A DNA stretch of 64,000 nt, from NCBI RefSeq assembly GCF_002934365.1, contig NZ_PTIY01000007.1, positions 124,001-188,000 on the forward strand, written 5' to 3'. The translations under genes were made by a program, and so were the position numbers. The stretch is from Methylobacter tundripaludum. Lineage in GTDB: Bacteria > Pseudomonadota > Gammaproteobacteria > Methylococcales > Methylomonadaceae. The stretch's first letter is position 1. Every line of letters begins with the position of its first letter. Positions 1 through 64,000 of the stretch are shown one piece after another. The notes under the pieces were generated by a model. It ran no database searches, was not told the DNA's origin, and saw nothing but the letters and a program-made list of their open reading frames with translations.

Positions 1-250
1 AAAAATGGAGTCAAAGGCATGAAAACCCTCATGCCGAAAGTTGATTGTTCGTGCTGAGTCCAATCAGCGTTGTGGATGGTGGATCAACCGGTGAAACCAT
101 TTCGGTGGGCGAAGGCAAAACTGAAAATAACTGAAATACCAATGACGCACCACGTCGTATCGGCGGCGAAAGAGAGCTGCAAATCTTTCGTTAGGGAGGC
201 TGTATTACTTCCAATTTATGTGTGAACTCTGGCTCTGGAGGCCGAAAAAA
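1..250. other. Leading non-coding stretch
   Basis: No convincing coding region is seen on either strand. A small perfect hairpin (GGCATGA at 16-22, TCATGCC at 29-35) has no U-tract after it. An upstream gene tail cannot be excluded, because all frames are interrupted early. Confidence 0.4.
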
Positions 251-2338
251 ATGATATTTGAAAACCTGCTTAACAAGACAGTCCGAACGTGGAGAGGACA
301 AGATGTAATTTCTAAATTAGTAATCATAACGTCGTTGCTTCTGGTCGTTCTTGCTTATTTGCCAACCTTGCAGTTCGACTATGTCACTCAAGATCAGTGG
401 AGGGCATTCAGGTACTCAATTGACGGTGAACCAGCACTTGAGCGAGCAAAGTTGTGCGCAAATATGGTTTCCGGCTTGTATGTTCAGACCGGTAGGCCGC
501 TGATATGGTTTACCGAATGTATAGGGCATGCCGGAGTATTCAATATATCTGATTTTGCTTACTTTCGGCCTGTCCTTCTAGTAATAGCACTTGTGACGGT
601 GATGTACTTGGGTTCTGTTTTGTCACCGCTTGTTGGCGGCTTGGCTACAGGAGTAGCGACGGCTGCTGCTCTTATGTTTGCTCCGGGGTATTCTTTTATG
701 TTTTTGCAAGGTATGCCGGCAGCGATGGTGCTCATTGCTGTCATCTTGGCAGCCGCATCCTTTAGTCAATACAGCCAAAGGAATAAAACAAATAGCGGAG
801 AATTTAAAAGAATTTTACTTGCCTCCTTGTTTTTCGTATTAGCCTGTATGATATATCCGGCATATGCTTTTATGGTTTTGCCGCTCGCACTAATAGAATT
901 TAGCTTTAGCAGTTCAATAAACTTATCAAAAAGGCTTAAAAATCTTTTTTCAACCCTTATCTTTTATTTCGGTAACTCCATTCTATATTATGTACTGGTC
1001 AAGGCGAGTGTCTCGTTATTGGAAAAGACTCAAGATTTGGGTGAGTACGAAGTAAGCGTTCAGCTCACTCCAGCAGTGCTATGGGAAAGAGTGCTTGCAG
1101 CAGCAACGTATTTCTACTCAATGCCGCCGCTGAATTTTTCTACCCCTCCAGGAGCAACTTTGATAATTCTAGTTGTGCTGCCCCTAATTTCTGGATGGTT
1201 AATCAGGAAAAAACGGAATGAAAGTGTTAGGTCGGCACTGATTTTTAGTATCGTTTTTTTATCAATCGCCAGCATTGTACTTTTGGCGTCGGCATCGCCC
1301 TGGCTCTTCAGTAAAATGGGTGGTCTTTCTACCAGGCATATTTTTCCTTGGTATTTGTTTTTTTGCTCAGCAATATCCGTACTTTTGTCATCGTTTTTTA
1401 AATTATTTTTAAATAAATATTCTAAGTGGACTCCTTTAGCTGCCTTACTACTCATAGTGTTGCCAACTGCTTTAGTTCAAAACCGGCTATCCACGCTTGA
1501 GGCGGTGGTTACTGGAGTGGAAATACAAGCTATGCGCTCAAGAATATCCGAATGGGTAGCTCAGAAAGGCTGGGTTGACAACCGGTTTTTATTTGTTGTA
1601 CTGCCAAAAATTAATCGTCCCGTTGGTATAGAGAACATGCTTAAGGGTTCAAAGGTTAACCATGAGAACGCCGTGCTCGCAAGCGCATACAACCCAGTTT
1701 CTGTCCTTTGGATGGTTCATGCATTACTTCGAGAGCGTGTTGACCGGCCAAAATTTAATTTAGTTTACTGCGCTTTTGATCAAGAATGTGCGGATAAGGC
1801 TCTGGAAGAGCCGAAAAATATTGTTCTTGGCTATGCGTATGGGCAGGAGACAATTATTAGTAATGTTGAGCCATTTGTAATTAATTTCTCAGAGCTTACA
1901 TCCAAACCGGTCAAACCTAAATTTTCGCGAATTAAGCCACCGAAAATTAGCGCATCCAGTACTCTTGGAAATTATGGTCCTTCGGGACTGTTTGCTTCGA
2001 TGGACCCAGGCTGGCATGCAGAATTAAATCCAAAATACCCACAGGAAATAACAGTCGATTTTAACGAAGTAAAGCCTGTGAATAATTTAGCCATTTTGCC
2101 GCAAGATGGGCTCGTGGTGCGTATGCCAAAGACAATTAAGATTATGCTTAGTGAGGATGGAGCGTCTTGGGTTAGCGCTTTAACCTTTGAAAACAATTGC
2201 TTAGACGATAAGTCTGACGACGGCTGGCATAACATCAAACTTGATGAGCCGCGCAACGCGCGTTTTGTAAAACTTGAAATTCTGTCTAACTGTGGAGCTA
2301 AAGGGTTGTTGACGCTGAAAGGGCTGCGGATAGACTAG
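251..2338 (+). CDS. Large membrane protein, GT-C-like, with C-terminal discoidin-like domain
   Basis: The protein has about 695 residues. It begins with a hydrophobic helix followed by a short loop containing TQDQW, then a long series of hydrophobic segments to about residue 430. This layout resembles polytopic GT-C glycosyltransferases that use lipid-linked sugars. The last ~130 residues (from ISASSTLGNYG) resemble a coagulation factor 5/8 type C (discoidin) carbohydrate-binding sandwich. The ATG at 251 is preferred over 218 because GGAGG at 237-241 precedes it at good spacing. The AT-rich composition differs from the rest of the window and suggests transfer. The substrate is unknown; a surface-polysaccharide role is inferred from the neighbourhood. 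Confidence 0.65.
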   Translation: MIFENLLNKTVRTWRGQDVISKLVIITSLLLVVLAYLPTLQFDYVTQDQWRAFRYSIDGEPALERAKLCANMVSGLYVQTGRPLIWFTECIGHAGVFNISDFAYFRPVLLVIALVTVMYLGSVLSPLVGGLATGVATAAALMFAPGYSFMFLQGMPAAMVLIAVILAAASFSQYSQRNKTNSGEFKRILLASLFFVLACMIYPAYAFMVLPLALIEFSFSSSINLSKRLKNLFSTLIFYFGNSILYYVLVKASVSLLEKTQDLGEYEVSVQLTPAVLWERVLAAATYFYSMPPLNFSTPPGATLIILVVLPLISGWLIRKKRNESVRSALIFSIVFLSIASIVLLASASPWLFSKMGGLSTRHIFPWYLFFCSAISVLLSSFFKLFLNKYSKWTPLAALLLIVLPTALVQNRLSTLEAVVTGVEIQAMRSRISEWVAQKGWVDNRFLFVVLPKINRPVGIENMLKGSKVNHENAVLASAYNPVSVLWMVHALLRERVDRPKFNLVYCAFDQECADKALEEPKNIVLGYAYGQETIISNVEPFVINFSELTSKPVKPKFSRIKPPKISASSTLGNYGPSGLFASMDPGWHAELNPKYPQEITVDFNEVKPVNNLAILPQDGLVVRMPKTIKIMLSEDGASWVSALTFENNCLDDKSDDGWHNIKLDEPRNARFVKLEILSNCGAKGLLTLKGLRID

Positions 2339-2388
2339 CGGCGTTTTGCGGCGTTTTAATACTGCGTGAAACGGCCCCACGTTCGGAT

Positions 2389-2419
2389 AATGTGGCTACT
2401 TAAACTGGCCACATTTTTT
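2389..2419 (+). terminator. Rho-independent terminator after the membrane protein gene
   Basis: AATGTGGC (2389-2396) pairs with GCCACATT (2408-2415) and is followed by a T-run to 2419. It lies about 50 bases after the stop codon of the preceding gene. Confidence 0.6.
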
Positions 2420-3231
2420 AAAAATCCTTTTAAATTTAAAATGTGAGTCGAAATTAGCCAGTCAAAATCAAACACTTATACAGTCGAGCTCAGAGCCTCA
2501 GCCGCCAAGCTAAGAAAGCGCTGATTAAATTTCCGGGTATGGGATAATATTGTCATCAATCAAAACAAGCCTAATGCCGGCATGTCATATCAAGCCAGTT
2601 TTGCTGACCTCGAAACAACAATTTGGCTTTCAAAAGGCCCGCTACGTGGTCTGGAGATAAATGCAACGCAGGCCACTTGCTGGCGGGACTGGCAAATCTA
2701 TACCTGCTCAGACGGCAGCTGATGGCTGCCTGAGGGCAAAATGTATCTGTCGTTTCCCGAAAACGACAGATGAAGAAGAATCGGGGAAAACGGTTAAAAA
2801 TGCCATTTATTGGGTGCTGCCAAGTGGCGATTTTTGAGAAAATCAGTTTGTCTGGCAATTGTACGTGGAATGCGATTTGTTCAGCGCTTCCTTAAGTAAC
2901 CTGTCCAAACAAAGCTGATATGAAATATCGACTTAAAGCCAAGCTGTCCTCTTTATATTTCATTTTTCAAACGGGCAGATGCAAAATATGCAGTAGCGGA
3001 CGTAATATTGCATGTATCTTGATCGATTAATGCTCTATAGTAGCTTGAGGTGCAGTCCACTGTTTGCCAAAATTACTGCCGAGCAAGCGCAGACGGATTG
3101 CGCAACATAAAGTTAGTTTATTTTTTGAGAGCTACCATTCGTTAATTATGACGATCTAGATTATTTAACACTGAGAGTTTTAGGGTTCGAGTAATCCTTA
3201 TTATTATTAATTAATTTTATCTTGTTATTCA
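2420..3231. other. 812-bp AT-rich spacer without a recognisable gene
   Basis: Short open frames exist on both strands (for example 2571-2858 on the minus strand), but none has a recognisable product or a convincing start. The stretch looks like decayed or horizontally acquired DNA between two polysaccharide genes. Confidence 0.4.
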
Positions 3232-4128
3232 ATGAAGCCCCTATCAATTTCGTTGTTATTACCTACGCGTGGGCGTCCATTCCTCGTAGATCGCCTCCTC
3301 AGAAGCATTGGCGAGACAACGTCGCATCTCAACCGGGTTGAGGTCATACTGTACGTCGACAATGACGATACCGGTAGCCATCATTTGGACAGCCACGATG
3401 TGCATGTCGTAAGAATTATAGGGCCATCATTATCCATGGGAGGTTATAACAGCGCCTGTCTGGCTCAGGCACGAGGCGACATCATTATTCTCTCTAACGA
3501 TGATATGGTGATTGGCACCTATGGGTGGGACGAGAAGATTGCTGAGCTGGATGCGAGTATTCCGGACAAAGTTTACTTGGCCTATTGCAACGACCTCTTC
3601 AAGAAAGGGAATCTTTGCACATTCCCGATTCTTTCACGGCGCACATGCGATTTGCTGGTAGAGCCCTATCCGAATGAATATCAAGGCGCATTCATTGACT
3701 ACCACCTGTTAGATATTTTTAAACGGCTTCAACACGCAGGTTTTGATCGTATCCGTTACCTGGACGATGTTGTGTTTGAGCATCTGCATTACCGGACAGG
3801 AAAGGCGCCTTTTGATGAAACCTACGGAAATCGTGGCCGCTTCGCAGACGATACAGCATTCCTAGCACTCATTGAGTCTCGACGGGAATCGGCAAGCTAC
3901 CTGCTACGGGTTTTGAGCGGCAACACTCAAGCTAAATATGTCCCAAACCCAAGAGCAAAGAAACCATCCCCTAGTAGTTTGTTTGGCGCAATCGCTTCCT
4001 TTTCCAGAGACCTGTTAATGGATCGTGATCTACCTTTGTGTTGGCGCACTTACTTGTGGGCTTGGTTCATCGGTCGATATATGGCAGGACGAGGATTGCT
4101 GTGGCCGTTCATTCGTAAACAGAATTAG
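3232..4128 (+). CDS. Family 2-like glycosyltransferase
   Basis: The 298-residue protein starts with a GT-A nucleotide-binding strand (LSISLLLPTRGRP) and has two acidic clusters typical of metal/nucleotide-sugar binding (YVDNDDTG near residue 43 and LSNDDM near residue 92). It is expected to transfer a sugar from an activated donor on the cytoplasmic face of the membrane. A hydrophobic C-terminal stretch (TYLWAWFIGRYMAGRGLLW) may attach it to the membrane. No strong ribosome-binding site precedes the ATG. Donor and acceptor are unknown. It stands alone between an AT-rich spacer and the methionine-salvage genes. Confidence 0.7.
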   Translation: MKPLSISLLLPTRGRPFLVDRLLRSIGETTSHLNRVEVILYVDNDDTGSHHLDSHDVHVVRIIGPSLSMGGYNSACLAQARGDIIILSNDDMVIGTYGWDEKIAELDASIPDKVYLAYCNDLFKKGNLCTFPILSRRTCDLLVEPYPNEYQGAFIDYHLLDIFKRLQHAGFDRIRYLDDVVFEHLHYRTGKAPFDETYGNRGRFADDTAFLALIESRRESASYLLRVLSGNTQAKYVPNPRAKKPSPSSLFGAIASFSRDLLMDRDLPLCWRTYLWAWFIGRYMAGRGLLWPFIRKQN

Positions 4129-4165
4129 AATACCAAAACGTTTAAAATTTGAAGGATAAAGACAC

Positions 4166-5053
4166 ATGACAAATAGCAATCAAACACCTGTAATTGGCAT
4201 TATCGGCGGCAGTGGTGTTTACGATATTGAAGGGCTGACCAACAAGCGTTGGGAGCGAGTGCATTCACCGTTTGGTGAAACTTCTGATGAACTCCTGTTT
4301 GGTGAACTGGATGGGCAGCAGATGGTGTTTCTTCCTCGCCATGGACGCGGACACCTGATTCCACCATCTGAGATTAATTTTCGCGCCAACATTGACGCGT
4401 TGAAGCGGGCCGGCGTCACAGACGTTATCTCGGTTAGCGCTGTAGGCTCCTTGCGTGAGAATTTACGGCCAGGCATGTTTGTGATCGTCGACCAGTTCAT
4501 TGATCGAACCTTTGCCCGCGAGAAGAGTTTTTTTAGCACAGGATTAGTGGCGCATGTCTCCATGGCGCATCCGGTTTGCAGTCGGCTAGGTGACCATATT
4601 GAAGTAGCTGCCCGGGAGACAGGGATTGAGGTTGCTCGTGGCGGCACCTATCTTGTTATGGAAGGGCCGCAGTTTTCCAGTTTGGCTGAGTCGGAGCTAT
4701 ATCGAAGCTGGAACTGCGATGTCATCGGCATGACTAACATGCCTGAAGCCAAGCTGGCCCGAGAAGCCGAACTTTGTTACGCAACAGTGGCGATGGTGAC
4801 CGATTTTGATTGCTGGCATCCCAATCATGATGATGTAACAGTAGAAGCGATTGTTAAGGTGCTGCTTACCAATGCAGATAATGCTCGCAGTATGGTGAGA
4901 AAAGTAGCTCCACGGATACATGCGGACGCTACAGCCGGAACGTGTGCGTGTCGTAGCGCGCTTGAGCATGCATTAATCACCGGTCCTGATGCAAGAGCCC
5001 CTGAGATGTTGAAGCGCCTTGATGCCGTTGCTGGGCGTGTGCTCAGGCGATAA
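4166..5053 (+). CDS. mtnP: S-methyl-5'-thioadenosine phosphorylase
   Basis: The enzyme cleaves methylthioadenosine with phosphate to adenine and 5-methylthioribose-1-phosphate, the first step of methionine salvage. The 295-residue protein has the phosphate loop GIIGGSGVYDI near the N-terminus, RHGRGH, and the purine/ribose-binding run MTNMPEAKLAREAELCYAT. The following TDFDCW matches methylthioadenosine phosphorylases rather than the short thioinosine-specific enzymes that lack it. GAAGGA precedes the start. The next two genes, apt and mtnA, consume exactly its two products, which strongly supports the call. Confidence 0.92.
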   Translation: MTNSNQTPVIGIIGGSGVYDIEGLTNKRWERVHSPFGETSDELLFGELDGQQMVFLPRHGRGHLIPPSEINFRANIDALKRAGVTDVISVSAVGSLRENLRPGMFVIVDQFIDRTFAREKSFFSTGLVAHVSMAHPVCSRLGDHIEVAARETGIEVARGGTYLVMEGPQFSSLAESELYRSWNCDVIGMTNMPEAKLAREAELCYATVAMVTDFDCWHPNHDDVTVEAIVKVLLTNADNARSMVRKVAPRIHADATAGTCACRSALEHALITGPDARAPEMLKRLDAVAGRVLRR

Positions 5054-5125
5054 AACCAAGCTTTAACCATCTTTGTCAGAACTGCTAAAACAGCTCTGGG
5101 ATTTACCTAAATCTAGGCGCTTCAG

Positions 5126-5155
5126 GAATGTCGGAGGGTATGTCCTCCGACATTC
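5126..5155 (+). other. Perfect 12-bp hairpin downstream of mtnP
   Basis: GAATGTCGGAGG (5126-5137) pairs perfectly with CCTCCGACATTC (5144-5155) around a 6-base loop. No T-run follows, so it may be an RNA-stabilising structure or a dispersed palindrome rather than a simple terminator. The rest of 5054-5493 holds no recognisable gene. Confidence 0.5.
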
Positions 5156-5493
5156 AAAGATTAATGAAATACCGTCAAATTTAACGGTTACTAAGGGTTA
5201 GTCCGGCGCTATTTTGAGGGCCGGTAAATTTATCATGAGTGTAGTTTTTGCAATTATATCCTCACGGCGTGTTTGGAAATCAGTTCAATAATTCACATAC
5301 GCTTCGAGTACTAACCACCGTGGAACTAATAGGTTACGAGATTCATCCGGTTCACCGGATATTTGCGATTGCTGTCGTAGACATGGTACGATATGTGCAT
5401 TTTCTCTTCGCATGCTTGGGCTCATGCTGCCTTACATGTACTTGAAACTCATAAAGTTTGCCCGCCAAGATTTATTCAAACAGGAAATCAAGA

Positions 5494-6021
5494 ATGCCAA
5501 TAAAATCACGTATTCGTACCGTCCCCCATTATCCCAAACAAGGGGTGATGTTTCGGGATATCACAACGTTGTTAAAAGACCCGGTGGGTTTTCGAGTCAC
5601 CATCAATGAATTAGTTAACCGCTATACGGGTGTAAGAATTGACCGGGTAGCCGGAATCGAGGCGCGCGGTTTTATAGTTGGATCGGCGCTGGCTTATCAA
5701 TTGGGCGTGGGCTTTGTACCCATTCGCAAAAAAGGCAAGCTACCGTCAGAAACGGTGGGTCACGATTATGAACTTGAATACGGCACTGATCGTATCGAGA
5801 TACATGTGGATGCGGTATCCCAAGGTGAGCGGGTGCTGCTTGTGGATGATTTGATTGCTACCGGCGGTACCGCTGAAGCGGCGTGCAAGCTGATCGAGAG
5901 CATGGGCGGCAAGATTGTGGAATGTTGCTTTGTGATTGATTTGCCTGATCTTGGCGGTCGCGGCCGGCTGGAAAAGCATGGGCACAAAGTTTTTGCACTT
6001 TGTGAATTTGAGGGCGATTGA
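5494..6021 (+). CDS. apt: Adenine phosphoribosyltransferase
   Basis: The enzyme converts adenine and PRPP to AMP, recycling the adenine released by MtnP. The 175-residue protein starts [20 protein letters not shown], the family hallmark, and carries the PRPP-binding motif [17 protein letters not shown] near residue 122. The ATG at 5494 is chosen over the upstream TTG at 5458 because AGGAA at 5480-5484 precedes it and the family starts here. The gene lies directly before mtnA and was probably co-transcribed with it. Confidence 0.93.
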
Positions 6022-6023
6022 CA

Positions 6024-7088
6024 ATGGTTGATGTGAGTAACGATAGCCAGTCTGTAGAAACATTACGCTGGCGTGATGGGCGTCTTGAAATGATCGATCA
6101 AAGAGTGCTGCCGGCACGGTTTGAATATTTGCCTTATAGCTCTGCTTCCGAGGTTGCGGAAGGCATTCGTTCAATGGTAGTTCGCGGCGCGCCTGCAATT
6201 GGTTGTGCCGCCGCCTATGGCGTTGCGCTGGAGTCTTTGGCTCTGCGACAAGCAAGCCGTGAAGCATTTGTTGCGGGTATGGAAAAAGGATTCGAGGTGC
6301 TAGCGGCAAGTCGCCCTACGGCGGTGAATTTGTTCTGGGCGTTGAAACGGATGCGCGAAGTGTGGGAGGCCAACAAGCAAGGCACGGTGGATGAAATTGT
6401 TGACCGCCTGCTTGCGGAAGCGCATGAAGTATCGGCCGAAGATGTTCGCATCAACCGGGCTATGGGCGCTTACGGCGCAGCCTTATTGCCGGACGGCGCG
6501 AGGGTGCTGACGCACTGCAATGCAGGCGCCTTGGCGACAGCGGGACATGGTACGGCCCTGGGTGTTTTCCGCTCCGCAGTGGAAGCCGGTAAGCGTATTT
6601 CGGTTATCGCAGACGAGACCCGGCCTTTCCTGCAGGGCGCGCGGCTTACAGCGTGGGAGATGGTGCAAGAGAAGATTCCCGTGACATTGATCACCGACAA
6701 TATGGCCGGACATTTAATGAGCCGGGGTGAGATCGATGCCGTAGTGGTCGGGACCGATCGCGTGGCGGCGAACGGGGATGTGGCGAACAAGATTGGCACT
6801 TACATGGTCGCCGTGTTGGCGCAACGTCACGGCATCCCGTTTTATGTGGCTTGTCCGCTGTCCACGATCGACCTGGCTATTCCTGATGGCACCGCGATTC
6901 CTATCGAGGAACGGTCTGCCGATGAGGTAACCGGATTTAGGGAATGTCAGTGGGCGGCGGAAGGCGTTCAGATTCGCAATCCCGCTTTTGACGTTACGCC
7001 CGCGGAGTTGGTCACCGCCTTGATCACTGAAAAAGGTGTTGTCACTCAGCCGAACCGGGAAAATATCGCAGCTCTATTTGCTTCCTAA
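6024..7088 (+). CDS. mtnA: Methylthioribose-1-phosphate isomerase
   Basis: The enzyme isomerises 5-methylthioribose-1-phosphate to methylthioribulose-1-phosphate in methionine salvage. Family signatures are present: RGAPAIGCAAAYG, the catalytic cysteine in THCNAGALATAGHGTALG, and the catalytic aspartate in GTDRVAANGDVANKIGTY. The length (354 residues) is typical. The ATG lies 2 bases after the apt stop with GAGGGCGA upstream; a TTG at 6018 would overlap apt. Later pathway genes (mtnB, mtnC, mtnD) are not in the window. Confidence 0.94.
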   Translation: MVDVSNDSQSVETLRWRDGRLEMIDQRVLPARFEYLPYSSASEVAEGIRSMVVRGAPAIGCAAAYGVALESLALRQASREAFVAGMEKGFEVLAASRPTAVNLFWALKRMREVWEANKQGTVDEIVDRLLAEAHEVSAEDVRINRAMGAYGAALLPDGARVLTHCNAGALATAGHGTALGVFRSAVEAGKRISVIADETRPFLQGARLTAWEMVQEKIPVTLITDNMAGHLMSRGEIDAVVVGTDRVAANGDVANKIGTYMVAVLAQRHGIPFYVACPLSTIDLAIPDGTAIPIEERSADEVTGFRECQWAAEGVQIRNPAFDVTPAELVTALITEKGVVTQPNRENIAALFAS

Positions 7089-7100
7089 GGTAGGCGGCAA

Positions 7101-7220
7101 TTGTCCAGTTCTTCCAAGAAACGGCCTATGCTGTTTCTTGATCGGGATGAGGGCGTTAATGTCGAGAAAAACAATCTTTACCGTATTGATGACTCCGTAT
7201 TTATTGATGGGATATGCGAT
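7101..7220 (+). pseudogene. Remnant of a GmhB-type HAD phosphatase
   Basis: The translated start (MLFLDRDEGVNVEKNN, then LYRIDDS) aligns with the beginning of the intact gmhB at 10430 (VVFLDRDGTLNVEKG, then VHRIEDW). Similarity is lost after about 40 residues. The motif residue after the second catalytic Asp is altered (DRDEG instead of DRDGT). The downstream reading shows no HAD motifs and soon ends. It is best read as a decayed partial copy of gmhB. Confidence 0.6.
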
Positions 7221-7429
7221 CATTGCCGCCACGGCGACTATAATGGCCGCCGTGGTAGTGACTATCAGGCGGGATTGTCCGTGGTTTCTACATTGAATCT
7301 TAGTCCCAACGAGTTGTCAAATTAGATGGGCGAACGCTTCGGCAATGTAGGTGGCACGATTGACATACTTACCGCCATCGCTAACGACTGCGGTTATGAC
7401 TTGGTTTTTCCGCGGCAGCTTATCGGTAA

Positions 7430-7579
7430 GGCAACGGCAAAGGATGTTTCTTAGGTATAACCACTTCAGGACAATCTCCGAGCATTCTTAAAGAGCTGGA
7501 GCAATACAGCATCATGGGGATGCCAAGTATCGTTTTTTGTGGACGCGATGGTCGACCATCTGTGAATGTGTCGAAGTAG
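7430..7579 (+). pseudogene. Possible thioredoxin-fold (DsbD C-terminus-like) remnant
   Basis: One frame encodes ILKELEQYSIMGMPSIVF followed by CGRDGRP, ending in TAG at 7577-7579. This resembles the end of DsbD-type thioredoxin domains (helix, then a cis-proline strand such as MGLPTILFFD). There is no start codon or CxxC in frame. It is treated as debris; the assignment is tentative. Confidence 0.35.
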
Positions 7580-7624
7580 CAATGTTTGGCGAATAATTTT
7601 TTTGACAATTTAGAAAGGAACACA

Positions 7625-8563
7625 ATGAGCTACAATATTCTCGTCACCGGCGGCGCCGGCTACCTCGGTTCTACCATGGTTCCGGACCTGCTTAATGCCG
7701 GACACAAAGTAACAGTGCTGGACAACTTCATGTTCAAGCAGACCAGCCTTAATCATGTTTGCAACAATCCAAACTTTTCTGTCGTCAAGGGCGACATTCG
7801 CCTTGAGAAGGTAATGGCGCCGTTGCTCAAAAAAGCCGACATCGTTATTCCGCTGGCGGCATTAGTCGGAGCTCCGCTGTGTAACCTCGATCCCGTTGGC
7901 GCAACAACGATTAACCACGACGCAATCACGTTGATGATTAAGCTGCTGTCCAAAGAGCAAATCGTGCTGATGCCGACCACCAACAGCGCTTACGGCACCG
8001 GCGACGAAAACAACTTCTGCACCGAAGAATCGCCCCTGCGCCCTATCTCCCAATACGCGATAGAAAAAGTAGGCATTGAAAAAGAACTGATGCAACGCGA
8101 AAACGCAATCAGCTTCCGTCTTGCCACCGTGTTTGGCATGTCGCCACGGATGCGGATTGATTTACTCGTGAATGACTTCACCTACCGTGCCGTTAACGAT
8201 CGATTCGTCGTCCTGTTTGAAGGCTACTTCAAGCGCAATTACGTGCATGTTCGTGACGTCTCTCGTGCTTTCCAACACGCAATCGTCAACTTTGACAAAA
8301 TGAAAGGCGAGATTTACAACGTCGGTCTTTCCGAAGCCAACGTATCGAAGAAAGAACTGTGCGAAACCATCCAGAAACAAGTTCCTGATTTTGTCTTCCT
8401 TGATGCACCCGTAGGTAAAGACCCCGATCAACGTAACTACATTGTGTCGAACGCAAAAATTGAAGCAACAGGCTACAAGACCTCAATGTCGCTGGATGCG
8501 GGTATAGCAGAGCTGATCAAAGGTTACACTATGATCAAGAACTCTCAATACGGCAATGTTTAG
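7625..8563 (+). CDS. NAD-dependent sugar epimerase/dehydratase
   Basis: A short-chain dehydrogenase/reductase of the extended type, 312 residues. It has the Rossmann motif ILVTGGAGYLGS at the N-terminus, an NSAYG substrate segment and the catalytic YAIEK. It most likely acts on a nucleotide-activated sugar for the surface polysaccharide made by this locus; the substrate is not recognisable. The ATG at 7625 follows AAGGA at 7614-7618 and matches the expected family start; an upstream in-frame codon at 7586 lies in debris. Confidence 0.8.
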   Translation: MSYNILVTGGAGYLGSTMVPDLLNAGHKVTVLDNFMFKQTSLNHVCNNPNFSVVKGDIRLEKVMAPLLKKADIVIPLAALVGAPLCNLDPVGATTINHDAITLMIKLLSKEQIVLMPTTNSAYGTGDENNFCTEESPLRPISQYAIEKVGIEKELMQRENAISFRLATVFGMSPRMRIDLLVNDFTYRAVNDRFVVLFEGYFKRNYVHVRDVSRAFQHAIVNFDKMKGEIYNVGLSEANVSKKELCETIQKQVPDFVFLDAPVGKDPDQRNYIVSNAKIEATGYKTSMSLDAGIAELIKGYTMIKNSQYGNV

Positions 8564-8598
8564 CTTGGTTTCCACGCTTTGAAATAGATGGAGATGAG

Positions 8599-9804
8599 AT
8601 GAAAGAATCAGTTGATTACCTCATTGTTGGGGGGGGGATTGTAGGTCTGACGGTTGCACGTGAGTTGCGTAAGCGTCACCCAACAGCAAGTATTGCTTTA
8701 CTGGAAAAAGAGGCGGTTCTGGGCAAGCATGCCAGTGGGCGCAACAGTGGTGTACTGCATAGCGGCATTTACTATGATAGCGGCACGTTGAAAGCCAAGG
8801 TTTGTGCGGAAGGCGCACGCCGCATGAAAGCATTTGCGGCAGAGCATGGCATTAACTGTCAGCACTCCGGCAAGGTAATTGTTGCTACTTCCGAACAGGA
8901 TATACCCGTGATTGAGCGCCTGCTTAAAAACGCGAGGGAGAACGGGATAAGGGCGGAACGACTCGACGAACAAGGTATACACCAGATTGAACCCCATGCA
9001 GGGGTTTACCAGCAAGGCATACATTGCCCGGATACGGCGGTGATAGACAGCAAAGCCGTAATATCGAAGTTACAGGAATTATTGATTAATGACGGTGTAA
9101 AGATATTTTTTAACGCACCTGTATCCTCCATAAATACGGACGTTAGCAAGGTAATCACTCCTATTGGCGAATTTGGTTATAAGTATCTGTTCAACTGTGC
9201 CGGTGCTTCCGCTGACAAAGTGGCTAAGTTTTTTGGGCTAGGATTAGACTATGCTTTGTTGCCATTTAAGGGCATCTACTTCAAATTGCGCCCTGAACGA
9301 GCGCATCTAGTACACGCCAACATCTATCCCGTTCCTGATGTCAACCAACCTTTCCTTGGCGTGCATTTGACTCGTGTAGCGAGCGGGGATGTCTATGCGG
9401 GGCCGACGGCCATTCCTGCATTGGGGCGAGAAAATTACGGGATTCTGCAAGGTGCGCAATTAGGCGAATCGCTACGAGTTGGGCTTGAAGTATCCAAAAT
9501 GTATTTAGCCAACCATCAGAATTTCCGGCAATTGGTGCATACCGAACTGGGCAAGTATCGTAAGAAAAATTTCTTTGCTGCGGTGCGTAAGCTGATGCCC
9601 GAATTGACTTACGATGATCTTATCTCTAGTGATAAGGTGGGTATTCGTCCTCAACTTATTAATGTGCGGGAAAAAAGGTTGGAAATGGACTATGTCATCG
9701 AGAAGTCTTCCGACTCACTGCATGTGCTGAATGCCATTTCACCAGCATTTACCAGTTCGCTGGCTTTTGCCGAATGGATTGTAGACCAGTCTGAAATTGT
9801 TTAG
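8599..9804 (+). CDS. lhgO: L-2-hydroxyglutarate oxidase-like FAD protein
   Basis: A 401-residue DAO-family flavoprotein with an N-terminal FAD-binding GGGIVGLTVARELRKR, followed by GKHASGRNSGVLHSGIYY, a signature of L-2-hydroxyglutarate oxidases. The housekeeping enzyme oxidises L-2-hydroxyglutarate to 2-oxoglutarate. Placement in a sugar locus between an epimerase and a NUDIX protein leaves room for another 2-hydroxyacid substrate. The end abuts the next gene, suggesting an operon. Confidence 0.8.
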   Translation: MKESVDYLIVGGGIVGLTVARELRKRHPTASIALLEKEAVLGKHASGRNSGVLHSGIYYDSGTLKAKVCAEGARRMKAFAAEHGINCQHSGKVIVATSEQDIPVIERLLKNARENGIRAERLDEQGIHQIEPHAGVYQQGIHCPDTAVIDSKAVISKLQELLINDGVKIFFNAPVSSINTDVSKVITPIGEFGYKYLFNCAGASADKVAKFFGLGLDYALLPFKGIYFKLRPERAHLVHANIYPVPDVNQPFLGVHLTRVASGDVYAGPTAIPALGRENYGILQGAQLGESLRVGLEVSKMYLANHQNFRQLVHTELGKYRKKNFFAAVRKLMPELTYDDLISSDKVGIRPQLINVREKRLEMDYVIEKSSDSLHVLNAISPAFTSSLAFAEWIVDQSEIV

Positions 9805-9808
9805 CGCC

Positions 9809-10426
9809 ATGACTTCAGACAAAAAAATCGGGGATGACGATTTACCTATTGAGGTGGTTGAAAGGCGTCTAGCATGTGAGAATTCTAAGTTTTTTGTTTA
9901 TTTCGATCATGTGATCGATAAGGCAGGTAGCGAAGTTCGAGATTATCTGGTGGTTGCGCCAAAGAATGCAGGGAAAAATCTTATTACTGGAGTGGCTATC
10001 TTACCGGTTGTCGACGGACAGGTCGGGTTGATACGGATCTACCGCCCGGCAATACGCGCTTATTCATGGGAAATACCACATGGCTTTGTGGACGAGGGAG
10101 AAAATGAAGTAGCCTCGGCGTTGAGAGAATTGTTAGAAGAAACGGGGGTGGTTGCCGATCAAAGTTGTTTTTCTTCGCTGGGATTCATCACGCCAGATTC
10201 TGGTGTTTTGGCTGCAAGGGTTCACCTTTATGTGGCTGAAGCAGGATATTCGACAAGTCAAAGAGAATTTGAGTTAGGGCTTAGGGAATTCCGCTTTTTC
10301 GATTTTCAGGAATTGGAAAATATGATTGAGCGTTCCGAGGTGCAGGATACATTTACACTGGCAGCATGGTGCAAGTATCGGCTAACGCAAAATTCTAGAC
10401 AGACAGCTAACCCAAATAACAGTTGA
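9809..10426 (+). CDS. NUDIX hydrolase, ADP-ribose/nucleotide-sugar pyrophosphatase type
   Basis: A complete NUDIX box (G-x5-E-x7-R-E-x2-E-E-x-G) is visible from GFVDEGENE to LREL and EETG, around residues 92-114. The family hydrolyses nucleoside diphosphates linked to another group; ADP-ribose or an NDP-sugar is the likely substrate. The protein has 205 residues. The ATG at 9809 lies just after the preceding stop; a TTG at 9797 would overlap lhgO. Confidence 0.78.
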   Translation: MTSDKKIGDDDLPIEVVERRLACENSKFFVYFDHVIDKAGSEVRDYLVVAPKNAGKNLITGVAILPVVDGQVGLIRIYRPAIRAYSWEIPHGFVDEGENEVASALRELLEETGVVADQSCFSSLGFITPDSGVLAARVHLYVAEAGYSTSQREFELGLREFRFFDFQELENMIERSEVQDTFTLAAWCKYRLTQNSRQTANPNNS

Positions 10427-10429
10427 GTT

Positions 10430-10978
10430 GTGTTCGTGACAAATAAAGTTGTATTTCTGGATCGTGATGGAACCCTTAATGTAGAGAAAGGGTATGTTCA
10501 CCGTATTGAGGATTGGGAATGGATTCCCGGTGCAATCGACGCAATTGTATCGCTAAAAAAAGCCGGATTTCTTGTTATTGTGATTACGAATCAAGCAGGA
10601 ATTGCCCGTGGTTATTATACCGATACAGAGGTCAACCTTTTGCACACAAAGATAAATGAGGAATTGAAAGAGCATGGCGTTGCGATTGATGGGTTTTATC
10701 ATTGCCCGCACCATCCAGACTTCAGTGAGGCATGCGAATGCCGAAAGCCCATGCCTGGGCTGATCAACGAGGCAAGCCAGGATTTTGATGTCGATTTAGG
10801 TGGTTCGTGGCTAGTTGGAGACAAAGTAAGCGATATTCAAGCTGGTTTGGCTGCCGGGGTTAAATCAATCTTAGTGCTGACGGGCTATGGAAATAATGAC
10901 CGCGCTCAACTAGGAAACAATGATATTTGCGTCGCCGATATTATGGCGGCGAGCCGCTATATTATTTCACATACTTAA
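10430..10978 (+). CDS. gmhB: D-glycero-D-manno-heptose-1,7-bisphosphate 7-phosphatase
   Basis: HAD phosphatase of 182 residues with the motif VVFLDRDGTLNVEKG at its start, TNQAGIARG (motif II) and GDKVSDIQAGLAAG. The cysteine/histidine cluster CPHHPDFSEACECRKP is the zinc-binding loop typical of GmhB. The enzyme removes a phosphate from heptose bisphosphate during ADP- or GDP-heptose synthesis. The start is a GTG at 10430 (another GTG at 10436), 3 bases after the NUDIX gene. A decayed partial copy lies at 7101. waaF and waaC, which use ADP-heptose, are at 31-33 kb. Confidence 0.88.
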   Translation: MFVTNKVVFLDRDGTLNVEKGYVHRIEDWEWIPGAIDAIVSLKKAGFLVIVITNQAGIARGYYTDTEVNLLHTKINEELKEHGVAIDGFYHCPHHPDFSEACECRKPMPGLINEASQDFDVDLGGSWLVGDKVSDIQAGLAAGVKSILVLTGYGNNDRAQLGNNDICVADIMAASRYIISHT

Positions 10979-11019
10979 TCTGAATATTTTCGGATTAATC
11001 TTCATCTAGGAACATCACT

Positions 11020-13278
11020 TTGATATATCTAACATCAATTACAGTATTAGTTTGCCTGTTGCTGGTAGTAACGGCGCTTGGACGACGCATTGCCGATCTT
11101 CTTCCAAGTTCTTTGAATGATTCCTTTGGGTTTTATATTGCCCCTCTTTTGGGTTTAGCGGGTATTGTGCTGATTACAACGGTGTATGGTTGGTTATCTC
11201 CCTTCAAAACCGGTATCTCTATTTCCCTTTCTGTTGGGTTGCTTCTACTCGGCATTGCGTTTGAGAAACAGCGCGCCGATCTGTTCCGTAATTGGTTAAT
11301 CGTTTCCGCGTTTGCGATTGTCGCAACAATCCCCGTACTTGCGCCAGCCATCCGGTTTGATTCGTTCAATCCCTTCAACGATTCATTCACTTATCTCGTG
11401 CATGGCCAGTGGCTGCAAGAGCACGCATTTTCCGAGGCTGCACGGGCTTCAGGATTTTTTCCAGCGGAAACACAAGTCTTTCTTTATCAAGCGGATGGAC
11501 ACCGGATGGGCGGCTCGTTTTTTCTCGGTTTCGTCCAATCGCTCTTTCATTTGGAATGGTCCTACTATGTCTACTTACCCACAGTAGGGTTGGCATTCGC
11601 TTTAGGCAGTCTTGCCATAGGAGGAGTTATTCGGCAGGTGGTTCCAGTTTCAAGGACTGTTGGTCTCGCATTATGTACTTTGCCGGCCTTTACGATGAAT
11701 GGGTTTGTCTTTGGCGCACAATATGGATTTTTCCCACAGACTTTCGGACTGGCTTTTTCTGCCGGACTTGCCTGCCTGATTCCCGGCTTAATAGGTTATA
11801 TCTTAGACTCAAAGCCATCCTGGGCAAAACAGTTTATTGTCCTCTTGCCGCTTGCACTGATTTGCTCTGCACTCTTGATTTCCTATAACGATATGTTCCC
11901 TGTTGTTGGCGCAGGTATTGGCTTGTTTCTCCTATTGGTGTGCTCACTGTATTGGAGCGAAAAAAGCCGGATCATGGGATCTGTATTAGTGCTTGCAGTT
12001 CAAATATTGGTAGTGGTCAATATCGAGGGTGTCCGCATACTTAGAAATTTAATTTACACACTCTTGGGCACTGCGTCAGGAACGTTTCATTTTGGTTGGC
12101 CAGTGCTCTGGTCGCCCGTTCAATTTGTTGCGCATTCTTTTGGAATGAAATCCCCATTTGACAGTCAAGTTTTTTGGGTTGATCGGGTAGTTAGCAGTTG
12201 GGTGTTTCCTTTGCTGTTGATTGTGCTGGTGGTCATTTTAGTCAAGATTCTTCGTCCGAAACCGAGAAATCTCACCGTTCTTCTTTTAGCTTGTATTAAT
12301 CTGGTTTTCTGGTTGGCTTTTGCTAAATTCAGATATGCAACCTCCGGTTTGGAAGGGGAAATTGGCGTCACATTTCTCCAGTTCAAGATCGCCAAGTGGC
12401 TGGCCCCCTTTAACCTTGGGCTGGTGGGAATCGCAATTGCGTGGTTTTTAGTGAATGTAGAAAGGTATAAACGCATCTGTAAATACGCCTTTTTAACTGC
12501 TTTGGTTGCTGGGATGGCAATACAATCAGTAATAGTCGCTCAAATGTTCACCCTGCAACTTCAGGATGAAACTATGCAAAAATATTCGCCATTTAATGTA
12601 TTTCTGGATTTGCGATCCAGGGTCGCCAATATCCCAAAAGATCAGGTCATTTATTTGGGAATTCCTTTTGAACACCACAAAATAACGCAAATGGTCGCAT
12701 ATGTTTTGTCAGACCGTAAATTGGCGGGAAAGTATGAAGATGGCTATCTGCGTAAATTCCTCTCTGAGGAGGAAAGAGATATGCCGATAGATACGGCCGA
12801 CTGGATGATCCAGCTAAAACCTACGCAAACAGCGGGTGAAAATCCGCTTGATCGGGTCGGGCCGTTTTTTATTCGTCAAGCCCCCTTTTCTTTTTATAAT
12901 CTTGATTCCATTACGGGCGCTTATGGCACGGAAACTGGCGACAAGAAGACATGGAACTGGGTAAAAGAGTCTGTTGAATATCGATTCCATCACATTGGAA
13001 AAACACCCAGAACAAAAGTGAAATTTCAATACGAGCTCGCCGGAAACCCGCGCACACTGACTGTGGAATTAAATACGAATACGGGCAAACTATTGGCTTC
13101 ATTTGAAATCCAGATGAAAGGTGGATGGGGAGAGTATGAAAGTCCTGTCGTTGAGACAAACTCAGAGGACATTGTGGTTCGCTTAAAGGCTGATGGCGAA
13201 CCTATCCGTCTTTCTGAGGGCGATTCACGGGAAACCAAATTCCTTATTCAGAACTTCTCTCTTGAGAGTGGTTTGTAG
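11020..13278 (+). CDS. Large polytopic membrane protein, GT-C-like
   Basis: 752 residues with many hydrophobic segments over the first ~500, then a ~250-residue hydrophilic C-terminal part rich in predicted strands. A periplasmic-loop motif (FNDSFTYLVHGQW) after the third or fourth helix is reminiscent of GT-C enzymes, but no named family can be assigned. The start is TTG at 11020 with AGGAA upstream. The gene ends 10 bases before the AlgJ-like gene, so they are probably one transcript. Possible roles are sugar transfer from polyprenyl phosphate or polymer export. Confidence 0.6.
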   Translation: MIYLTSITVLVCLLLVVTALGRRIADLLPSSLNDSFGFYIAPLLGLAGIVLITTVYGWLSPFKTGISISLSVGLLLLGIAFEKQRADLFRNWLIVSAFAIVATIPVLAPAIRFDSFNPFNDSFTYLVHGQWLQEHAFSEAARASGFFPAETQVFLYQADGHRMGGSFFLGFVQSLFHLEWSYYVYLPTVGLAFALGSLAIGGVIRQVVPVSRTVGLALCTLPAFTMNGFVFGAQYGFFPQTFGLAFSAGLACLIPGLIGYILDSKPSWAKQFIVLLPLALICSALLISYNDMFPVVGAGIGLFLLLVCSLYWSEKSRIMGSVLVLAVQILVVVNIEGVRILRNLIYTLLGTASGTFHFGWPVLWSPVQFVAHSFGMKSPFDSQVFWVDRVVSSWVFPLLLIVLVVILVKILRPKPRNLTVLLLACINLVFWLAFAKFRYATSGLEGEIGVTFLQFKIAKWLAPFNLGLVGIAIAWFLVNVERYKRICKYAFLTALVAGMAIQSVIVAQMFTLQLQDETMQKYSPFNVFLDLRSRVANIPKDQVIYLGIPFEHHKITQMVAYVLSDRKLAGKYEDGYLRKFLSEEERDMPIDTADWMIQLKPTQTAGENPLDRVGPFFIRQAPFSFYNLDSITGAYGTETGDKKTWNWVKESVEYRFHHIGKTPRTKVKFQYELAGNPRTLTVELNTNTGKLLASFEIQMKGGWGEYESPVVETNSEDIVVRLKADGEPIRLSEGDSRETKFLIQNFSLESGL

Positions 13279-13288
13279 GTTTTAAATA

Positions 13289-15364
13289 ATGGGAAAAGCA
13301 GGGCGTATTTATAGGCGAGTACTTGTCATGACTATTATCGTCATGCTGATTTTTCCAATTCTGGGAATTCAATGGCACAATTTGACCCTCCAGGAGCGCA
13401 CGCAACCCATTGCTCAACCCGCGCAATTTTGGAAGGGGTTTTTCAAACGCGAATGGCAGCCATTTCTGGAGCAACGCTTTCTAAGTCATATAGGAAGTTT
13501 ACGCTCCATTTTAATTCGTTCCTACAACGAGACAATATATTGCTTATTTCCTACGCGCCCCAACAGCGGTTATATCTGGACGCCGGAATTTGGCTTCTAC
13601 CCGGTGGACGCGATACGTCGTTTAAACGACGACGTTCTGCATCATGAAACCATCAAGCAACACTATCAGCGCTCAGCTCGCCGGTTGCGAATTTTGCAAG
13701 AGATGCTCAGCCATCATGGAGTAGCTCTGCTGGTTGTTACCCCACCCCCAAAGGTCAGGGTGTACCCGGAATATGCTGCACCTTATCTGATTGCTCCGGC
13801 TGAAACCATTATGAGCCGCGCTGTTTCGTATGGGGATGTGCTGGAAGAAAGCGGAGTCAACGTTCTTAATATACAGCGCATTTTTGCGCAAAGAAAAGCC
13901 GCTTCCCCATGGCCCTTCTTTACCACCACAAGCTTCCACTGGAGTTACTGGGCCGGGTGCATGATGACCGATGAAATCATGCGCAAGGCCGAGGCTTTGA
14001 CTGGGCACCCCTTTTTCACGATTAATTGTTCTAATGTTGAGTATGGAAAATCCAAATGGTCGGATACGGACGTCGCTTCAATCCTAAACATATTCTCCAC
14101 GGATGCCATTATTGGCGAAGCTCCTTTCCCTAAAATCACCCCTCAGCAGAGTCCCGGGGAGGAAAGTCGCAAGATTATCATCATAGGGGACAGCTTTTCC
14201 GATCAAATTGTCTATGCCCTTACGCAAGCGCTGCCGGAGATGAGTTGGTCTCCTGGTTGGTTAACGCGCTATGACAGCTTTATTTCACGTCAAACCATTG
14301 GGATGGGAGGCAGGGTAACAGCTCAGACTCCACTGCAGCAGAGTACCGCATTGCCTGAAATCTTGACTAAAGAGTTACTGGTCATGGAAGTGTCGGACGG
14401 CAACATTTCGCGTGACAACCCGGATCGTATGGAATTTGGCGCAACGCAGGTTTTATTGGACGGGTTGTTAACAAAAACAGATGCAGGAATGGTTGATCCC
14501 AAAAGATTTTTGGTGCAAGGATGGCGCGATCTTGGCAACAAACAGTGGCGTACAACCGGCCATAAGGCAAGCTTTGCTATTCGCCCACCAACCAATGGCA
14601 ACCGTATCCAACTAACGCTTGATGTGGAAAATCTGTCTTCAGATCAGAGTATTCCGCGCCGTTTGGATATTCTTGTGGATGGCAAGTCGATTGGCCAGGC
14701 GACACTGGCACAAGGCCGTGGGATGCTGGAGTTGACAGTGCCAAGCACCTTCCAATGGCAAGACGACCTTGTGACCGAAATCTCACTACAAGACGCCTCT
14801 GGGCAACCGCTCGCCATGCTATTACATGGCGTTCAGATGCTGGGTGCTGGCACAGATAAGGCAGCGAATAAGAGGATTTCAATCGAAGTGCTACCGTCGG
14901 CGCAAATACTCGACCAAGCCGGGATACGAACCGTTAATTTGATTAATAGTGAGGAGTCAGAGGATGTTTTAGTTGGTGGCTTAAGCAGTTTGGAAAGCAA
15001 TGACAAGGAAAGTTGGCGCTGGGCGCTTGGGCCCGCGACGCGCATCAAGTTTTATATCGATCCCGCATGGCCAGAACAGGCACGGCAACTCCTGCTGAAA
15101 TTTGCTTTCAAGAATGGAGTACCGATTCCAGACCAGACTGTGACCATCCGTCTCAATGGAAAGGATATTCGCCACTTCTCTTCGGAAGAAATCGGTATCC
15201 AAAAGCAAGTTGACGCAGACATGGCGCTGACGGCTAAACAAGGGCTCAATGTTCTGGAGATTGTTTACCAGGATTGGAATCACGGAAAAAAGAATTACGG
15301 TTCAAATGATCCAAGACAACTTGCGGTGGTGGTTATGCATCTGTCTCTGCAAGAGACAAAATAG
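13289..15364 (+). CDS. AlgJ/AlgX-like polysaccharide O-acetyltransferase with C-terminal beta domains
   Basis: 691 residues. A signal-anchor helix (about residues 10-27) is followed by an SGNH-hydrolase-like domain: FHW with His217, and GDSFSDQ with the nucleophile Ser302. In AlgJ/AlgX the position two before the histidine is an aspartate of the triad; here it appears to be Ser215. Residues ~410-691 add beta-rich domains not present in AlgJ, possibly for carbohydrate binding. The protein should acetylate a polysaccharide in the periplasm, taking acetyl groups delivered by the adjacent MBOAT protein. Confidence 0.72.
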   Translation: MGKAGRIYRRVLVMTIIVMLIFPILGIQWHNLTLQERTQPIAQPAQFWKGFFKREWQPFLEQRFLSHIGSLRSILIRSYNETIYCLFPTRPNSGYIWTPEFGFYPVDAIRRLNDDVLHHETIKQHYQRSARRLRILQEMLSHHGVALLVVTPPPKVRVYPEYAAPYLIAPAETIMSRAVSYGDVLEESGVNVLNIQRIFAQRKAASPWPFFTTTSFHWSYWAGCMMTDEIMRKAEALTGHPFFTINCSNVEYGKSKWSDTDVASILNIFSTDAIIGEAPFPKITPQQSPGEESRKIIIIGDSFSDQIVYALTQALPEMSWSPGWLTRYDSFISRQTIGMGGRVTAQTPLQQSTALPEILTKELLVMEVSDGNISRDNPDRMEFGATQVLLDGLLTKTDAGMVDPKRFLVQGWRDLGNKQWRTTGHKASFAIRPPTNGNRIQLTLDVENLSSDQSIPRRLDILVDGKSIGQATLAQGRGMLELTVPSTFQWQDDLVTEISLQDASGQPLAMLLHGVQMLGAGTDKAANKRISIEVLPSAQILDQAGIRTVNLINSEESEDVLVGGLSSLESNDKESWRWALGPATRIKFYIDPAWPEQARQLLLKFAFKNGVPIPDQTVTIRLNGKDIRHFSSEEIGIQKQVDADMALTAKQGLNVLEIVYQDWNHGKKNYGSNDPRQLAVVVMHLSLQETK

Positions 15365-15413
15365 ATAGAATAAGTGAAAAATTCATTCCAGGCTCGGTTG
15401 CAGGAAATACCCC

Positions 15414-16850
15414 ATGCTTTTTAATTCCCCTTTGTTTCTCCTTGTATTCATTCCTCTGTTTTTGATGGCCTATTTTGCCGTGCCGGGTATTCGTCTGCGC
15501 AATGCGGTGATTGTCCTGTTCAGTATCTTCTTCTTTGCTTGGGGCGATCCGGTTTTTGTCTGGTATGTCATTGCCGGGACATGGATAGACTACATGATTA
15601 TCAAACATGTTCTGATGAATCCGACTCTCAGCGAGGAGGTAAAAAAAGGCGGGCTTGTCGTCGCCATTTTGATTAATGTCGGTGCGCTGCTGTTTTTTAA
15701 ATACGCCAACTTCTTTGTTGATCAAGTTCAACCGTTGTTGCATATGATTGGCATAGAGAAACCTTCATGGTACGGGGTTGCTCTGCCTCTGGGGATATCC
15801 TTCATTGCTTTTCATAAAATCAGCTTTGTACTGGATCTCTACAAACAACGGACATCCCCACCGGCTTCATTTATCGAGGCTCTGCTCTATATCCTTTTCT
15901 TTCCGCAACTGATTGCCGGGCCAATCATTCGCTATCATGAGATCAGCCAGCAAATCAGGGTGCGAACCCATAGTGCCGAGGAGTTTATAGCCGGTTTTTT
16001 CCGCTTTGCGCGCGGGTTGGGGAAAAAAGCACTGATTGCGGATCCTGCCGGGGAGATTGCCAACGCCATCTTTGCTTTGCCACCTGAAAGTCTGCCCTCG
16101 CATTACGCATGGGTGGGCGTACTCGCCTACTCCGTTCAGATCTACTTCGATTTTTCCGGCTATTCAGATATGGCCATAGGGTTAGGCCGGGTTGTCGGTT
16201 TCCGATTTCCGGAAAATTTTAATCAGCCCTATACGGCCAAGAGTGTGACTGAATTCTGGCAACGATGGCACATCACGCTTTCCAACTGGATGCGTCTTTA
16301 TCTTTATATTCCTCTGGGCGGCAATAAGGTTGCACCATGGCGCATGTATTTCAATTTATGGATCGTATTCCTGATTTCAGGTTTATGGCACGGAGCTGCA
16401 TGGAATTTCGTTCTCTGGGGGGCTTATTATGGTTTCTTTCTTACCTTGGAAAAAATGTGCGAACGGCGCGGCTGGGATCTCCCAATGCCCGGAGTGGTTA
16501 AACAGTTACTGACTTTCGTTATCATTATAAACGCATGGGTACTGTTCCGCGCGGAGTCGCTGGACTATGCGATACAGTTGTTGGGGCGGATGTACGGCCT
16601 GATTCCTCAGCTGCAACCTACGACGGAACCATTTGCCCTGATTTTTCCACCACATGGGCTTGTTGTAATTGTGGTCGGTCTGCTTATTGCCGTAATTCCA
16701 TTGCCGGAAGCACTTCATCGCCTTGCAATGGTCAAGGATTCGCTCAAACTTGACTCGATACGCTGGGCGGCCAGCATCGTATTATTTTGGAGTGCGTTAT
16801 CCAGCATAATGGCCTCTGGAAGCTCGTCTTTTCTCTATTTTCGTTTCTGA
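15414..16850 (+). CDS. AlgI-like MBOAT membrane acyltransferase
   Basis: 478 residues and many transmembrane helices. It starts MLFNSPLFLLVFIPLF, the typical AlgI/DltB-type start, and contains the MBOAT catalytic histidine in GLWHGAAWNF plus YFDFSGYSDMAIGLGR and FWQRWHITLSNW. It is expected to move acetyl groups across the inner membrane to the AlgJ-like partner encoded just upstream. AGGAA precedes the start codon. Substrate identity (alginate versus another polymer) cannot be read; no alginate synthesis genes are here, so a different polysaccharide is more likely. Confidence 0.85.
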   Translation: MLFNSPLFLLVFIPLFLMAYFAVPGIRLRNAVIVLFSIFFFAWGDPVFVWYVIAGTWIDYMIIKHVLMNPTLSEEVKKGGLVVAILINVGALLFFKYANFFVDQVQPLLHMIGIEKPSWYGVALPLGISFIAFHKISFVLDLYKQRTSPPASFIEALLYILFFPQLIAGPIIRYHEISQQIRVRTHSAEEFIAGFFRFARGLGKKALIADPAGEIANAIFALPPESLPSHYAWVGVLAYSVQIYFDFSGYSDMAIGLGRVVGFRFPENFNQPYTAKSVTEFWQRWHITLSNWMRLYLYIPLGGNKVAPWRMYFNLWIVFLISGLWHGAAWNFVLWGAYYGFFLTLEKMCERRGWDLPMPGVVKQLLTFVIIINAWVLFRAESLDYAIQLLGRMYGLIPQLQPTTEPFALIFPPHGLVVIVVGLLIAVIPLPEALHRLAMVKDSLKLDSIRWAASIVLFWSALSSIMASGSSSFLYFRF

Positions 16851-17009
16851 CTCTGGTTGCAGTCGAGTATAATCATATTTATATGCGATATAAGCGATCA
16901 GAGTTGCAATGAAAATAACATGCTAGATAACTCTACTTTCATTCTTCATATTTAATATATACGCCATTAAGGTCTTAAGTAACCCAATAGATTTATAGTA
17001 ATTGACAGA

Positions 17010-18167
17010 ATGAACATCGGTTTCGACATTTCACAAACTGGTTCCGGCAAGGCCGGTTGCGGCTATTTTGCTCACGCCCTGATTCAGAGGATGCTAGAAC
17101 TAGCGCCCGAACATCGCTATTCGCTGTTCCCCAGTTTCGGTGACTTTTATTTTGATGCATTGATGCCTATCGGGAATCCGTATCCCGGCCGTGACGTCCA
17201 CTACGGTCCACGGCATCTCACGAGGGAAGCCGCGCGTGTATTCTGGACGGGAAATAACGCTGAAGTATCCCTCGGTCTGCCGGATATTATCCATGCCAAT
17301 AACTTCTGGTGCCCAACTCAATTGACGTCGAGCCGCCTGATTTATACCTTCTACGATATGGGATTTGTGGTTGATCCATCTTGGACCACCGAGACGAATA
17401 GAGTGGGGTGTTTCGATGGCGTATTTCGCTCTGCGATTGCGGCGGATTGGGTAGTCGCTATTTCAGAAGCTTCACGGACTCATTATTTAAGTGTGTTCCC
17501 TCACTTTCCCGAGAATCGCATCCGTGTTATTTACCCGTGTTCACGATTTGCAGATTCATCTGCGGAGGGGCGGCGGCCAAAGGCACTCGATGCTGTGTCT
17601 GTCGGGAGCTACTGGCTGAGCGTGGGTACCATTGAGCCAAGAAAAAATCAGCGACGCCTCGCTGAGGTGTATGCTCGTTATCTGGCATTAGGAGGAGTAC
17701 CCATGCCGCTGGTGTTGGCAGGTGGGGAAGGTTGGTTGATGGAGGATTTTCAGAAGCACTTGGCTGAATTAGGGATTGAGGCTCAGGTGGTGATGACCGG
17801 CTATGTATCAGACGAGGAGTTGATCTGGCTCTATCGTAATTGTTACGCAAATCTCTATCCTTCGTTATTCGAAGGATTTGGGTTACCCGTTCTGGAAGGC
17901 ATGCAATTCGGTGCGCCGACGCTGACTTCAAATTCCACTTCGATTCCCGAGGTGACCGGAAATGCTGCTATTCTGCTCGCCCCGGAAGATATCGAAAGTT
18001 GGGCTCAAGCGATGTTAAGGCTTGCGATGAACAGGAATGAGCGCGATCAGCTTGGTATGGCTGCGCAGAAGCAGGCTGCCCTGTTTAATTGGAAGTCTAG
18101 CGCAGCTGCCTTGCTGCAACTTTACGACGAGGCGCTGGCTTCTCCAAAACGGCGGGTAGAGGCATGA
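17010..18167 (+). CDS. Family 4-like (GT-B) glycosyltransferase
   Basis: 385 residues. The C-terminal GT-B half shows SVGTIEPRKNQRRLAEVY, then LYPSLFEGFGLPVLEGMQFG, the donor-binding E-x7-E region of family 4 transferases. It probably adds a sugar to the lipid-linked repeat unit in the cytoplasm, and a GDP-sugar donor is plausible because the next genes make GDP-deoxysugars. Its end overlaps the following ATG by 4 bases (ATGA), indicating translational coupling. Confidence 0.82.
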   Translation: MNIGFDISQTGSGKAGCGYFAHALIQRMLELAPEHRYSLFPSFGDFYFDALMPIGNPYPGRDVHYGPRHLTREAARVFWTGNNAEVSLGLPDIIHANNFWCPTQLTSSRLIYTFYDMGFVVDPSWTTETNRVGCFDGVFRSAIAADWVVAISEASRTHYLSVFPHFPENRIRVIYPCSRFADSSAEGRRPKALDAVSVGSYWLSVGTIEPRKNQRRLAEVYARYLALGGVPMPLVLAGGEGWLMEDFQKHLAELGIEAQVVMTGYVSDEELIWLYRNCYANLYPSLFEGFGLPVLEGMQFGAPTLTSNSTSIPEVTGNAAILLAPEDIESWAQAMLRLAMNRNERDQLGMAAQKQAALFNWKSSAAALLQLYDEALASPKRRVEA

Positions 18168-19186
18168 AGAAAGCCTTGATTACGGGGATTACCGGGCAGG
18201 ATGGTTCGTTTCTTGCCGAATTGTTGCTTGAAAAAGGCTACCAGGTTTTCGGTCTGGCTCGAAAGGAAAGTTGGTACCGACAAAATAATGCCAGTCATTT
18301 GTCTGGCCGGGTAGAGATTTTGTTTGGTGATATGTCAGAGGGAGTTGACATAGCGTCCGCCATTCAGGACGCCAAGCCCGATGAAATTTATAATTTGGCC
18401 TCTCAGTCGCGCCCTGGCGAATCTTGGTCGCGAGCCCCGGAGACGCTGTTGGTAAATGGCTTGGGGGCTGTGCGTCTTTTTGAAGCGGTTCGGCACCATT
18501 GTCCGGCGTGTCGAGTTTATCACGCTTCTTCTTCTGAGATGTTTGGCCAGGCCTCCATCGTACCCCAGAGCGAGGAAACCCCCTTCAATCCGGTAAATCC
18601 CTATGCAGCCGCCAAGGTTTACGCCCATCAGATGGCGAAGATTTATCGCGAGAGTTATGGACTCTACATCGCGAGCGGAATTTTGTTCAATCATGAAAGT
18701 GAGCGCCGACCATTGCATTTTTTGACGCAAAAGGTAGCTTACGGTGCCGCCTGTGCAGCGCTGGGGATTATAGATTCCCCAGATATTAACGAAATGGGCC
18801 GTCCCATTGTTCAGCGAGGAAAGCTCGCATTGGGCAATCTTGATATTGCTCGGGATTGGGGTTACGCCAGCGACTTTGTGTATGCAATGTGGCTGATGCT
18901 TCAGCGGGAACGCGCGGATGATTTTGTGATTGGCACAGGGAAGCTGCATACATTAAGGGATTTGTGCGAAACTGCTTACAGTTCTGTGGATAGAGATTGG
19001 CGCGAAAGCGTGGTTAGCGATCCGGCATTAGTCCGCCCGATGGAGTCCGGACAGACGCTAGCCGACCCTTCTAAGGCAAACAAGCTATTGGGTTGGGAGC
19101 CAACAATTAGCTTTGATGAGATGGTCAAGAAAATGGTCACGGCACAGATGCTGCGGTTGAAAAACTTGGTGATCAATTCGAATTGA
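18164..19186 (+). CDS. GDP-mannose 4,6-dehydratase-like protein (divergent paralogue)
   Basis: 340 residues, extended SDR fold. It shares the N-terminus ([13 protein letters not shown]) with the next gene and has an SSSEMFG segment and the catalytic YAAAK. The region after the NADP site differs (KESWYRQNNASHLSG instead of the [14 protein letters not shown] type), so the substrate or product may differ from classical Gmd. It is coupled to the upstream glycosyltransferase. It may act on a GDP-mannose-derived sugar or a related GDP-hexose. Confidence 0.75.
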   Translation: MKKALITGITGQDGSFLAELLLEKGYQVFGLARKESWYRQNNASHLSGRVEILFGDMSEGVDIASAIQDAKPDEIYNLASQSRPGESWSRAPETLLVNGLGAVRLFEAVRHHCPACRVYHASSSEMFGQASIVPQSEETPFNPVNPYAAAKVYAHQMAKIYRESYGLYIASGILFNHESERRPLHFLTQKVAYGAACAALGIIDSPDINEMGRPIVQRGKLALGNLDIARDWGYASDFVYAMWLMLQRERADDFVIGTGKLHTLRDLCETAYSSVDRDWRESVVSDPALVRPMESGQTLADPSKANKLLGWEPTISFDEMVKKMVTAQMLRLKNLVINSN

Positions 19187-19216
19187 TTTTAATGATTTTG
19201 TTTTTTAGGAGTAGCA

Positions 19217-20299
19217 ATGAAAAAAGCTTTAATAACAGGTATTACTGGTCAGGACGGGGCCTATCTCGCAGAACTCTTATTAAAGAAGGGTTATGAGGTG
19301 CATGGCATCAAACGTCGAGCTTCGCTCTTTAATACAGATCGCATCGATCATTTGTATCAAGACCCGCACGTTTCCAATCGTAACTTCATTCTGCACTATG
19401 GCGATATGACTGATTCCTCGAGTCTTATCCGCATTATTCAACAGGTTCAGCCAGATGAGATTTACAATCTTGCGGCGCAAAGTCATGTTGCCGTCAGTTT
19501 TGAAGAGCCGGAGTATACGGCCAACTCCGATGCTCTCGGCGCTTTGCGTATTCTCGAAGCTATCCGTATCCTTGGGTTGGAGAAGAAAACTCGTTTTTAT
19601 CAGGCTTCGACTTCGGAGCTTTACGGCTTGGTGCAAGAAACGCCTCAGAAAGAAACAACCCCGTTCTATCCTCGTTCGCCTTACGCAGTGGCCAAGCTCT
19701 ACGCCTATTGGATCACGGTGAATTATCGTGAGGCTTACGGTATTTATGCCTGCAACGGAATTTTGTTTAACCACGAATCTCCTGTGCGTGGCGAGACATT
19801 CGTTACGCGCAAGATTACTCGCGCTCTGGCTCGCATTAAACTCGGCCTGCAAGATTGTCTGTTTCTTGGTAATCTCGACGCAAAGCGCGATTGGGGCCAT
19901 GCCAAGGATTATGTTGAAATGCAATGGTTGATGTTACAGCAGGATCAACCAGAAGACTTTGTAATTGCCACTGGCGTTCAATTCAGTGTGCGCGAATTTG
20001 TCGATACGGCGGCACAGGAAATTGGACTGACGATCGATTGGAAAGGGACGGGCGTCGATGAAAAAGGGTACGACGCAAACGGCAAATGTATCGTGGCTGT
20101 CGACACGCGTTATTTCCGTCCCACCGAGGTTGAAACTTTGTTGGGTGATGCGACCAAGGCCAAGCAAAAGCTGGGTTGGACGCCCCAGATCAGCTTCAAG
20201 GAATTAGTCTCTGAAATGATGAGGGAAGACTTGAAGGCAGCAGAGCGCGATGAGCTGGTCAAGAAGCATGGCTACTCAACGTATAACTATCACGAGTAA
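19217..20299 (+). CDS. gmd: GDP-mannose 4,6-dehydratase
   Basis: The enzyme converts GDP-D-mannose to GDP-4-keto-6-deoxymannose, precursor of GDP-L-fucose and related sugars. The 360-residue protein has [37 protein letters not shown], the catalytic YAVAK and [15 protein letters not shown], all canonical. A strong AGGAG precedes the start. GDP-L-fucose synthase follows 4 bases after its stop, completing a GDP-L-fucose pathway. Confidence 0.95.
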
Positions 20300-20303
20300 G
20301 TCA

Positions 20304-21236
20304 ATGGACAAGAATGCCAAGATTTTTATTGCGGGCCATCGCGGCATGGTGGGGTCGGCGATTGCTCGCCGATTGGCCGCTGCTGGCTACACGAATTTAA
20401 TAACGCGTACTCATGCCGAGTTGGATTTAATCGATCAGACCGTAGTCACGCAGTTCCTTGAACACGAAAAGCCGGATTACATCTTTCTGGCGGCTGCAAA
20501 AGTGGGGGGCATTCATGCTAACAATACCTATCGTGCAGAGTTCATCTATCAGAATCTGATGATAGAGGCGAATATTGTGCATGCGGCTTGGAAGGCGGGA
20601 GTGCAGCGTTTGCTGTTCCTGGGTTCCAGTTGTATTTATCCGCGAGATTGTCCGCAGCCGATCAAGGAAGAATATCTGCTCACCGGACCTTTGGAGCAAA
20701 CCAACGAGCCTTATGCGATTGCCAAAATTGTTGGTATCAAGTTATGTGAGAATTACAACCGTCAGTACGGTACTCAGTATGTTTCGGCGATGCCGACCAA
20801 TCTGTACGGCCCCAATGACAACTATGACCTGAACACTAGCCATGTGCTGCCGGCACTGATTCGTAAGGCGCATGAAGCCAAGGTTCGTGGCGATAAAGAA
20901 CTGGTGGTATGGGGGTCCGGTAAACCGATGCGAGAGTTTTTATACGTTGACGATATGGCGGATGCCTGTATCTTTTTAATGGAACAAAACATCAGTGAGG
21001 GGCTGTTCAATGTCGGCACGGCTGAAGATGTGACGATTCGCGAGGTGGCCGAGACGGTAATGAGCGTTGTCGGCTTTGATGGTGAGATTGTGTTTGACGC
21101 CAGCAAGCCCGACGGTACGCCGCGCAAGCTATTGAATGTTGATCGGATGCGAGAATTGGGTTGGCAGGCTAAAACCTCGTTACGCGATGGGATTGCCAAG
21201 TCTTATGCGGATTTTTTGACCAAATCGGCCGAGTAA
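20304..21236 (+). CDS. fcl: GDP-L-fucose synthase
   Basis: A bifunctional epimerase/reductase that turns GDP-4-keto-6-deoxymannose into GDP-L-fucose. Visible are [37 protein letters not shown], the catalytic YAIAK and [13 protein letters not shown], all family signatures. The ATG at 20304 starts the mature-looking protein (310 residues) right after gmd. Presence of gmd and fcl together indicates that fucose or a fucose-derived residue is part of the surface polysaccharide. Confidence 0.94.
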
Positions 21237-21239
21237 GAC

Positions 21240-21983
21240 ATGGTAGAGCCGTTGGTGACGGTTGCGGTTCCCTCTTTTAATCAAGGGCGGTTTTTGGATG
21301 ATGCGTTGGCCTCTATTTTTCAGCAGGAAATCCCTGTTGAAGTCTTTGTGCTGGATGGTGGATCGTCCGATCATTCTGTTGATGTGATCCGTAAGTGGGA
21401 ACACCGATTGGCGGGGTGGCGTAGTCACGCCGATGACGGACAGGCCGCAGCAATCAATGAAGGCATTGCTCAGGGGCGGGCACCCTATGTGTGCTGGCTA
21501 AATAGCGATGACTGGTTTTTGCCAGGTGGTTTGGCAAAACTCATTGCCGAGTCAGAAAAATATCCCGATGCGCCTGCCGTTTATGGTCGGGCATGGAATG
21601 TGGTGCAGAAATCGGGAAAGCGCTATCCGGTATGGGTTGAACCTTTCCTTGAACGGCGCTTGGCGTTGCGTTGCATTATTTCACAGCCGGCGACCCTGAT
21701 CCGGCGCGCAGCTTGGGAGAGCGTGGGTGGCGTCGATGGTAAACTGCATATGGCGATGGATTACGATTTGTGGTGGCGATTATTCAAGCAGGCTGGATCA
21801 TTGCAGTTTTTGGATGACTTTGTTGCGGTAAACCGCGAACATGAGGCGACAAAGACCAAAACCCAGCGTCGGCGACATTACCAGGAGGCGATCAATGTTG
21901 TCCGCAAATATTATGGGCGAGTACCGTTGAAATGGTGGCTGGCTCAGCCTTACGCGGTGTGGTTTAAATCAATATCAGGTTAA
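21240..21983 (+). CDS. Family 2 glycosyltransferase
   Basis: 247 residues with the GT-A start LVTVAVPSFNQGRFLDDALA, FVLDGGSSDHSVDVI and a DXD-like NSDDW near residue 91, then an acceptor-side AMDYDLWWRLF segment. It sits 3 bases after fcl and 15 bases before the next glycosyltransferase, so it belongs to the same operon. It could be a fucosyltransferase or use another donor; this is not decidable from sequence. Confidence 0.85.
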   Translation: MVEPLVTVAVPSFNQGRFLDDALASIFQQEIPVEVFVLDGGSSDHSVDVIRKWEHRLAGWRSHADDGQAAAINEGIAQGRAPYVCWLNSDDWFLPGGLAKLIAESEKYPDAPAVYGRAWNVVQKSGKRYPVWVEPFLERRLALRCIISQPATLIRRAAWESVGGVDGKLHMAMDYDLWWRLFKQAGSLQFLDDFVAVNREHEATKTKTQRRRHYQEAINVVRKYYGRVPLKWWLAQPYAVWFKSISG

Positions 21984-21998
21984 TTGGAACGAGATTGC

Positions 21999-23129
21999 AT
22001 GCGGGTTCTACATTTTTTCAAGACGTCCTTCCCTGACACGATGGGAGGCGTTGAGCAGGTTATCAATCAGATTGCCAGAGGAGCCAATAAGCTGGGCGTC
22101 AAAACCGATGTGCTCTCGTTAACACCTGACCGTGTGCCGCGTACTATCGAAATTGATGGCTACTTGGCGCATCGCGCCAGGCTTGACTTGCAAATTGCTT
22201 CGACGGGTTTTTCTTTTTCGGCTTTTTTGCGTTTTGCGCAGTTAGCTAAACAGGCCGATGTCATTCATTACCACTTCCCATGGCCATTCATGGATGTAGT
22301 GCATTTTGCAACGAGGATGAAGAAGCCGACCGTGGTGACGTATCACTCGGACATCATCCGCCAAGAGCATTTACTTAAGCTTTACCGGCCATTGAAGCGA
22401 AAGTTTTTGGCGAGTGTGGACCGCATTGTGGCCACTTCACCAAATTATCTGGCCACTAGCGATGTGCTTGGGATGTTCTCAGACAAAGTCAGCGTGATTC
22501 CGATAGGGTTAGACAAAGCCACCTATCCCCAAGCGATGCCTGATCGATTGCAGTACTGGCGGGAGAGACTCGGCCCGAAGTTTTTCTTGTTTGTTGGGGT
22601 CATCCGTTACTACAAAGGACTTCACATTTTGCTGGAGGCTGCACAAGGGACCGGTTATCCCATAGTGATTGTAGGCGCGGGCCCAATTGAGCAGGAATTG
22701 AAATCACAGGCAGCTCGGCTTGGGTTGCGCAATATCCACTTTTTGGGCCAGTTGCCGGATGAAGATAAAGTAGCACTGTTAACGCTATGTTATGGTGTAG
22801 TTTTTCCTTCGCATCTGCGCTCTGAGGCTTTTGGTATTTCGTTGCTGGAAGGCGCAATGTACAAAAAACCGATGATTTCCAGCGAAATTGGAACCGGTAC
22901 TACCTATATCAACGTTGCGGATGAGACTGGGCTGGTTGTGCCGCCCAGCGATCCAGTGGCGCTTCGGCAAGCGATGCGTTATCTGTGGGAGCATCCTGAG
23001 GAAGCTGCAGAAATGGGCAGGCGTGCCGAGCAGCGATATTGGGAACACTTTACGGCTGAGCAGATGGTGCAGTCGTATGTTGATCTGTATGAAGAGTTGG
23101 TGAGACAGCATCATGACAGGAGTCGCTAA
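21999..23129 (+). CDS. Family 4-like (GT-B) glycosyltransferase
   Basis: 376 residues. The N-terminal half has TMGGVEQVINQIARG and VVTYHSDIIRQ; the C-terminal half has FLFVGVIRYYKGLHILLEA and VFPSHLRSEAFGISLLEGA, the donor-binding region of family 4 enzymes. The ATG at 21999 gives the usual start (MRVLHFFKTSFPDTMGG); an upstream TTG at 21984 is less likely. It is the last gene of the polysaccharide cluster on this strand; 189 bases without genes follow. Confidence 0.85.
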   Translation: MRVLHFFKTSFPDTMGGVEQVINQIARGANKLGVKTDVLSLTPDRVPRTIEIDGYLAHRARLDLQIASTGFSFSAFLRFAQLAKQADVIHYHFPWPFMDVVHFATRMKKPTVVTYHSDIIRQEHLLKLYRPLKRKFLASVDRIVATSPNYLATSDVLGMFSDKVSVIPIGLDKATYPQAMPDRLQYWRERLGPKFFLFVGVIRYYKGLHILLEAAQGTGYPIVIVGAGPIEQELKSQAARLGLRNIHFLGQLPDEDKVALLTLCYGVVFPSHLRSEAFGISLLEGAMYKKPMISSEIGTGTTYINVADETGLVVPPSDPVALRQAMRYLWEHPEEAAEMGRRAEQRYWEHFTAEQMVQSYVDLYEELVRQHHDRSR

Positions 23130-23318
23130 TAACAGTTTAGCCAATCCATCGTTTTTAAGCGACATTGCTCTGCCGTGAAGTAAAAGGGAATGGGAGGCAG
23201 TTTCCCGCCAAACGACTGTTTCACAAAAATTCTTACATCCTCACTTCAGACATAGCTTGTTTGATCCTTCGATTATGCTGAAAATAGCGGCACACTATCG
23301 AGTAAAACCAAATACCGC

Positions 23319-23954
23319 ATGAATCTAAAAAAACGCCTGGAAATTTTTGATCGGCTGGCTTTGGCCATACCTGAACCGACTACGGAGCTGCATTATACCA
23401 GTGCTTTTGAACTATTAATTGCGGTCGTTTTGTCGGCGCAGGCGACCGATAAGGGCGTCAACAAAGCGACCGCCAAATTATTTCCGGTCGCCAATACGCC
23501 TCAAGCCATTTTGGCGCTGGGCGAGGCGGGCTTAAAAGAGCACATCAAGACCATCGGGCTGTTTAACAGCAAAGCGGCACATATCATCACGCTTTGCAGG
23601 CAGTTGCTTGAGAAACATGACGGCCAGATACCCCAAACACGGGAAGCGCTGGAAGCGCTGGCCGGGGTCGGCAGAAAAACCGCCAATGTCATATTGAATA
23701 CCGCTTTTGGGCAGCATACGATTGCGGTGGATACCCATATTTTCAGGGTTGCCAACCGTACCGGCATTGCACCCGGTAAAAATGTGCTGGAGGTGGAGCG
23801 TAAACTGGACAAGTGGGTGCCTAAACAGCATAAGAAAGATGCGCATCATTTACTGATTCTGCATGGGCGCTATACCTGCATTGCCAGAAAGCCGCGTTGT
23901 GAGAGCTGTGTTATTGAAGACTTGTGCGAGTATCAGAATAAAACCGGACATTAA
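23319..23954 (+). CDS. nth: Endonuclease III
   Basis: A DNA glycosylase/AP lyase that removes oxidised pyrimidines in base-excision repair. The 211-residue protein has the helix-hairpin-helix LAGVGRKTANVIL with the catalytic lysine, AVDTHIFRVANR with the catalytic aspartate, and the C-terminal 4Fe-4S cysteine pattern C-x6-C-x2-C-x5-C (CIARKPRCESCVIEDLC). Confidence 0.95.
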   Translation: MNLKKRLEIFDRLALAIPEPTTELHYTSAFELLIAVVLSAQATDKGVNKATAKLFPVANTPQAILALGEAGLKEHIKTIGLFNSKAAHIITLCRQLLEKHDGQIPQTREALEALAGVGRKTANVILNTAFGQHTIAVDTHIFRVANRTGIAPGKNVLEVERKLDKWVPKQHKKDAHHLLILHGRYTCIARKPRCESCVIEDLCEYQNKTGH

Positions 23955-24051
23955 TATAAAGCATGCACCGGGCTGATAATTTGACGGAGTTTTGTGGTAT
24001 AGAAGGATATTCATTCTTTATTTAGACGGTTTTGATATGATAAGCAACATT

Positions 24052-24068
24052 CGATACGTTGCGTATCG
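24052..24068. promoter_or_regulatory. Inverted repeat upstream of the copper-RiPP operon, possible operator
   Basis: CGATACG (24052-24058) and CGTATCG (24062-24068) are perfect inverted heptamers separated by TTG, about 60 bases before the precursor gene. The symmetry suits a dimeric regulator. No regulator family can be named, and a structural role in RNA is possible. Confidence 0.4.
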
Positions 24069-24130
24069 ATTAATCTCCCGACTTAACCCGCTGGGAGCGG
24101 ATTGAAACAACCAACACCCCTGGAGTTACA

Positions 24131-24532
24131 ATGAAAAAAATTAATAAAACCCCTTTAGCTGCTGCAATGGGTGCCGCTTTTTTGTCTACATTTGCTGCAA
24201 CTGCGGTTAATGCAGAAGCCAATCCTTTCGGTATGACTGAATTGTCGGCCGGTTACATGCAAGTTGCCGCTGCGGATAAAGCGGCTGAAATGTCATGCGG
24301 TGCGTCAATGGGCGGTATGGAGAAGCCTAAAGCGGCGGAAGGAGCATGTGCGGGCAACAAAAAACCAGATGCAGCAAAACCAGCCGCCGAAGGCAAATGC
24401 GGCGAAAGCAAATGCGGCGCGATGATGCAAGACGGCAAAATGAAACCAGGTATGGAAGCGGCCTGCGGCGCGATGATGAAAGGCAAGGAAGGCTCTTGCG
24501 GCAATATGTCTAAAGAACCCGCCGGCAAATAA
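24131..24532 (+). CDS. bufA: Bufferin/HvfA-type copper-binding RiPP precursor
   Basis: A 133-residue Cys-containing precursor. A Sec signal peptide ends with AVNA around residue 28, followed by NPFGMTELSAGYMQVA, a stretch typical of this precursor group. The mature part has six cysteines (56, 73, 90, 95, 112, 123), five of them in CG pairs, including EGKCGESKCG. In the HvfA/bufferin families the cysteines in EGKCG-type motifs are converted by the DUF692 enzyme to copper-binding thiooxazole or oxazolone/thioamide groups. The next two genes encode both expected maturation proteins. Copper sequestration in the periplasm is therefore likely. Confidence 0.82.
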   Translation: MKKINKTPLAAAMGAAFLSTFAATAVNAEANPFGMTELSAGYMQVAAADKAAEMSCGASMGGMEKPKAAEGACAGNKKPDAAKPAAEGKCGESKCGAMMQDGKMKPGMEAACGAMMKGKEGSCGNMSKEPAGK

Positions 24533-24563
24533 GTCTAAGGCGGCCTTTCCGTTTTTAGCATAA

Positions 24564-24588
24564 GGAGGGCGTGATCATCATGCCCTCC
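24564..24588 (+). other. Strong hairpin between precursor and maturation genes
   Basis: GGAGGGC (24564-24570) pairs with GCCCTCC (24582-24588), and the inner bases extend the stem to 11 bp (one G-U) with a TCA loop. No T-run follows. It could act as a partial terminator or RNA-stability element so that precursor mRNA exceeds enzyme mRNA. Confidence 0.55.
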
Positions 24589-24619
24589 AGTTCCCATCAA
24601 ATCACAGCAAGGTGTTCTT

Positions 24620-25471
24620 ATGGACACAACCCAGAATCTCGTTCACGGCGCCGGTTTAGGTCTTAGGCGATCATTTTTAAGCCAGATTGTTGAATCCCCG
24701 CCCGAAGAAGTCGGTTTTTATGAGGTCGCGCCGGAGAACTGGATCACCATCGGCGGAAAATTCGGCAAGCAGTTTCGCGCGATGACCGAGCGATTCGATT
24801 TTGTCTGTCACGGCTTATCGCTGTCGATAGGCAGCACCGATCCGCTGGATGAAAAATTCGTCCGCGAAGTCAAACGGTTCATGGCCGAACATCAAATAAA
24901 ATTTTACAGCGAACATTTAAGTTATTGCAGCAAGGACGGACATTTATATGACCTGATGCCGATCCCGTTTACCTCGGAAGCGGTTACCCATGTTGCCGGG
25001 CGGATCAAGCGCGTCCAGGATATTCTGGAGCAAAAGATAGCCATCGAAAACGTGTCCTATTACGCCGCCCCCGGTCAGGAAATGGCCGAGATCGATTTTT
25101 TCAATGCGGTTATCGAAGAAGCCGATTGCGATGTGCTGATCGACATCAATAATATTTACGTGAACAGCGTTAACCACGGTTACGATGCCGAGGCTTTTTT
25201 AAAGGCCGTGCCTGCGCACCGCATCGCTTACGCGCATATTGCCGGGCATTATGTCGAGGCTGAAGATTTTCTGGTCGACACCCACGGCGCAGACGTGATC
25301 GATCCGGTCTGGAAACTGTTGGGCAAGGCTTATGAGCTTTACGGAGTGTTTCCGACGCTGTTGGAGCGGGATTTTAATATCCCGGAGATGGAAGAGTTAA
25401 TCAGGGAGGTTAACACCATCAGCGCGATACAAGCCGCTTGGGGAACCCAGCATGCCAAGCAATCCGCTTGA
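24620..25471 (+). CDS. bufB: DUF692 RiPP maturation enzyme (BufB/HvfB/MbnB-type)
   Basis: 283 residues, TIM-barrel fold multi-iron oxygenase family that modifies cysteines of the partner precursor. Seen: FYEVAPENWITIGGKF, HGLSLSIGSTDPLD, YSEHLSYC, IENVSYY, DINNIYVNSVNHG, HIAGHY and VDTHGADV, which together provide the His/Asp/Glu ligands of the iron centre. The start GAGLGLRR is family-typical. It lies 87 bases after the precursor, separated by a hairpin. Methanobactin MbnB is a relative, but the precursor here is much longer and secreted, so the bufferin/HvfB role is preferred. Confidence 0.9.
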   Translation: MDTTQNLVHGAGLGLRRSFLSQIVESPPEEVGFYEVAPENWITIGGKFGKQFRAMTERFDFVCHGLSLSIGSTDPLDEKFVREVKRFMAEHQIKFYSEHLSYCSKDGHLYDLMPIPFTSEAVTHVAGRIKRVQDILEQKIAIENVSYYAAPGQEMAEIDFFNAVIEEADCDVLIDINNIYVNSVNHGYDAEAFLKAVPAHRIAYAHIAGHYVEAEDFLVDTHGADVIDPVWKLLGKAYELYGVFPTLLERDFNIPEMEELIREVNTISAIQAAWGTQHAKQSA

Positions 25472-25478
25472 GGCCGGT

Positions 25479-26228
25479 ATGAGCGTCGATTTTAAAACCA
25501 AGCAGAGCGAGTTTGCCGCGTACATCAGAGATCCCGAACACAATTCGCCGCCTGCCGATGTCCAGCCGCAGCGCATGGCGATGTATCGCGAGCTGTTTTT
25601 TAATAATATCGACAGCTTTTTGTCGGCCAATTTTCCAGTGTTGCGGACACTATTGAATGACCGGCAATGGTTTGAGCTGGGACAGGATTTTTTCGCCAAG
25701 CATGTCAGTCGTTCGCCGCATTTTTCAGAAATCCCTGAAGAGTTTTTGGATTATCTGCAAAACGAGCGGGACGGTGCGGATGATTTCCCGTTTATGCTGG
25801 AGCTGGCGCATTACGAATGGGTGGAAATGGCCTTGTCCATCGCCAAGGAAACCGTGCATGAAAATCAGCAGAACCTGGATGATTTGCTCAATAGGCGTAT
25901 TCAGTTGTCGTCTTTAGCTTGGCCGCTGGCCTACCAATATCCCGTCCAGCAAATATCCCCCGCTTTTTTACCTGAAACGGCGCCGGAACAAGCCACCTTC
26001 CTGGTTGTTTATCGCAATCCGAATGACGAGGTTAATTTTATAGAAATCACTCCGATCACTTACCGGTTGCTGGAAATAATCCAGGAGCATGAAGGGATAT
26101 TGGCGGCCGATTGTCTAAAGCAGGTTGCCGGGGAATCGAAGCATCCTAATCCTGAAATGATTATCGCAGGTGGTTTGCAGGTATTAAAAGAACTGGCAGG
26201 GAAGACGGTTATTACGGTTGTTGCTTAA
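25479..26228 (+). CDS. bufC: DUF2063 RiPP partner protein (BufC/HvfC-type)
   Basis: About 250 residues. The N-terminal domain (FAAYIRDPE, then RMAMYRELFFNNIDSFLSANFPVLRTLL) is the DUF2063 helical domain found in HvfC/BufC, which binds the precursor and the DUF692 enzyme. A C-terminal alpha/beta part (ITYRLLEIIQEHEG) follows. The ATG at 25479 is preceded by GAGG and starts as the family does; an alternative ATG at 25452 would overlap bufB by 20 bases. The two genes are in any case tightly coupled. No DoxX-type fourth gene follows. Confidence 0.87.
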   Translation: MSVDFKTKQSEFAAYIRDPEHNSPPADVQPQRMAMYRELFFNNIDSFLSANFPVLRTLLNDRQWFELGQDFFAKHVSRSPHFSEIPEEFLDYLQNERDGADDFPFMLELAHYEWVEMALSIAKETVHENQQNLDDLLNRRIQLSSLAWPLAYQYPVQQISPAFLPETAPEQATFLVVYRNPNDEVNFIEITPITYRLLEIIQEHEGILAADCLKQVAGESKHPNPEMIIAGGLQVLKELAGKTVITVVA

Positions 26229-26266
26229 GGATATGGTCAGAAATACCTTCCCGACATGGATCGGAT

Positions 26267-26375
26267 GAAATTTTTCCGTTCGCCCTGAGCTTGTCGAATG
26301 GGGTGGGCGGAAAAATTTCGACCCACCGCGTCAAGCCGATCATGCTTCGACAGGCTCAGCACGAACGGCTTGACG
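26267..26375. repeat. Pair of palindromic repeats with TTCGACAGGCTC-type core
   Basis: Two adjacent hairpins after the copper-RiPP operon. The first has arms GAAATTTTTCCG/CGGAAAAATTTC (26267-26278 and 26308-26319), the second CGTCAAGCCG/CGGCTTGACG (26329-26338 and 26366-26375). Their loops contain the same conserved core in opposite orientations (26278-26300; 26345-26368). The core recurs at 28499, 38270-38335, 49115, 49255 and 63511-63600. Confidence 0.75.
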
Positions 26376-26467
26376 ACCGAAAATAGTGATTTCGGGAAGT
26401 TATTTGTAACCAGATCCTAAGTCCGGTATGTAACCCGACGGACACGCTGTGTTGCCGAAATGTTAAA

Positions 26468-26932
26468 TCAATTAGCCTGTGGCACTCTGGTAAAATCCGG
26501 TCCTTTAGGCAGGGCGTTCTGTTGCAGGCAATGATAAGCCGCATTCTCATACTTGATCACTAAAGACTGGGCGTTTTTATGCTCGCCGAGAAACAGTTGA
26601 GCCTCATCGGCAGTCAAATCTTTCATCAAGAATTTGGCTATGCACATGCACGGCGTAGAATAGCGCGCCTTATCGAATTCTTTATTGGTTGAATTCTTCA
26701 ATTCCCGTTGTACGCATTGGTCGGCAAAATCATGCTCAAACTTGTGTTTTTGTATATCGGTCACCGGGGTGTCGTGGGAATGGTCGAACGGGTTGTGCAC
26801 TTCGGCGGTCGCTGCCGGTTTCGCCGCTGCGGTTTTTTGTTCATCATCCGAACAGCCGGTAACCGATAATGCGATAACCGCGCTGGTCAGTGCAGCAAAA
26901 AAGAAGTTCTTGGTAAATGTGGGCGTTTTCAT
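26468..26932 (-). CDS. Small lipoprotein with conserved-looking cysteines
   Basis: 154 residues. A lipoprotein signal peptide ends in VTGC (lipobox), then a low-complexity linker, a His/Asp-containing NPFDHSHDTP segment and a helical part with DQC, TPCMC and YHC. The start at 26932 gives a proper signal sequence; longer in-frame extensions do not. The gene converges on the copper-RiPP operon across a repeat region. The family is not recognised. The CxC and HSH residues could bind metal, but this is inference. Confidence 0.65.
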   Translation of the reverse strand: MKTPTFTKNFFFAALTSAVIALSVTGCSDDEQKTAAAKPAATAEVHNPFDHSHDTPVTDIQKHKFEHDFADQCVQRELKNSTNKEFDKARYSTPCMCIAKFLMKDLTADEAQLFLGEHKNAQSLVIKYENAAYHCLQQNALPKGPDFTRVPQAN

Positions 26933-27098
26933 AAGTTTAAATCGTAAATAGTTTAATGAGGATTTGTTCAACTTTATCATTTTATCAAGACTCGTTCTAC
27001 CCATCTTCGTTGTTCATATTCAAGATGTTTACAAATAGCGCTATTCGTTGCGCGCCTGTTTTCGTTATCATGGGTTTTTCCATTGACGCCTTTCAGCC

Positions 27099-30002
27099 AT
27101 GTCTTTTATCAAAAATATCGAATCCGAATTTGCAGCGCTACCTGATCAGTTAAGGGCTACGGTGATCGACTCGCTGACTAAATGGGATGAACGGGTTACG
27201 GAACTTAAACTCAATATCAATCCAACACCGGCATTTAACGCATCTATCGTCAGGGTCTGGTGCTCCAGCCTGTTTGTTGCCGAAAGCTGTACCCGCAAGC
27301 CCGAGCTGCTGGCCGATCTGGTTAACTCCGGCGATTTGTCGGCGGTTTACAGCGAAAACAATTATGCCGAAAAGCTTGTCCTGAGCTCGGCCGAAGGGCT
27401 GGCGCACACGCCGGTTGAGACGCAGGCCGAGTTAATGACGAAATTGCGCGATTTTCGGCGCAGGGAGATGGTCAGGATAGCCTGGCGGGATTTGGCCGGC
27501 TGGGCCGAATTATCGGAAACGCTGGCCGATTTATCGCACTTGGCTGACGCCTGCATACAATACGCATTGGATTTTCTTTATCAGGAAGCCTGCGAACTAC
27601 GAGGCACGCCGTTATTGTCCGACGGCAGCCCGCAGCAGATCGTGGTGCTGGGCATGGGCAAGCTGGGCGCTTACGAATTGAATTATTCCTCCGACATCGA
27701 CCTGATTTTTGCTTATGCGGAAGACGGCGTGCTGCCGGACAGGAAAGAAACCAGCTACGGCGAGTTTTTTACCAAGCTATGCCGCAACCTGATCAAAGTG
27801 CTGGACGAGATCACCGTAGACGGTTTTGTGTTCCGCACCGACATACGCTTAAGACCTTATGGCGACAGCGGGCCCATCATCATGACCTTTGACGGCATGG
27901 AAAACTATTACCAGACCCAGGCCAGGGAATGGGAGCGTTACGCGATGATCAAGGTGCGCCAGGTTGCGGGCGACTTTAAAGTCGGCGCGCAGCTGATGGC
28001 TATGTTCAGGCCTTTTGTGTACCGGCGTTATCTCGATTACGGCGCGTTTGAGGAGTTGCGCTCGTTAAAGGCGCAGATCACCCAGGAGTTGCGGCGCAAG
28101 GACCGCATGGAAAATATCAAGCTGGGGCCGGGCGGCATCCGCGAAATCGAATTTATCGGCCAGGCGTTTCAACTGATCCGCGGCGGCAACGACAAAGCCC
28201 TGCAAACCCGTCCGATTCTGGATGTATTACAACTGCTGGGCGATCGGGAGTTGCTGGCGCAACAAGATGCCGATCAGTTAATGCAGTCATACCGTTTTTT
28301 GCGTCGGGTGGAAAACCATATCCAGCAATATCAGGATCAACAAACCCACGATTTGCCGACAAACCCGGCAGCGCAACAGATATTGGCGTATTCGCTGGAT
28401 TATCCAGACTGGCCTAGCTTTAAACAGGATCTGGACAAGGTAAGAGTGCAGGTGCATGAGGTTTTTGACCAGGTTTTTTCCCTGTCAAAACAGGATGGTT
28501 CGACAGGCTCACCACGAACGGCGCAAAGAATTTGGGCTTGTGTGGCCGATGATTCGGAGTTGATGGACCATTTAAAAGAATGGGGCATTCAAGACACCGG
28601 CGCGATGCTCGCTGCAATAAAAGATTTTAAGCATTCCGCCGCCGTCAGAAGGCTGACAGCTAAAGGTGCAGGCGTGCTTGACCGGTTAATGCCGCAGTTG
28701 ATAGAAGCCATGCGGCAGGTTGCTAACCCGGATGAAACCCTGATGCGGATACTCGGATTGTTTGGGGCGGTTGCGGGCCGGAATGTCTATTTATCGTTAT
28801 TGTCCGAAAACCCCGGCGCCTTGTCGCAATTGGTCAAGCTGTCATCGGCCAGTTCGTGGATTTGCGATTATTTATCGCTGTACCCGGTGTTATTCGACGA
28901 ATTGCTGGATACCCGCTCGCTTTACGAGCCGCTCAAAAAAGCCGATCTTGACCGGCAACTTCGGGTTTTGCTGGCTCATGTCGAGGTGCAGGATCTTGAG
29001 CAGCTGATGGTGGTGCTGCGCCAGTTTAAACAATTGAACGTATTAAGAGTGGCCGCCGCCGATATTATGGGCGTAATCCCGCTGATGGTGGTCAGCGATT
29101 ACCTGACCTATATCGCCGAAAGCATCGTCAGTCATGTCGTTGAACGCGCGTGGCTGATGCTGACTGACAAGCATGGCCAGCCGCCGGTGACCGATAATAC
29201 GTCTATCGGTTTTGCGGTCATAGGCTTCGGCAAATTGGGCGGCATCGAGTTGGGTTACGGCTCCGACCTGGATCTGGTGTTTTTGTACGATTGCAAGGAC
29301 GGCAATGCGATGACCGATGGTGCAAAGCCGATTTCCTGCGCCCAGTTTTACGGTCGTTTGGGGCTGAAAGTCCGGCATATACTCGATACCAAGATGTTGT
29401 CCGGCATACTCTACGAAGTGGATATGCGCCTGCGGCCCAATGGCGACTCCGGCTTGCTGGTCAGCCATATTAACGCTTATGAAGATTACCTGAAAAACCA
29501 GGCCTGGACCTGGGAGTTGCAGGCCTTGGTCAGAGGCCGTTTTATCGCCGGAGACCCTCGGCTTAAAGTACAGTATGAGGCCATACGCAGCCGGATTTTA
29601 AGCCTGCCCAGGGATACAGACGTATTAAAAAAAGAAGTCCGGGAGATGCGCGAAAAAATGCGCGAGGCTCTGGCTACCAAAGATAAAGACAAGTTTGACC
29701 TAAAACAAAGCAAAGGCGGTATTGCTGATATTGAGTTTATAGTACAATTTGGCGTATTGGATCAGGCGGCTCTTAATGTAGCGCTGACGACCTACACCGA
29801 TAATGTCAGACTGCTTGAAGGCCTGCAACAGCAGGGCTTTATTTCCAAAGCCGATCAGGAAACACTTAAAAACGCTTACTGCACCTATCGGGATTTCGGT
29901 CATAAACAGGTTTTACAAGGGGATAAGGCTGTTATAGCCGAGGCCGAGGTCGCCAAAATGAGCGCACAAGTCGAACAGATTTGGCATGGTTACATGGAGT
30001 AG
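27099..30002 (+). CDS. glnE: Bifunctional glutamine synthetase adenylyltransferase/deadenylase
   Basis: 967 residues. It adds AMP to, and removes it from, glutamine synthetase in response to PII signals. Both nucleotidyltransferase domains are intact: GMGKLGAYELNYSSDIDLIF near residue 186 and GFGKLGGIELGYGSDLDLVF near residue 708. The interdomain linker around residues 466-475 (GSTGSPRT) is encoded by a copy of the dispersed TTCGACAGGCTC repeat (28499-28521), inserted in frame. The downstream domain remains open, so function is probably kept. Confidence 0.95.
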   Translation: MSFIKNIESEFAALPDQLRATVIDSLTKWDERVTELKLNINPTPAFNASIVRVWCSSLFVAESCTRKPELLADLVNSGDLSAVYSENNYAEKLVLSSAEGLAHTPVETQAELMTKLRDFRRREMVRIAWRDLAGWAELSETLADLSHLADACIQYALDFLYQEACELRGTPLLSDGSPQQIVVLGMGKLGAYELNYSSDIDLIFAYAEDGVLPDRKETSYGEFFTKLCRNLIKVLDEITVDGFVFRTDIRLRPYGDSGPIIMTFDGMENYYQTQAREWERYAMIKVRQVAGDFKVGAQLMAMFRPFVYRRYLDYGAFEELRSLKAQITQELRRKDRMENIKLGPGGIREIEFIGQAFQLIRGGNDKALQTRPILDVLQLLGDRELLAQQDADQLMQSYRFLRRVENHIQQYQDQQTHDLPTNPAAQQILAYSLDYPDWPSFKQDLDKVRVQVHEVFDQVFSLSKQDGSTGSPRTAQRIWACVADDSELMDHLKEWGIQDTGAMLAAIKDFKHSAAVRRLTAKGAGVLDRLMPQLIEAMRQVANPDETLMRILGLFGAVAGRNVYLSLLSENPGALSQLVKLSSASSWICDYLSLYPVLFDELLDTRSLYEPLKKADLDRQLRVLLAHVEVQDLEQLMVVLRQFKQLNVLRVAAADIMGVIPLMVVSDYLTYIAESIVSHVVERAWLMLTDKHGQPPVTDNTSIGFAVIGFGKLGGIELGYGSDLDLVFLYDCKDGNAMTDGAKPISCAQFYGRLGLKVRHILDTKMLSGILYEVDMRLRPNGDSGLLVSHINAYEDYLKNQAWTWELQALVRGRFIAGDPRLKVQYEAIRSRILSLPRDTDVLKKEVREMREKMREALATKDKDKFDLKQSKGGIADIEFIVQFGVLDQAALNVALTTYTDNVRLLEGLQQQGFISKADQETLKNAYCTYRDFGHKQVLQGDKAVIAEAEVAKMSAQVEQIWHGYME
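28499..28521 (+). repeat. TTCGACAGGCTC-core repeat inside glnE
   Basis: The 23-base match to the dispersed core starts TTCGACAGGCTCACCACGA and lies wholly within the glnE reading frame, in the linker between its two catalytic halves. Complementary flanking arms seen at intergenic copies are absent here. Confidence 0.7.
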
Positions 30003-30151
30003 GTAATAGACAGGGATGACCTGATTAGGCGGATTAAAACGGTTATCAGTGGTTATCAGTCAAATCCGTGTCGCCTAGAGGCGCCTACTGTTGGCATCCA
30101 TGTTCCATGCCCTTACATAAATAAACATTAATTTAAGTTGGAGAATAAACG

Positions 30152-31075
30152 ATGACGATGGATGATAGAGACGGCGTTATTTGGCTGGATGGCAAGTGGG
30201 TTGAGTGGCGCGAAGCTAAAGTCCATGTGTTGACGCACACCTTGCACTATGGATTGGGCGTGTTTGAAGGCATACGGGCTTATCATGCGGAAAAAGGCAC
30301 GGCGATTTTCAGGATGCAGGAACATACGGATCGCCTGTTCCGTTCGGCGCATATCATGAATATGAAAATGCCTTACGGTAAAGACGAGCTTAACCAGGCG
30401 CATCGCGATGCGGTTGCCAAGAACAACCTGGACAGCGCCTATATTCGCAGCATGTGCTTTTTCGGTTCCGAAGGTATGGGGCTAAGAGCCGACAACCTGA
30501 AAGTCCACGTGATGGTCGCCGCCTGGTCATGGGGCGCTTATTTGGGCGCGGACAGCATCGAGCACGGCATCCGCATCCGCACGTCGTCTTATACCCGCAA
30601 CCATCACAACAGCACCATGTGCAAAGCCAAAGCCAACGGCAATTACATCAATTCCATCCTGGCGTTACAGGAAGCTTTGGCCAACGGTTACGACGAAGCG
30701 TTGATGCTGGATCATGAAGGATTCGCGGCGGAAGGTAGCGCCGAAAACCTGTTTATCGTGCGCAACGGCAAAATTTACACGCCTGAAACCACCTCGGCGC
30801 TGGAAGGCATTACCCGTGATTCGGTCATCACCATTGCCAGAGAGCAAGGTTATGAAGTGATCGAAAAACGCATCACCCGCGACGAGATTTACGTGGCCGA
30901 TGAAGCGTTCTTTACCGGTTCTGCGGCTGAAGTAACGCCGATCAGGGAACTGGACAATCGCGCAATCGGTTCAGGCAGCCGCGGGCCGGTCACCGAGAAA
31001 TTGCAGTCTCTGTATTTCGACTATGTGCATGGGCGCAGAGACGACCATGCCGATTGGTTGACTTACGTTGCTTAA
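30152..31075 (+). CDS. ilvE: Branched-chain amino acid aminotransferase
   Basis: 307 residues, PLP fold type IV. Family features are VHVLTHTLHYGLGVFEGIRAY, the lysine-containing CKAKANGNYINSILALQEAL, EGSAENLFIVRNG and FFTGSAAEVTPI. The enzyme performs the last step of leucine, isoleucine and valine synthesis. The 149 bases before it contain a short tandem GGTTATCAGT (30040-30059) but no gene. Confidence 0.94.
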   Translation: MTMDDRDGVIWLDGKWVEWREAKVHVLTHTLHYGLGVFEGIRAYHAEKGTAIFRMQEHTDRLFRSAHIMNMKMPYGKDELNQAHRDAVAKNNLDSAYIRSMCFFGSEGMGLRADNLKVHVMVAAWSWGAYLGADSIEHGIRIRTSSYTRNHHNSTMCKAKANGNYINSILALQEALANGYDEALMLDHEGFAAEGSAENLFIVRNGKIYTPETTSALEGITRDSVITIAREQGYEVIEKRITRDEIYVADEAFFTGSAAEVTPIRELDNRAIGSGSRGPVTEKLQSLYFDYVHGRRDDHADWLTYVA

Positions 31076-31092
31076 GGTTTTTTAAAAAAATG

Positions 31093-31142
31093 AACCACGA
31101 AGACACGAAGTTTTATGTTTCTTTCTTCGTGTCTTCGTGGTT
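31093..31142. repeat. CACGAAG-family palindrome between ilvE and waaF
   Basis: AACCACGAAGACACGAAG (31093-31110) pairs perfectly over 18 bp with 31125-31142 around a 14-base loop. Related sequences are at 38138-38157 (half only), 59164-59226 and 60107-60165. Confidence 0.8.
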
Positions 31143-31168
31143 TATAAAGTATATAGTCATTTAAGGTC

Positions 31169-32197
31169 TTGAAAAAATATCACAAGATTCTAGTCGTCGG
31201 CCCCTCCTGGGTCGGCGACATGGTGATGGCGCAAAGCCTGTTTATCGCGCTGAAAAATGCCCGCCCGGACTGCCGGATCGACGTGCTGGCTCCGTCATGG
31301 ACATTATCCCTGCTGGAAAGAATGCCCGAAGTGACCCAAGCCATTGCGATGCCGCTGCCGCGCGGTAAGTTCGGCCTGATCGAACGCATCAAACTGGGTA
31401 AAAGCCTGCGCCCGGAAGGCTACGATCAGGCCATCCTGCTGCCGAATTCCTGGAAATCCGCAATACCAACGTTTTTTGCCGATATACCCGTTCGTACAGG
31501 TTACATCGGCGAATACCGCTGGGGCTTGCTGAACGATGCCAGAAAGCTCGATAAAAAACGGCTGACCATGACCGTGCAGCGGTTTGTCGCCTTGGGTTTG
31601 CCCAAAGATGCGAAGTTGCCGCCGGTATGCCCGACGCCTGCGCTAACGATCAGCAAAGACCGGCAACAAGCCGTCATCGATAAATTCAAGCTGATTTCCT
31701 CTCCAAGAATACTGGCCTTATGCCCCGGCGCCGAATACGGCCCGGCCAAGCGCTGGCCGACCGAGTATTACGCCGAAGTCGCCCGGCATAAAATCGACCA
31801 AGGCTGGCAGGTCTGGCTGTTCGGCTCCGAAAAGGACAAAGCCGACGCCGCGCAAATCAATAAAGCAGCTTCCGGCCTTTGTACCGACTTTACCGGCAGG
31901 ACATCCCTGGCCGAGGCGGTTGATTTGATGTCGCTGGTTAATAATGTGGTGACCAACGATTCAGGCTTGATGCATGTCGCCGCCGCGCTGGATAAAAAAA
32001 TCATCGCCATTTACGGCTCATCGGATCCGGGATTTACGCCGCCGCTGAACGATAAGGCCCAGGTTATCTCATTGAATCTCGATTGCGCACCCTGTTTCAA
32101 GCGCGAATGTCCGCTGGGCCACACCCATTGCCTGACCGGCATCACACCGGACCGGGTGCTTCAATTGATAGCGCTTACCGAAGCAGAGCCTACATGA
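31169..32197 (+). CDS. waaF: Lipopolysaccharide heptosyltransferase II
   Basis: 342 residues, GT family 9. It transfers the second heptose to the LPS inner core from ADP-heptose. Seen: ILVVGPSWVGDMVMAQSL at the start, CPGAEYGPAKRWP, TGRTSLAEAVDL and NDSGLMHVAAALDKKIIAIYGSSDPGFTPP. The start codon is TTG at 31169 with TAAGG upstream; the next ATG is inside the conserved N-terminal motif. Its stop overlaps the waaC start (ATGA). Confidence 0.93.
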   Translation: MKKYHKILVVGPSWVGDMVMAQSLFIALKNARPDCRIDVLAPSWTLSLLERMPEVTQAIAMPLPRGKFGLIERIKLGKSLRPEGYDQAILLPNSWKSAIPTFFADIPVRTGYIGEYRWGLLNDARKLDKKRLTMTVQRFVALGLPKDAKLPPVCPTPALTISKDRQQAVIDKFKLISSPRILALCPGAEYGPAKRWPTEYYAEVARHKIDQGWQVWLFGSEKDKADAAQINKAASGLCTDFTGRTSLAEAVDLMSLVNNVVTNDSGLMHVAAALDKKIIAIYGSSDPGFTPPLNDKAQVISLNLDCAPCFKRECPLGHTHCLTGITPDRVLQLIALTEAEPT

Positions 32198-33237
32198 AAA
32201 TAGCGATCGTAAAACTCTCGGCCCTGGGCGACATCGTCCATGCGATGGTCGCTCTTCAGTTTATCAAGGCGCACTCCCCGGAAATTCAGATCGACTGGAT
32301 CGTTGAAGAGCGCTTCGCCGAGGTTTTAAAAAACAATCCCGACATCGATAACATCCTGACGGTTAACCTGAAAGCCTTAAAAAACGATAAGACCGGTTTT
32401 GTTCGGCAGCTCAAAAAAATCCGCGGCTACGCAAAAAATAATTATGACTTGGTTATTGATGCCCAAGGGCTGATTAAATCGGCGGTCACCGCCAAACTGG
32501 TAGCGGCAGGGGGGCTGGGTATGCCAAAAGCGCGGCACGGAAAGCGCATCGCCGGATTCGATGCCGATTCAATCAGGGAAAAAGCCGCATCATGGTTTTA
32601 CGATATTAAAGTGGCGTGCGCTTTTCATGCCAATACCATCGACAGAAATGCATTGGTCCTGTCCGGCCCTTTAGGGTTCGACATCACCAAAGAGCAAATT
32701 CTCAACAAAAAGCCGTTTTTGTTCTTCAAAAACGAAGATCCGCAAATTTATGACTACCTGTCAAAAGACCGGAACAATATCGTGCTGGTGATCGGCTCAA
32801 CCTGGGACAGCCGCAACTATCCGGCGGAAAAATTCGTAAAAATAGCAGAGGCCTTGCAGCAAAACTGCCTGGTCATCTGGGGCAGCGATCAGGAAAAAGC
32901 CCGAGCGGAGTGGATGGCGGCGCAATCCGGCCTGATCAAAGTCATGCCCAAGCTGGATTTGAACAGCCTGAAAGCGCTGATTGCCAACGCCGATTTGCTG
33001 ATCGGCAACGATACCGGGCCAACGCACATGGCCTGGGGATTAAATAGGCCGTCAATCACCCTCTTCGGCCCGACGCCGGTCAGCCGGGTTTACCAAACCG
33101 ACATCAACAAAGTGGTCAAGTCCGCGTCAACCGTCAATCCGTATAAACTCAACAAGCAGGATTATTCGATTAAGGATATTGATGAACAGGAGATAATCGA
33201 GCCGGCAAAATGCTTGTTGCCGGCTCGATCAGAGTGA
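32194..33237 (+). CDS. waaC: Lipopolysaccharide heptosyltransferase I
   Basis: 347 residues, GT family 9. It adds the first heptose to Kdo of the LPS core. The protein starts MKIAIVKLSALGDIVHAMVA and contains IGSTWDSRNYPAEKFVKIA and IGNDTGPTHMAWGLNRPSITLFGPTP. The start at 32194 overlaps the waaF stop by 4 bases; an in-frame extension to 32083 lies inside waaF and is rejected. The pair is translationally coupled. Confidence 0.93.
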   Translation: MKIAIVKLSALGDIVHAMVALQFIKAHSPEIQIDWIVEERFAEVLKNNPDIDNILTVNLKALKNDKTGFVRQLKKIRGYAKNNYDLVIDAQGLIKSAVTAKLVAAGGLGMPKARHGKRIAGFDADSIREKAASWFYDIKVACAFHANTIDRNALVLSGPLGFDITKEQILNKKPFLFFKNEDPQIYDYLSKDRNNIVLVIGSTWDSRNYPAEKFVKIAEALQQNCLVIWGSDQEKARAEWMAAQSGLIKVMPKLDLNSLKALIANADLLIGNDTGPTHMAWGLNRPSITLFGPTPVSRVYQTDINKVVKSASTVNPYKLNKQDYSIKDIDEQEIIEPAKCLLPARSE

Positions 33238-33257
33238 ATCAACGCTATAGAAGTTTG

Positions 33258-33911
33258 TTATCGCGTGATGACTTCATCGCCCTTGCCCACTAACACCACA
33301 TCCGCAGGACGCATCGCAAAAATGCCGACTGTCACTACGCCGGTAATGTTGTTGATGATTTGTTCCAGCTTGATCGGATCGATAATGTCCAGGTTATGTA
33401 CATCGAGAATCACGTTGTGGTTGTCGGTGATAACGTTTTCCCGCCACACCGGTTGGCCGCCCAATTTAACCAGCTCCCGTGCAACATAGCTTCTGGCCAT
33501 CGGGATGACTTCAACTGGCAGCGGAAATTTACCCAGCACATCGACGCATTTGGTTTCATCGACAATACAAACAAACTGCTTGCTGGCTGCGCCAATGATT
33601 TTTTCGCGGGTTAATGCGCCGCCGCCGCCTTTAATCATATGTTTATGCGGCGTCACCTCGTCAGCGCCATCGACATAAACATCCAGCGTGCCGACTGAGT
33701 TCAGGTCCAGCACAGGAATGCCGACTTTTTTCAAATGTGCGGTGCTCATTTCGGAACTGGAGACAGCGCCTTCGATCTGGCCTTTAAAATCGGCCAAATA
33801 ATCGATGAAATGTTTCACCGTAGAACCGGTGCCTACGCCGATAATGGAAACATCTTTAATATAGTGTAAAGCGGCTTGAGCTACTTTTTGTTTTAATTCG
33901 TCTTGAGTCAT
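33258..33911 (-). CDS. rpiA: Ribose-5-phosphate isomerase A
   Basis: 217 residues. It interconverts ribose-5-phosphate and ribulose-5-phosphate. Canonical motifs are [31 protein letters not shown] and [14 protein letters not shown]. It is convergent with waaC, with 20 bases between stop codons, and divergent from recC. Confidence 0.95.
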
Positions 33912-34021
33912 GAGGCTTCCTGATTTTAGTTAAGGGACTGTAAATGGTGTGTGATAATACAGCAGATGCAAAGATTCCTCAGCTGATTTTTAAAAAATGC
34001 CCACGATAAACTCAAGCGCCC

Positions 34022-37000
34022 ATGTTCATCCTGCACAGCTCCAATAAAACCGAAAACCTGGTCGCCCACCTGTGCGCAGTCATCGAAAACTCGCCGTTGG
34101 CCTCGCCTTTTGCGAAGGAGGTCTTCTTGATCCAAAGCCAGGGCATGGAGCGCTGGTTGTCGCAGCAGCTGGCCGGCCGATTCAAGGTATGGGGCAATTA
34201 CGAGTTTTTATTTCCGGGCAAGTTTTTCAGCTCGCTGGCGCAGAACATCGACAGCCGCTTGAGCGATGCGGCTTTCGAGCGTAACTTGATGCTATGGCGG
34301 ATCGAGGCCTTGCTCAGGCGACTGCCAGGGATGGCGACCGAGACTGCTCCCGGCAGTCCTCGGCATTTCCTCCCTCCCTGGAGGTCAGAAGTGTCGCAAT
34401 CGGTAGGGAACCGATGCGACCGACTGGACGGCGAGGTATTTTTGCCGTTAACGCAATACCTGTCCGGCGAGAATGTCGCGTTAAAGCGCTACCAGTTAGC
34501 CCAGCAGCTGGCGCAGATTTTCGACCAGTACCAGATGATGCGGCCGGATATGTTGGAGGCGTGGCAAAAAGGCCAGTTGCTGTACCAGACAACAACCGAA
34601 CGCTGGCAGCAGGCGTTGTGGCTGCAAATAACCGAACAGACCGGCAACAAGCACCGGGGCTCGTTGTGGCTGGACGTGATCGCCAAATTGAATGCCGCGG
34701 AGGAAGGCGCATTCAGCGGGCAACTGCCGGAGCGGATTTCGGTGTTCGGGCTTAACACGATGCCGCCGTTATTCTTGAGCTATTTGCAAGGCTTGTCCAA
34801 ACATTGCCAGCTGCATCTTTTCCTGCTCAATCCGGCGCAGGATTTTTGGGCCGATCTGGCAACGAAGAGACAGCGGGCAATCGACGAAAATTTTACCGGC
34901 CATCCGTTGCTGTCAACCTTAGGCCAGCAGGGACGCGAGTTTCAGGAAATGTTGCTGGATCAGGCGCAGTTCGATTTCGAACCGGAAAGTTTCGAACTGG
35001 GCGAGGCGCGCACTCATCTGCAACGGCTGCAAAACGGCATCTTGAATAACCGGCTGGACGGACAGGTACTGCAACAAGACGACTCAATCAGCATCCATGC
35101 CTGCCATTCCCGGATGCGCGAAGTGGAAGTGCTGAAAAACCAGTTGCTGCAAACGCTGGAAAACGACCCGTCGCTGGAACTGCGCGACATCGTGGTCATG
35201 GCGCCGGACATCCAGGTGTACGAGCCGTTTATTTCCGCCGTGTTCGATGACGTTCAACATGCGGTCGCCGATCGCAGCTTGCGCCTGAGCAACAACGCGC
35301 TGGACGCCTTCATCCGCTTTTTGGACTTGAGCCAAAGCCGTTTCGGCTGGCAATCGGTGCTGGATTTGCTGGAACAGCCGGTGGTGTATCCGGGTTTCGG
35401 TTTGTCCGAGGTCGACCTGGAACTGATCAAACACTGGGTGCAGGATACCCATGTCCGCTGGGGCAAGTCCGCGCAACACAAGCAGGAACTGGGCCTGCCG
35501 GAACTGAGCGAAAATACCTGGCAGGCAATGCTGGACAGGCTGCTGATGGGCTATGCGGTCGGCAGCGATCAGGATTTTATTGCAGAGGTGCTGCCCTACA
35601 GGGATATTGAAGGTTCCTCGGCGCTGGCTTTGGGCGGCTTGTGCGATTTTATGCAGCTGCTGTTTAAAGCCAGCAAGGAACTGAAACAGGCGAAACCGCT
35701 GAAAAGCTGGAGCGCGCAGCTTTATTATTACGCCGACCAGTTATTGGCGGCTGCGGAACCGGTCGAGCGCCGACAGCTTAACGAACTGCTGGCGGAATTG
35801 TCCGCCGAACTGGCCGCAGTCCATAATGATGACGTCGAGCTGCAAGTGATTATCAGCTGGCTGGAAGGCATGGTTGCCGAGCGCAAATCGTCCAACGGCT
35901 TTTTGCGCGGACAGCTGACCTTTTGTTCGATGTTGCCGATGCGCTCGATCCCGTTCAAGGTGATTGCGTTGTTGGGCATGAATGACGGCGAGTTCCCAAA
36001 AATCGACCGTCATCCGACCTTCGACTTACTGGCGCACAATTTTCGCAAAGGCGACCGCTCGCACCGCAGCGATGACCGCTACCAGTTTCTGGAAATCCTG
36101 TTGTCGGCCAGACAGCGGCTGATCATGACCTATATCGGCCAGTCGATCAGCCACAACGATGCCATTCCGCCATCGGTGGTGATCAGCGAATTGCTGGAGG
36201 TTTTGCAGTGTGGCGGCCTGATTACCCGGCATCCGTTGCAACCGTTTAGTCGGCGCTATTTTGACGGTGCGGCGGATTTATTCAGCTTTTCCGAGACCGA
36301 TTGCGAAACCGCCAGAGCATTGTCCGGCAGGGGCGACCGACCGTCCGCCCTTGTCGATTTATGGTGGCAAGGAGCAATCCTCGAAGACGCTGCGGAAACC
36401 GAAGTGATCGAGCTCAGCGAATTGTTCAGTTTCTTCCGCCATCCACAACGTTACTTCGTGCAGAGGCAAATGGATTTACGCTTTAGCGGCATGGAAGCCG
36501 ATGCCGAAGAGCGCGAGCCGTTTAGCGTCGACAAGCTGGAGGGTTACGCGATTTATCATGAATGGATACACGAGGCGCTAAACGGCAAGCAGCCCACGGT
36601 AAAAAAACTGCAAGCCCAAGGCCGGTGGCTGGCGGGCGTACCGGGCGAACTGGAGTTCGACCGCCAACAGCAGGCGATTAATGAATTTGTCCAACGAATA
36701 AAGGAAAAAGACTTAGGCGCGTCTTTAGACGATTTGCCGGTAGATATAATTGTCGGGCAATACCGTCTGGCCGGCAAACTCGGCAACCTTTATCAGCACG
36801 GCAGCCTCATTTATCGTTACGCCGCCCTTAAGGGCAAGGATTTTGTCTGCGCACTGTTGCATCATCTGATAATTAACGAAGTCCAGCGGCAATCGTCGGC
36901 AATTGCTCCTTGCATTGCTCTCGGCAATCGCTCCTTGCATTGCTCTACCTCCCCCATCCGTGGGGTCGTACCTCCTGCATCCATGCAGTCGACGTTTTTG

Positions 37001-37351
37001 CTCAGCACCGATGAAGACTTAAGCTTGTTGCCCGAACATTGCCAAGCGGAGCAGCTGAGCGCATGGATAGAAATATACCGGCAGGGCCGAAAACAGCCCG
37101 ATGCATTTTTTGTCGAACCGGCGTTGGCGTACATCAAACAGGCCCACAAACTGCAAATCGGCAGCCGGGCCTCAAAGTCGGCGCTGGATGCGGCAATCGA
37201 GCAATTGTCCAGGGCCGTGGAACAGCCTTACGAGCCGGAACTCAGGCGGCTTTACGGCAATGTGGCGGACTTGGGGCAGGTGCTGGGCGAGCCGTTTGAG
37301 CTGCAATGCCAAAGCCTGTTGCAGCCGGTTTGGGATGTATTGCATCAATAA
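34022..37351 (+). CDS. recC: Exodeoxyribonuclease V subunit gamma (RecC)
   Basis: 1109 residues, close to the usual length. It is the Chi-recognising scaffold of the RecBCD helicase-nuclease for double-strand break repair. Recognisable are MFILHSSNKTENLVAHLCAV, SQGMERWLSQQLA, FDQYQMMRPDMLEAWQKGQ and IALLGMNDGEFPK. Two segments look foreign: about residues 103-137 (hairpin repeat) and about 960-990 (encoded by a dispersed repeat also found at 59-60 kb). Both are in frame. Neither recB nor recD follows; repeats lie downstream instead. Confidence 0.93.
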   Translation: MFILHSSNKTENLVAHLCAVIENSPLASPFAKEVFLIQSQGMERWLSQQLAGRFKVWGNYEFLFPGKFFSSLAQNIDSRLSDAAFERNLMLWRIEALLRRLPGMATETAPGSPRHFLPPWRSEVSQSVGNRCDRLDGEVFLPLTQYLSGENVALKRYQLAQQLAQIFDQYQMMRPDMLEAWQKGQLLYQTTTERWQQALWLQITEQTGNKHRGSLWLDVIAKLNAAEEGAFSGQLPERISVFGLNTMPPLFLSYLQGLSKHCQLHLFLLNPAQDFWADLATKRQRAIDENFTGHPLLSTLGQQGREFQEMLLDQAQFDFEPESFELGEARTHLQRLQNGILNNRLDGQVLQQDDSISIHACHSRMREVEVLKNQLLQTLENDPSLELRDIVVMAPDIQVYEPFISAVFDDVQHAVADRSLRLSNNALDAFIRFLDLSQSRFGWQSVLDLLEQPVVYPGFGLSEVDLELIKHWVQDTHVRWGKSAQHKQELGLPELSENTWQAMLDRLLMGYAVGSDQDFIAEVLPYRDIEGSSALALGGLCDFMQLLFKASKELKQAKPLKSWSAQLYYYADQLLAAAEPVERRQLNELLAELSAELAAVHNDDVELQVIISWLEGMVAERKSSNGFLRGQLTFCSMLPMRSIPFKVIALLGMNDGEFPKIDRHPTFDLLAHNFRKGDRSHRSDDRYQFLEILLSARQRLIMTYIGQSISHNDAIPPSVVISELLEVLQCGGLITRHPLQPFSRRYFDGAADLFSFSETDCETARALSGRGDRPSALVDLWWQGAILEDAAETEVIELSELFSFFRHPQRYFVQRQMDLRFSGMEADAEEREPFSVDKLEGYAIYHEWIHEALNGKQPTVKKLQAQGRWLAGVPGELEFDRQQQAINEFVQRIKEKDLGASLDDLPVDIIVGQYRLAGKLGNLYQHGSLIYRYAALKGKDFVCALLHHLIINEVQRQSSAIAPCIALGNRSLHCSTSPIRGVVPPASMQSTFLLSTDEDLSLLPEHCQAEQLSAWIEIYRQGRKQPDAFFVEPALAYIKQAHKLQIGSRASKSALDAAIEQLSRAVEQPYEPELRRLYGNVADLGQVLGEPFELQCQSLLQPVWDVLHQ
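34330..34432 (+). repeat. In-frame repeat-like insertion in recC (first)
   Basis: The segment has a strong hairpin: GTCGCAATCGGT pairs with ACCGATGCGAC apart from one bulged base. Its translation (TAPGSPRHFLPPWRSEVSQ and onward) separates LLRRLP from EVFLPLTQYLS, which are close together in typical RecC. Part of it (GGGAGCAGT in reverse complement) resembles the element at 59.2 and 60.1 kb. Confidence 0.5.
36901..36991 (-). repeat. In-frame dispersed repeat in recC (second)
   Basis: In reverse complement the segment reads GACTGCATGG, GCAGGAGGTA, GAGCAATGCAAGGAGCGATT and GCCGAG in order. This is the same order as in the elements at 59218-59284 and 59995-60107 (GACTGCATGG, GCAGGAGGTAGAGCAACGCA, GGGAGCAGTTGCCGAG). 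It is translated as AIAPCIALGNRSLHCSTSPI and onward within RecC. Confidence 0.75.
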
Positions 37352-37429
37352 CAATGGGTTGTTGATCGCTCCCACGCTCCGGCGCTCATCTGTATACAAG
37401 TCCTGCCGACCCAAAGAAGATATAGTTCT

Positions 37430-37505
37430 GTCGGGCATGCTGTTTATGCCCGACATATACGCGCTTCAAATGTCGGGCGACGAAAAGCTGTTGCAACTAC
37501 CCGAC
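37430..37505 (+). repeat. Direct repeat copy 1 flanking the coiled-coil gene
   Basis: A ~75-base unit starting with the hairpin GTCGGGCAT/ATGCCCGAC, followed by ATATACGCGCTTCAAATG and ending ACCCGAC. It is repeated at 38042-38111 with few differences. The rest of 37352-37705 holds no gene. Confidence 0.8.
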
Positions 37506-37705
37506 TCGCTTGATTGGTACGGTGCTTTGCCAAGGCAGAGCTCGATCATAGTTCTGGGCTTAGAATTTCCGCCCGATTCGCATTGCAACTTTAAAGCTTA
37601 GTGCCGTTACCGCATGACATAGCAGCAGAGGCCGGACACACCGGCTTTTTTGTGCATGATGACCTTTGCCTATACAATGCATTCTAAATCAATGCAGGTG
37701 AAACG

Positions 37706-38035
37706 ATGAATACATTAACTTTCGATACGCATGAGTTTGTTAAAAAGCTTAAGGATGTAGGTTTTAGCGAAGAACAGGCGGAAGTAATAACCAACTTACA
37801 AAAAACAACATCCAGCAATACCTTGGAGCAGGCACGGCATGATTATGATTTAGATAATTTAGCCACCAAGCGCGACTTAAGGGAACTGGAGTTAAAGATT
37901 GAGCTGGTACGTTCCGAGCTAAAGCGTGATATTGCCGAAACTAAAGCGGAGTTAATCCGTTGGGTGGTGGGCGTTGGTGTGCTGCAAACAGTATTGATAA
38001 CTGCGCTGGTACTTAAATTGGCGGGTACGCATTAA
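37706..38035 (+). CDS. DUF1640-like coiled-coil membrane-anchored protein
   Basis: 109 residues: an N-terminal FDTHEFVKKLKDVGFSEEQAE segment, a long helical coiled coil (DLRELELKIELVRSELKRD) and a single C-terminal transmembrane helix (VVGVGVLQTVLITALVL). This layout matches DUF1640/CCDC90-type proteins. The function in bacteria is unknown. The gene is bracketed by two direct repeats, which suggests it can move or duplicate as a unit. Confidence 0.75.
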   Translation: MNTLTFDTHEFVKKLKDVGFSEEQAEVITNLQKTTSSNTLEQARHDYDLDNLATKRDLRELELKIELVRSELKRDIAETKAELIRWVVGVGVLQTVLITALVLKLAGTH

Positions 38036-38041
38036 AGTCCC

Positions 38042-38111
38042 GTCGGGCATGCCGTTTATGCCCGACATATACGCGCTTCAAATGTCGGGCAACGAAAAGC
38101 AGTTACCCGAC
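38042..38111 (+). repeat. Direct repeat copy 2 flanking the coiled-coil gene
   Basis: Near-identical to 37430-37505, same orientation. It begins GTCGGGCATGCCG and contains the same ATATACGCGCTTCAAATG stretch. A half copy of the CACGAAG palindrome follows at 38138-38157. Confidence 0.8.
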
Positions 38112-38240
38112 CTACCCGGTAATATCTGAGGTAAAAACTTCGTGTCTTCTCGGTGGTAAATAATTGTTTACAATCGTTTTCCGTACAGCGTTTATTTTCG
38201 TGCGGAGAAACATCGCATTGTTGTCTTGGCGGGATAGAAC

Positions 38241-38358
38241 CTAGGGAAGCGCTGAACAAAATGCTTCCGTTCATGATTCGACAGGCTCACCACGAACGGA
38301 ATCAATACGTTACCGTTCGTCCTGAGCCTGTCGAAGGACTAAATCAGCGCTTCCCTAG
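38241..38358. repeat. Nested palindrome with two TTCGACAGGCTC-type cores
   Basis: Outer arms CTAGGGAAGCGCTGA (38241-38255) and TCAGCGCTTCCCTAG (38344-38358) are perfectly complementary over 15 bp. Inside are two copies of the dispersed core in opposite orientation, the first with its own short arms TTCCGTT/AACGGAA. Confidence 0.78.
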
Positions 38359-38388
38359 CCCTGTGTTCGGCTTTAAATATGACGACTG

Positions 38389-38907
38389 TTAGCGCCAGCC
38401 CAGTCCTTGAAGGGCGTCTACAACCAATCCCGTTCCTAGCCTGATTAGCAGGACGTCGTCCGCCACTCGCACGTAACGGTGTCCGGGCAGCGGCGCTCCC
38501 AGCTGATTAAGTACTGCCGACGGCAGATCGTAGTAAGTCACGTTGCGGGGCAGCGGTTGGCCTATATTCCACTGTCTTGCCAGTCCGGGCGGAACGCAGC
38601 CGTTCTGTTTCTTGGCGAGGCCCGGCGGACAGCGGCCGGTACGGAACTGCTCGACATAGTAGTCATGGATGACGGCTCGGTGCCGGTCGTCGAAATAGCG
38701 CTGTTCTCTATGGTCTTGTTCGCCTTTTTGCTGAAATGGCCGATCATCGCGCTCCCTGTCATGACTTTGTTTTTCCCGCCGTTCATGTTTCTCGGCTTTT
38801 TCGTGGCCTTTCCCGGCATGCTTGTCGGCTAGAACCGGGGCGGTCGCCAGCATTCCGGCGATTGCAAGGGCTAAGGCGTAACTTGTTTTCAAATAATTGT
38901 GCGGCAT
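38389..38907 (-). CDS. RcnB-like periplasmic protein
   Basis: 172 residues. A Sec signal peptide (YALALAIAGMLATAPVLA) is followed by a His/Glu/Lys/Arg-rich region (ADKHAGKGHEKAEKHERREK) and a C-terminal RcnB-type domain with RYVRVADDVLLIRLGTGLVVD. RcnB proteins take part in nickel/cobalt homeostasis in the periplasm. The gene lies 143 bases downstream of the heavy-metal RND efflux operon on the same strand, so it may be co-regulated with it. The metal is not identifiable. Confidence 0.75.
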   Translation of the reverse strand: MPHNYLKTSYALALAIAGMLATAPVLADKHAGKGHEKAEKHERREKQSHDRERDDRPFQQKGEQDHREQRYFDDRHRAVIHDYYVEQFRTGRCPPGLAKKQNGCVPPGLARQWNIGQPLPRNVTYYDLPSAVLNQLGAPLPGHRYVRVADDVLLIRLGTGLVVDALQGLGWR

Positions 38908-39050
38908 GTTCTACTCCCGGTAAAAAGTTCACATTCATTCTCCGCTGTGTTTACGCACAATGCACATAAAATTTTTTAAAGTCCGCCACGACATTACGGT
39001 TTTGTGATGCCGTAGGGAAAAGGGGGGTCACGTCTGATGAATCAAAGAGA

Positions 39051-42000
39051 CTAACGGTCTTCCTCGAACCATCGATAAAGCGTAGGCAGCATAATCAGCG
39101 TCAGCAATGTTGACGTGATCAGTCCGCCGATAACAACGATAGCCAAAGGCCGCTGGACTTCCGAGCCGGGGCCGGTGGCGAACAAGAAGGGCACCAGCCC
39201 GAGCAGCGCGACGGTGGCGGTCATCATGACCGGGCGAAAGCGTTGCGCGCAGCCCTGGCGTATGGCCTCTATCTGGCTGAGTCCGCTGTCGCGCAGGTTG
39301 CGGATATAGGAAACCAGCACCACGCCGTTCAATACGGCGATGCCCCACAGCGCAATAAAGCCCACCGAGGCCGGCACCGACAGGTATTCGCCGGTGATGA
39401 ACAAAGATACCACGCCGCCTATCGACGCAAACGGCAGTACGAGAATAATCAGCGCGGCAAAGCGTAGCGAGTTGAACAGCATGAACAACAGAAAGAAAAT
39501 CGCGCCGATCGTAATCGGGATGATGATTTTAAGATGTCCCAGCGCGCGTTCCATGTTCTGGAATTGTCCGCCCCATTCCAGGTAATACCCTTCCGGCAGC
39601 TTGATCTGGTTGGAGACGGCTTTTTGCAGTTCCGCCACGAAGCTGCCCAAGTCCCTGTCCCTGACGTTAACGCCGACAACGATCCGGCGTTTGCCCATTT
39701 CCCTGCTGATCTGCGAAGGCCCGTCATTCAGGCGGATGTCGGCCAGATCGCCCAGCGGTACGCGCGCGCCGTTGGCCGAAGTCAGCAGCATGGCGTCAAT
39801 GGCTTCGATGCTGTTGCGAAAACCTTCCGGCAAACGCACGGTTGCCGAGAAGCGCCGTTCGCCTTCATAGATTTCCGTCGCCGTCTTGCCGCCGATAGCC
39901 GTTTCAATGACCTCATTAATATCGGCCGCATTGATGCTGTGTCTGGCGATGGCTTCGCGGTTGATTGTGATCGACAAATACTGCTGTCCGGTCAGCCGTT
40001 CCACGCGGATGTCCTGAGCGCCCTGGATAGCGCCCGCAAGCCGGGCGATGTCGTTTGCGGTTGTTTTCAACTGCTCCAGATCGTCGCCGAATATTTTCAC
40101 GGCCAGATCGGAGCGCACGCCGGTCAGCATTTCGTCCACGCGGTCGGAAATCGGTTGCGCCATCACCACCTGGATGCCGGGCAGATTTTCATTGAGCTTG
40201 TCGCGTATCGCATCGGCGATCTGATCCTGGCTCCAGCCTTTAGGCCACTGATCACGGGGTTTCAAACTGACGATCGGGGTCGATTCGTTCTGGCTTTGCG
40301 GGTCGGCCGGGCTTTCGCCGCGGCCGATATTGGTCACCGCGAGGCTTACGCCCGGAATCTCCATGACCATGCGCATGGCTTCCATTTCCATTTTTATACC
40401 TTCTTGCAGCGATATATTCGGCATCCGGTTGATTGCCGGAACAATGGAGCCTTCCTTCATCTCGGGAATGAAGGCGGTACCCAAAAAGGGCAGTAATAGC
40501 AGTGCGCCGACAAACAGGCCGGCAGCCAGAAAAACGACGGTCTTGCCTTTTTGCAGGGCTATATCCAGCAGCCTAAGATAAGGCTTTTTCATGAACGCAA
40601 TAATGCGCGTATCGTGTTCTTCTCCATGCTGGCCTTCCAGCAGATAAGAGCATAAAACCGGCGTTAAGGTCAGCGACAGAATCAGTGAAATCAGCAAGGC
40701 TATTGCGATCGTATAAGCCAGCGGCGAAAACATCTTGCCTTCCATGCCTTCCAATGTCATCAGCGGCAGGAATACCAGAATGATGATGCCGACACCGAAT
40801 AACACCGGGGTGGCGACTTCCTGGGCGGCGGCCATGACCACTTTCACCCGGCTGGTAAAGCGGCCCTTGCGCTCGGTCAGCTGGCTGAAGGCGTTTTCGA
40901 CCACGACGACGGAGCCGTCGACAATCAGGCCGATCGCGATAGCCAGTCCGCCCAACGACATCAGGTTGGCGGAGATGCCCAGCTGGTTCATGACGATAAA
41001 GGTGACCAGCGGCGTAATGAGCAAAGTGCCGACAACGATCAGGCTGGAGCGGATATCGCCGAGAAACAGCAGCAGAATCACGACGACCAGCGCCACGCCT
41101 TCGAGCAGTACCTTGGTGACGGTGTGCAACGCGGCATCGACCAGTTCGCTGCGGTCATAGTACGGAACGATTTTGAGGTCTTCCGGCAGCATGTTCTTGT
41201 CGTTGATTTCCTGCACCCGTTCCTTGATGCGGCTGACGACGTCTTTGGCGTTTCCGCCGCGTAGCATCATCACAATACCGCCGACCGATTCGGTATAACC
41301 GTTTTTTATCACCGCGCCGACCCGCACTTCGTGGCCGATTTTGACCTCGGCGACATCGTGAATGTGGACAGGGACGCTGTGCTGCTCTTTGAGCACGATA
41401 TTGCCGATGTCGGCGACGTCGCGAATCAAACCGACGCCGCGAATCAGGTATTGCTCGGCGAAATGCGGTAAAACGCCGCCGCCGCTGTTGGCGTTGTTGT
41501 GCGCCAGTGCGTTAAAGACCTCGTCCAGCGTGATATGGTAATGGTGCATGCGGTCGGGATTGACCAATACCTGATACTGCTTGTTGTAGCCGCCCTGCGA
41601 ATTGATTTCCGCAACCCCGGCTATGCCGCGCAACAGGGGGCGCACGACCCAGTCCTGGGTTTCGCGGCGGCGCATCAGCTCTTCCGGGGTCAGCGCGCGT
41701 TCCCCGTCGTCAGCCCGCTCCAGTGTGTATTGGTACACTTCGCCAAGCCCCGTGGAAACCGGACCCAATACCGGATTGACGCCTTCGGGCATGTTGTGGC
41801 TGACTTCCATCAGGCGCTCCATGACCAATTGCCGGGCAAAATAGACGTCGGTAGCGTCGGTAAACACCAGTGTGATCAGGGACAGGCCGTTTTTGTTTAA
41901 CGAGCGCATCTCCGTAAGGCCGGGCAGGCCGGTCATTGCGATCTCCAGCGGCACGGTAATAAAACGCTCGACTTCCTCCGGCGAACGCCCGGAGGATTCG

Positions 42001-42152
42001 GTGGCGATTTGCACCTGCACGTTAGTGACATCGGGGAATGCATCGACGGACAGCGACTGTAGCGCGCGCACGCCAAAAGCCGCCAACGCCAGCGCCAGCG
42101 CCAGAATAAGGATACGGTTATCCAGGCTTCTACGAATCAAGGCTTCGACCAT
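39051..42152 (-). CDS. Heavy-metal efflux RND pump (CzcA/CusA family)
   Basis: 1033 residues, inner-membrane proton antiporter of a tripartite export system. It has the two-fold RND layout: a helix, a large periplasmic loop and six helices, repeated. The fourth helix carries GLIVDGSVVVVENAF, the charged proton-relay motif of the HME subfamily. The sequence resembles neither the classic Cu/Ag (AIGAMVDA) nor the Zn/Co/Cd (DFGLIIDG) variant exactly, so metal specificity is left open. It is the third gene of an operon with the adaptor and the outer-membrane channel. Confidence 0.92.
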   Translation of the reverse strand: MVEALIRRSLDNRILILALALALAAFGVRALQSLSVDAFPDVTNVQVQIATESSGRSPEEVERFITVPLEIAMTGLPGLTEMRSLNKNGLSLITLVFTDATDVYFARQLVMERLMEVSHNMPEGVNPVLGPVSTGLGEVYQYTLERADDGERALTPEELMRRRETQDWVVRPLLRGIAGVAEINSQGGYNKQYQVLVNPDRMHHYHITLDEVFNALAHNNANSGGGVLPHFAEQYLIRGVGLIRDVADIGNIVLKEQHSVPVHIHDVAEVKIGHEVRVGAVIKNGYTESVGGIVMMLRGGNAKDVVSRIKERVQEINDKNMLPEDLKIVPYYDRSELVDAALHTVTKVLLEGVALVVVILLLFLGDIRSSLIVVGTLLITPLVTFIVMNQLGISANLMSLGGLAIAIGLIVDGSVVVVENAFSQLTERKGRFTSRVKVVMAAAQEVATPVLFGVGIIILVFLPLMTLEGMEGKMFSPLAYTIAIALLISLILSLTLTPVLCSYLLEGQHGEEHDTRIIAFMKKPYLRLLDIALQKGKTVVFLAAGLFVGALLLLPFLGTAFIPEMKEGSIVPAINRMPNISLQEGIKMEMEAMRMVMEIPGVSLAVTNIGRGESPADPQSQNESTPIVSLKPRDQWPKGWSQDQIADAIRDKLNENLPGIQVVMAQPISDRVDEMLTGVRSDLAVKIFGDDLEQLKTTANDIARLAGAIQGAQDIRVERLTGQQYLSITINREAIARHSINAADINEVIETAIGGKTATEIYEGERRFSATVRLPEGFRNSIEAIDAMLLTSANGARVPLGDLADIRLNDGPSQISREMGKRRIVVGVNVRDRDLGSFVAELQKAVSNQIKLPEGYYLEWGGQFQNMERALGHLKIIIPITIGAIFFLLFMLFNSLRFAALIILVLPFASIGGVVSLFITGEYLSVPASVGFIALWGIAVLNGVVLVSYIRNLRDSGLSQIEAIRQGCAQRFRPVMMTATVALLGLVPFLFATGPGSEVQRPLAIVVIGGLITSTLLTLIMLPTLYRWFEEDR

Positions 42153-42157
42153 CGGTT

Positions 42158-43267
42158 TTACTCCAATTCCTTGCGCTGGCGTTCGCTGTTAAGATGAAAG
42201 CCGCCTTCCACGACAACCTTCTCGCCCTGTTTCAAGCCGCCGAGAACGCGGCGGACATTGCCGTAACGAATGCCCAGTTGTACCGGTCTCAGTTGGAATT
42301 CTTCCGGCGCGGTCTGGACGAAGACGTGATCGCCGTCATTGACGCGCAGCACCGCCGAATCGGGTAAAACCAGTTCCTGTACGCCCTGCTTGCGAATCAG
42401 CAAGGTGGCCAGCATGTTCGGCTTGAAAACACGCTGCGGATTGGGCAGCGCCATACGCACAGTGACGGTACGGGTCTGGGGATCAACCATGTCGTCCACA
42501 TAAATCAGGCGGCCGCTCAGTTCTTCCCCCGGCAGGGCGGCGATAGTGACCAGCGCTTCATCGCCCTTGTGCGCCCAGCCCGCCTGTTGCTCAGGCAGCT
42601 CGGCGACCACCCAGACATGGGACAGGTCGGCTACGGTAAACAAGGCGTCGGCGGGCTGCACGACTTGGCCGACGGTGACGTTGCGCTCGACAATCGTACC
42701 CTGAATGCTGGCGGTAATCGGCAGGAACGAATGGATTTTCTTTTCCCTGGACAGCCTGGACAGATCGCTGTCCGACATGCCGAACACGCGCAACTGGTCG
42801 GTCGCGGTGCGCAAATCCACGTCGGCTTCATTCAGCATGCTTTCCCTTTCCTGAAGCTCGGCAGCCGCGATCACGTCGCTGGCCAGCAGGCGCTTGGCCC
42901 TGTTTACCGCCAGTTGGCGCAGATTGACTTGCGAACTGGTCTTTAGATAAGCCGACTGGGCCATGCCGAGTTCGGTGCTGTTGAGTATCGCCAGCTGTTC
43001 GCCTTTACGGACTTCCTGGCCGAGTACGGCCTGGATTTCGGTAATCCGGCCGGTTACCGTTGCGCCGATCCGGGCGACGCGCTGTTGATCCAGGTCGACC
43101 CGCGCCGGCAAGCGCAAGGAATCATGCACTTGGCCTTTGCCTATCGCGATGACTTTGATCTGCTTCATCAGTACGGAGTTGGCTTTGACCACCGGTAAGG
43201 CATTGTCGGCGTTGCTTGCCGGGGAGATCAGCAGCAGGATAAACAGCAAAGGGTAAAATGATGTCAT
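42158..43267 (-). CDS. RND efflux periplasmic adaptor (CzcB/CusB family)
   Basis: 369 residues. A signal peptide (LLFILLLISPASNA) is followed by barrel-sandwich and helical-hairpin parts (ARIGATVTGRITEIQAVLGQEVRKGEQLA), a lipoyl-like second half (ITASIQGTIVERNVTVGQVV) and a beta-barrel end. It bridges the RND pump and the outer-membrane channel. Spacing is 2 bases to the upstream channel gene and 5 to the pump gene, so the three form one operon. Confidence 0.9.
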   Translation of the reverse strand: MTSFYPLLFILLLISPASNADNALPVVKANSVLMKQIKVIAIGKGQVHDSLRLPARVDLDQQRVARIGATVTGRITEIQAVLGQEVRKGEQLAILNSTELGMAQSAYLKTSSQVNLRQLAVNRAKRLLASDVIAAAELQERESMLNEADVDLRTATDQLRVFGMSDSDLSRLSREKKIHSFLPITASIQGTIVERNVTVGQVVQPADALFTVADLSHVWVVAELPEQQAGWAHKGDEALVTIAALPGEELSGRLIYVDDMVDPQTRTVTVRMALPNPQRVFKPNMLATLLIRKQGVQELVLPDSAVLRVNDGDHVFVQTAPEEFQLRPVQLGIRYGNVRRVLGGLKQGEKVVVEGGFHLNSERQRKELE

Positions 43268-43269
43268 AG

Positions 43270-44547
43270 TTACAGATCCTCCAGATCGGTAGCGCGTAAA
43301 CGGTCCAGGTCAATCAATGCGGCCTGGCGGTCGAAGCGGGCGTTCATATAGTCGCTACGAACGGTGCGGTAGGTGCGTTGGGCGTCGAGATAATCGATAA
43401 TGCCGCGTTCGCCGAGGCGATAGGCGGATTCGGCGACTTTGAGCACCGTTTCGGCTTCCCTCAGCAAACCGGCATCGAAAGTTTCAACTTGGCGATGGGC
43501 TATCCGGTACCGGTTGTAAGCGTTTTCCAGTTCCCGCATGACCGAGAACTCCTGTTGCGTGGCCAATGCTTCGGCTTGTTGCAGCTCCGCAGCGGCCTCG
43601 CCGATAGGCCCCTGGCGCTGATTCCACAACGGTAAGGGGACGACAATGTTGACCCGCCACTGCTCAAGTCCCGGATCCCGTTCCGCGCCCGCTTTCAAGG
43701 TCGGCTGCGGGTAGCGGAGGTTTTGCTCATACTTGACTTTGGCCTCGGCTTTTTCGATTTCGGCGCGAAACTGCTGCAAGACGGGTTGTTTGTTCATCAC
43801 TTCTTCACGCAAACTTTCCAGGGATGGCAGTGACGCGGGTGGTGCGGGCAAGTCGCCCGCCGCCTCATATTGGTGCGGCAAGGCCGGGCCGAACATCATG
43901 CGTAGCGCCGATTTGGCGTCATCCACCCGGGTTTCCGCGCTTTCCCGCAGTTTTACTGCGTTCAGCGCTTCCGCTTCGGATTTGACCTGTTCATAACGGG
44001 GCGCTTCCCCTACTTCAACCTTGAGTTTGATTTTATCGCGTATCTGCGTCAGTAATTGCTCGTTGTCCTTGCTGATTTGCAGTTCCGCCTGACGCCGCAA
44101 AATCTCGTAAAACGCCAGCCGTACCTGGCTGCGCACGGTCAGCCAGACATGGCGGCCGGCTTCATCCGCCGAAGTAATACCGGCTTCGGCAACCTTGCTT
44201 CGGGCTTCTCTTACGAACGGCAGGTCCAGCGTTTGGGAGATATAAACCTGCTCATTGGAACCGTTGAGCGCGCCCTGGCCGATGCCGGTCGAAGAGCCTC
44301 CGCCTATTTCCAGCTCGGGATTCGGATAGGCTTTGGACGTCACCAATGCGGCCTGCGCGGACTCCTTGCGGGCTTGAGCATTGGCTAGCGACGGATTGTG
44401 CGTTTCAAGCAGATTAAGTATTTGAGCTAAGCTGAGCGTTTCTGCGGACAGGCTGTCATGCCAAAAAACGCTTAGCGTAAGGATGAAACCAAGATATCGG
44501 GATGAATTTGATAGGGAGGGGTGAAATGATTTTCCGGGTCTCCGCAT
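43270..44547 (-). CDS. RND efflux outer-membrane channel (TolC/CzcC family)
   Basis: 425 residues. A signal-like N-terminus is followed by the duplicated helical repeat of outer-membrane efflux proteins (LETHNPSLANAQARKESAQA near the start; AESAYRLGERGIIDYLDAQRTY near the end). It is the first gene of the RND operon. A 19-bp-arm hairpin lies about 55 bases upstream of its start. Confidence 0.9.
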   Translation of the reverse strand: MRRPGKSFHPSLSNSSRYLGFILTLSVFWHDSLSAETLSLAQILNLLETHNPSLANAQARKESAQAALVTSKAYPNPELEIGGGSSTGIGQGALNGSNEQVYISQTLDLPFVREARSKVAEAGITSADEAGRHVWLTVRSQVRLAFYEILRRQAELQISKDNEQLLTQIRDKIKLKVEVGEAPRYEQVKSEAEALNAVKLRESAETRVDDAKSALRMMFGPALPHQYEAAGDLPAPPASLPSLESLREEVMNKQPVLQQFRAEIEKAEAKVKYEQNLRYPQPTLKAGAERDPGLEQWRVNIVVPLPLWNQRQGPIGEAAAELQQAEALATQQEFSVMRELENAYNRYRIAHRQVETFDAGLLREAETVLKVAESAYRLGERGIIDYLDAQRTYRTVRSDYMNARFDRQAALIDLDRLRATDLEDL

Positions 44548-44601
44548 AACGTTGCATTCCTGGTTAGGTTATTGAAAGTAAATCGCTATCCATTAAGTAA
44601 A

Positions 44602-44661
44602 AAAATCCGCAGGCTCGGCTGTTTAAGTTAAACAATTTAATTAGCCGAGCCTGCGGATTTT
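44602..44661. repeat. Large perfect inverted repeat upstream of the RND operon
   Basis: Arms of 19 bp (44602-44620 and 44643-44661), AAAATCCGCAGGCTCGGCT and its complement, with a 22-base loop that itself folds (GTTTA/TAAAC). It ends in TTTT on either strand, so it could be a bidirectional terminator or a leader structure of the efflux transcript. Confidence 0.6.
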
Positions 44662-44740
44662 CTTGTTTGATAAATTAAAAGCAGGTTTTGTGCCAATTGG
44701 GTTATGTGGGCAGGATCCGCTTGCAAAAGTCATGGAGCTA

Positions 44741-44878
44741 TTAAGGAATGTGCATGAAATAACTTGAGCAAGTTTTATTTTTCATTTTTTAACCATGAAG
44801 GATATGAAGCGGCATGAAAGGTTTAAGTCTTCATGCTCTTCATGGTAATTGCCTAAATTAATTTATGCACGATCCTAA
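44741..44878. mobile_element. MITE-like element, copy 1
   Basis: 138 bp, bounded by imperfect terminal inverted repeats TTAAGGAATGTGCATGAAAT and (complement of the right end) TTAGGATCGTGCATAAATTA. The interior has a palindrome built from CATGAAG units. Near-identical copies are at 52829-52965 and 57191-57336. There is no coding capacity. Confidence 0.8.
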
Positions 44879-44899
44879 GGGGCATTCGATGCGAATGCG

Positions 44900-44937
44900 G
44901 CGTATTTGCCGACCGCCGAGCAGGTCGGCAAATACGC
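44900..44937. repeat. Perfect 15-bp palindrome between MITE copy 1 and the SulP gene
   Basis: GCGTATTTGCCGACC (44900-44914) pairs with GGTCGGCAAATACGC (44923-44937) around an 8-base loop. No T-run follows. No gene is seen in 44548-45041. Confidence 0.65.
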
Positions 44938-45041
44938 TGAGATTGTGGAGGCTGGTTAAGGTTGCAATGCCCTTTCTGCCGGATCGGCAGTGTTTCTTAT
45001 CGTTTATGAGAGCGCTGGCAAGAGCTTATACCGGAAGGTAT

Positions 45042-46634
45042 TTAAGCGTCGGCGCGTTCATTCAACACCACTAAAGATTCATGCTTCTTGATCTTTTCTT
45101 TGCCGTATAAGTCGATGACTTCAACGCTAATGTTGTCGTCCGGCGCCTGCACCAGAAAATCCTCGATTAACTCTACAATATCATGATCGATAAACTTGGC
45201 ATTGCTCGCATCAATGACTACGCTGCTGTTTTCCTGAATCCGAAGGATGAATTTCCTGAGCAAGGCCTTGTTCAGGAAAGAAACGTCTTTGTTGAATTTC
45301 AGCACATAATGCGACCCGTCCTGAATCAAGGTAATTGCCGCGGAATAATTGGCTTTGACTACAAAAAACAGGCCGATGACCATGCCGATCGCCATGCCTT
45401 TTAACAGGTCGGTTATCAGAATGGCGAGCACGGTGATCGCAAACGGCATAAATTGGCTCATGCCCTTGTGGTAGAAATGGCTGAACAGGCCGGGGTTGGC
45501 CAGCTTATATCCGGTGTGCAGTAAAATCGCCGCCAGACAGGGCAACGGAATGTAGTTCAGGTAGTACGCCAAAAACAGGACGCTCAGCAACAAAAACAAA
45601 CCGTGAGTGAAGCAGGAAATGCGGGTTCGGCCGCCGGCGTTGATGCTGGCCGCGCTACGCACGATAACGGCGGTCATCGGCAGGCCGCCGATCAGGCCGC
45701 TGATGATATTGCCGATTCCTTGCGCTTTCAGTTCCCTGTTGGTTGGCGCGATACGCTTGAAAGGGTCGAGTTTATCAGTCGCCTCAAGGCTGAGCAGGGT
45801 TTCCAGGCTGGCGATGATCGCAATCGTTATTGCGACTACATAAACCTGCGGGTTGGTCAGATAGCTGAAATCGGGGAACATGAAATTGTTGAAGAAATCC
45901 GTGGTTTTTTCCGGGACCGGTAAACTGACCAGATGTTCCGCACCGACCGACCAAGCCGGTGCAAATTTTGTCGCGGCCAGGTTATAGCCGACTCCCCACA
46001 GCACCACGACTAATGGTCCTGGAATCAGCTTTAACAGTTTCTGCTTTTTAAACCAGGGCATGCTCCATAGGATCAACAGCAACAACGCCACCCCGCTGAT
46101 AACAGTCGAACCTGGCGATATGCCGCCAAATGCGTCAACCAATTCCATAAAGCTTGAGCGGGCCGTTTCCTTCATATAGCTTTCGTCGCCTTCATAGCTG
46201 CTATGGTAACCGGTGGCATGCGGAATCTGCTTGATAATCAAAATCAAACCGATAGCCGCCAACATGCCTTCAATGACGGCCGAGGGGAAAAAAGCGCCGA
46301 TAATCCCGGCTCTGAGGTAGCCCAAGGCGAGTTGAATGATCCCGGCTAAGACGCAGGCTAACAGCAAACCCTGGAAACTGCCCAGGGTTTCAATGGCATT
46401 GAAAACGATCACGGTAAGACCTGCGGCAGGACCCGAAACAGCCAGTTGCGAGCCACTGAGCCATGAAACGATCAGCCCTCCCACTAAACCGGTAATCAGC
46501 CCGGAAAACAACGGCGCGCCCGAGGCTAGCGCAATACCCAGGCATAATGGCAGGGCGACCAAGAACACTACGAGTCCTGCGGGGATATCGTCTTTTAGAT
46601 GGCGGATATAATATTGAGTGTGTTTGTGTATCAT
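45042..46634 (-). CDS. SulP-family anion transporter with STAS domain
   Basis: 530 residues. About 11-12 helices with FLVALPLCLGIALASGAPLF near the N-terminus (SulP signature), GSQLAVSGPAAGLTVIVF and GLIGGLPMTAVIVRSAASIN, then a cytoplasmic STAS domain from about residue 430 (SVVIDASNAKFID). SulP proteins carry sulfate, bicarbonate or other anions; the substrate cannot be read. Divergent from the two-component genes. Confidence 0.9.
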   Translation of the reverse strand: MIHKHTQYYIRHLKDDIPAGLVVFLVALPLCLGIALASGAPLFSGLITGLVGGLIVSWLSGSQLAVSGPAAGLTVIVFNAIETLGSFQGLLLACVLAGIIQLALGYLRAGIIGAFFPSAVIEGMLAAIGLILIIKQIPHATGYHSSYEGDESYMKETARSSFMELVDAFGGISPGSTVISGVALLLLILWSMPWFKKQKLLKLIPGPLVVVLWGVGYNLAATKFAPAWSVGAEHLVSLPVPEKTTDFFNNFMFPDFSYLTNPQVYVVAITIAIIASLETLLSLEATDKLDPFKRIAPTNRELKAQGIGNIISGLIGGLPMTAVIVRSAASINAGGRTRISCFTHGLFLLLSVLFLAYYLNYIPLPCLAAILLHTGYKLANPGLFSHFYHKGMSQFMPFAITVLAILITDLLKGMAIGMVIGLFFVVKANYSAAITLIQDGSHYVLKFNKDVSFLNKALLRKFILRIQENSSVVIDASNAKFIDHDIVELIEDFLVQAPDDNISVEVIDLYGKEKIKKHESLVVLNERADA

Positions 46635-46720
46635 AGTAATATTCCTTTGATTCTAAAGTGCTCGTCTTCCAGCTGGACGTACATAACAGGGCTAATAACG
46701 TAAACTGTCCTCATAAAAAC

Positions 46721-46804
46721 TCACTTCGCCGGTCGCATATCATGATTGCCGCCGGCAATTCCGATTGCACTACTTTGAATCACTTCTCTGATTAAGGTTT
46801 TCAT
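46721..46804 (-). CDS. Putative 27-residue peptide upstream of the SulP gene
   Basis: MKTLIREVIQSSAIGIAGGN continues to HDMRPAK and a stop. GGGAAAA precedes the ATG at reasonable spacing. It lies on the SulP strand about 90 bases before that gene, so it could be a leader peptide. No homologue is recognised; chance cannot be excluded. Confidence 0.3.
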   Translation of the reverse strand: MKTLIREVIQSSAIGIAGGNHDMRPAK

Positions 46805-46918
46805 TTGTTTTCCCAATTTTTAGCCGGTTTTAAATTTAAACAGCTGGCGCTGTTTATCCCGATGATACTTATCCTAGCCGCTTAACCTTTCAAGAACCTT
46901 TCACAATTTTCCGACTGT

Positions 46919-47593
46919 ATGAACATTTTGTTAATAGAAGACGACGCCGTTCTAGCCGACGGCTTGACGCACACCTTGAGCGATAGCGGCTATTCGGTGA
47001 CTTCGGCCACGAGCGGCGCTTACGCCGAACAGTTGTTGCTGGCGCAAGGTTTCGATTTGATCGTACTGGACTTGGGCTTGCCGGATATGGATGGGTTGGA
47101 GCTGTTGCGCAAGCTTCGCAGCCGGAAAATCCCGTTGCCGATTTTGATTTTGACCGCGCGCGACGGCGTCAACGACAGGATCAGCGGCATTGAACAAGGC
47201 GCCGACGACTATATGACCAAACCTTTTGAACTCAGGGAATTGGAAGCCAGGGTTCATGCGCTGATTCGCCGCTGTTACGGCGGCTTTAATAACGATATTG
47301 TGATCGGCCGCTTGGTGCTGGATACCCGCAATCATCAAGTCCTGGTCGACGGTCAGGCGATCAGCTTGTCGGCGCGGGAATACGGCGTATTGGAAATACT
47401 GCTGATTCAGGCCGGAAAAGTCGTCAGCAAAGACCGCATTGCGCAGCGGCTGGCCGTTGACGGCGACGCGCTGACCGATAATGCGGTTGAAATTTATGTG
47501 CATCGATTGCGCAAGCGGATCGAACCCTATGGCGCGGTGATCAGGACGGTGCGCGGGCTCGGTTATTTGCTGGAGCGCTCGGATGAAGACTAA
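46919..47593 (+). CDS. OmpR/QseB-type response regulator
   Basis: 224 residues. The receiver domain has acidic DD at 8-9, phosphoacceptor Asp51 in LIVLDLGLPDMDG, and the conserved lysine in MTKPF. The C-terminal winged helix ends with AVEIYVHRLRKRIEPYG and TVRGLGYLL. It is transcribed with the kinase gene (11-base overlap). The target genes are unknown; the divergent SulP gene and the nearby porin are candidates. Confidence 0.92.
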   Translation: MNILLIEDDAVLADGLTHTLSDSGYSVTSATSGAYAEQLLLAQGFDLIVLDLGLPDMDGLELLRKLRSRKIPLPILILTARDGVNDRISGIEQGADDYMTKPFELRELEARVHALIRRCYGGFNNDIVIGRLVLDTRNHQVLVDGQAISLSAREYGVLEILLIQAGKVVSKDRIAQRLAVDGDALTDNAVEIYVHRLRKRIEPYGAVIRTVRGLGYLLERSDED

Positions 47594-48965
47594 ACAGCGC
47601 AGCCTCAAAACGGAAATTCTTCTACGTCTGGCCATTCCGCTGATTTTTTTTATCGGCTTCGAGTCTGTCCTGTCTTATTTTGTCACCCTGCATCATGTCG
47701 ACGTGGCGTATGACCGCTGGCTGCTCGATTCCGCAAGGTCGTTAACCCAGGAAATCAAGGTGCGCAACGGCAAGATATTCGTGGAATTGCCTCCCGCCGC
47801 TTTAGAGATCTTCAAATGGGATGAATCGGACAAAACCTATTTTAAAATCATCTCCGAAGAAAAAGGCATGCTGGCGGGCGACAAATTTGTTCCCGAGCCG
47901 TTCGATTCGAAAACCGACTGGACGCATCCGGTCTTTTTTGACGACGAAATGTATGGCGAACCGGTCCGGGTGGTGTCCATGTCGATTACCCGCGAGAATA
48001 CATCGGAAAAGGTTTTCGTTCACGTTGCGGAAACCTTAAATAAACGGCGGAACATGATGACGGATATTTTGTTGGCCGACCTGTTGCCGCAGATGGCGCT
48101 GGTGTTGCTGGCGGGAATTTATCTGGTAGCAGGCGTAAAACGCGGCTTGCAGCCGTTGCACGTATTGGCCGGTGAAATTGCCCAGCGCTCGTCGCGCGAT
48201 TTACGGCCCATTTCCGATCGGCATGTGTTTTTGGAAGTGCGGGCGCTGACCGATACCATCAATGATTTACTGGCGCGATTGTCGGCAGCCATTGCAGCTC
48301 AGCAACGCTTTATCGCCAACGCCGCGCATCAATTGCGCACTCCGCTGGCGGGCTTGAAACTGCAAGTCGAACGCGCGCAGCGCGAACAAGACCTGTCGGC
48401 CATGAAACCCGCGCTGAGGCATATTCAGGGTTGTGCCGACCGCATGTCGCACCTGACCACGCAATTATTGGTGTTAGCCAGGTCGGAACCGGTTAATGGC
48501 GATTATGAATTGCGGCCGGTGGATTTGTGCAAACTGGCCAGGGAAACCTGCATGGACTGGGTGCCTAAAGCGTTGCAGCAGCACATGGAGCTGAGCTTTG
48601 AAGGCTCGAAGCGGGCGGTGTATGTGCGCGGCGACGAGGTGCTGTTGCGGGAATTGCTGGCTAACCTGCTGGATAACGCCATTTGTTACGGTCATGCCCA
48701 AGGCAATATTGTGGTTAAAGTCAAGAGCCATCCGGCGCCTCGGCTGATTGTCGAAGACGACGGCCCAGGCATACCCGAAGCTGAAATGGACAAGGTTATC
48801 GAGCGGTTTTATCGCATTCCCGGAAGCCCGGGCGACGGTTGCGGATTGGGTTTGGCGATTGTCAAGGAGATTGCCGACCTGCATAAAGCGCGGCTTGAGT
48901 TAAAACGCGTCAGCGCGGCAGGCGGCGCCCGGATTGATTTGGTGTTTAAGCAAGCGGAACAGTAA
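47583..48965 (+). CDS. Sensor histidine kinase, TctE/QseC-like
   Basis: 460 residues. A transmembrane helix, a periplasmic sensor part and a second helix (near residues 160-180) are followed by a HAMP-like segment, the phosphoacceptor His249 in RFIANAAHQLRTPLAGLKLQ, and the ATPase boxes NLLDNAICYG, VEDDGPGIP and GCGLGLAIVKEIA. It phosphorylates the regulator encoded just upstream. The ligand is unknown. Confidence 0.92.
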   Translation: MKTKQRSLKTEILLRLAIPLIFFIGFESVLSYFVTLHHVDVAYDRWLLDSARSLTQEIKVRNGKIFVELPPAALEIFKWDESDKTYFKIISEEKGMLAGDKFVPEPFDSKTDWTHPVFFDDEMYGEPVRVVSMSITRENTSEKVFVHVAETLNKRRNMMTDILLADLLPQMALVLLAGIYLVAGVKRGLQPLHVLAGEIAQRSSRDLRPISDRHVFLEVRALTDTINDLLARLSAAIAAQQRFIANAAHQLRTPLAGLKLQVERAQREQDLSAMKPALRHIQGCADRMSHLTTQLLVLARSEPVNGDYELRPVDLCKLARETCMDWVPKALQQHMELSFEGSKRAVYVRGDEVLLRELLANLLDNAICYGHAQGNIVVKVKSHPAPRLIVEDDGPGIPEAEMDKVIERFYRIPGSPGDGCGLGLAIVKEIADLHKARLELKRVSAAGGARIDLVFKQAEQ

Positions 48966-48989
48966 ACCGGCTTGCCGTTGCGAGGTGAG

Positions 48990-49079
48990 TTATTCTTCAG
49001 ATAACTTGGATACACCGAAAAACAATAATCCAATGATCAAAACGGCTAAAACAATAATGGCTAGTACACCTGTGTTCAT
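48990..49079 (-). CDS. 29-residue single-helix membrane protein
   Basis: The translation MNTGVLAIIVLAVLIIGLLF continues to FGVSKLSEE: a long hydrophobic helix with a short charged tail. GAGGATT precedes the ATG by about 6 bases. It is convergent with the kinase gene. It resembles the small accessory subunits of membrane complexes in size and layout, but no specific family is recognised. The clear membrane segment plus ribosome-binding site make it likely to be a real gene. Confidence 0.55.
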   Translation of the reverse strand: MNTGVLAIIVLAVLIIGLLFFGVSKLSEE

Positions 49080-49107
49080 TACAATCCTCATCGAGACGTC
49101 GAGAAGA

Positions 49108-49152
49108 GTAAATCCGTTCGTCCTGAGCTTGTCGAAGGATGGGCGGATTTAC
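49108..49152. repeat. Palindromic repeat with TTCGACAGGCTC-type core
   Basis: Arms GTAAATCCG (49108-49116) and CGGATTTAC (49144-49152) enclose a core in the reverse orientation (CGTTCGTCCTGAGCTTGTCG). The arms differ from those of all other copies in the window. Confidence 0.75.
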
Positions 49153-49233
49153 GGTTGAGTTTGATATTATTCTTATCTGATAAGTAATTGAATTCATAAT
49201 AATATATTTTTGTTGGCTCATATAATCCATCAG

Positions 49234-49298
49234 AGCATGTCACCTTTCCCCATTCATCCTTCGACAGGCTCAGGGCGAACGGGGAAAGGTGACATGCT
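49234..49298. repeat. Palindromic repeat with TTCGACAGGCTC core and 18-bp private arms
   Basis: AGCATGTCACCTTTCCCC (49234-49251) pairs perfectly with 49281-49298. The loop contains CCTTCGACAGGCTCAGGGCG. These are the longest arms of the family in this window, and unlike those of the other copies. Confidence 0.78.
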
Positions 49299-49585
49299 TA
49301 CGAAAAGTTATCCACTCAATAAGTTACCGACTCAATTTCACATAGAGCCGTTTTACTGTAGCCACACCCCTCTGCGTTGTTGCAACTTTGTAGCCACATC
49401 GGCCGGCTTTTAGATGTTGATTTAACACAGAGAGCAGGTTACTTCGGGGTTAACGTCTAAAATACAGTGTCTTTGTTGCTAAAAAGATAATTGCTAACCT
49501 GCTGGTTTTTATTAGGAATAGCAGAAAATCCAAACAGCGGATTTAAATTGTTGCAGGTTGGCAAATTAATTGCCGATTTGTTGCG

Positions 49586-49625
49586 CTGTAACAAAAATGT
49601 AACAAAGCTGTCATTAGGCTGTCAT
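49586..49625 (+). promoter_or_regulatory. Tandem Pho boxes upstream of the porin gene
   Basis: Four heptamers at exact 11-base steps: CTGTAAC (49586), ATGTAAC (49597), CTGTCAT (49608), CTGTCAT (49619). The last two, CTGTCATTAGGCTGTCAT, match the PhoB consensus arrangement almost perfectly. They end about 50 bases before the ATG, as expected for a PhoB-activated promoter. Phosphate-starvation control is inferred. Confidence 0.78.
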
Positions 49626-49677
49626 TTACTTTCCATATTCTTGCTCAAACTTTTTTGATAACAACCAAGAGCAAAAT

Positions 49678-51165
49678 ATGAAAATTTCTAAACTTACATT
49701 GGCCATTGCTACCGTTTTAGGAGCGGGCGTAACATCCGGCGCTTTTGCGATGGACCTTTATGTCGATACCAAAACCAAACAAATTTATGCGGAACCCGGT
49801 CGGGGTCGGGAACTGATGGGGTCTTTCGAGAAAGTCGACAATGCTCCCTCTAAAGCAGAGAAACTGGACAAAGCGGAAATTAAAGCCATTCGCGAAGATT
49901 TGGCGTTAAAAGATAACGCAATCAAGGCATTGCAAGAGCACAAAGAGGAATCTACAGGGCCTGATTCGGTTAATGTTAAGCTGGATAAAAAAGGTCTTAA
50001 CTTTGAAACAAAGGATAAAAATTTCAAATTTAAACTGGGCGGCCGTATTCAGGCAGATGCGAATTACAGCAGCAATGATAACTTTGTTACAGCAGGCACA
50101 AACAATCATGTTGAAGCCAATGACGGCACGGAATTCCGCCGCGCCCGGATAGACTTTACCGGTACTTTCTTTAAAGACTGGAACTTTAAAACCCAAGCGG
50201 ACTTCGCTGATAACGGCGTTGCCATGAAGGATTTATTTATTCAATATACCGGCTTAGGTTTCATGAGCGCTACTGTTGGTCAACAGAAACAAAACTTCAG
50301 TCGGGAGTTGCTCGAAAGCTCTAACGATCTGATGTTTGCCGAGCGTTCCTTAATGAACGTATTAAACGCCCCGGTTGTTGATCGTGCGATCGGTCTGAAT
50401 CTTCAAAGTGAAGCCAAAAAAGGCTATACCGCTGCGCTCGGTATTTATGGCGACACTATTACCGCTAATAAGCCCGCCGCTCCTAACAAAGGTGACGAAG
50501 GTTGGGCTATTTCAGGACGCGCTACTTATGCGCCGATTGAAGAGAAAACCAAAGTTGTGCATTTAGGTGTCGCCGGTAATTACCGGGCGCCAAACGCTGA
50601 CGATAAGGTTCTGGATAGCAGCGGCGTACATTATGTATATGAAACCAATCATATGTCTAATCTTAACTTGATAGATACCAGAGTAACCGGTGTTAACAAC
50701 ATCAAAATGATGGGCCTAGAAGCTGCCGGACTTTACGGGCCTGTTTCAGTAGGAGCGGAATATACGCGCACTTGGCTTGATCGTAAAAATGGCGGCACTA
50801 ATCTGGAATTAGATGGCTGGTATGCAGACGCTGCATGGACAATCACCGGTGAATCGCGCCACTACAAGCAAGGCCGGTTTTATAAAGTCGATCCAGCGAA
50901 GAATTTCAGTTTTAAGAATGGCGGCTTGGGTGCATGGGAACTTGCGGCCCGTTACTCTGATGCCGATCTAAACGATGGTGCTTTCCGCGGTGGCAAAATG
51001 TCGAATGTCACTGTCGCTTTAAACTGGTACCTTAACAGTAATATCCGCATAATGGGTGACTACACCCGGGCATTTAATATGACTGATGCAGCTGTTACTA
51101 CCGTTACAGGAGGTAAACCAGATACGAATGATACTTTCACTATACGCACACAATTAGCGTATTAA
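49678..51165 (+). CDS. Phosphate-selective porin-like outer-membrane protein (OprO/OprP family)
   Basis: 495 residues. A signal peptide (LTLAIATVLGAGVTSGAFA) and a short helical coiled-coil segment (about 60-85) precede a beta-barrel starting with FKLGGRIQADANY. The C-terminal TFTIRTQLAY is typical of outer-membrane barrels. The family includes phosphate- and pyrophosphate-specific porins, which fits the Pho boxes just upstream. A terminator follows immediately. Confidence 0.88.
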   Translation: MKISKLTLAIATVLGAGVTSGAFAMDLYVDTKTKQIYAEPGRGRELMGSFEKVDNAPSKAEKLDKAEIKAIREDLALKDNAIKALQEHKEESTGPDSVNVKLDKKGLNFETKDKNFKFKLGGRIQADANYSSNDNFVTAGTNNHVEANDGTEFRRARIDFTGTFFKDWNFKTQADFADNGVAMKDLFIQYTGLGFMSATVGQQKQNFSRELLESSNDLMFAERSLMNVLNAPVVDRAIGLNLQSEAKKGYTAALGIYGDTITANKPAAPNKGDEGWAISGRATYAPIEEKTKVVHLGVAGNYRAPNADDKVLDSSGVHYVYETNHMSNLNLIDTRVTGVNNIKMMGLEAAGLYGPVSVGAEYTRTWLDRKNGGTNLELDGWYADAAWTITGESRHYKQGRFYKVDPAKNFSFKNGGLGAWELAARYSDADLNDGAFRGGKMSNVTVALNWYLNSNIRIMGDYTRAFNMTDAAVTTVTGGKPDTNDTFTIRTQLAY

Positions 51166-51189
51166 ATAGATCGGGTATTAGTTAGATAA

Positions 51190-51223
51190 AAAGCCGCGCT
51201 GGATTTCCAGCGCGGCTTTTTTT
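51190..51223 (+). terminator. Rho-independent terminator after the porin gene
   Basis: AAAGCCGCGCTGG (51190-51202) pairs with CCAGCGCGGCTTT (51207-51219) and is followed by a run of T. It lies 25 bases after the porin stop. Confidence 0.9.
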
Positions 51224-51292
51224 ATTGGAAAGAATTCATATATGATGGGCGATTTAAACAGTCTATAAAATCGGTCATTAAAGAGGTTAGCG

Positions 51293-52828
51293 TTGAAAAT
51301 TAGTTACATCATTAAATTAATACCTGTTTTATGGTTGGCAGGTTGCGCATTGGCGCCGGTTCCATCCGTTACCGGTAATTGGGTCATAGAGCCGGTCAGT
51401 CTCTATGATTCCGGGCATGACAAAGGCACGGAAATCGTCAGCGTACAACAATCGACGTTGCGGGCGGTGCTCAGCAATTTCGCAACGGGCGAAGTTGATG
51501 TGCTGGATGTCAGCCAGCCTCAGCATTTGCAGAGAAAAGCGCGTTTCAATCTTAAATTAAGCAAGGGCGAAGAGCTGACTTCGGTTGCTTTTCATCCTGT
51601 ATTGGATCTGTTTGCGGCGGTTATCGATGTCGGTAACCGCCCCGGCAGGCTGGAGATTCGTTCGGCAACAACAGGTGTATTGATCGATCGTATCGTCGTC
51701 GGCTTTGGGCCTGATTCGGTGGTTTTTTCCGAAGACGGCAAGCTCGCGATGATCGCCAATGAAGGGGAAGATTTTTTGTTTGAACCGTCGAGCAAACAAT
51801 TTTTCTCGCCGGAAGGCAGCATTTCCACGGTTCGTTTAAGCCAATCCGGGCATATTGTAAGCCACAAAAACCTGGAGCTGGCCAACGCGATTAACTATGA
51901 AGGCTTTATTGTCAGCAAAGGCGGCCGGTTTATGGAAAGAGAAATCGACTGGAACGGCGACGGCATTATCAGCAAGAACATGGATTTTGACGGCAACGGC
52001 AAGATTGACAAGAAAAAAGTCCTGCTGGGGTATTTTGAAGGGCAGGATGTTTATGGTACGGAAACCAAAGGCGAGCAGAAAATACTAATCCCGATAAAGA
52101 CCCATTCTCCCGCCTTATTGGAGCCGGAATATATCGCCATTTCGCCGGACGCAAAGAAAGCCTATGTAACTTTGCAGGAAGACGATGCGGTTGCGGTCGT
52201 CGATTTAATCAGCGAACAGGTCATCAGTTACTACGGCCTGGGCGCAAGCCAACATAAAACCGACGCCCGCTACGACGGTTGGGTGAAATTCGAGCAATCG
52301 ATGGCCGGGCTGCGCGAGCCCGACGGGATAACCACGGTAGCTAACGGCCGTTATTTCGTCACTGCCGATGAAGGCGATACCGATTCGGATACTTCAACGC
52401 CGGCGGAGGGACAGCCGGTCAGCGGCGGGCGCTCGGTCAGCGTTTTCGATGCAGCGACAGGCGTCTTGCTGGGCGACACCGGCAATCAGCTTGATGAGCT
52501 TGCGTTCGCCAATAAAGTCTACCCTGAGCGGCGCAGCAACAAAAAAGGCTCTGAACCGGAAATGGTGGTTTCGTTCGATCTGGACGGCGTACCTTTTGTC
52601 GCCGTCGGTATGGAAAGAGCCGGTTCAGTTGGATTGATTTCGTTGGCAGATCCTTTCCACCCTACGGTAATCGCTTTGGGCAAGATTGGCGGCGACGAAG
52701 GCAAGTCGCCTGAAGGAATCACTCATTTTACGGTAGACGGGGAGCATTATCTGCTGACGGCCAATGAAATGAGCGGAACTGTTGAATGTTTTAAAATAAT
52801 CAGAAAGGAGCCCGATGCTCAAAACTGA
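51293..52828 (+). CDS. Lipoprotein with choice-of-anchor I / beta-propeller-like domain
   Basis: 511 residues. The start is TTG with AGAGG upstream. A lipoprotein signal ends in LAGC. The body matches choice-of-anchor I proteins, some of which are secreted phosphatases: EPEYIAISPDAKKAYVTLQE, REPDGITTVANGRYFVTADE and PEGITHF. Two calcium-loop-like motifs, DWNGDGIIS (from residue 219) and DFDGNGKID (from 231), sit in an insertion. The gene follows the Pho-controlled porin, so a phosphate-scavenging role is plausible but unproven. Its stop codon abuts a MITE-like element. Confidence 0.75.
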   Translation: MKISYIIKLIPVLWLAGCALAPVPSVTGNWVIEPVSLYDSGHDKGTEIVSVQQSTLRAVLSNFATGEVDVLDVSQPQHLQRKARFNLKLSKGEELTSVAFHPVLDLFAAVIDVGNRPGRLEIRSATTGVLIDRIVVGFGPDSVVFSEDGKLAMIANEGEDFLFEPSSKQFFSPEGSISTVRLSQSGHIVSHKNLELANAINYEGFIVSKGGRFMEREIDWNGDGIISKNMDFDGNGKIDKKKVLLGYFEGQDVYGTETKGEQKILIPIKTHSPALLEPEYIAISPDAKKAYVTLQEDDAVAVVDLISEQVISYYGLGASQHKTDARYDGWVKFEQSMAGLREPDGITTVANGRYFVTADEGDTDSDTSTPAEGQPVSGGRSVSVFDAATGVLLGDTGNQLDELAFANKVYPERRSNKKGSEPEMVVSFDLDGVPFVAVGMERAGSVGLISLADPFHPTVIALGKIGGDEGKSPEGITHFTVDGEHYLLTANEMSGTVECFKIIRKEPDAQN

Positions 52829-52965
52829 TTAGGAACGTGCATGAAATAACTTGAGCAAGTTTTATTTTTCATTTTTTAACCATGAAGGACATGAAGCGGC
52901 ATGAAAGGTTTAAGTCTTCATGCTCTTCATGGTAATTGCCTAAATTAATTTATGCACGATCCTAA
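52829..52965. mobile_element. MITE-like element, copy 2
   Basis: 137 bp, near-identical to the element at 44741-44878. It begins with the base after the TGA of the upstream lipoprotein gene and ends CGATCCTAA. Confidence 0.8.
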
Positions 52966-53052
52966 GTTACAAAGTACTGGGGGGCAAGCTGCGCTTTAAA
53001 TGCTTATTGGCCGTTATTCTAATCATGGTTTTACTTAAAAATATTAGCGTCA

Positions 53053-54339
53053 ATGGATCACCACCTAGACCCGCATTCGAATAGTTTTCGTTCACTGGGA
53101 TTGTTTGTAATGGCGCTGGCCAATTACGGTCTGATATACATAGCCAATATTTTTCTGGCGCGATGGCTCAGCGTCGGTGACTTTGACGATTACAGTGTGG
53201 CCGTGTCAATCGTAACAATGCTGTCAACGCTGGCGACCCTGGGCCTTGAAAAATATGCGTTGCGGGCTATAGCGTTGCTGCGTGATCGCGAGGACTGGCA
53301 AAGGTTTCGCGGCTTCTGGTTGTTTGCCTTGCGCAGCATCAGCGCTTTCAGTCTGTTGCTGATGGCAATACTGAGTATAAGCCTTGAAGCTTTTTTAGCA
53401 TTACGGCAAGCCGACGTGCATATCGCTATTGTCGTGTTCGCCGGTTTTTTGCCGGTCATCGCGGTGACGCTGTTTTTGGTTGATGTTATTGCCGCGCATG
53501 GCGCTCAGCTGCTCAGTGTCACGATTTACAGGCTGTTTCTGCCGGCGGTTTATCTTGTGCTGCTTGCCGGTTTGTCATTGAGCCCTGTTAAAGTATCCGC
53601 CCTGTCCGCAGTGCTTTGTTTCGGCGGCGCATGGACGATTGCCTTGGTCATTATGTGGTGCATGGCTAAAAGGCTGATGCCGGCAGGCATTAAAAATACG
53701 ATGCCGGTCATGCAGGGTAAAAAATGGCTTAGAGGCTCTTTGCCCCTGGTTTTGAATAGCCTGTTGTTAACCGTCATGACCAGCGGCGGCGTTATTATTC
53801 TGGAAATACTGTTCCCTTCGGGTATAGAAGTGGGCGTTTATGCCGTTGCCGCCCAGACAGGCGGTATTATTTCGCTGATAGGGACCTCGACCAATCGTTA
53901 TTATCTGCCCATGATGGCTGTGATGATAGGCCGCGGTGATAAACAGGCGATACGAAAGATTATGGAACAAAGGGGGTTAGCGGTCGGCGGCATGGTTCTG
54001 GCCTTGCTGGTCACTCTGATTTTCGCGGGCCGTCCCATACTGGGATTATTCGGCGAACATTTCAGCGGCAGCTATCATACTATGCTGATTATTGCCTCAG
54101 GCGCCTGCTTCAGCGCCCTGTTTGCCGATGTGCCTTATTACCTGCAATTTATGGGCTCGCACCGCATCGTATTAAGCTTGACTATGGTTTCTACGGTAAT
54201 GATGGTGTCGCTGAGCTTTGTGCTTGGCGCGAGCGTTGGTTCTGTCGGCGTGGCAACGGCTTATATGGCGTCAGTCATGTTGCTGTTTATTAGTTTACGC
54301 ATCGTGGTAGGGTTGCATTTCCGCAGATTAGGCGGATAA
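53053..54339 (+). CDS. Polysaccharide flippase-like membrane protein (MATE/Wzx-like)
   Basis: 428 residues with about 12 transmembrane helices. The N-terminus (LFVMALANYGLIYIANIFLA) is typical of polysaccharide-biosynthesis exporters. Such proteins move lipid-linked oligosaccharides across the inner membrane. The gene is isolated from the polysaccharide locus at 7.6-23 kb and could serve a different polymer. A MITE lies just upstream. Confidence 0.78.
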   Translation: MDHHLDPHSNSFRSLGLFVMALANYGLIYIANIFLARWLSVGDFDDYSVAVSIVTMLSTLATLGLEKYALRAIALLRDREDWQRFRGFWLFALRSISAFSLLLMAILSISLEAFLALRQADVHIAIVVFAGFLPVIAVTLFLVDVIAAHGAQLLSVTIYRLFLPAVYLVLLAGLSLSPVKVSALSAVLCFGGAWTIALVIMWCMAKRLMPAGIKNTMPVMQGKKWLRGSLPLVLNSLLLTVMTSGGVIILEILFPSGIEVGVYAVAAQTGGIISLIGTSTNRYYLPMMAVMIGRGDKQAIRKIMEQRGLAVGGMVLALLVTLIFAGRPILGLFGEHFSGSYHTMLIIASGACFSALFADVPYYLQFMGSHRIVLSLTMVSTVMMVSLSFVLGASVGSVGVATAYMASVMLLFISLRIVVGLHFRRLGG

Positions 54340-54390
54340 ATTCTTTGCCGGGTTTCAGTAGTGCAGTGTGGACGGTTTGGATATTTTCAG

Positions 54391-54705
54391 TCATGTCCTC
54401 ATTGTTTTTAATCGGGCGCGCAAATGTTCTAGCTCTTCCATCAAGTCCAGCGCCAGCGCGATACCGGCCAGGTTAACGCCCAGGTCGCGTTGCAGCCTTA
54501 GCGCGGAACGTACCCGCGCCAAACTTGCACCGGAAAAACGCCATAAATGAGTTTCATCCCCTTGCGGTTCGATAATGCTTTCCTCTATCAAACTGATAAC
54601 CCAGTCGGGCTGGACGCCGCAAGCATCGCACAGCTGTTCTAACGTCAGGTTGTCATCTTCAATGACAGTTCCGGTCTGTACCGGCAATAAGTCGTCAGAA
54701 TTCAT
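54391..54705 (-). CDS. cbpM: CbpM-like chaperone modulator (copy 1)
   Basis: About 104 residues, a MerR-like helical protein that binds the J-domain protein CbpA and inhibits it. Features are VIEDDNLTLEQLCDACGV, ESIIEPQGDE and LWRFSGASLARVRSALRLQR. The ATG at 54705 is chosen by comparison with the paralogue at 56113, which starts MNSHHLL. It follows its cbpA by 5 bases. Confidence 0.88.
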   Translation of the reverse strand: MNSDDLLPVQTGTVIEDDNLTLEQLCDACGVQPDWVISLIEESIIEPQGDETHLWRFSGASLARVRSALRLQRDLGVNLAGIALALDLMEELEHLRARLKTMRT

Positions 54706-54710
54706 GGGTC

Positions 54711-55655
54711 TCATACCCCCAAGGATAGGCGCGGGTTAAAATCAAATTCTTGCTGCATTTTTTGGTAGGCTGCTTTGGCTTGTTCGGTATTCGCCGGCGG
54801 CAGGACAATTTTTAGCATCACGTAGAAATCGCCCGGCGGTTTGGCCGGCAACCCAAGGCCTTTTAAACGCAGATGAGAGTCTTGTTGGGAGTGGGGCGGT
54901 ATTTTCAGCTCAACGCTTCCGTTCGGTGTCGGCACTTTGATGCGGGCGCCTAACTTCGCTTCCCAGGGCGTAACGGGCAGATTCAGATAAATATCGGTTT
55001 CGGACACCCGGTACATGGGATGGGCGTTAAAAGCGACTTCTAGCAGCAGATTGCCGGTTTTACCGTCATCAGGGCTGCGTTCGCCCTGGCCGGTCAGCCG
55101 GATGTGCTGGCCGGCCTTGATGCCTTTGGGGATTTTGATGTTCAGGGCTCTGTGTCTGACCTGCACAAAACCTTGTGCATCGGTTTCGGGCATGCTCAGG
55201 GAAAAATTGCGCGTCGCGCCTTGGATGCTGTCTTCCAGATCGATATAAATTTTCGCCCGGCTGTCCAGGCCCCGTGCATGGATGCCGCGCTGTCTCCGGT
55301 CGGCTGAACGGAGTCCCGAGCGCCCGAATAATTGTTCAAAAAAATGACTGAACGCGCCGGTTTCGCTATCGGCGGAAGCGCTGCTAAACTCGAAGCCTTC
55401 GTCCCAGTTTGGCGGCGGACTGAAATCCTCCCCGGCCTTCCAGTGGGAGCCTAGCCTATCGTAAGCGGCCCTTTTCTGCGGATCCTTGAGCACTTCGTAA
55501 GCTTCGCCCAGCTCCTTGAATTTTGCCTCGGCATCCGGTTCTTTGCTGACATCGGGATGGTGCTTGCGCGCCAGTTTGCGATAGGCGCGCTTGATTTCGA
55601 CTTGCGTGGCGTTTCTTGGCAGCCACATGACCTTGTAGTAGTCTTTATATTGCAT
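54711..55655 (-). CDS. cbpA: CbpA-like J-domain co-chaperone (copy 1)
   Basis: 314 residues. The J-domain has an intact HPD in [20 protein letters not shown] and ends ...AAYDRLG. A G/F-like linker and the DnaJ C-terminal beta-sandwich follow ([20 protein letters not shown]). There is no zinc finger, as in CbpA. It stimulates DnaK-type chaperones. The J-domain opens with YYKVMWLPRNATQ, where the other copy has [13 protein letters not shown], so the two have diverged. Confidence 0.92.
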   Translation of the reverse strand: MQYKDYYKVMWLPRNATQVEIKRAYRKLARKHHPDVSKEPDAEAKFKELGEAYEVLKDPQKRAAYDRLGSHWKAGEDFSPPPNWDEGFEFSSASADSETGAFSHFFEQLFGRSGLRSADRRQRGIHARGLDSRAKIYIDLEDSIQGATRNFSLSMPETDAQGFVQVRHRALNIKIPKGIKAGQHIRLTGQGERSPDDGKTGNLLLEVAFNAHPMYRVSETDIYLNLPVTPWEAKLGARIKVPTPNGSVELKIPPHSQQDSHLRLKGLGLPAKPPGDFYVMLKIVLPPANTEQAKAAYQKMQQEFDFNPRLSLGV

Positions 55656-55701
55656 GCCGGCCCGTCCGATGACAATTGGAAAAACCCAGATAGACTCGAT
55701 A

Positions 55702-55730
55702 TTTGTACGCTACTGCAAAGTCATTGTCAT
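55702..55730 (-). promoter_or_regulatory. Conserved promoter of the cbpA copy 1 operon
   Basis: ATGACA (55725-55730) and TACAAA (55702-55707) are separated by 17 bases. The same boxes at the same spacing precede the second copy (57126-57154), and the surrounding 30 bases are also alike. Confidence 0.6.
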
Positions 55731-55792
55731 CTTTTCGAATATGGAAATGAAATCGGCTAATGACGGCCGTTTGCCCGTAAACCCGGTATTAT

Positions 55793-56113
55793 TTAGTCGT
55801 GACCCATTATTTTTAGCCGGGTGCGCAGCTGTTCGAGCTCTTCGATCAAGTCCAGCGCCAGTGCGATGCCGGCCAGATTAACCCCGAGATCGCGCTGTAG
55901 CCGTAGCGCAGAACGCACCCTTACCAGGCTTGCGCCTGAAAAACGCCATAAGTGCATTTCATCCCCTTCCTGCGGTTCGATAATGCTTTCTTCAACCAGG
56001 CTGATAACCCAGTCTGCATGCACGCCGCAAGCATGGCACAGTTGCCCTAACGTCAGTTTGTCGTCTTCAATAACGGTTCCGGTATGAACCGGTAATAAAT
56101 GATGCGAATTCAT
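55793..56113 (-). CDS. cbpM: CbpM-like chaperone modulator (copy 2)
   Basis: 106 residues, about 80% identical by eye to the first copy (ESIIEPQEGDEMHLWRFSGA region). It starts 5 bases after the stop of its own cbpA, the same spacing as in the other pair. It is expected to modulate the neighbouring J-protein. Confidence 0.88.
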   Translation of the reverse strand: MNSHHLLPVHTGTVIEDDKLTLGQLCHACGVHADWVISLVEESIIEPQEGDEMHLWRFSGASLVRVRSALRLQRDLGVNLAGIALALDLIEELEQLRTRLKIMGHD

Positions 56114-56118
56114 TGGCG

Positions 56119-57066
56119 TTATACCCCCAGGGATACGCGTGGGTTAAAATCAAACTCGTGCTGCATTTTTTGGTAGGCTGCTTTGGCCTCTTCGCTGTGT
56201 GCGGGCGGCAGGGCGATTTGCAGCACCACGTAGAAATCGCCGGGCGTTTTAGCGGGCAGTCCGTGGCCTTTTAGGCGCAGTTTGGTGCCTTGCTCCGAGT
56301 GGGGCGGTATTTTCAGGTCGACGGTTCCTACCGGTGTCGGGATCTTGATTTTAGCGCCTAGTCTCGCCTCCCAGGGCGTAACGGGCAGGTCCAGATAAAT
56401 ATCGGTCCCGGAAACGCGGTACAGCGGGTGATTGTTAAAGGCTATTTCGAGCAGCAGGTCGCCGGATTTGCCGTCGCCAAGGCCGGGGTCGCCCTGGCCG
56501 GCCAGCCGGATGTGCTGTCCGGGCTTAACGCCTTTGGGGATTTTGATGTTCAGGTTTCTATGTTTGATCTGCACACGGCCTTGCGCATCCATTTCCGGCG
56601 TACTCAGGGAAATATTGCGTGTTGCGCCCTGGATGCTGTCTTCCAGGTCGATATAAATCTTCGCATGACTGTCTTGGCCGCGCACGCGGAAACCGTGCGG
56701 TACCTGGTCCGCTGGACGGAAGCCGTCGCGACCGAACAATTGTGCAAAAAAAGCGCTAAAAGCGTTGGCGTCGCCACCGGTAAAACCGCCGCCTCTAAAC
56801 TCGAAGCCTTCATCCCATTTTGGCGGTGGGCTGAAATCTTCGCCGGCTTTCCAGTTGGAGCCCAGTTTATCGTAAGCGGCTCTTTTTTGCGGGTCCTTGA
56901 GCACTTCGTAAGCTTCGCCCAGCTCCTTGAATTTGGCCTCGGCGTCCGGTTCCTTGCTGACATCGGGATGGTACTTGCGCGCCAGTTTGCGATAGGCGCG
57001 CTTGATTTCAGCCTGATTGGCGCTTCTGGATAGCCCCATGATCTGGTAGTAATCTTTATACTGCAT
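56119..57066 (-). CDS. cbpA: CbpA-like J-domain co-chaperone (copy 2)
   Basis: 315 residues. J-domain HPD intact ([20 protein letters not shown]), linker with a GGGFTGG element, then the C-terminal substrate-binding domain ([20 protein letters not shown]). It is a paralogue of the copy at 54711 and forms a cbpA-cbpM unit of the same layout. Which copy is ancestral cannot be told from the window. Confidence 0.92.
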
Positions 57067-57125
57067 GTTGAGTTGCCTGTCGGATCACAGTTGAAGTTGC
57101 CTGGAGAATCCAGGCGGATTTGATG

Positions 57126-57154
57126 TTTGTACACTACCGGAAATCAATTGTCAT
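57126..57154 (-). promoter_or_regulatory. Conserved promoter of the cbpA copy 2 operon
   Basis: ATGACA (57149-57154), 17-base spacer, TACAAA (57126-57131). It is identical in boxes and spacing to the promoter of copy 1. Confidence 0.6.
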
Positions 57155-57190
57155 CCTTGGGTGCATCAAAACTTAATCGGTTAATCGTAT

Positions 57191-57336
57191 TTAGGAACGT
57201 GTATGAAATAACTTGAGCAAGTTTTATTTTTCATTTTTTAACCATGAAGGACATGAAGCGGCATGAAAGGTTTAAGTCTTCATGTCCTTCATGCTCTTCA
57301 TGGTAATTGCCTAAATTAATTTATGCACGATCCTTA
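57191..57336. mobile_element. MITE-like element, copy 3
   Basis: About 146 bp, same family as the elements at 44741 and 52829, with one extra CATGAAG-type unit in the right half of the interior palindrome. It lies upstream of the cbpA copy 2 promoter. Confidence 0.78.
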
Positions 57337-57471
57337 GCTAAAAATGAATAATCATAAGGGCCGAACACAACAGCAAGCGCCTTAAATGCTTAGTCATAGT
57401 CATTTTTGGCATCATCTTCTCCCAAGGAGCCGCTGATTTAATCCTTCGATAGTGGATGAGAGTGGAGTTTC

Positions 57472-57514
57472 CGATTGCGTTCATGGCGAGCTTGCCGAAC
57501 CATGAACGCAATCG
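57472..57514. repeat. Perfect 15-bp palindrome
   Basis: CGATTGCGTTCATGG (57472-57486) pairs with CCATGAACGCAATCG (57500-57514). It lies downstream of hsp20 in a gene-free stretch (57337-57614). Confidence 0.65.
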
Positions 57515-57614
57515 ATTTAATCAACGCCCCTCGGAGGCTTTCGGTTCCCGATTGCTCCTGGGGTTGTCCTGTTTGTACAAAAGCAGGATTAATGATGCCG
57601 GTGAGTATTTGAAA

Positions 57615-58052
57615 TTATTCTTCCGACACGACATTGATGCGTTTCGGCTTAATGGCTTCCCGCTTGGGAATGATGATTTCCAGCACGCCGAGTTTGCATT
57701 TTGCATTGATTGCATCGCCATCGGCAGAATCGGGCAGGCTAAAACGGCGGTAAAAAGAACCGGATGTTCTTTCGATCCGTTTATAACCTTCTTTTTCGGT
57801 TTTGACTTCGGTTTCTTTTTGGCCTTTTACGGTCAAAACACCGGCTTCCATGCTGACTTCGATGTCTTCCGGCTTGACCCCCGGAATGTCGGCATGGATG
57901 ACAAATTTGTCGGCTTCTTCTTTTATATCGACCGCGGGCGCCCATTCGGCGGTTGCAACCGAGCCTTCACCGGCTTTTTCATCTTGCGAAAGCGACAGTT
58001 CTCTTTGTAATTGATTCAGTAAACCCCAAGGTTCATAACGTATGATAGCCAT
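57615..58052 (-). CDS. Hsp20 family small heat-shock protein
   Basis: 145 residues with a complete alpha-crystallin domain: WAPAVDIKEEADKFVIHADI, VEDIEVSMEAGVLTVKG-type region, RIERTSGSFYRRFSLP, and the C-terminal GVLEIIIPK. It holds unfolding proteins for DnaK-dependent refolding. A near-consensus sigma-32 promoter precedes it, and two CbpA co-chaperone pairs follow downstream on the same strand, giving a heat-stress neighbourhood. Confidence 0.94.
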   Translation of the reverse strand: MAIIRYEPWGLLNQLQRELSLSQDEKAGEGSVATAEWAPAVDIKEEADKFVIHADIPGVKPEDIEVSMEAGVLTVKGQKETEVKTEKEGYKRIERTSGSFYRRFSLPDSADGDAINAKCKLGVLEIIIPKREAIKPKRINVVSEE

Positions 58053-58123
58053 TTTTCGTCTCCTAAAGATTAATGATTTAATGCAATAACAAACTTAAAA
58101 ACGATGATTCGTCTTCACCGGAA

Positions 58124-58152
58124 TAAATGGGGGCAACGATTTATTTGTCAAG
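58124..58152 (-). promoter_or_regulatory. Sigma-32 (heat-shock) promoter of hsp20
   Basis: On the minus strand, CTTGACA (58146-58152), a 13-base spacer and CCCCATTTA (58124-58132). This fits the sigma-32 consensus CTTGAA-N13-15-CCCCATNT. It lies about 70 bases before the hsp20 start. Confidence 0.8.
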
Positions 58153-58175
58153 TGGGTCGATTTTAAATTTAAACG

Positions 58176-58781
58176 TTACTGGCCCGAACCGGTCAGAAGG
58201 CTTGCCCGATAGGCGCGCATTAGGGCGACAAACGCCAGGAAATCGTACAAGCCGTGAATGATGATAGGGATTAATAAATTTCTGTCGCCGCCATAATCCA
58301 GGGATAAGCTTAAATAGATCCCCACTAAAGCCGCTAACACGGCATAAAGCGGGGTTACGGCATGAACCAAGCCAAAAATAATATTGCTGCCGATCAAAGC
58401 TGCGGGTATTCCCCAGGACGATTCCATCCAGGGCTGAATGACGCCGCGAAACAGCAGCTCTTCCGATAGTCCGGCAATCGCCGCCAGTATGAACAAGTCG
58501 GTCCAGTGGTAACGATGCAAACTGGGGCCTAGGGTCTGAAACAGCATGTTCTTGATTTTTATGACCGGCTCCGCCTGTATCTGCTCCAGGAGCAGGAACA
58601 TTAAGAATAAAGGTATTGTCCCTATCACGCCGCAAGCGATGGCCGATTCTGAAAAATTCAGGTCAGCGAAAGGGTTGATGTTTGCGATCCAGCCTAAAAG
58701 CGCCGCGACCAGAATCAGCGAGGCTTCAAAAGCACAGGCTTTTTTAAAAAAATCATCGGGGTGGAACGAGGATTTATTCAT
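58176..58781 (-). CDS. CPBP-family intramembrane metalloprotease
   Basis: 201 residues with several hydrophobic helices and the CPBP (CaaX protease/bacteriocin-processing) motifs: LSEELLFRG with the paired glutamates, GLVHAVTPL and HGLYDFLAF. It probably cleaves a membrane substrate; none is identifiable here. The C-terminus lies close to the hsp20 promoter. Confidence 0.85.
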   Translation of the reverse strand: MNKSSFHPDDFFKKACAFEASLILVAALLGWIANINPFADLNFSESAIACGVIGTIPLFLMFLLLEQIQAEPVIKIKNMLFQTLGPSLHRYHWTDLFILAAIAGLSEELLFRGVIQPWMESSWGIPAALIGSNIIFGLVHAVTPLYAVLAALVGIYLSLSLDYGGDRNLLIPIIIHGLYDFLAFVALMRAYRASLLTGSGQ

Positions 58782-58867
58782 TGCGTATTATTCGATCGGT
58801 AAGAAAAGGCCATTCTAATCAAAAATGGTTAGAATGGGCGTTTTGATTGACTACTGCGACTGACAAT

Positions 58868-59125
58868 ATGCTGTGTTTTATTTATAAAAGCCTGAAAAAA
58901 GAAAATCTTTATTTGTATGTCGATAAAAAAGACGATTTTTCAAAGGTGCCGGAAGCGCTGTTCAACAGCTTTGGCAATATGGAATTTGTGATGGATTTGG
59001 AGCTGACGCCGGAACGCAAACTGGCCAAGGAAGACGCCGGAAAAGTGCTTGAAAGCCTGAAAGAAAAAGGTTTTTTTGTGCAGCTGCCGCCGATCAATCT
59101 GCCTGCGCCGTTGAAAATTCAATAG
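58868..59125 (+). CDS. ycgL: YcgL domain-containing protein
   Basis: 85 residues. MLCFIYKSLKKENLYLYVDK, then DDFSKVP and GFFVQLPP, is the YcgL pattern; the role of the family is unresolved. The ATG at 58868 aligns with the family start; a TTG at 58847 would add seven residues and is less likely. Confidence 0.88.
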   Translation: MLCFIYKSLKKENLYLYVDKKDDFSKVPEALFNSFGNMEFVMDLELTPERKLAKEDAGKVLESLKEKGFFVQLPPINLPAPLKIQ

Positions 59126-59162
59126 TTCTCACGCAAGAACATCCGAAAGTTACGCATTTTTG

Positions 59163-59285
59163 CTCACCACGAAGGCACGAAGAGCACGAAGTTTTTTACC
59201 TGTTTTTTCTTCGTGTTCTTCGTGTCTCGGCAACTGCTCCCTGCGTTGCTCTACCTCCTGCGGCCATGCAGTCGTTCGTGGTGAA
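59163..59285 (-). repeat. Composite palindromic element left of dcd
   Basis: It contains a CACGAAG hairpin (59164-59226) joined to a segment with GGGAGCAGTTGCCGAG and GACTGCATGG (both in reverse complement). It is an inverted copy of the element at 59995-60165, so dcd sits between two inverted repeats. The second part also appears in recC (36901-36991). Confidence 0.75.
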
Positions 59286-59298
59286 TTATTAAACCTGC

Positions 59299-59865
59299 TT
59301 ACGCTTTCGGCAAGGTAACGCCTGTCTGGCCCTGGTACTTGCCGCCCCGGTCTTTGTAAGAGGTCTCGCAAACCTCGTCGCCGCCGAAAAACAGCATTTG
59401 CGCCACGCCTTCATTGGCATAGATTTTTGCGGGCAGTGTCGTGGTGTTGGAAAATTCCAGCGTTACATGGCCTTCCCATTCGGGTTCCAGCGGCGTGACA
59501 TTAACGATAATGCCGCATCGGGCATAGGTCGATTTGCCCAGGCAAATCGTCAACACATCGCGGGGAATGCGGAAGTATTCAACCGTTCTGGCCAACGCGA
59601 ACGAGTTTGGCGGAATAATGCAGACATCGGACTTAACATCGACAAAGCTGTTTGAATCGAAGTCTTTGGGATCGACGATAGCGGAATTGATGTTGGTGAA
59701 AATCTTGAATTCGTCCGAACAGCGGACATCGTAGCCGTAACTGGAGGTGCCGTAGGAAATGACCCGGCCGCGTTCCGAATCCCTGATCTGTCCGCTCTCA
59801 AACGGCTCGATCATGCCCTGTTGTTCCGCCATGCGGCGTATCCACTTGTCCGACTTAATGCTCAT
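59299..59865 (-). CDS. dcd: dCTP deaminase
   Basis: 188 residues. It deaminates dCTP to dUTP for thymidylate synthesis. Signatures: [23 protein letters not shown], the catalytic glutamate in [17 protein letters not shown], and [11 protein letters not shown]. The gene is flanked by inverted copies of a composite repeat. Confidence 0.95.
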
Positions 59866-59994
59866 GGAGTATTACTACCTGATTGATTTAAAAAGGCGGA
59901 TTTTAACACAGAACTTCATAACTTCTCATTAGCCACAGGCGGCACAAGAACTAAGCGTGGAATGACGGGAAACAGGCGATTAAGAGTTGTTTAT

Positions 59995-60165
59995 TCACCA
60001 CGAACGACTGCATGGACAGATATTTGCTCCTGCAATATCTGCATTTCCCACATCCCTGTGGGTCATGCAGGAGGTAGAGCAACGCAGGGAGCAGTTGCCG
60101 AGACACGAAGGACACGAAGTTTGATGTTTTTTCTTCGAGCTCTTCGTGTCTTCGTGGTGAAAAGC
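59995..60165 (+). repeat. Composite palindromic element right of dcd
   Basis: An inverted match to 59163-59285: ACCACGAACGACTGCATGG, then GCAGGAGGTAGAGCAACGCA, GGGAGCAGTTGCCGAG and a CACGAAG hairpin. It carries an extra ~50 bases (about 60015-60067) with the small hairpin CAGATATT/AATATCTG, perhaps a nested insertion. Confidence 0.75.
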
Positions 60166-60174
60166 TTTTTTATA

Positions 60175-61266
60175 TTACGTGTTCTGTACGACAATCTTGG
60201 GGAACTTCGTAGTGAAATCCTTGGCCTTCAGCGCCAATCGCGCCGCTGTCTTGCGGGCGATTTGCTTGTAAATTTGCGCAGGCCGCCCGTCCGGGTCGGC
60301 CACCACGGTCGGCCTGCCGCTATCTGCAAATTGCCGGATATTTATATCCAAAGGCAGGGAGCCGAGAAACTCGATCCGGTTGCGTTCGGCCATCGCAAGG
60401 CCGCCGCCCTCGCCGAATATGGCTTCTTCATGGCCGCAGTTGCTGCAAATATGGATGCTCATGTTTTCAACCAGGCCCAGTACCGGCACGTTGACTTTCT
60501 CGAACATCCCCAAGCCGCGCTGGGCGTCGATCAACGCAATATCCTGCGGCGTGGTGACGATGATCGCGCCGCTGACCGGAATCTGCTGGGACAGGGTCAG
60601 CTGAATATCGCCGGTGCCGGGCGGCAAATCGATAACCAGGTAATCCAGGTTGTCCCAGTTGGTGTCCTTCAGCAGTTGCTGCAAGGCCGTGGTGACCATC
60701 GGGCCGCGCCAGATCATGGCTTGATCGGCCTCGACCAGATAGCCGATGGAAATCGTCTGCACGCCGTAAGCGACCTTGGGCATCATGGTTTTCTGGTCCT
60801 TGCTTTCGGGAAGGCCTGAAAGTCCCAGCATCATCGGGATGCTGGGGCCGTAAATGTCCGCATCCAGAATGCCGACATTAGCGCCTTCCGCGGCCAGAGC
60901 CAGGGCCAGGTTGACCGCCGTCGTCGATTTGCCGACGCCGCCTTTGCCGGACGCCACGGCGATAATATTTTTGACGTTGGGCAGCGGTTTCAATGCCTGT
61001 TGCACGGCATGGGAAACGATTTTTACGCTGATCTCGACGCTGATATTGCCGATGCCGGCAAGCGTCTTCAGGTGTTCTTCAACCGCCGCTTTAAGTTCGG
61101 GGATATAACTTCTGGCGGGGTAGCCCAGCTCCAGTTTAACGCCGACGTTGCTGCCATCGATCTCGATGGCTTTGACCGATTTTGCGGAAACCAGATCGGT
61201 TCCATTGTTGGGATCGATAAATGTTTGCAGAAGATTTTCTACATCAGCCTTTTCGATGCTCGCCAT
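60175..61266 (-). CDS. apbC: Mrp/ApbC-type iron-sulfur cluster carrier ATPase
   Basis: 363 residues. An N-terminal DUF59 (MIP18-like) domain of about 90 residues precedes the P-loop domain with IIAVASGKGGVGKSTTAVNL. The cluster-binding CxxC is seen in SIHICSNCGHEE. It carries and transfers 4Fe-4S clusters. The ATG at 61266 is chosen because AGGAG precedes it by 7 bases; the ATG at 61272 is too close to that site. Divergent from metG, as is common in gammaproteobacteria. Confidence 0.92.
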   Translation of the reverse strand: MASIEKADVENLLQTFIDPNNGTDLVSAKSVKAIEIDGSNVGVKLELGYPARSYIPELKAAVEEHLKTLAGIGNISVEISVKIVSHAVQQALKPLPNVKNIIAVASGKGGVGKSTTAVNLALALAAEGANVGILDADIYGPSIPMMLGLSGLPESKDQKTMMPKVAYGVQTISIGYLVEADQAMIWRGPMVTTALQQLLKDTNWDNLDYLVIDLPPGTGDIQLTLSQQIPVSGAIIVTTPQDIALIDAQRGLGMFEKVNVPVLGLVENMSIHICSNCGHEEAIFGEGGGLAMAERNRIEFLGSLPLDINIRQFADSGRPTVVADPDGRPAQIYKQIARKTAARLALKAKDFTTKFPKIVVQNT

Positions 61267-61445
61267 GCCCATGCTCCTAATTGTCAATAAAATGCGCCCG
61301 ATCAATAACCAAGCGATTAAGTCAAGATAGCGTTCATTCTACCGATTACCCTGCGACAATGCACTTTTTAGCTGCGCAGCTTGCGTTTATTTTATGCCAT
61401 AATAACCAGCTAATTTTGCCTTCGAATTGCTAGAGCTTTTACACT

Positions 61446-63464
61446 ATGTCAGATAGAAAAATTCTCGTCACCAGCGCGCTGCCTTACGCCAACGGCCCGA
61501 TTCACCTCGGTCATCTGGTTGAATACATTCAAACGGATATTTGGGTGCGTTTTCAAAAACAACGTGGCAACCTCTGCTATTACGTTTGCGCGGATGACAC
61601 CCACGGCACGCCGATCATGCTCAGGGCGGATCGGGAAGGCATTACCCCGGAACAATTGATCGCCCAGGTCGGCAAAGAGCATCTGGCCGACTTTACCGAG
61701 TTCAGCGTGGCGTTCGATAATTACCACAGCACCCATTCCGAAGAAAATAAAGCCTTCTCGTCGCTGATCTACGAACGTCTGCGCGATGCCGGACACATCA
61801 GTTCGCGCAGCATTACCCAGGCCTTCGATCCGGTTAAGAACATGTTCTTGTCCGACCGCTTTATCAAAGGCGAATGCCCCAAATGCGGCGCGCTCGATCA
61901 ATATGGTGACGGCTGCGAAGTGTGCGGTACAACCTATGCGCCGACCGAACTGAAAAACGCGGTGTCGGCGATTTCAGGCGCCAAGCCCGTCGATAAAGAG
62001 TCCGTGCATTATTTCTTCGATCTGGCCAACTTTAGCGACATGTTGCGCGAGTGGACGAATGCAGGACACTTGCAGCCCGAAGTCAGCAACAAACTGGCCG
62101 AATGGCTGGACGGCGGCTTGCAGCAATGGGACATAAGCCGCGATGCGCCGTATTTCGGCTTTGAAATCCCCGACGCGCCGGGCAAATATTTTTATGTCTG
62201 GCTGGATGCGCCGATCGGCTACATGGCCAGTTTCAAAAACCTGTGCGATAAGCAGGGGCTGGATTTTAATGAATTCTGGTCAAAGAACAGCGACGCCGAG
62301 CTGTATCATTTCATCGGCAAAGACATCATCTATTTCCACGCGTTGTTTTGGCCTGCGATGCTCAGCGGCGCTCATTTTCGGACGCCCAGCGCCATTTTCG
62401 CGCACGGTTTTTTAACCGTGAACGGCGAAAAAATGTCCAAGTCGCGCGGCACGTTCATCAAAGCCCGGACCTATCTGGATCATTTGAATCCCGAATACCT
62501 GCGCTATTATTTCGCCGCCAAGCTCAGCGCCGGGGTCGATGACATCGATTTGAATTTTGACGATTTCAGCCAGCGGGTTAATTCCGACTTGGTTGGTAAA
62601 GTGGTCAATATCGCCAGCCGTTGCAGCGGATTTATCGCCAAACGCTTCGATAACAAGCTGTCCGAACACTGTTCGGAGCAAGCCTTATTCCATGAATTCG
62701 TCGCCGCCAACGCACAAATCGCTGAGCATTACGAGGCACGCGAATTCGGCAAAGCCATGCGCGAGATCATGGCGCTGGCCGATAAAGCCAACCAGTACAT
62801 CGATGAACTTAAGCCCTGGCTGATCGCCAAAGAAGAAGGCAAGGATAAAGAGCTGCACGAAGTCTGCACGATGGGACTCAACCTGTTCCGGCTGCTGGCC
62901 GTTTATTTAAAGCCGGTGCTTCCTGTGTTGGCGGGCAATTCGGAAAGCTTCTTAAACATCGACGCGCAAGCCTGGCCGGCTGATGCGAAGCCTTTGTTAA
63001 ATCACGTCATCAATGAATTCAAACCATTGATGACGCGGGTTGAGGCCGATAAAATCGCGGCGATTATCGAGGCGTCCAAAGAAAATCTGGAAAAAACCGC
63101 CGAAGCTCCGAAGGCTAAAAAATGCGAACCGATTGCCGACACGATCGAGTTTGAAGATTTCGCCAAACTGGATTTGCGTATCGCCAGAATCCTCAAGGCC
63201 GAGCACGTCGAAGGCGCGGACAAGTTGTTGCAGTTGACCGTGGACATCGGCGATGAAACCCGCAACATCTTTGCCGGGATTAAATCCGCTTACAGCCCGG
63301 AAGATTTGGAAGGGAAACTGACCCTGGTCATCGCCAATCTTGCGCCGAGGAAAATGCGTTTCGGCCTGTCCGAAGGCATGGTGCTGGCCGCAGGACCCGG
63401 CGGCAAGGATATTTGGATTTTGAGCCCTGATGAAGGGGCTCAGCCGGGGATGCGGGTTAAGTAA
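61446..63464 (+). CDS. metG: Methionyl-tRNA synthetase
   Basis: 672 residues. HIGH-type motif in [17 protein letters not shown], zinc knuckle [23 protein letters not shown] in [11 protein letters not shown], and a C-terminal tRNA-binding domain ([20 protein letters not shown]). Complete and typical. Confidence 0.97.
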
Positions 63465-63502
63465 TAATGAAGATCTCTCACTTAAGAGGGAGATACGCGT
63501 AA

Positions 63503-63611
63503 GGCTTAACCGTTCGTCCTGAGCTTGTCGAAGGATGGACGGTTAAGCCGATCATGGTTCGACAAGGCTCTCCTGAGCCTGGTCGAAGGACTCACCACGA
63601 ACGGCTTAACC
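63503..63611. repeat. Two overlapping palindromic repeats with TTCGACAGGCTC-type cores
   Basis: Unit one: GGCTTAACCG (from 63503) pairs with CGGTTAAGCC (63540-63549). Unit two: GGTTAAGCCG (63541-63550) pairs with CGGCTTAACC (63602-63611). The middle arm is shared. The cores are at about 63511-63536 and 63558-63603, the second longer and imperfect. Confidence 0.75.
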
Positions 63612-63680
63612 TTAAACTGCGCTGTGTTAAGTTGGTAGCCATGATGAGTTTGTCAAATCGGCCAGACTAATACCCGGAAT

Positions 63681-64000
63681 ATGCCTGTTTCACTTGAAAA
63701 TCCCACATTGATTGACCAAATAAACGCCTTACTGCCGCAAACCCAATGCGGGCAATGCAGCTTCCAAGGCTGCCGCCCCTACGCCGAGGCCATCGCCTCG
63801 GGCGCGGCGGACATCAACCAGTGTCCGCCGGGCGGTGACGAGGGCATACGCGATCTGGCCGATTTATTGGGCGTCCCCCCCAAGCCACTGAATGCTAAAT
63901 TCGGCATACACAAGCCCGCAAGCGTTGCGTTCATTATCGAGGAAGACTGCATCGGCTGCACCAAATGCATCGCCGCATGCCCGGTCGATGCGATATTGGG
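63681..64000 (+). CDS. rnfB: RnfB-like electron-transport iron-sulfur protein (truncated by window end)
   Basis: The first ~106 residues are visible. [19 protein letters not shown] and [10 protein letters not shown] form the 4Fe-4S domain typical of Rnf[17 protein letters not shown] begins a ferredoxin domain. It lacks the N-terminal membrane helix of classical RnfB, so it may be a shorter relative or a soluble ferredoxin-like form. The gene runs past base 64000. Confidence 0.82.

Follow-up and report, generated by a model that had tools for sequence, protein, structure and literature searches.

An HvfABC-type operon of Methylobacter tundripaludum with a methionine-rich, lysine-poor precursor and a predicted role in copper binding

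The window, a 64,000-nucleotide stretch of DNA from Methylobacter tundripaludum, contains an operon that family models assign to the HvfABC (oxazolin/captophorin) type and not to the bufferin type. We consider it probable that this operon makes an exported Cu(I)-binding peptide in which cysteines would be converted to 5-thiooxazoles by HvfB, most likely at all six positions. The peptide class was described recently, and the predicted member here is a methionine-rich, lysine-poor version of it. The host is probably a methane-eating bacterium; two genes of the pMMO/AMO subunit family PF02461 are present in its genome.

Results

Three collinear open reading frames (ORFs) lie on the + strand: an hvfA-like RiPP precursor gene (24131..24532, 133 aa), hvfB, encoding an MNIO (DUF692) maturase (24620..25471, 283 aa), and hvfC, encoding a DUF2063/NGO1945_C partner (25452..26228, 258 aa). 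A preliminary description of this DNA had placed a DUF692 enzyme and a DUF2063 partner after the precursor, and Pfam bore out both: HvfB matched PF05114 at 354 bits (gathering score, 25), and HvfC matched PF09836 (DUF2063) at 90 bits as well as PF22106 at 106 bits. HvfB passed its equivalog, NF003818 (444.3 bits; cut-off, 360), as did HvfC for NF050145 (309.5 bits; cut-off, 142), a RiPP recognition family by name. HvfC was also related to PDB 3DEE (E 1.6e-9). The same description had likened the operon to both HvfABC and bufferin systems. The HvfABC half of that comparison held, with the HvfB and HvfC equivalogs and the HvfA domain NF050137 all passed; the bufferin half did not, as the BufB equivalog NF050167 scored 270 bits, below its cut-off of 310, and DUF2282 (PF10048) was absent, the precursor having no Pfam family at all at E 1. 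Methanobactin membership was likewise rejected, the MbnB equivalog TIGR04159 giving 52.5 bits against a cut-off of 325.

The precursor begins with a Sec signal peptide (MKKINK...TAVNA; 24131..24214, +) predicted by sequence inspection, and an A-x-A-like pattern suggests cleavage after residue 28, which would leave a mature peptide of 105 residues with 12 methionines. A conserved NPFGMTELSAGYMQVA block (24221..24268, +) includes P32, F33, G41, Y42, M43 and A46, which were invariant in 55 precursors from the best 80 of 313 loci, and is probably the recognition segment for HvfC. The six cysteines (residues 56, 73, 90, 95, 112 and 123) lie in six pentamers (EGKCG and ESKCG at residues 90 and 95, and EGACA, EAACG, EGSCG and EMSCG), exactly those listed in the preliminary description of a secreted six-cysteine precursor; its export is predicted. 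The cysteine pattern had been called mixed, and the pentamers do differ, but one rule, E-x-x-C-[G/A], covers all six. This motif occurred 6 times in the real mature peptide versus a maximum of 3 in 200,000 shuffles. A 15-nt tandem repeat (TRF: 2.1 copies, 94% matches) spans the EGKCG-ESKCG coding part (24388..24419, +).

In 10 orthologs picked for sharing the six-cysteine layout of the window, all six cysteines, the glutamate at -3 and the residue at +1 were invariant, and the 18 motif codons had a dN of 0 and a dS of 0.30. For the wider lineage, a precursor was recovered at 77 of 81 loci (the window and the best 80 of 313, which are the related loci throughout); three others were cut by contig ends (L019, L024 and L060), and none was obtained at L074. 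The related loci include an ortholog from Methylotuvimicrobium buryatense 5G (L068). Motif counts over the 77 include a truncated precursor (L038) and one interrupted by N (L076). The lysine and methionine comparison used 75 precursors and the main alignment 55 of these 75, and where a locus had two precursors the nearer one was used alone. Cysteine was held in 54 or 55 of the 55 aligned precursors at five of the six columns and in only 20 at Cys90, the first of the tandem pair, which by this alignment is not conserved across the lineage. Lysine preceded 125 of 659 cysteines in the 75 methanotroph precursors versus 144 of 153 in 20 clusters from outside the family. The latter were hand-picked among the stronger HvfB matches of a class sample (one, L108, is from the same order), their precursor was taken as the ORF richest in C[GA], and the lysine and methionine counts ignore kinship. 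In the related methanotroph precursors methionine was abundant, the residue before cysteine was mostly alanine or serine rather than lysine, and the glutamate at -3 was kept at 551 of the 659 cysteines, 534 of which had no preceding lysine. The mixture of cysteine motifs is, by these counts, a trait common to related loci and not an oddity of this operon.

By hmmscan the precursor narrowly passed the HvfA domain NF050137 (KCGExKCG_twice; 20.4 bits, cut-off 19.5); a six-frame genome search with that model gave no match, even at this precursor, and is uninformative. The full-length HvfA equivalog NF050188 failed (28.5 bits; cut-off, 95), and at E 0.01 it reached only 22 of the 55 lineage precursors. 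A beta-helix, reported for an EGKCG-repeat protein, was rejected as a structure for the precursor, for which AlphaFold gave no fold from the 55-sequence alignment (mean pLDDT 48.6, pTM 0.17).

The predicted iron ligands of HvfB are H64, H99, E143, D175, N178, H206, D220, H222 and E249, with D251 as the base. The ligand list was taken from PMC8888699 and PMC13419390 and mapped by alignment; H64, which is outside the MbnB alignments, was placed by the HGLSLS motif common to HvfB and 3BWW. The preliminary description had named missing iron ligands as grounds for refutation; all nine were present, and neither they nor the catalytic base varied in any of the 81 sequences compared. The predicted substrate-recognition residues are R16, R17 and F252, and at these FonB substrate-reading positions Arg, Arg and Phe were kept in 80, 81 and 80 of the 81 sequences, respectively. 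Compensating changes in the enzyme for the loss of lysine were rejected as a candidate, with only three group-specific columns (43, 73 and 217) at the thresholds used.

Alignment of 22 upstream regions from close relatives gave a promoter footprint, GATATTCATT..ATT....GGTTTTGATATGAT, with an extended -10 (TGATATGAT), at 24006..24041 (+). The -10 pattern was present in 42 of 75 upstream regions, the 33 without it being mostly from more distant relatives. These 42 reduced to 41 distinct sequences and, after L031, L033, L035, L054 and L066 were dropped for having no TTCGA-type half-site, to 36 aligned sequences, in which T-T-G-x-T-A-x-x-A-T was invariant. Allowing up to 3 mismatches, the host genome contained this footprint at one site only, and a promoter regulon was rejected on that count. 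No copper-regulator site was recognised in the promoter (24006..24041), and copper control is therefore unsupported.

Just 3' of the -10 lies a dyad, TTCGATACG-TTG-CGTATCGAT (24050..24070, +). Its covariation score in the 36 sequences was 0.246; shuffles gave 0.167, with none of 500 equalling the dyad, and slid positions reached no more than 0.089. The score is biased towards the dyad by the prior removal of the five sequences without a TTCGA-type half-site; five pairs changed on both sides, a count reached by 72 of 500 shuffles. The palindrome (24051-24069) was rejected as a regulon-wide operator: the genome matched it exactly only once and at three more sites with 2 mismatches, and half-site spacing, as read from the alignment, varied from 7 to 10. 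On these grounds a hairpin at the 5' end of the RNA is no less likely than an operator.

A second hairpin, with 12-nt arms that are 92% complementary, lies between hvfA and hvfB (24564..24588, +). Stems of at least 10 bp occurred at 50 of 65 loci versus 2.7% of dinucleotide shuffles (65 of 75 loci had a gap of 140 bases or less), and 7 of 9 pairs had a compensatory change in 24 preselected sequences of 28 listed. This is probably a processing or attenuation element. Rfam had no family above threshold, with two sub-threshold matches (E 0.19 and 0.25).

An inverted pair of REP-like TTCGACA(A/G)GCTCAG elements (26285..26359, no strand assigned) lies at the 3' end of the operon. The next gene 3' of hvfC is convergent and encodes a lipoprotein-like product (ORF 26468-27004, -) that matched nothing in Pfam, so the earlier statement that no DoxX-type gene follows was right, and a DoxX-like hvfX is absent from the operon. 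This absence is, judging from tblastn, common to related loci and not an oddity of this operon: searches with two queries, the DoxX encoded in this genome and a second, DoxX-like protein, gave no match in the best 80 of 313 loci, 8 of which have no hvfC or end within 712 bases past it, and the same queries matched 8 of the 20 outside clusters. The matches listed from a Pfam scan of 115 downstream ORFs covered 25 of 96 matched families, too few to rule out a DoxX on their own. The host genome also has a second operon, which includes an AhpD-like gene.

Discussion

The operon resembles HvfABC/oxazolin of Haemophilus in its A-B-C gene order, a precursor (here of predicted export) with an EGKCG-ExKCG pair, both equivalogs and all iron ligands. 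It differs in the failure of the HvfA equivalog, the methionine-rich lineage precursors with mostly alanine or serine before cysteine, and the lack of an HvfX/DoxX gene. With fontiphorin FonABC of Fontimonas it shares the enzyme signature of the Lys-Cys group (R-R and D-F) and a motif with E at position 1 and G/A at position 5, whereas 4 of its 6 motifs are lysine-free and it has a single tandem pair. Bulbicupramide MmrABC of Microbulbifer, according to the accessible part of PMC12538549, likewise combines an MNIO with DUF2063, EGKCG units and lineage-wide conservation; however, its cassettes are canonical EGKCG, it belongs to another lineage, and proteomics under copper stress did not detect it. 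Bufferins Buf1/Buf2, as far as the accessible sources describe them, share an MNIO, DUF2063, an exported cysteine-rich precursor and thiooxazole chemistry (predicted here), but the window operon has no DUF2282, the Bufferin 1 precursor domain, and falls short of the BufB model. Methanobactin MbnABC shares the MNIO superfamily and, if copper is indeed bound here, the making of copper peptides by methanotrophs; in contrast, the window operon has a precursor of predicted export and a DUF2063 partner instead of MbnC.

What we propose for the chemistry, the part played by the leader, export, copper binding and physiology is drawn from characterised relatives. HvfC would bind the precursor near its N-terminus (signal peptide and NPF...GYMQ block) and hand it to HvfB. 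HvfB, as an O2-using mixed-valent diiron enzyme, would remove four hydrogens per cysteine at E-x-x-C-[G/A], turning each such cysteine into a 5-thiooxazole, most likely six in all for a total of -24.19 Da. Starting at Glu29, the predicted mature peptide would have a monoisotopic mass of 10424.62 Da without modification and 10400.43 Da with six thiooxazoles, and by calculation trypsin would place the six sites on six different peptides. The Sec pathway would then export a largely disordered peptide with removal of the signal, and in the periplasm the thiooxazoles and the many methionines would hold Cu(I). The accessible parts of PMC13097082 and PMC13419390 report 5-thiooxazoles in the HvfA, FonA and NgoA products and copper binding by fontiphorin and gonophorin. 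Against this reading stand the failed full-length HvfA equivalog, the serines before cysteine, the poorly kept Cys90 column, a promoter in which no copper-regulator site was recognised, the Microbulbifer proteome result and the lack of a predicted fold.

The same chemistry could serve another purpose, a periplasmic copper store or relay feeding pMMO rather than a detoxification buffer, which is possible but on the whole unlikely. Its distribution fits such a role: of the 151 genomes sampled from the family 145 had the HvfB enzyme, as did 124 of 127 high-quality genomes and 29 of 29 genera, versus 170 of 274 genomes with any MNIO in the class sample. Further, none of the 151 family genomes had MbnB at the cut-off (best 79 bits vs 325, in a search with no mbnB-positive control genome), and in a 2013 survey (accessible part of PMC3621798) several methanotrophs, Methylococcus capsulatus (Bath) and Methylomicrobium album BG8 among them, had no detected methanobactin operon. 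The PF02461 genes of the host and the lineage-specific methionine-rich precursor body point the same way. However, any housekeeping role could give family-wide presence, and the class functions published in the accessible part of PMC13097082 point to sequestration under excess copper.

That source also bears on how many cysteines are modified. Only the EGKCG-ESKCG pair might be converted, with the other four cysteines serving as free thiols that bind metal together with methionine, as in an ordinary metal-binding protein. The canonical lysine is kept at these two sites alone, and FonBC modified two adjacent repeats and was inactive on a single-repeat peptide. We regard this as improbable: all six sites, with their flanking residues, are invariant in the chosen orthologs, the pair is the less conserved part of the lineage precursors, and a plain thiol needs no glutamate at -3, which is kept despite the loss of lysine. 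FonBC also tolerated EAACGEGACG; in vitro it accepts alanine before and after cysteine, and therefore EAACG and EGACA are covered, while serine before cysteine, as in EMSCG and EGSCG, is not among the variants that the accessible text names. Because of these substrate data on a related enzyme, all six cysteines are plausible 5-thiooxazole sites.

A role in some other stress or with another metal (gold, zinc, reactive oxygen) instead of copper is quite improbable; pathways related to this one respond to gold and to oxidative stress as well (accessible part of PMC13097082) and the AhpD-like gene of the second operon would be in keeping with it, but the class products described in the accessible sources bound copper. 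A decayed or silent remnant is hardly credible, given purifying selection on precursor and enzyme, conserved promoter and RNA elements, and an enzyme near-universal in the sampled family.

Under the favored reading of an exported thiooxazole peptide that binds Cu(I), the operon offers a target gene together with a precise predicted mass, and the natural thiooxazole substrate rule would widen from EGKCG to E-x-x-C-[G/A]. The family would also have a probable copper-RiPP enzyme in nearly all of its sampled genomes, with precursors that the curated HvfA model mostly does not reach. More speculatively, and with rather low confidence, the operon may encode the general copper-handling peptide that has been missing for gammaproteobacterial methanotrophs. 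This would be a thiooxazole metallophore, rich in methionine and specific to the lineage, made by an enzyme relaxed from Lys-Cys to E-x-x-C-[G/A], that would act as a periplasmic Cu(I) store or relay for pMMO where methanobactin is lacking; a hairpin in the RNA would set how much peptide is made relative to enzyme.

Operon Structure and Active Site

Three collinear genes lie at 24131-26228 on the forward strand. The first (24131-24532) encodes a 133-residue precursor with a Sec-type signal predicted by inspection at its N-terminus. Its cysteines occur in EMSCG, EGACA, EGKCG, ESKCG, EAACG, and EGSCG, the same six pentamers listed in the preliminary description. The enzyme and partner that it had placed after the precursor were confirmed by Pfam: gene 2 (24620-25471) encodes an MNIO/DUF692 enzyme (PF05114, 354 bits), and gene 3 (25452-26228) a DUF2063 and NGO1945_C protein. 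NCBIfam gave more exact names for both, HvfB (444 bits against a cut-off of 360) and HvfC (309 bits against 142). Of the HvfABC/bufferin-like assignment, the Hvf part stood; however, the enzyme scored 270 bits with the BufB model, under its cut-off of 310. The precursor was narrowly above the cut-off of the HvfA domain model (20.4 versus 19.5 bits) and failed the full-length HvfA model (28.5 versus 95 bits). The nearest solved relatives by sequence were 3BWW for the enzyme (E 6e-72) and 3DEE for HvfC (E 1.6e-9).

Published iron ligands of VcMbnB (PMC8888699) and HvfB site-3 residues (PMC13419390, section 23) were mapped via PDB alignments. The predicted ligands are H64, H99, E143, D175, N178, H206, D220, H222, and E249, with D251 as the predicted catalytic base. 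The printed MbnB alignment covers 8 of the 9 ligands; H64 falls outside it and was placed via the HGLSLS motif common to 3BWW. All nine ligands and D251 were unchanged in 81 of 81 sequences, so the iron-ligand residues proposed earlier as a check on the DUF692 enzyme are present and invariant. FonB, of the fontiphorin system, reads its substrate with two Arg and one Phe (PMC13097082, section 14); the positions here are R16, R17, and F252, kept in 80, 81, and 80 of 81 sequences, respectively.

Cysteine Motifs

Related loci were taken as the best 80 of 313. Seventy-seven were labelled as Methylococcales or a subgroup (Methylobacter, Methylococcaceae, Methylovulum, Methylomonas, Methylotuvimicrobium, Methyloglobulus, Crenothrix, and others), and 3 were labelled just Gammaproteobacteria or proteobacterium. 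Methylobacter loci were the closest among these 80, M. tundripaludum SV96 (L041; 95% enzyme identity) being one example. Precursors were readable in 77 of 81 loci and contained 676 cysteines, with Glu at -3 in 564 and Gly or Ala at +1 in 645. The pattern E-x-x-C-[GA] fit all six cysteines of the precursor studied here, compared to a maximum of 3 among 200,000 shuffles. In ten orthologs picked for sharing this cysteine layout, the 18 codons for Glu(-3), Cys, and +1 had a dN of 0 and a dS of 0.30 with no amino acid change, while the remainder of the core had a dN/dS of 0.15. Conservation was uneven beyond these orthologs. Among 55 precursors, five of the six columns held Cys in 54 or 55, whereas Cys90, the first Cys of the Lys-Cys pair, was Cys in 20; the most canonical-looking pair is therefore the least kept. 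Longer precursors (loci L003, L005, L009, L015-L017, L023, and others) add a second cysteine type (GAQCG, MKACD, MKGCG) in the C-terminal half, without Glu at -3. Loci L040, L045, L055, and L056 have tandem precursor genes upstream of hvfB, the first one shorter.

The 20 HvfB clusters from outside the family show the classic pattern, with Lys before Cys at 144 of 153 cysteines and EGKCG at 126. In contrast, Lys preceded Cys at 125 of 659 in the methanotroph set, and Ala or Ser did so at 414 of 659 compared to 3 of 153 outside; EGACA occurred 68 times versus 0, all counts ignoring relatedness of the sequences. Median Met was 11.5% in 75 methanotroph precursors and 3.7% in the 20 outside, uncorrected for kinship and with overlapping ranges (8.3-16.1% and 0.8-11.9%). 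Cluster L108, which comes from a different family within the same order, carries three cysteines, in EMKCG, EMKCG, and EGKCA, with Met at 10%. At E 0.01, the curated HvfA models reached 22 and 20 of the 55 precursors of the lineage; AlphaFold predicted no fold for the precursor. The precursor of outside cluster L107 has an EF-hand-like insert (DKDGDGSVSRAEF) separating two EGKCG blocks.

Promoter and RNA Elements

Alignment of the sequences upstream of the operon in close relatives (22 sequences; 36 in a second alignment) centers on GATATTCATT...TTTTGATATGAT, a predicted extended -10 promoter. Of 75 upstream regions, 42 had the -10 pattern and 33, mainly more distant ones, lacked it; the genome has a single copy of the element. 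Directly downstream lies the dyad TTCGATACG-TTG-CGTATCGAT. In 36 selected sequences, covariation over its nine pairs was 0.246, compared to 0.167 for shuffles (0 of 500 as high) and at most 0.089 when slid. Five pairs changed on both sides, a number reached by 72 of 500 shuffles. Since half-site spacing varies, the dyad is at least as likely to be a 5' mRNA hairpin as an operator. No copper-regulator site was recognised.

A second, covarying hairpin (24564-24588) lies between hvfA and hvfB in most of 65 loci examined. Fifty of the 65 have a stem of 10 or more base pairs, compared to 2.7% of dinucleotide shuffles, and 7 of 9 pairs had compensatory changes in a preselected set (n = 24). This hairpin may shield the 3' end of hvfA or act as an attenuator of hvfBC, which would give much precursor and little enzyme. 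Many of the 65 loci also have a AGGTGTTCTT-like stretch immediately 5' of the hvfB start; both features fall within positions 24564-24620.

Neighboring Genes

The earlier observation that no DoxX-type gene follows the operon was borne out. With the genome's DoxX and a DoxX-like protein as queries, tblastn found none in the best 80 of 313 related loci, whereas the same queries matched 8 of 20 outside clusters. The single PF07681 DoxX gene of the genome is on a different contig, and its neighbors are read as pirin and LysR-type regulator ORFs. Of the genomes of 20 relatives, 16 carry PF07681. In the five that have large contigs and comparable coordinates (L025, L026, L058, L068, L070), 0.5 Mb or more separates it from the operon. 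A second HvfABC-type cluster of the same genome (contig C11, L002 574-3561) comprises a shorter precursor, an AhpD-like gene, HvfB, HvfC, and a small membrane protein. Its precursor has EGKCGEGKCG and EGGCSG motifs and falls under both HvfA cut-offs. The membrane protein is read as DoxX-like; its sole model match was MauE, below the cut-off (18.9 of 27).

A convergent lipoprotein-like gene (26468-27004, reverse strand), with no Pfam family match, adjoins hvfC in 37 of the best 80 of 313 loci. It has a lipobox Cys51, and Cys97, Cys119, Cys121, Cys159, His75, and His142 are conserved in at least 92% of 37 sequences; it is possibly a metal-related partner. REP-like TTCGACAGGCTCAG elements (26285-26359, 28499, 38277-38335, 49123-49273, 63519) number 8 in the window versus 0.02 expected.

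Predicted Product and Distribution

Oxazolin, fontiphorin, and gonophorin bear 5-thiooxazoles, each Cys losing four hydrogens; oxazolin was initially reported as an oxazolone-thioamide and reassigned afterwards (PMC13097082, PMC13419390). FonBC accepted EAACGEGACG and EAKCAEGKCA (PMC13097082). Ala on either side of Cys is thus not an obstacle, and all six cysteines here would be expected to be converted (10400.43 Da), by analogy. Ser before Cys is absent from the variants listed in that paper's section on FonBC tolerance. According to PMC12452194, EGKCG precursors number about 2,000 and unclassified Cys-rich ones run into the hundreds, and the present precursors may be among them; PMC12538549 and PMC3621798 were also drawn on. 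Judged by titles and abstract openings, we found no paper describing the operon in gammaproteobacterial methanotrophs.

MbnB was above cut-off in 0 of 151 sampled family genomes (best 79 bits versus 325), in a search run without an mbnB-bearing positive control. The operon's MNIO enzyme was found in 145 of the 151, including 124 of 127 of high quality, and in 29 of 29 genera, compared to any MNIO at an equal threshold in 170 of 274 of a class-wide sample. Best hits at E of 1e-100 or lower, counted by hand, were 144 of 151 for the family versus 83 of 274 for the class. The genome itself has two PF02461 (pMMO/AMO subunit) genes. By analogy with the known systems, the peptide would bind copper, and its purpose is likewise assigned by analogy.
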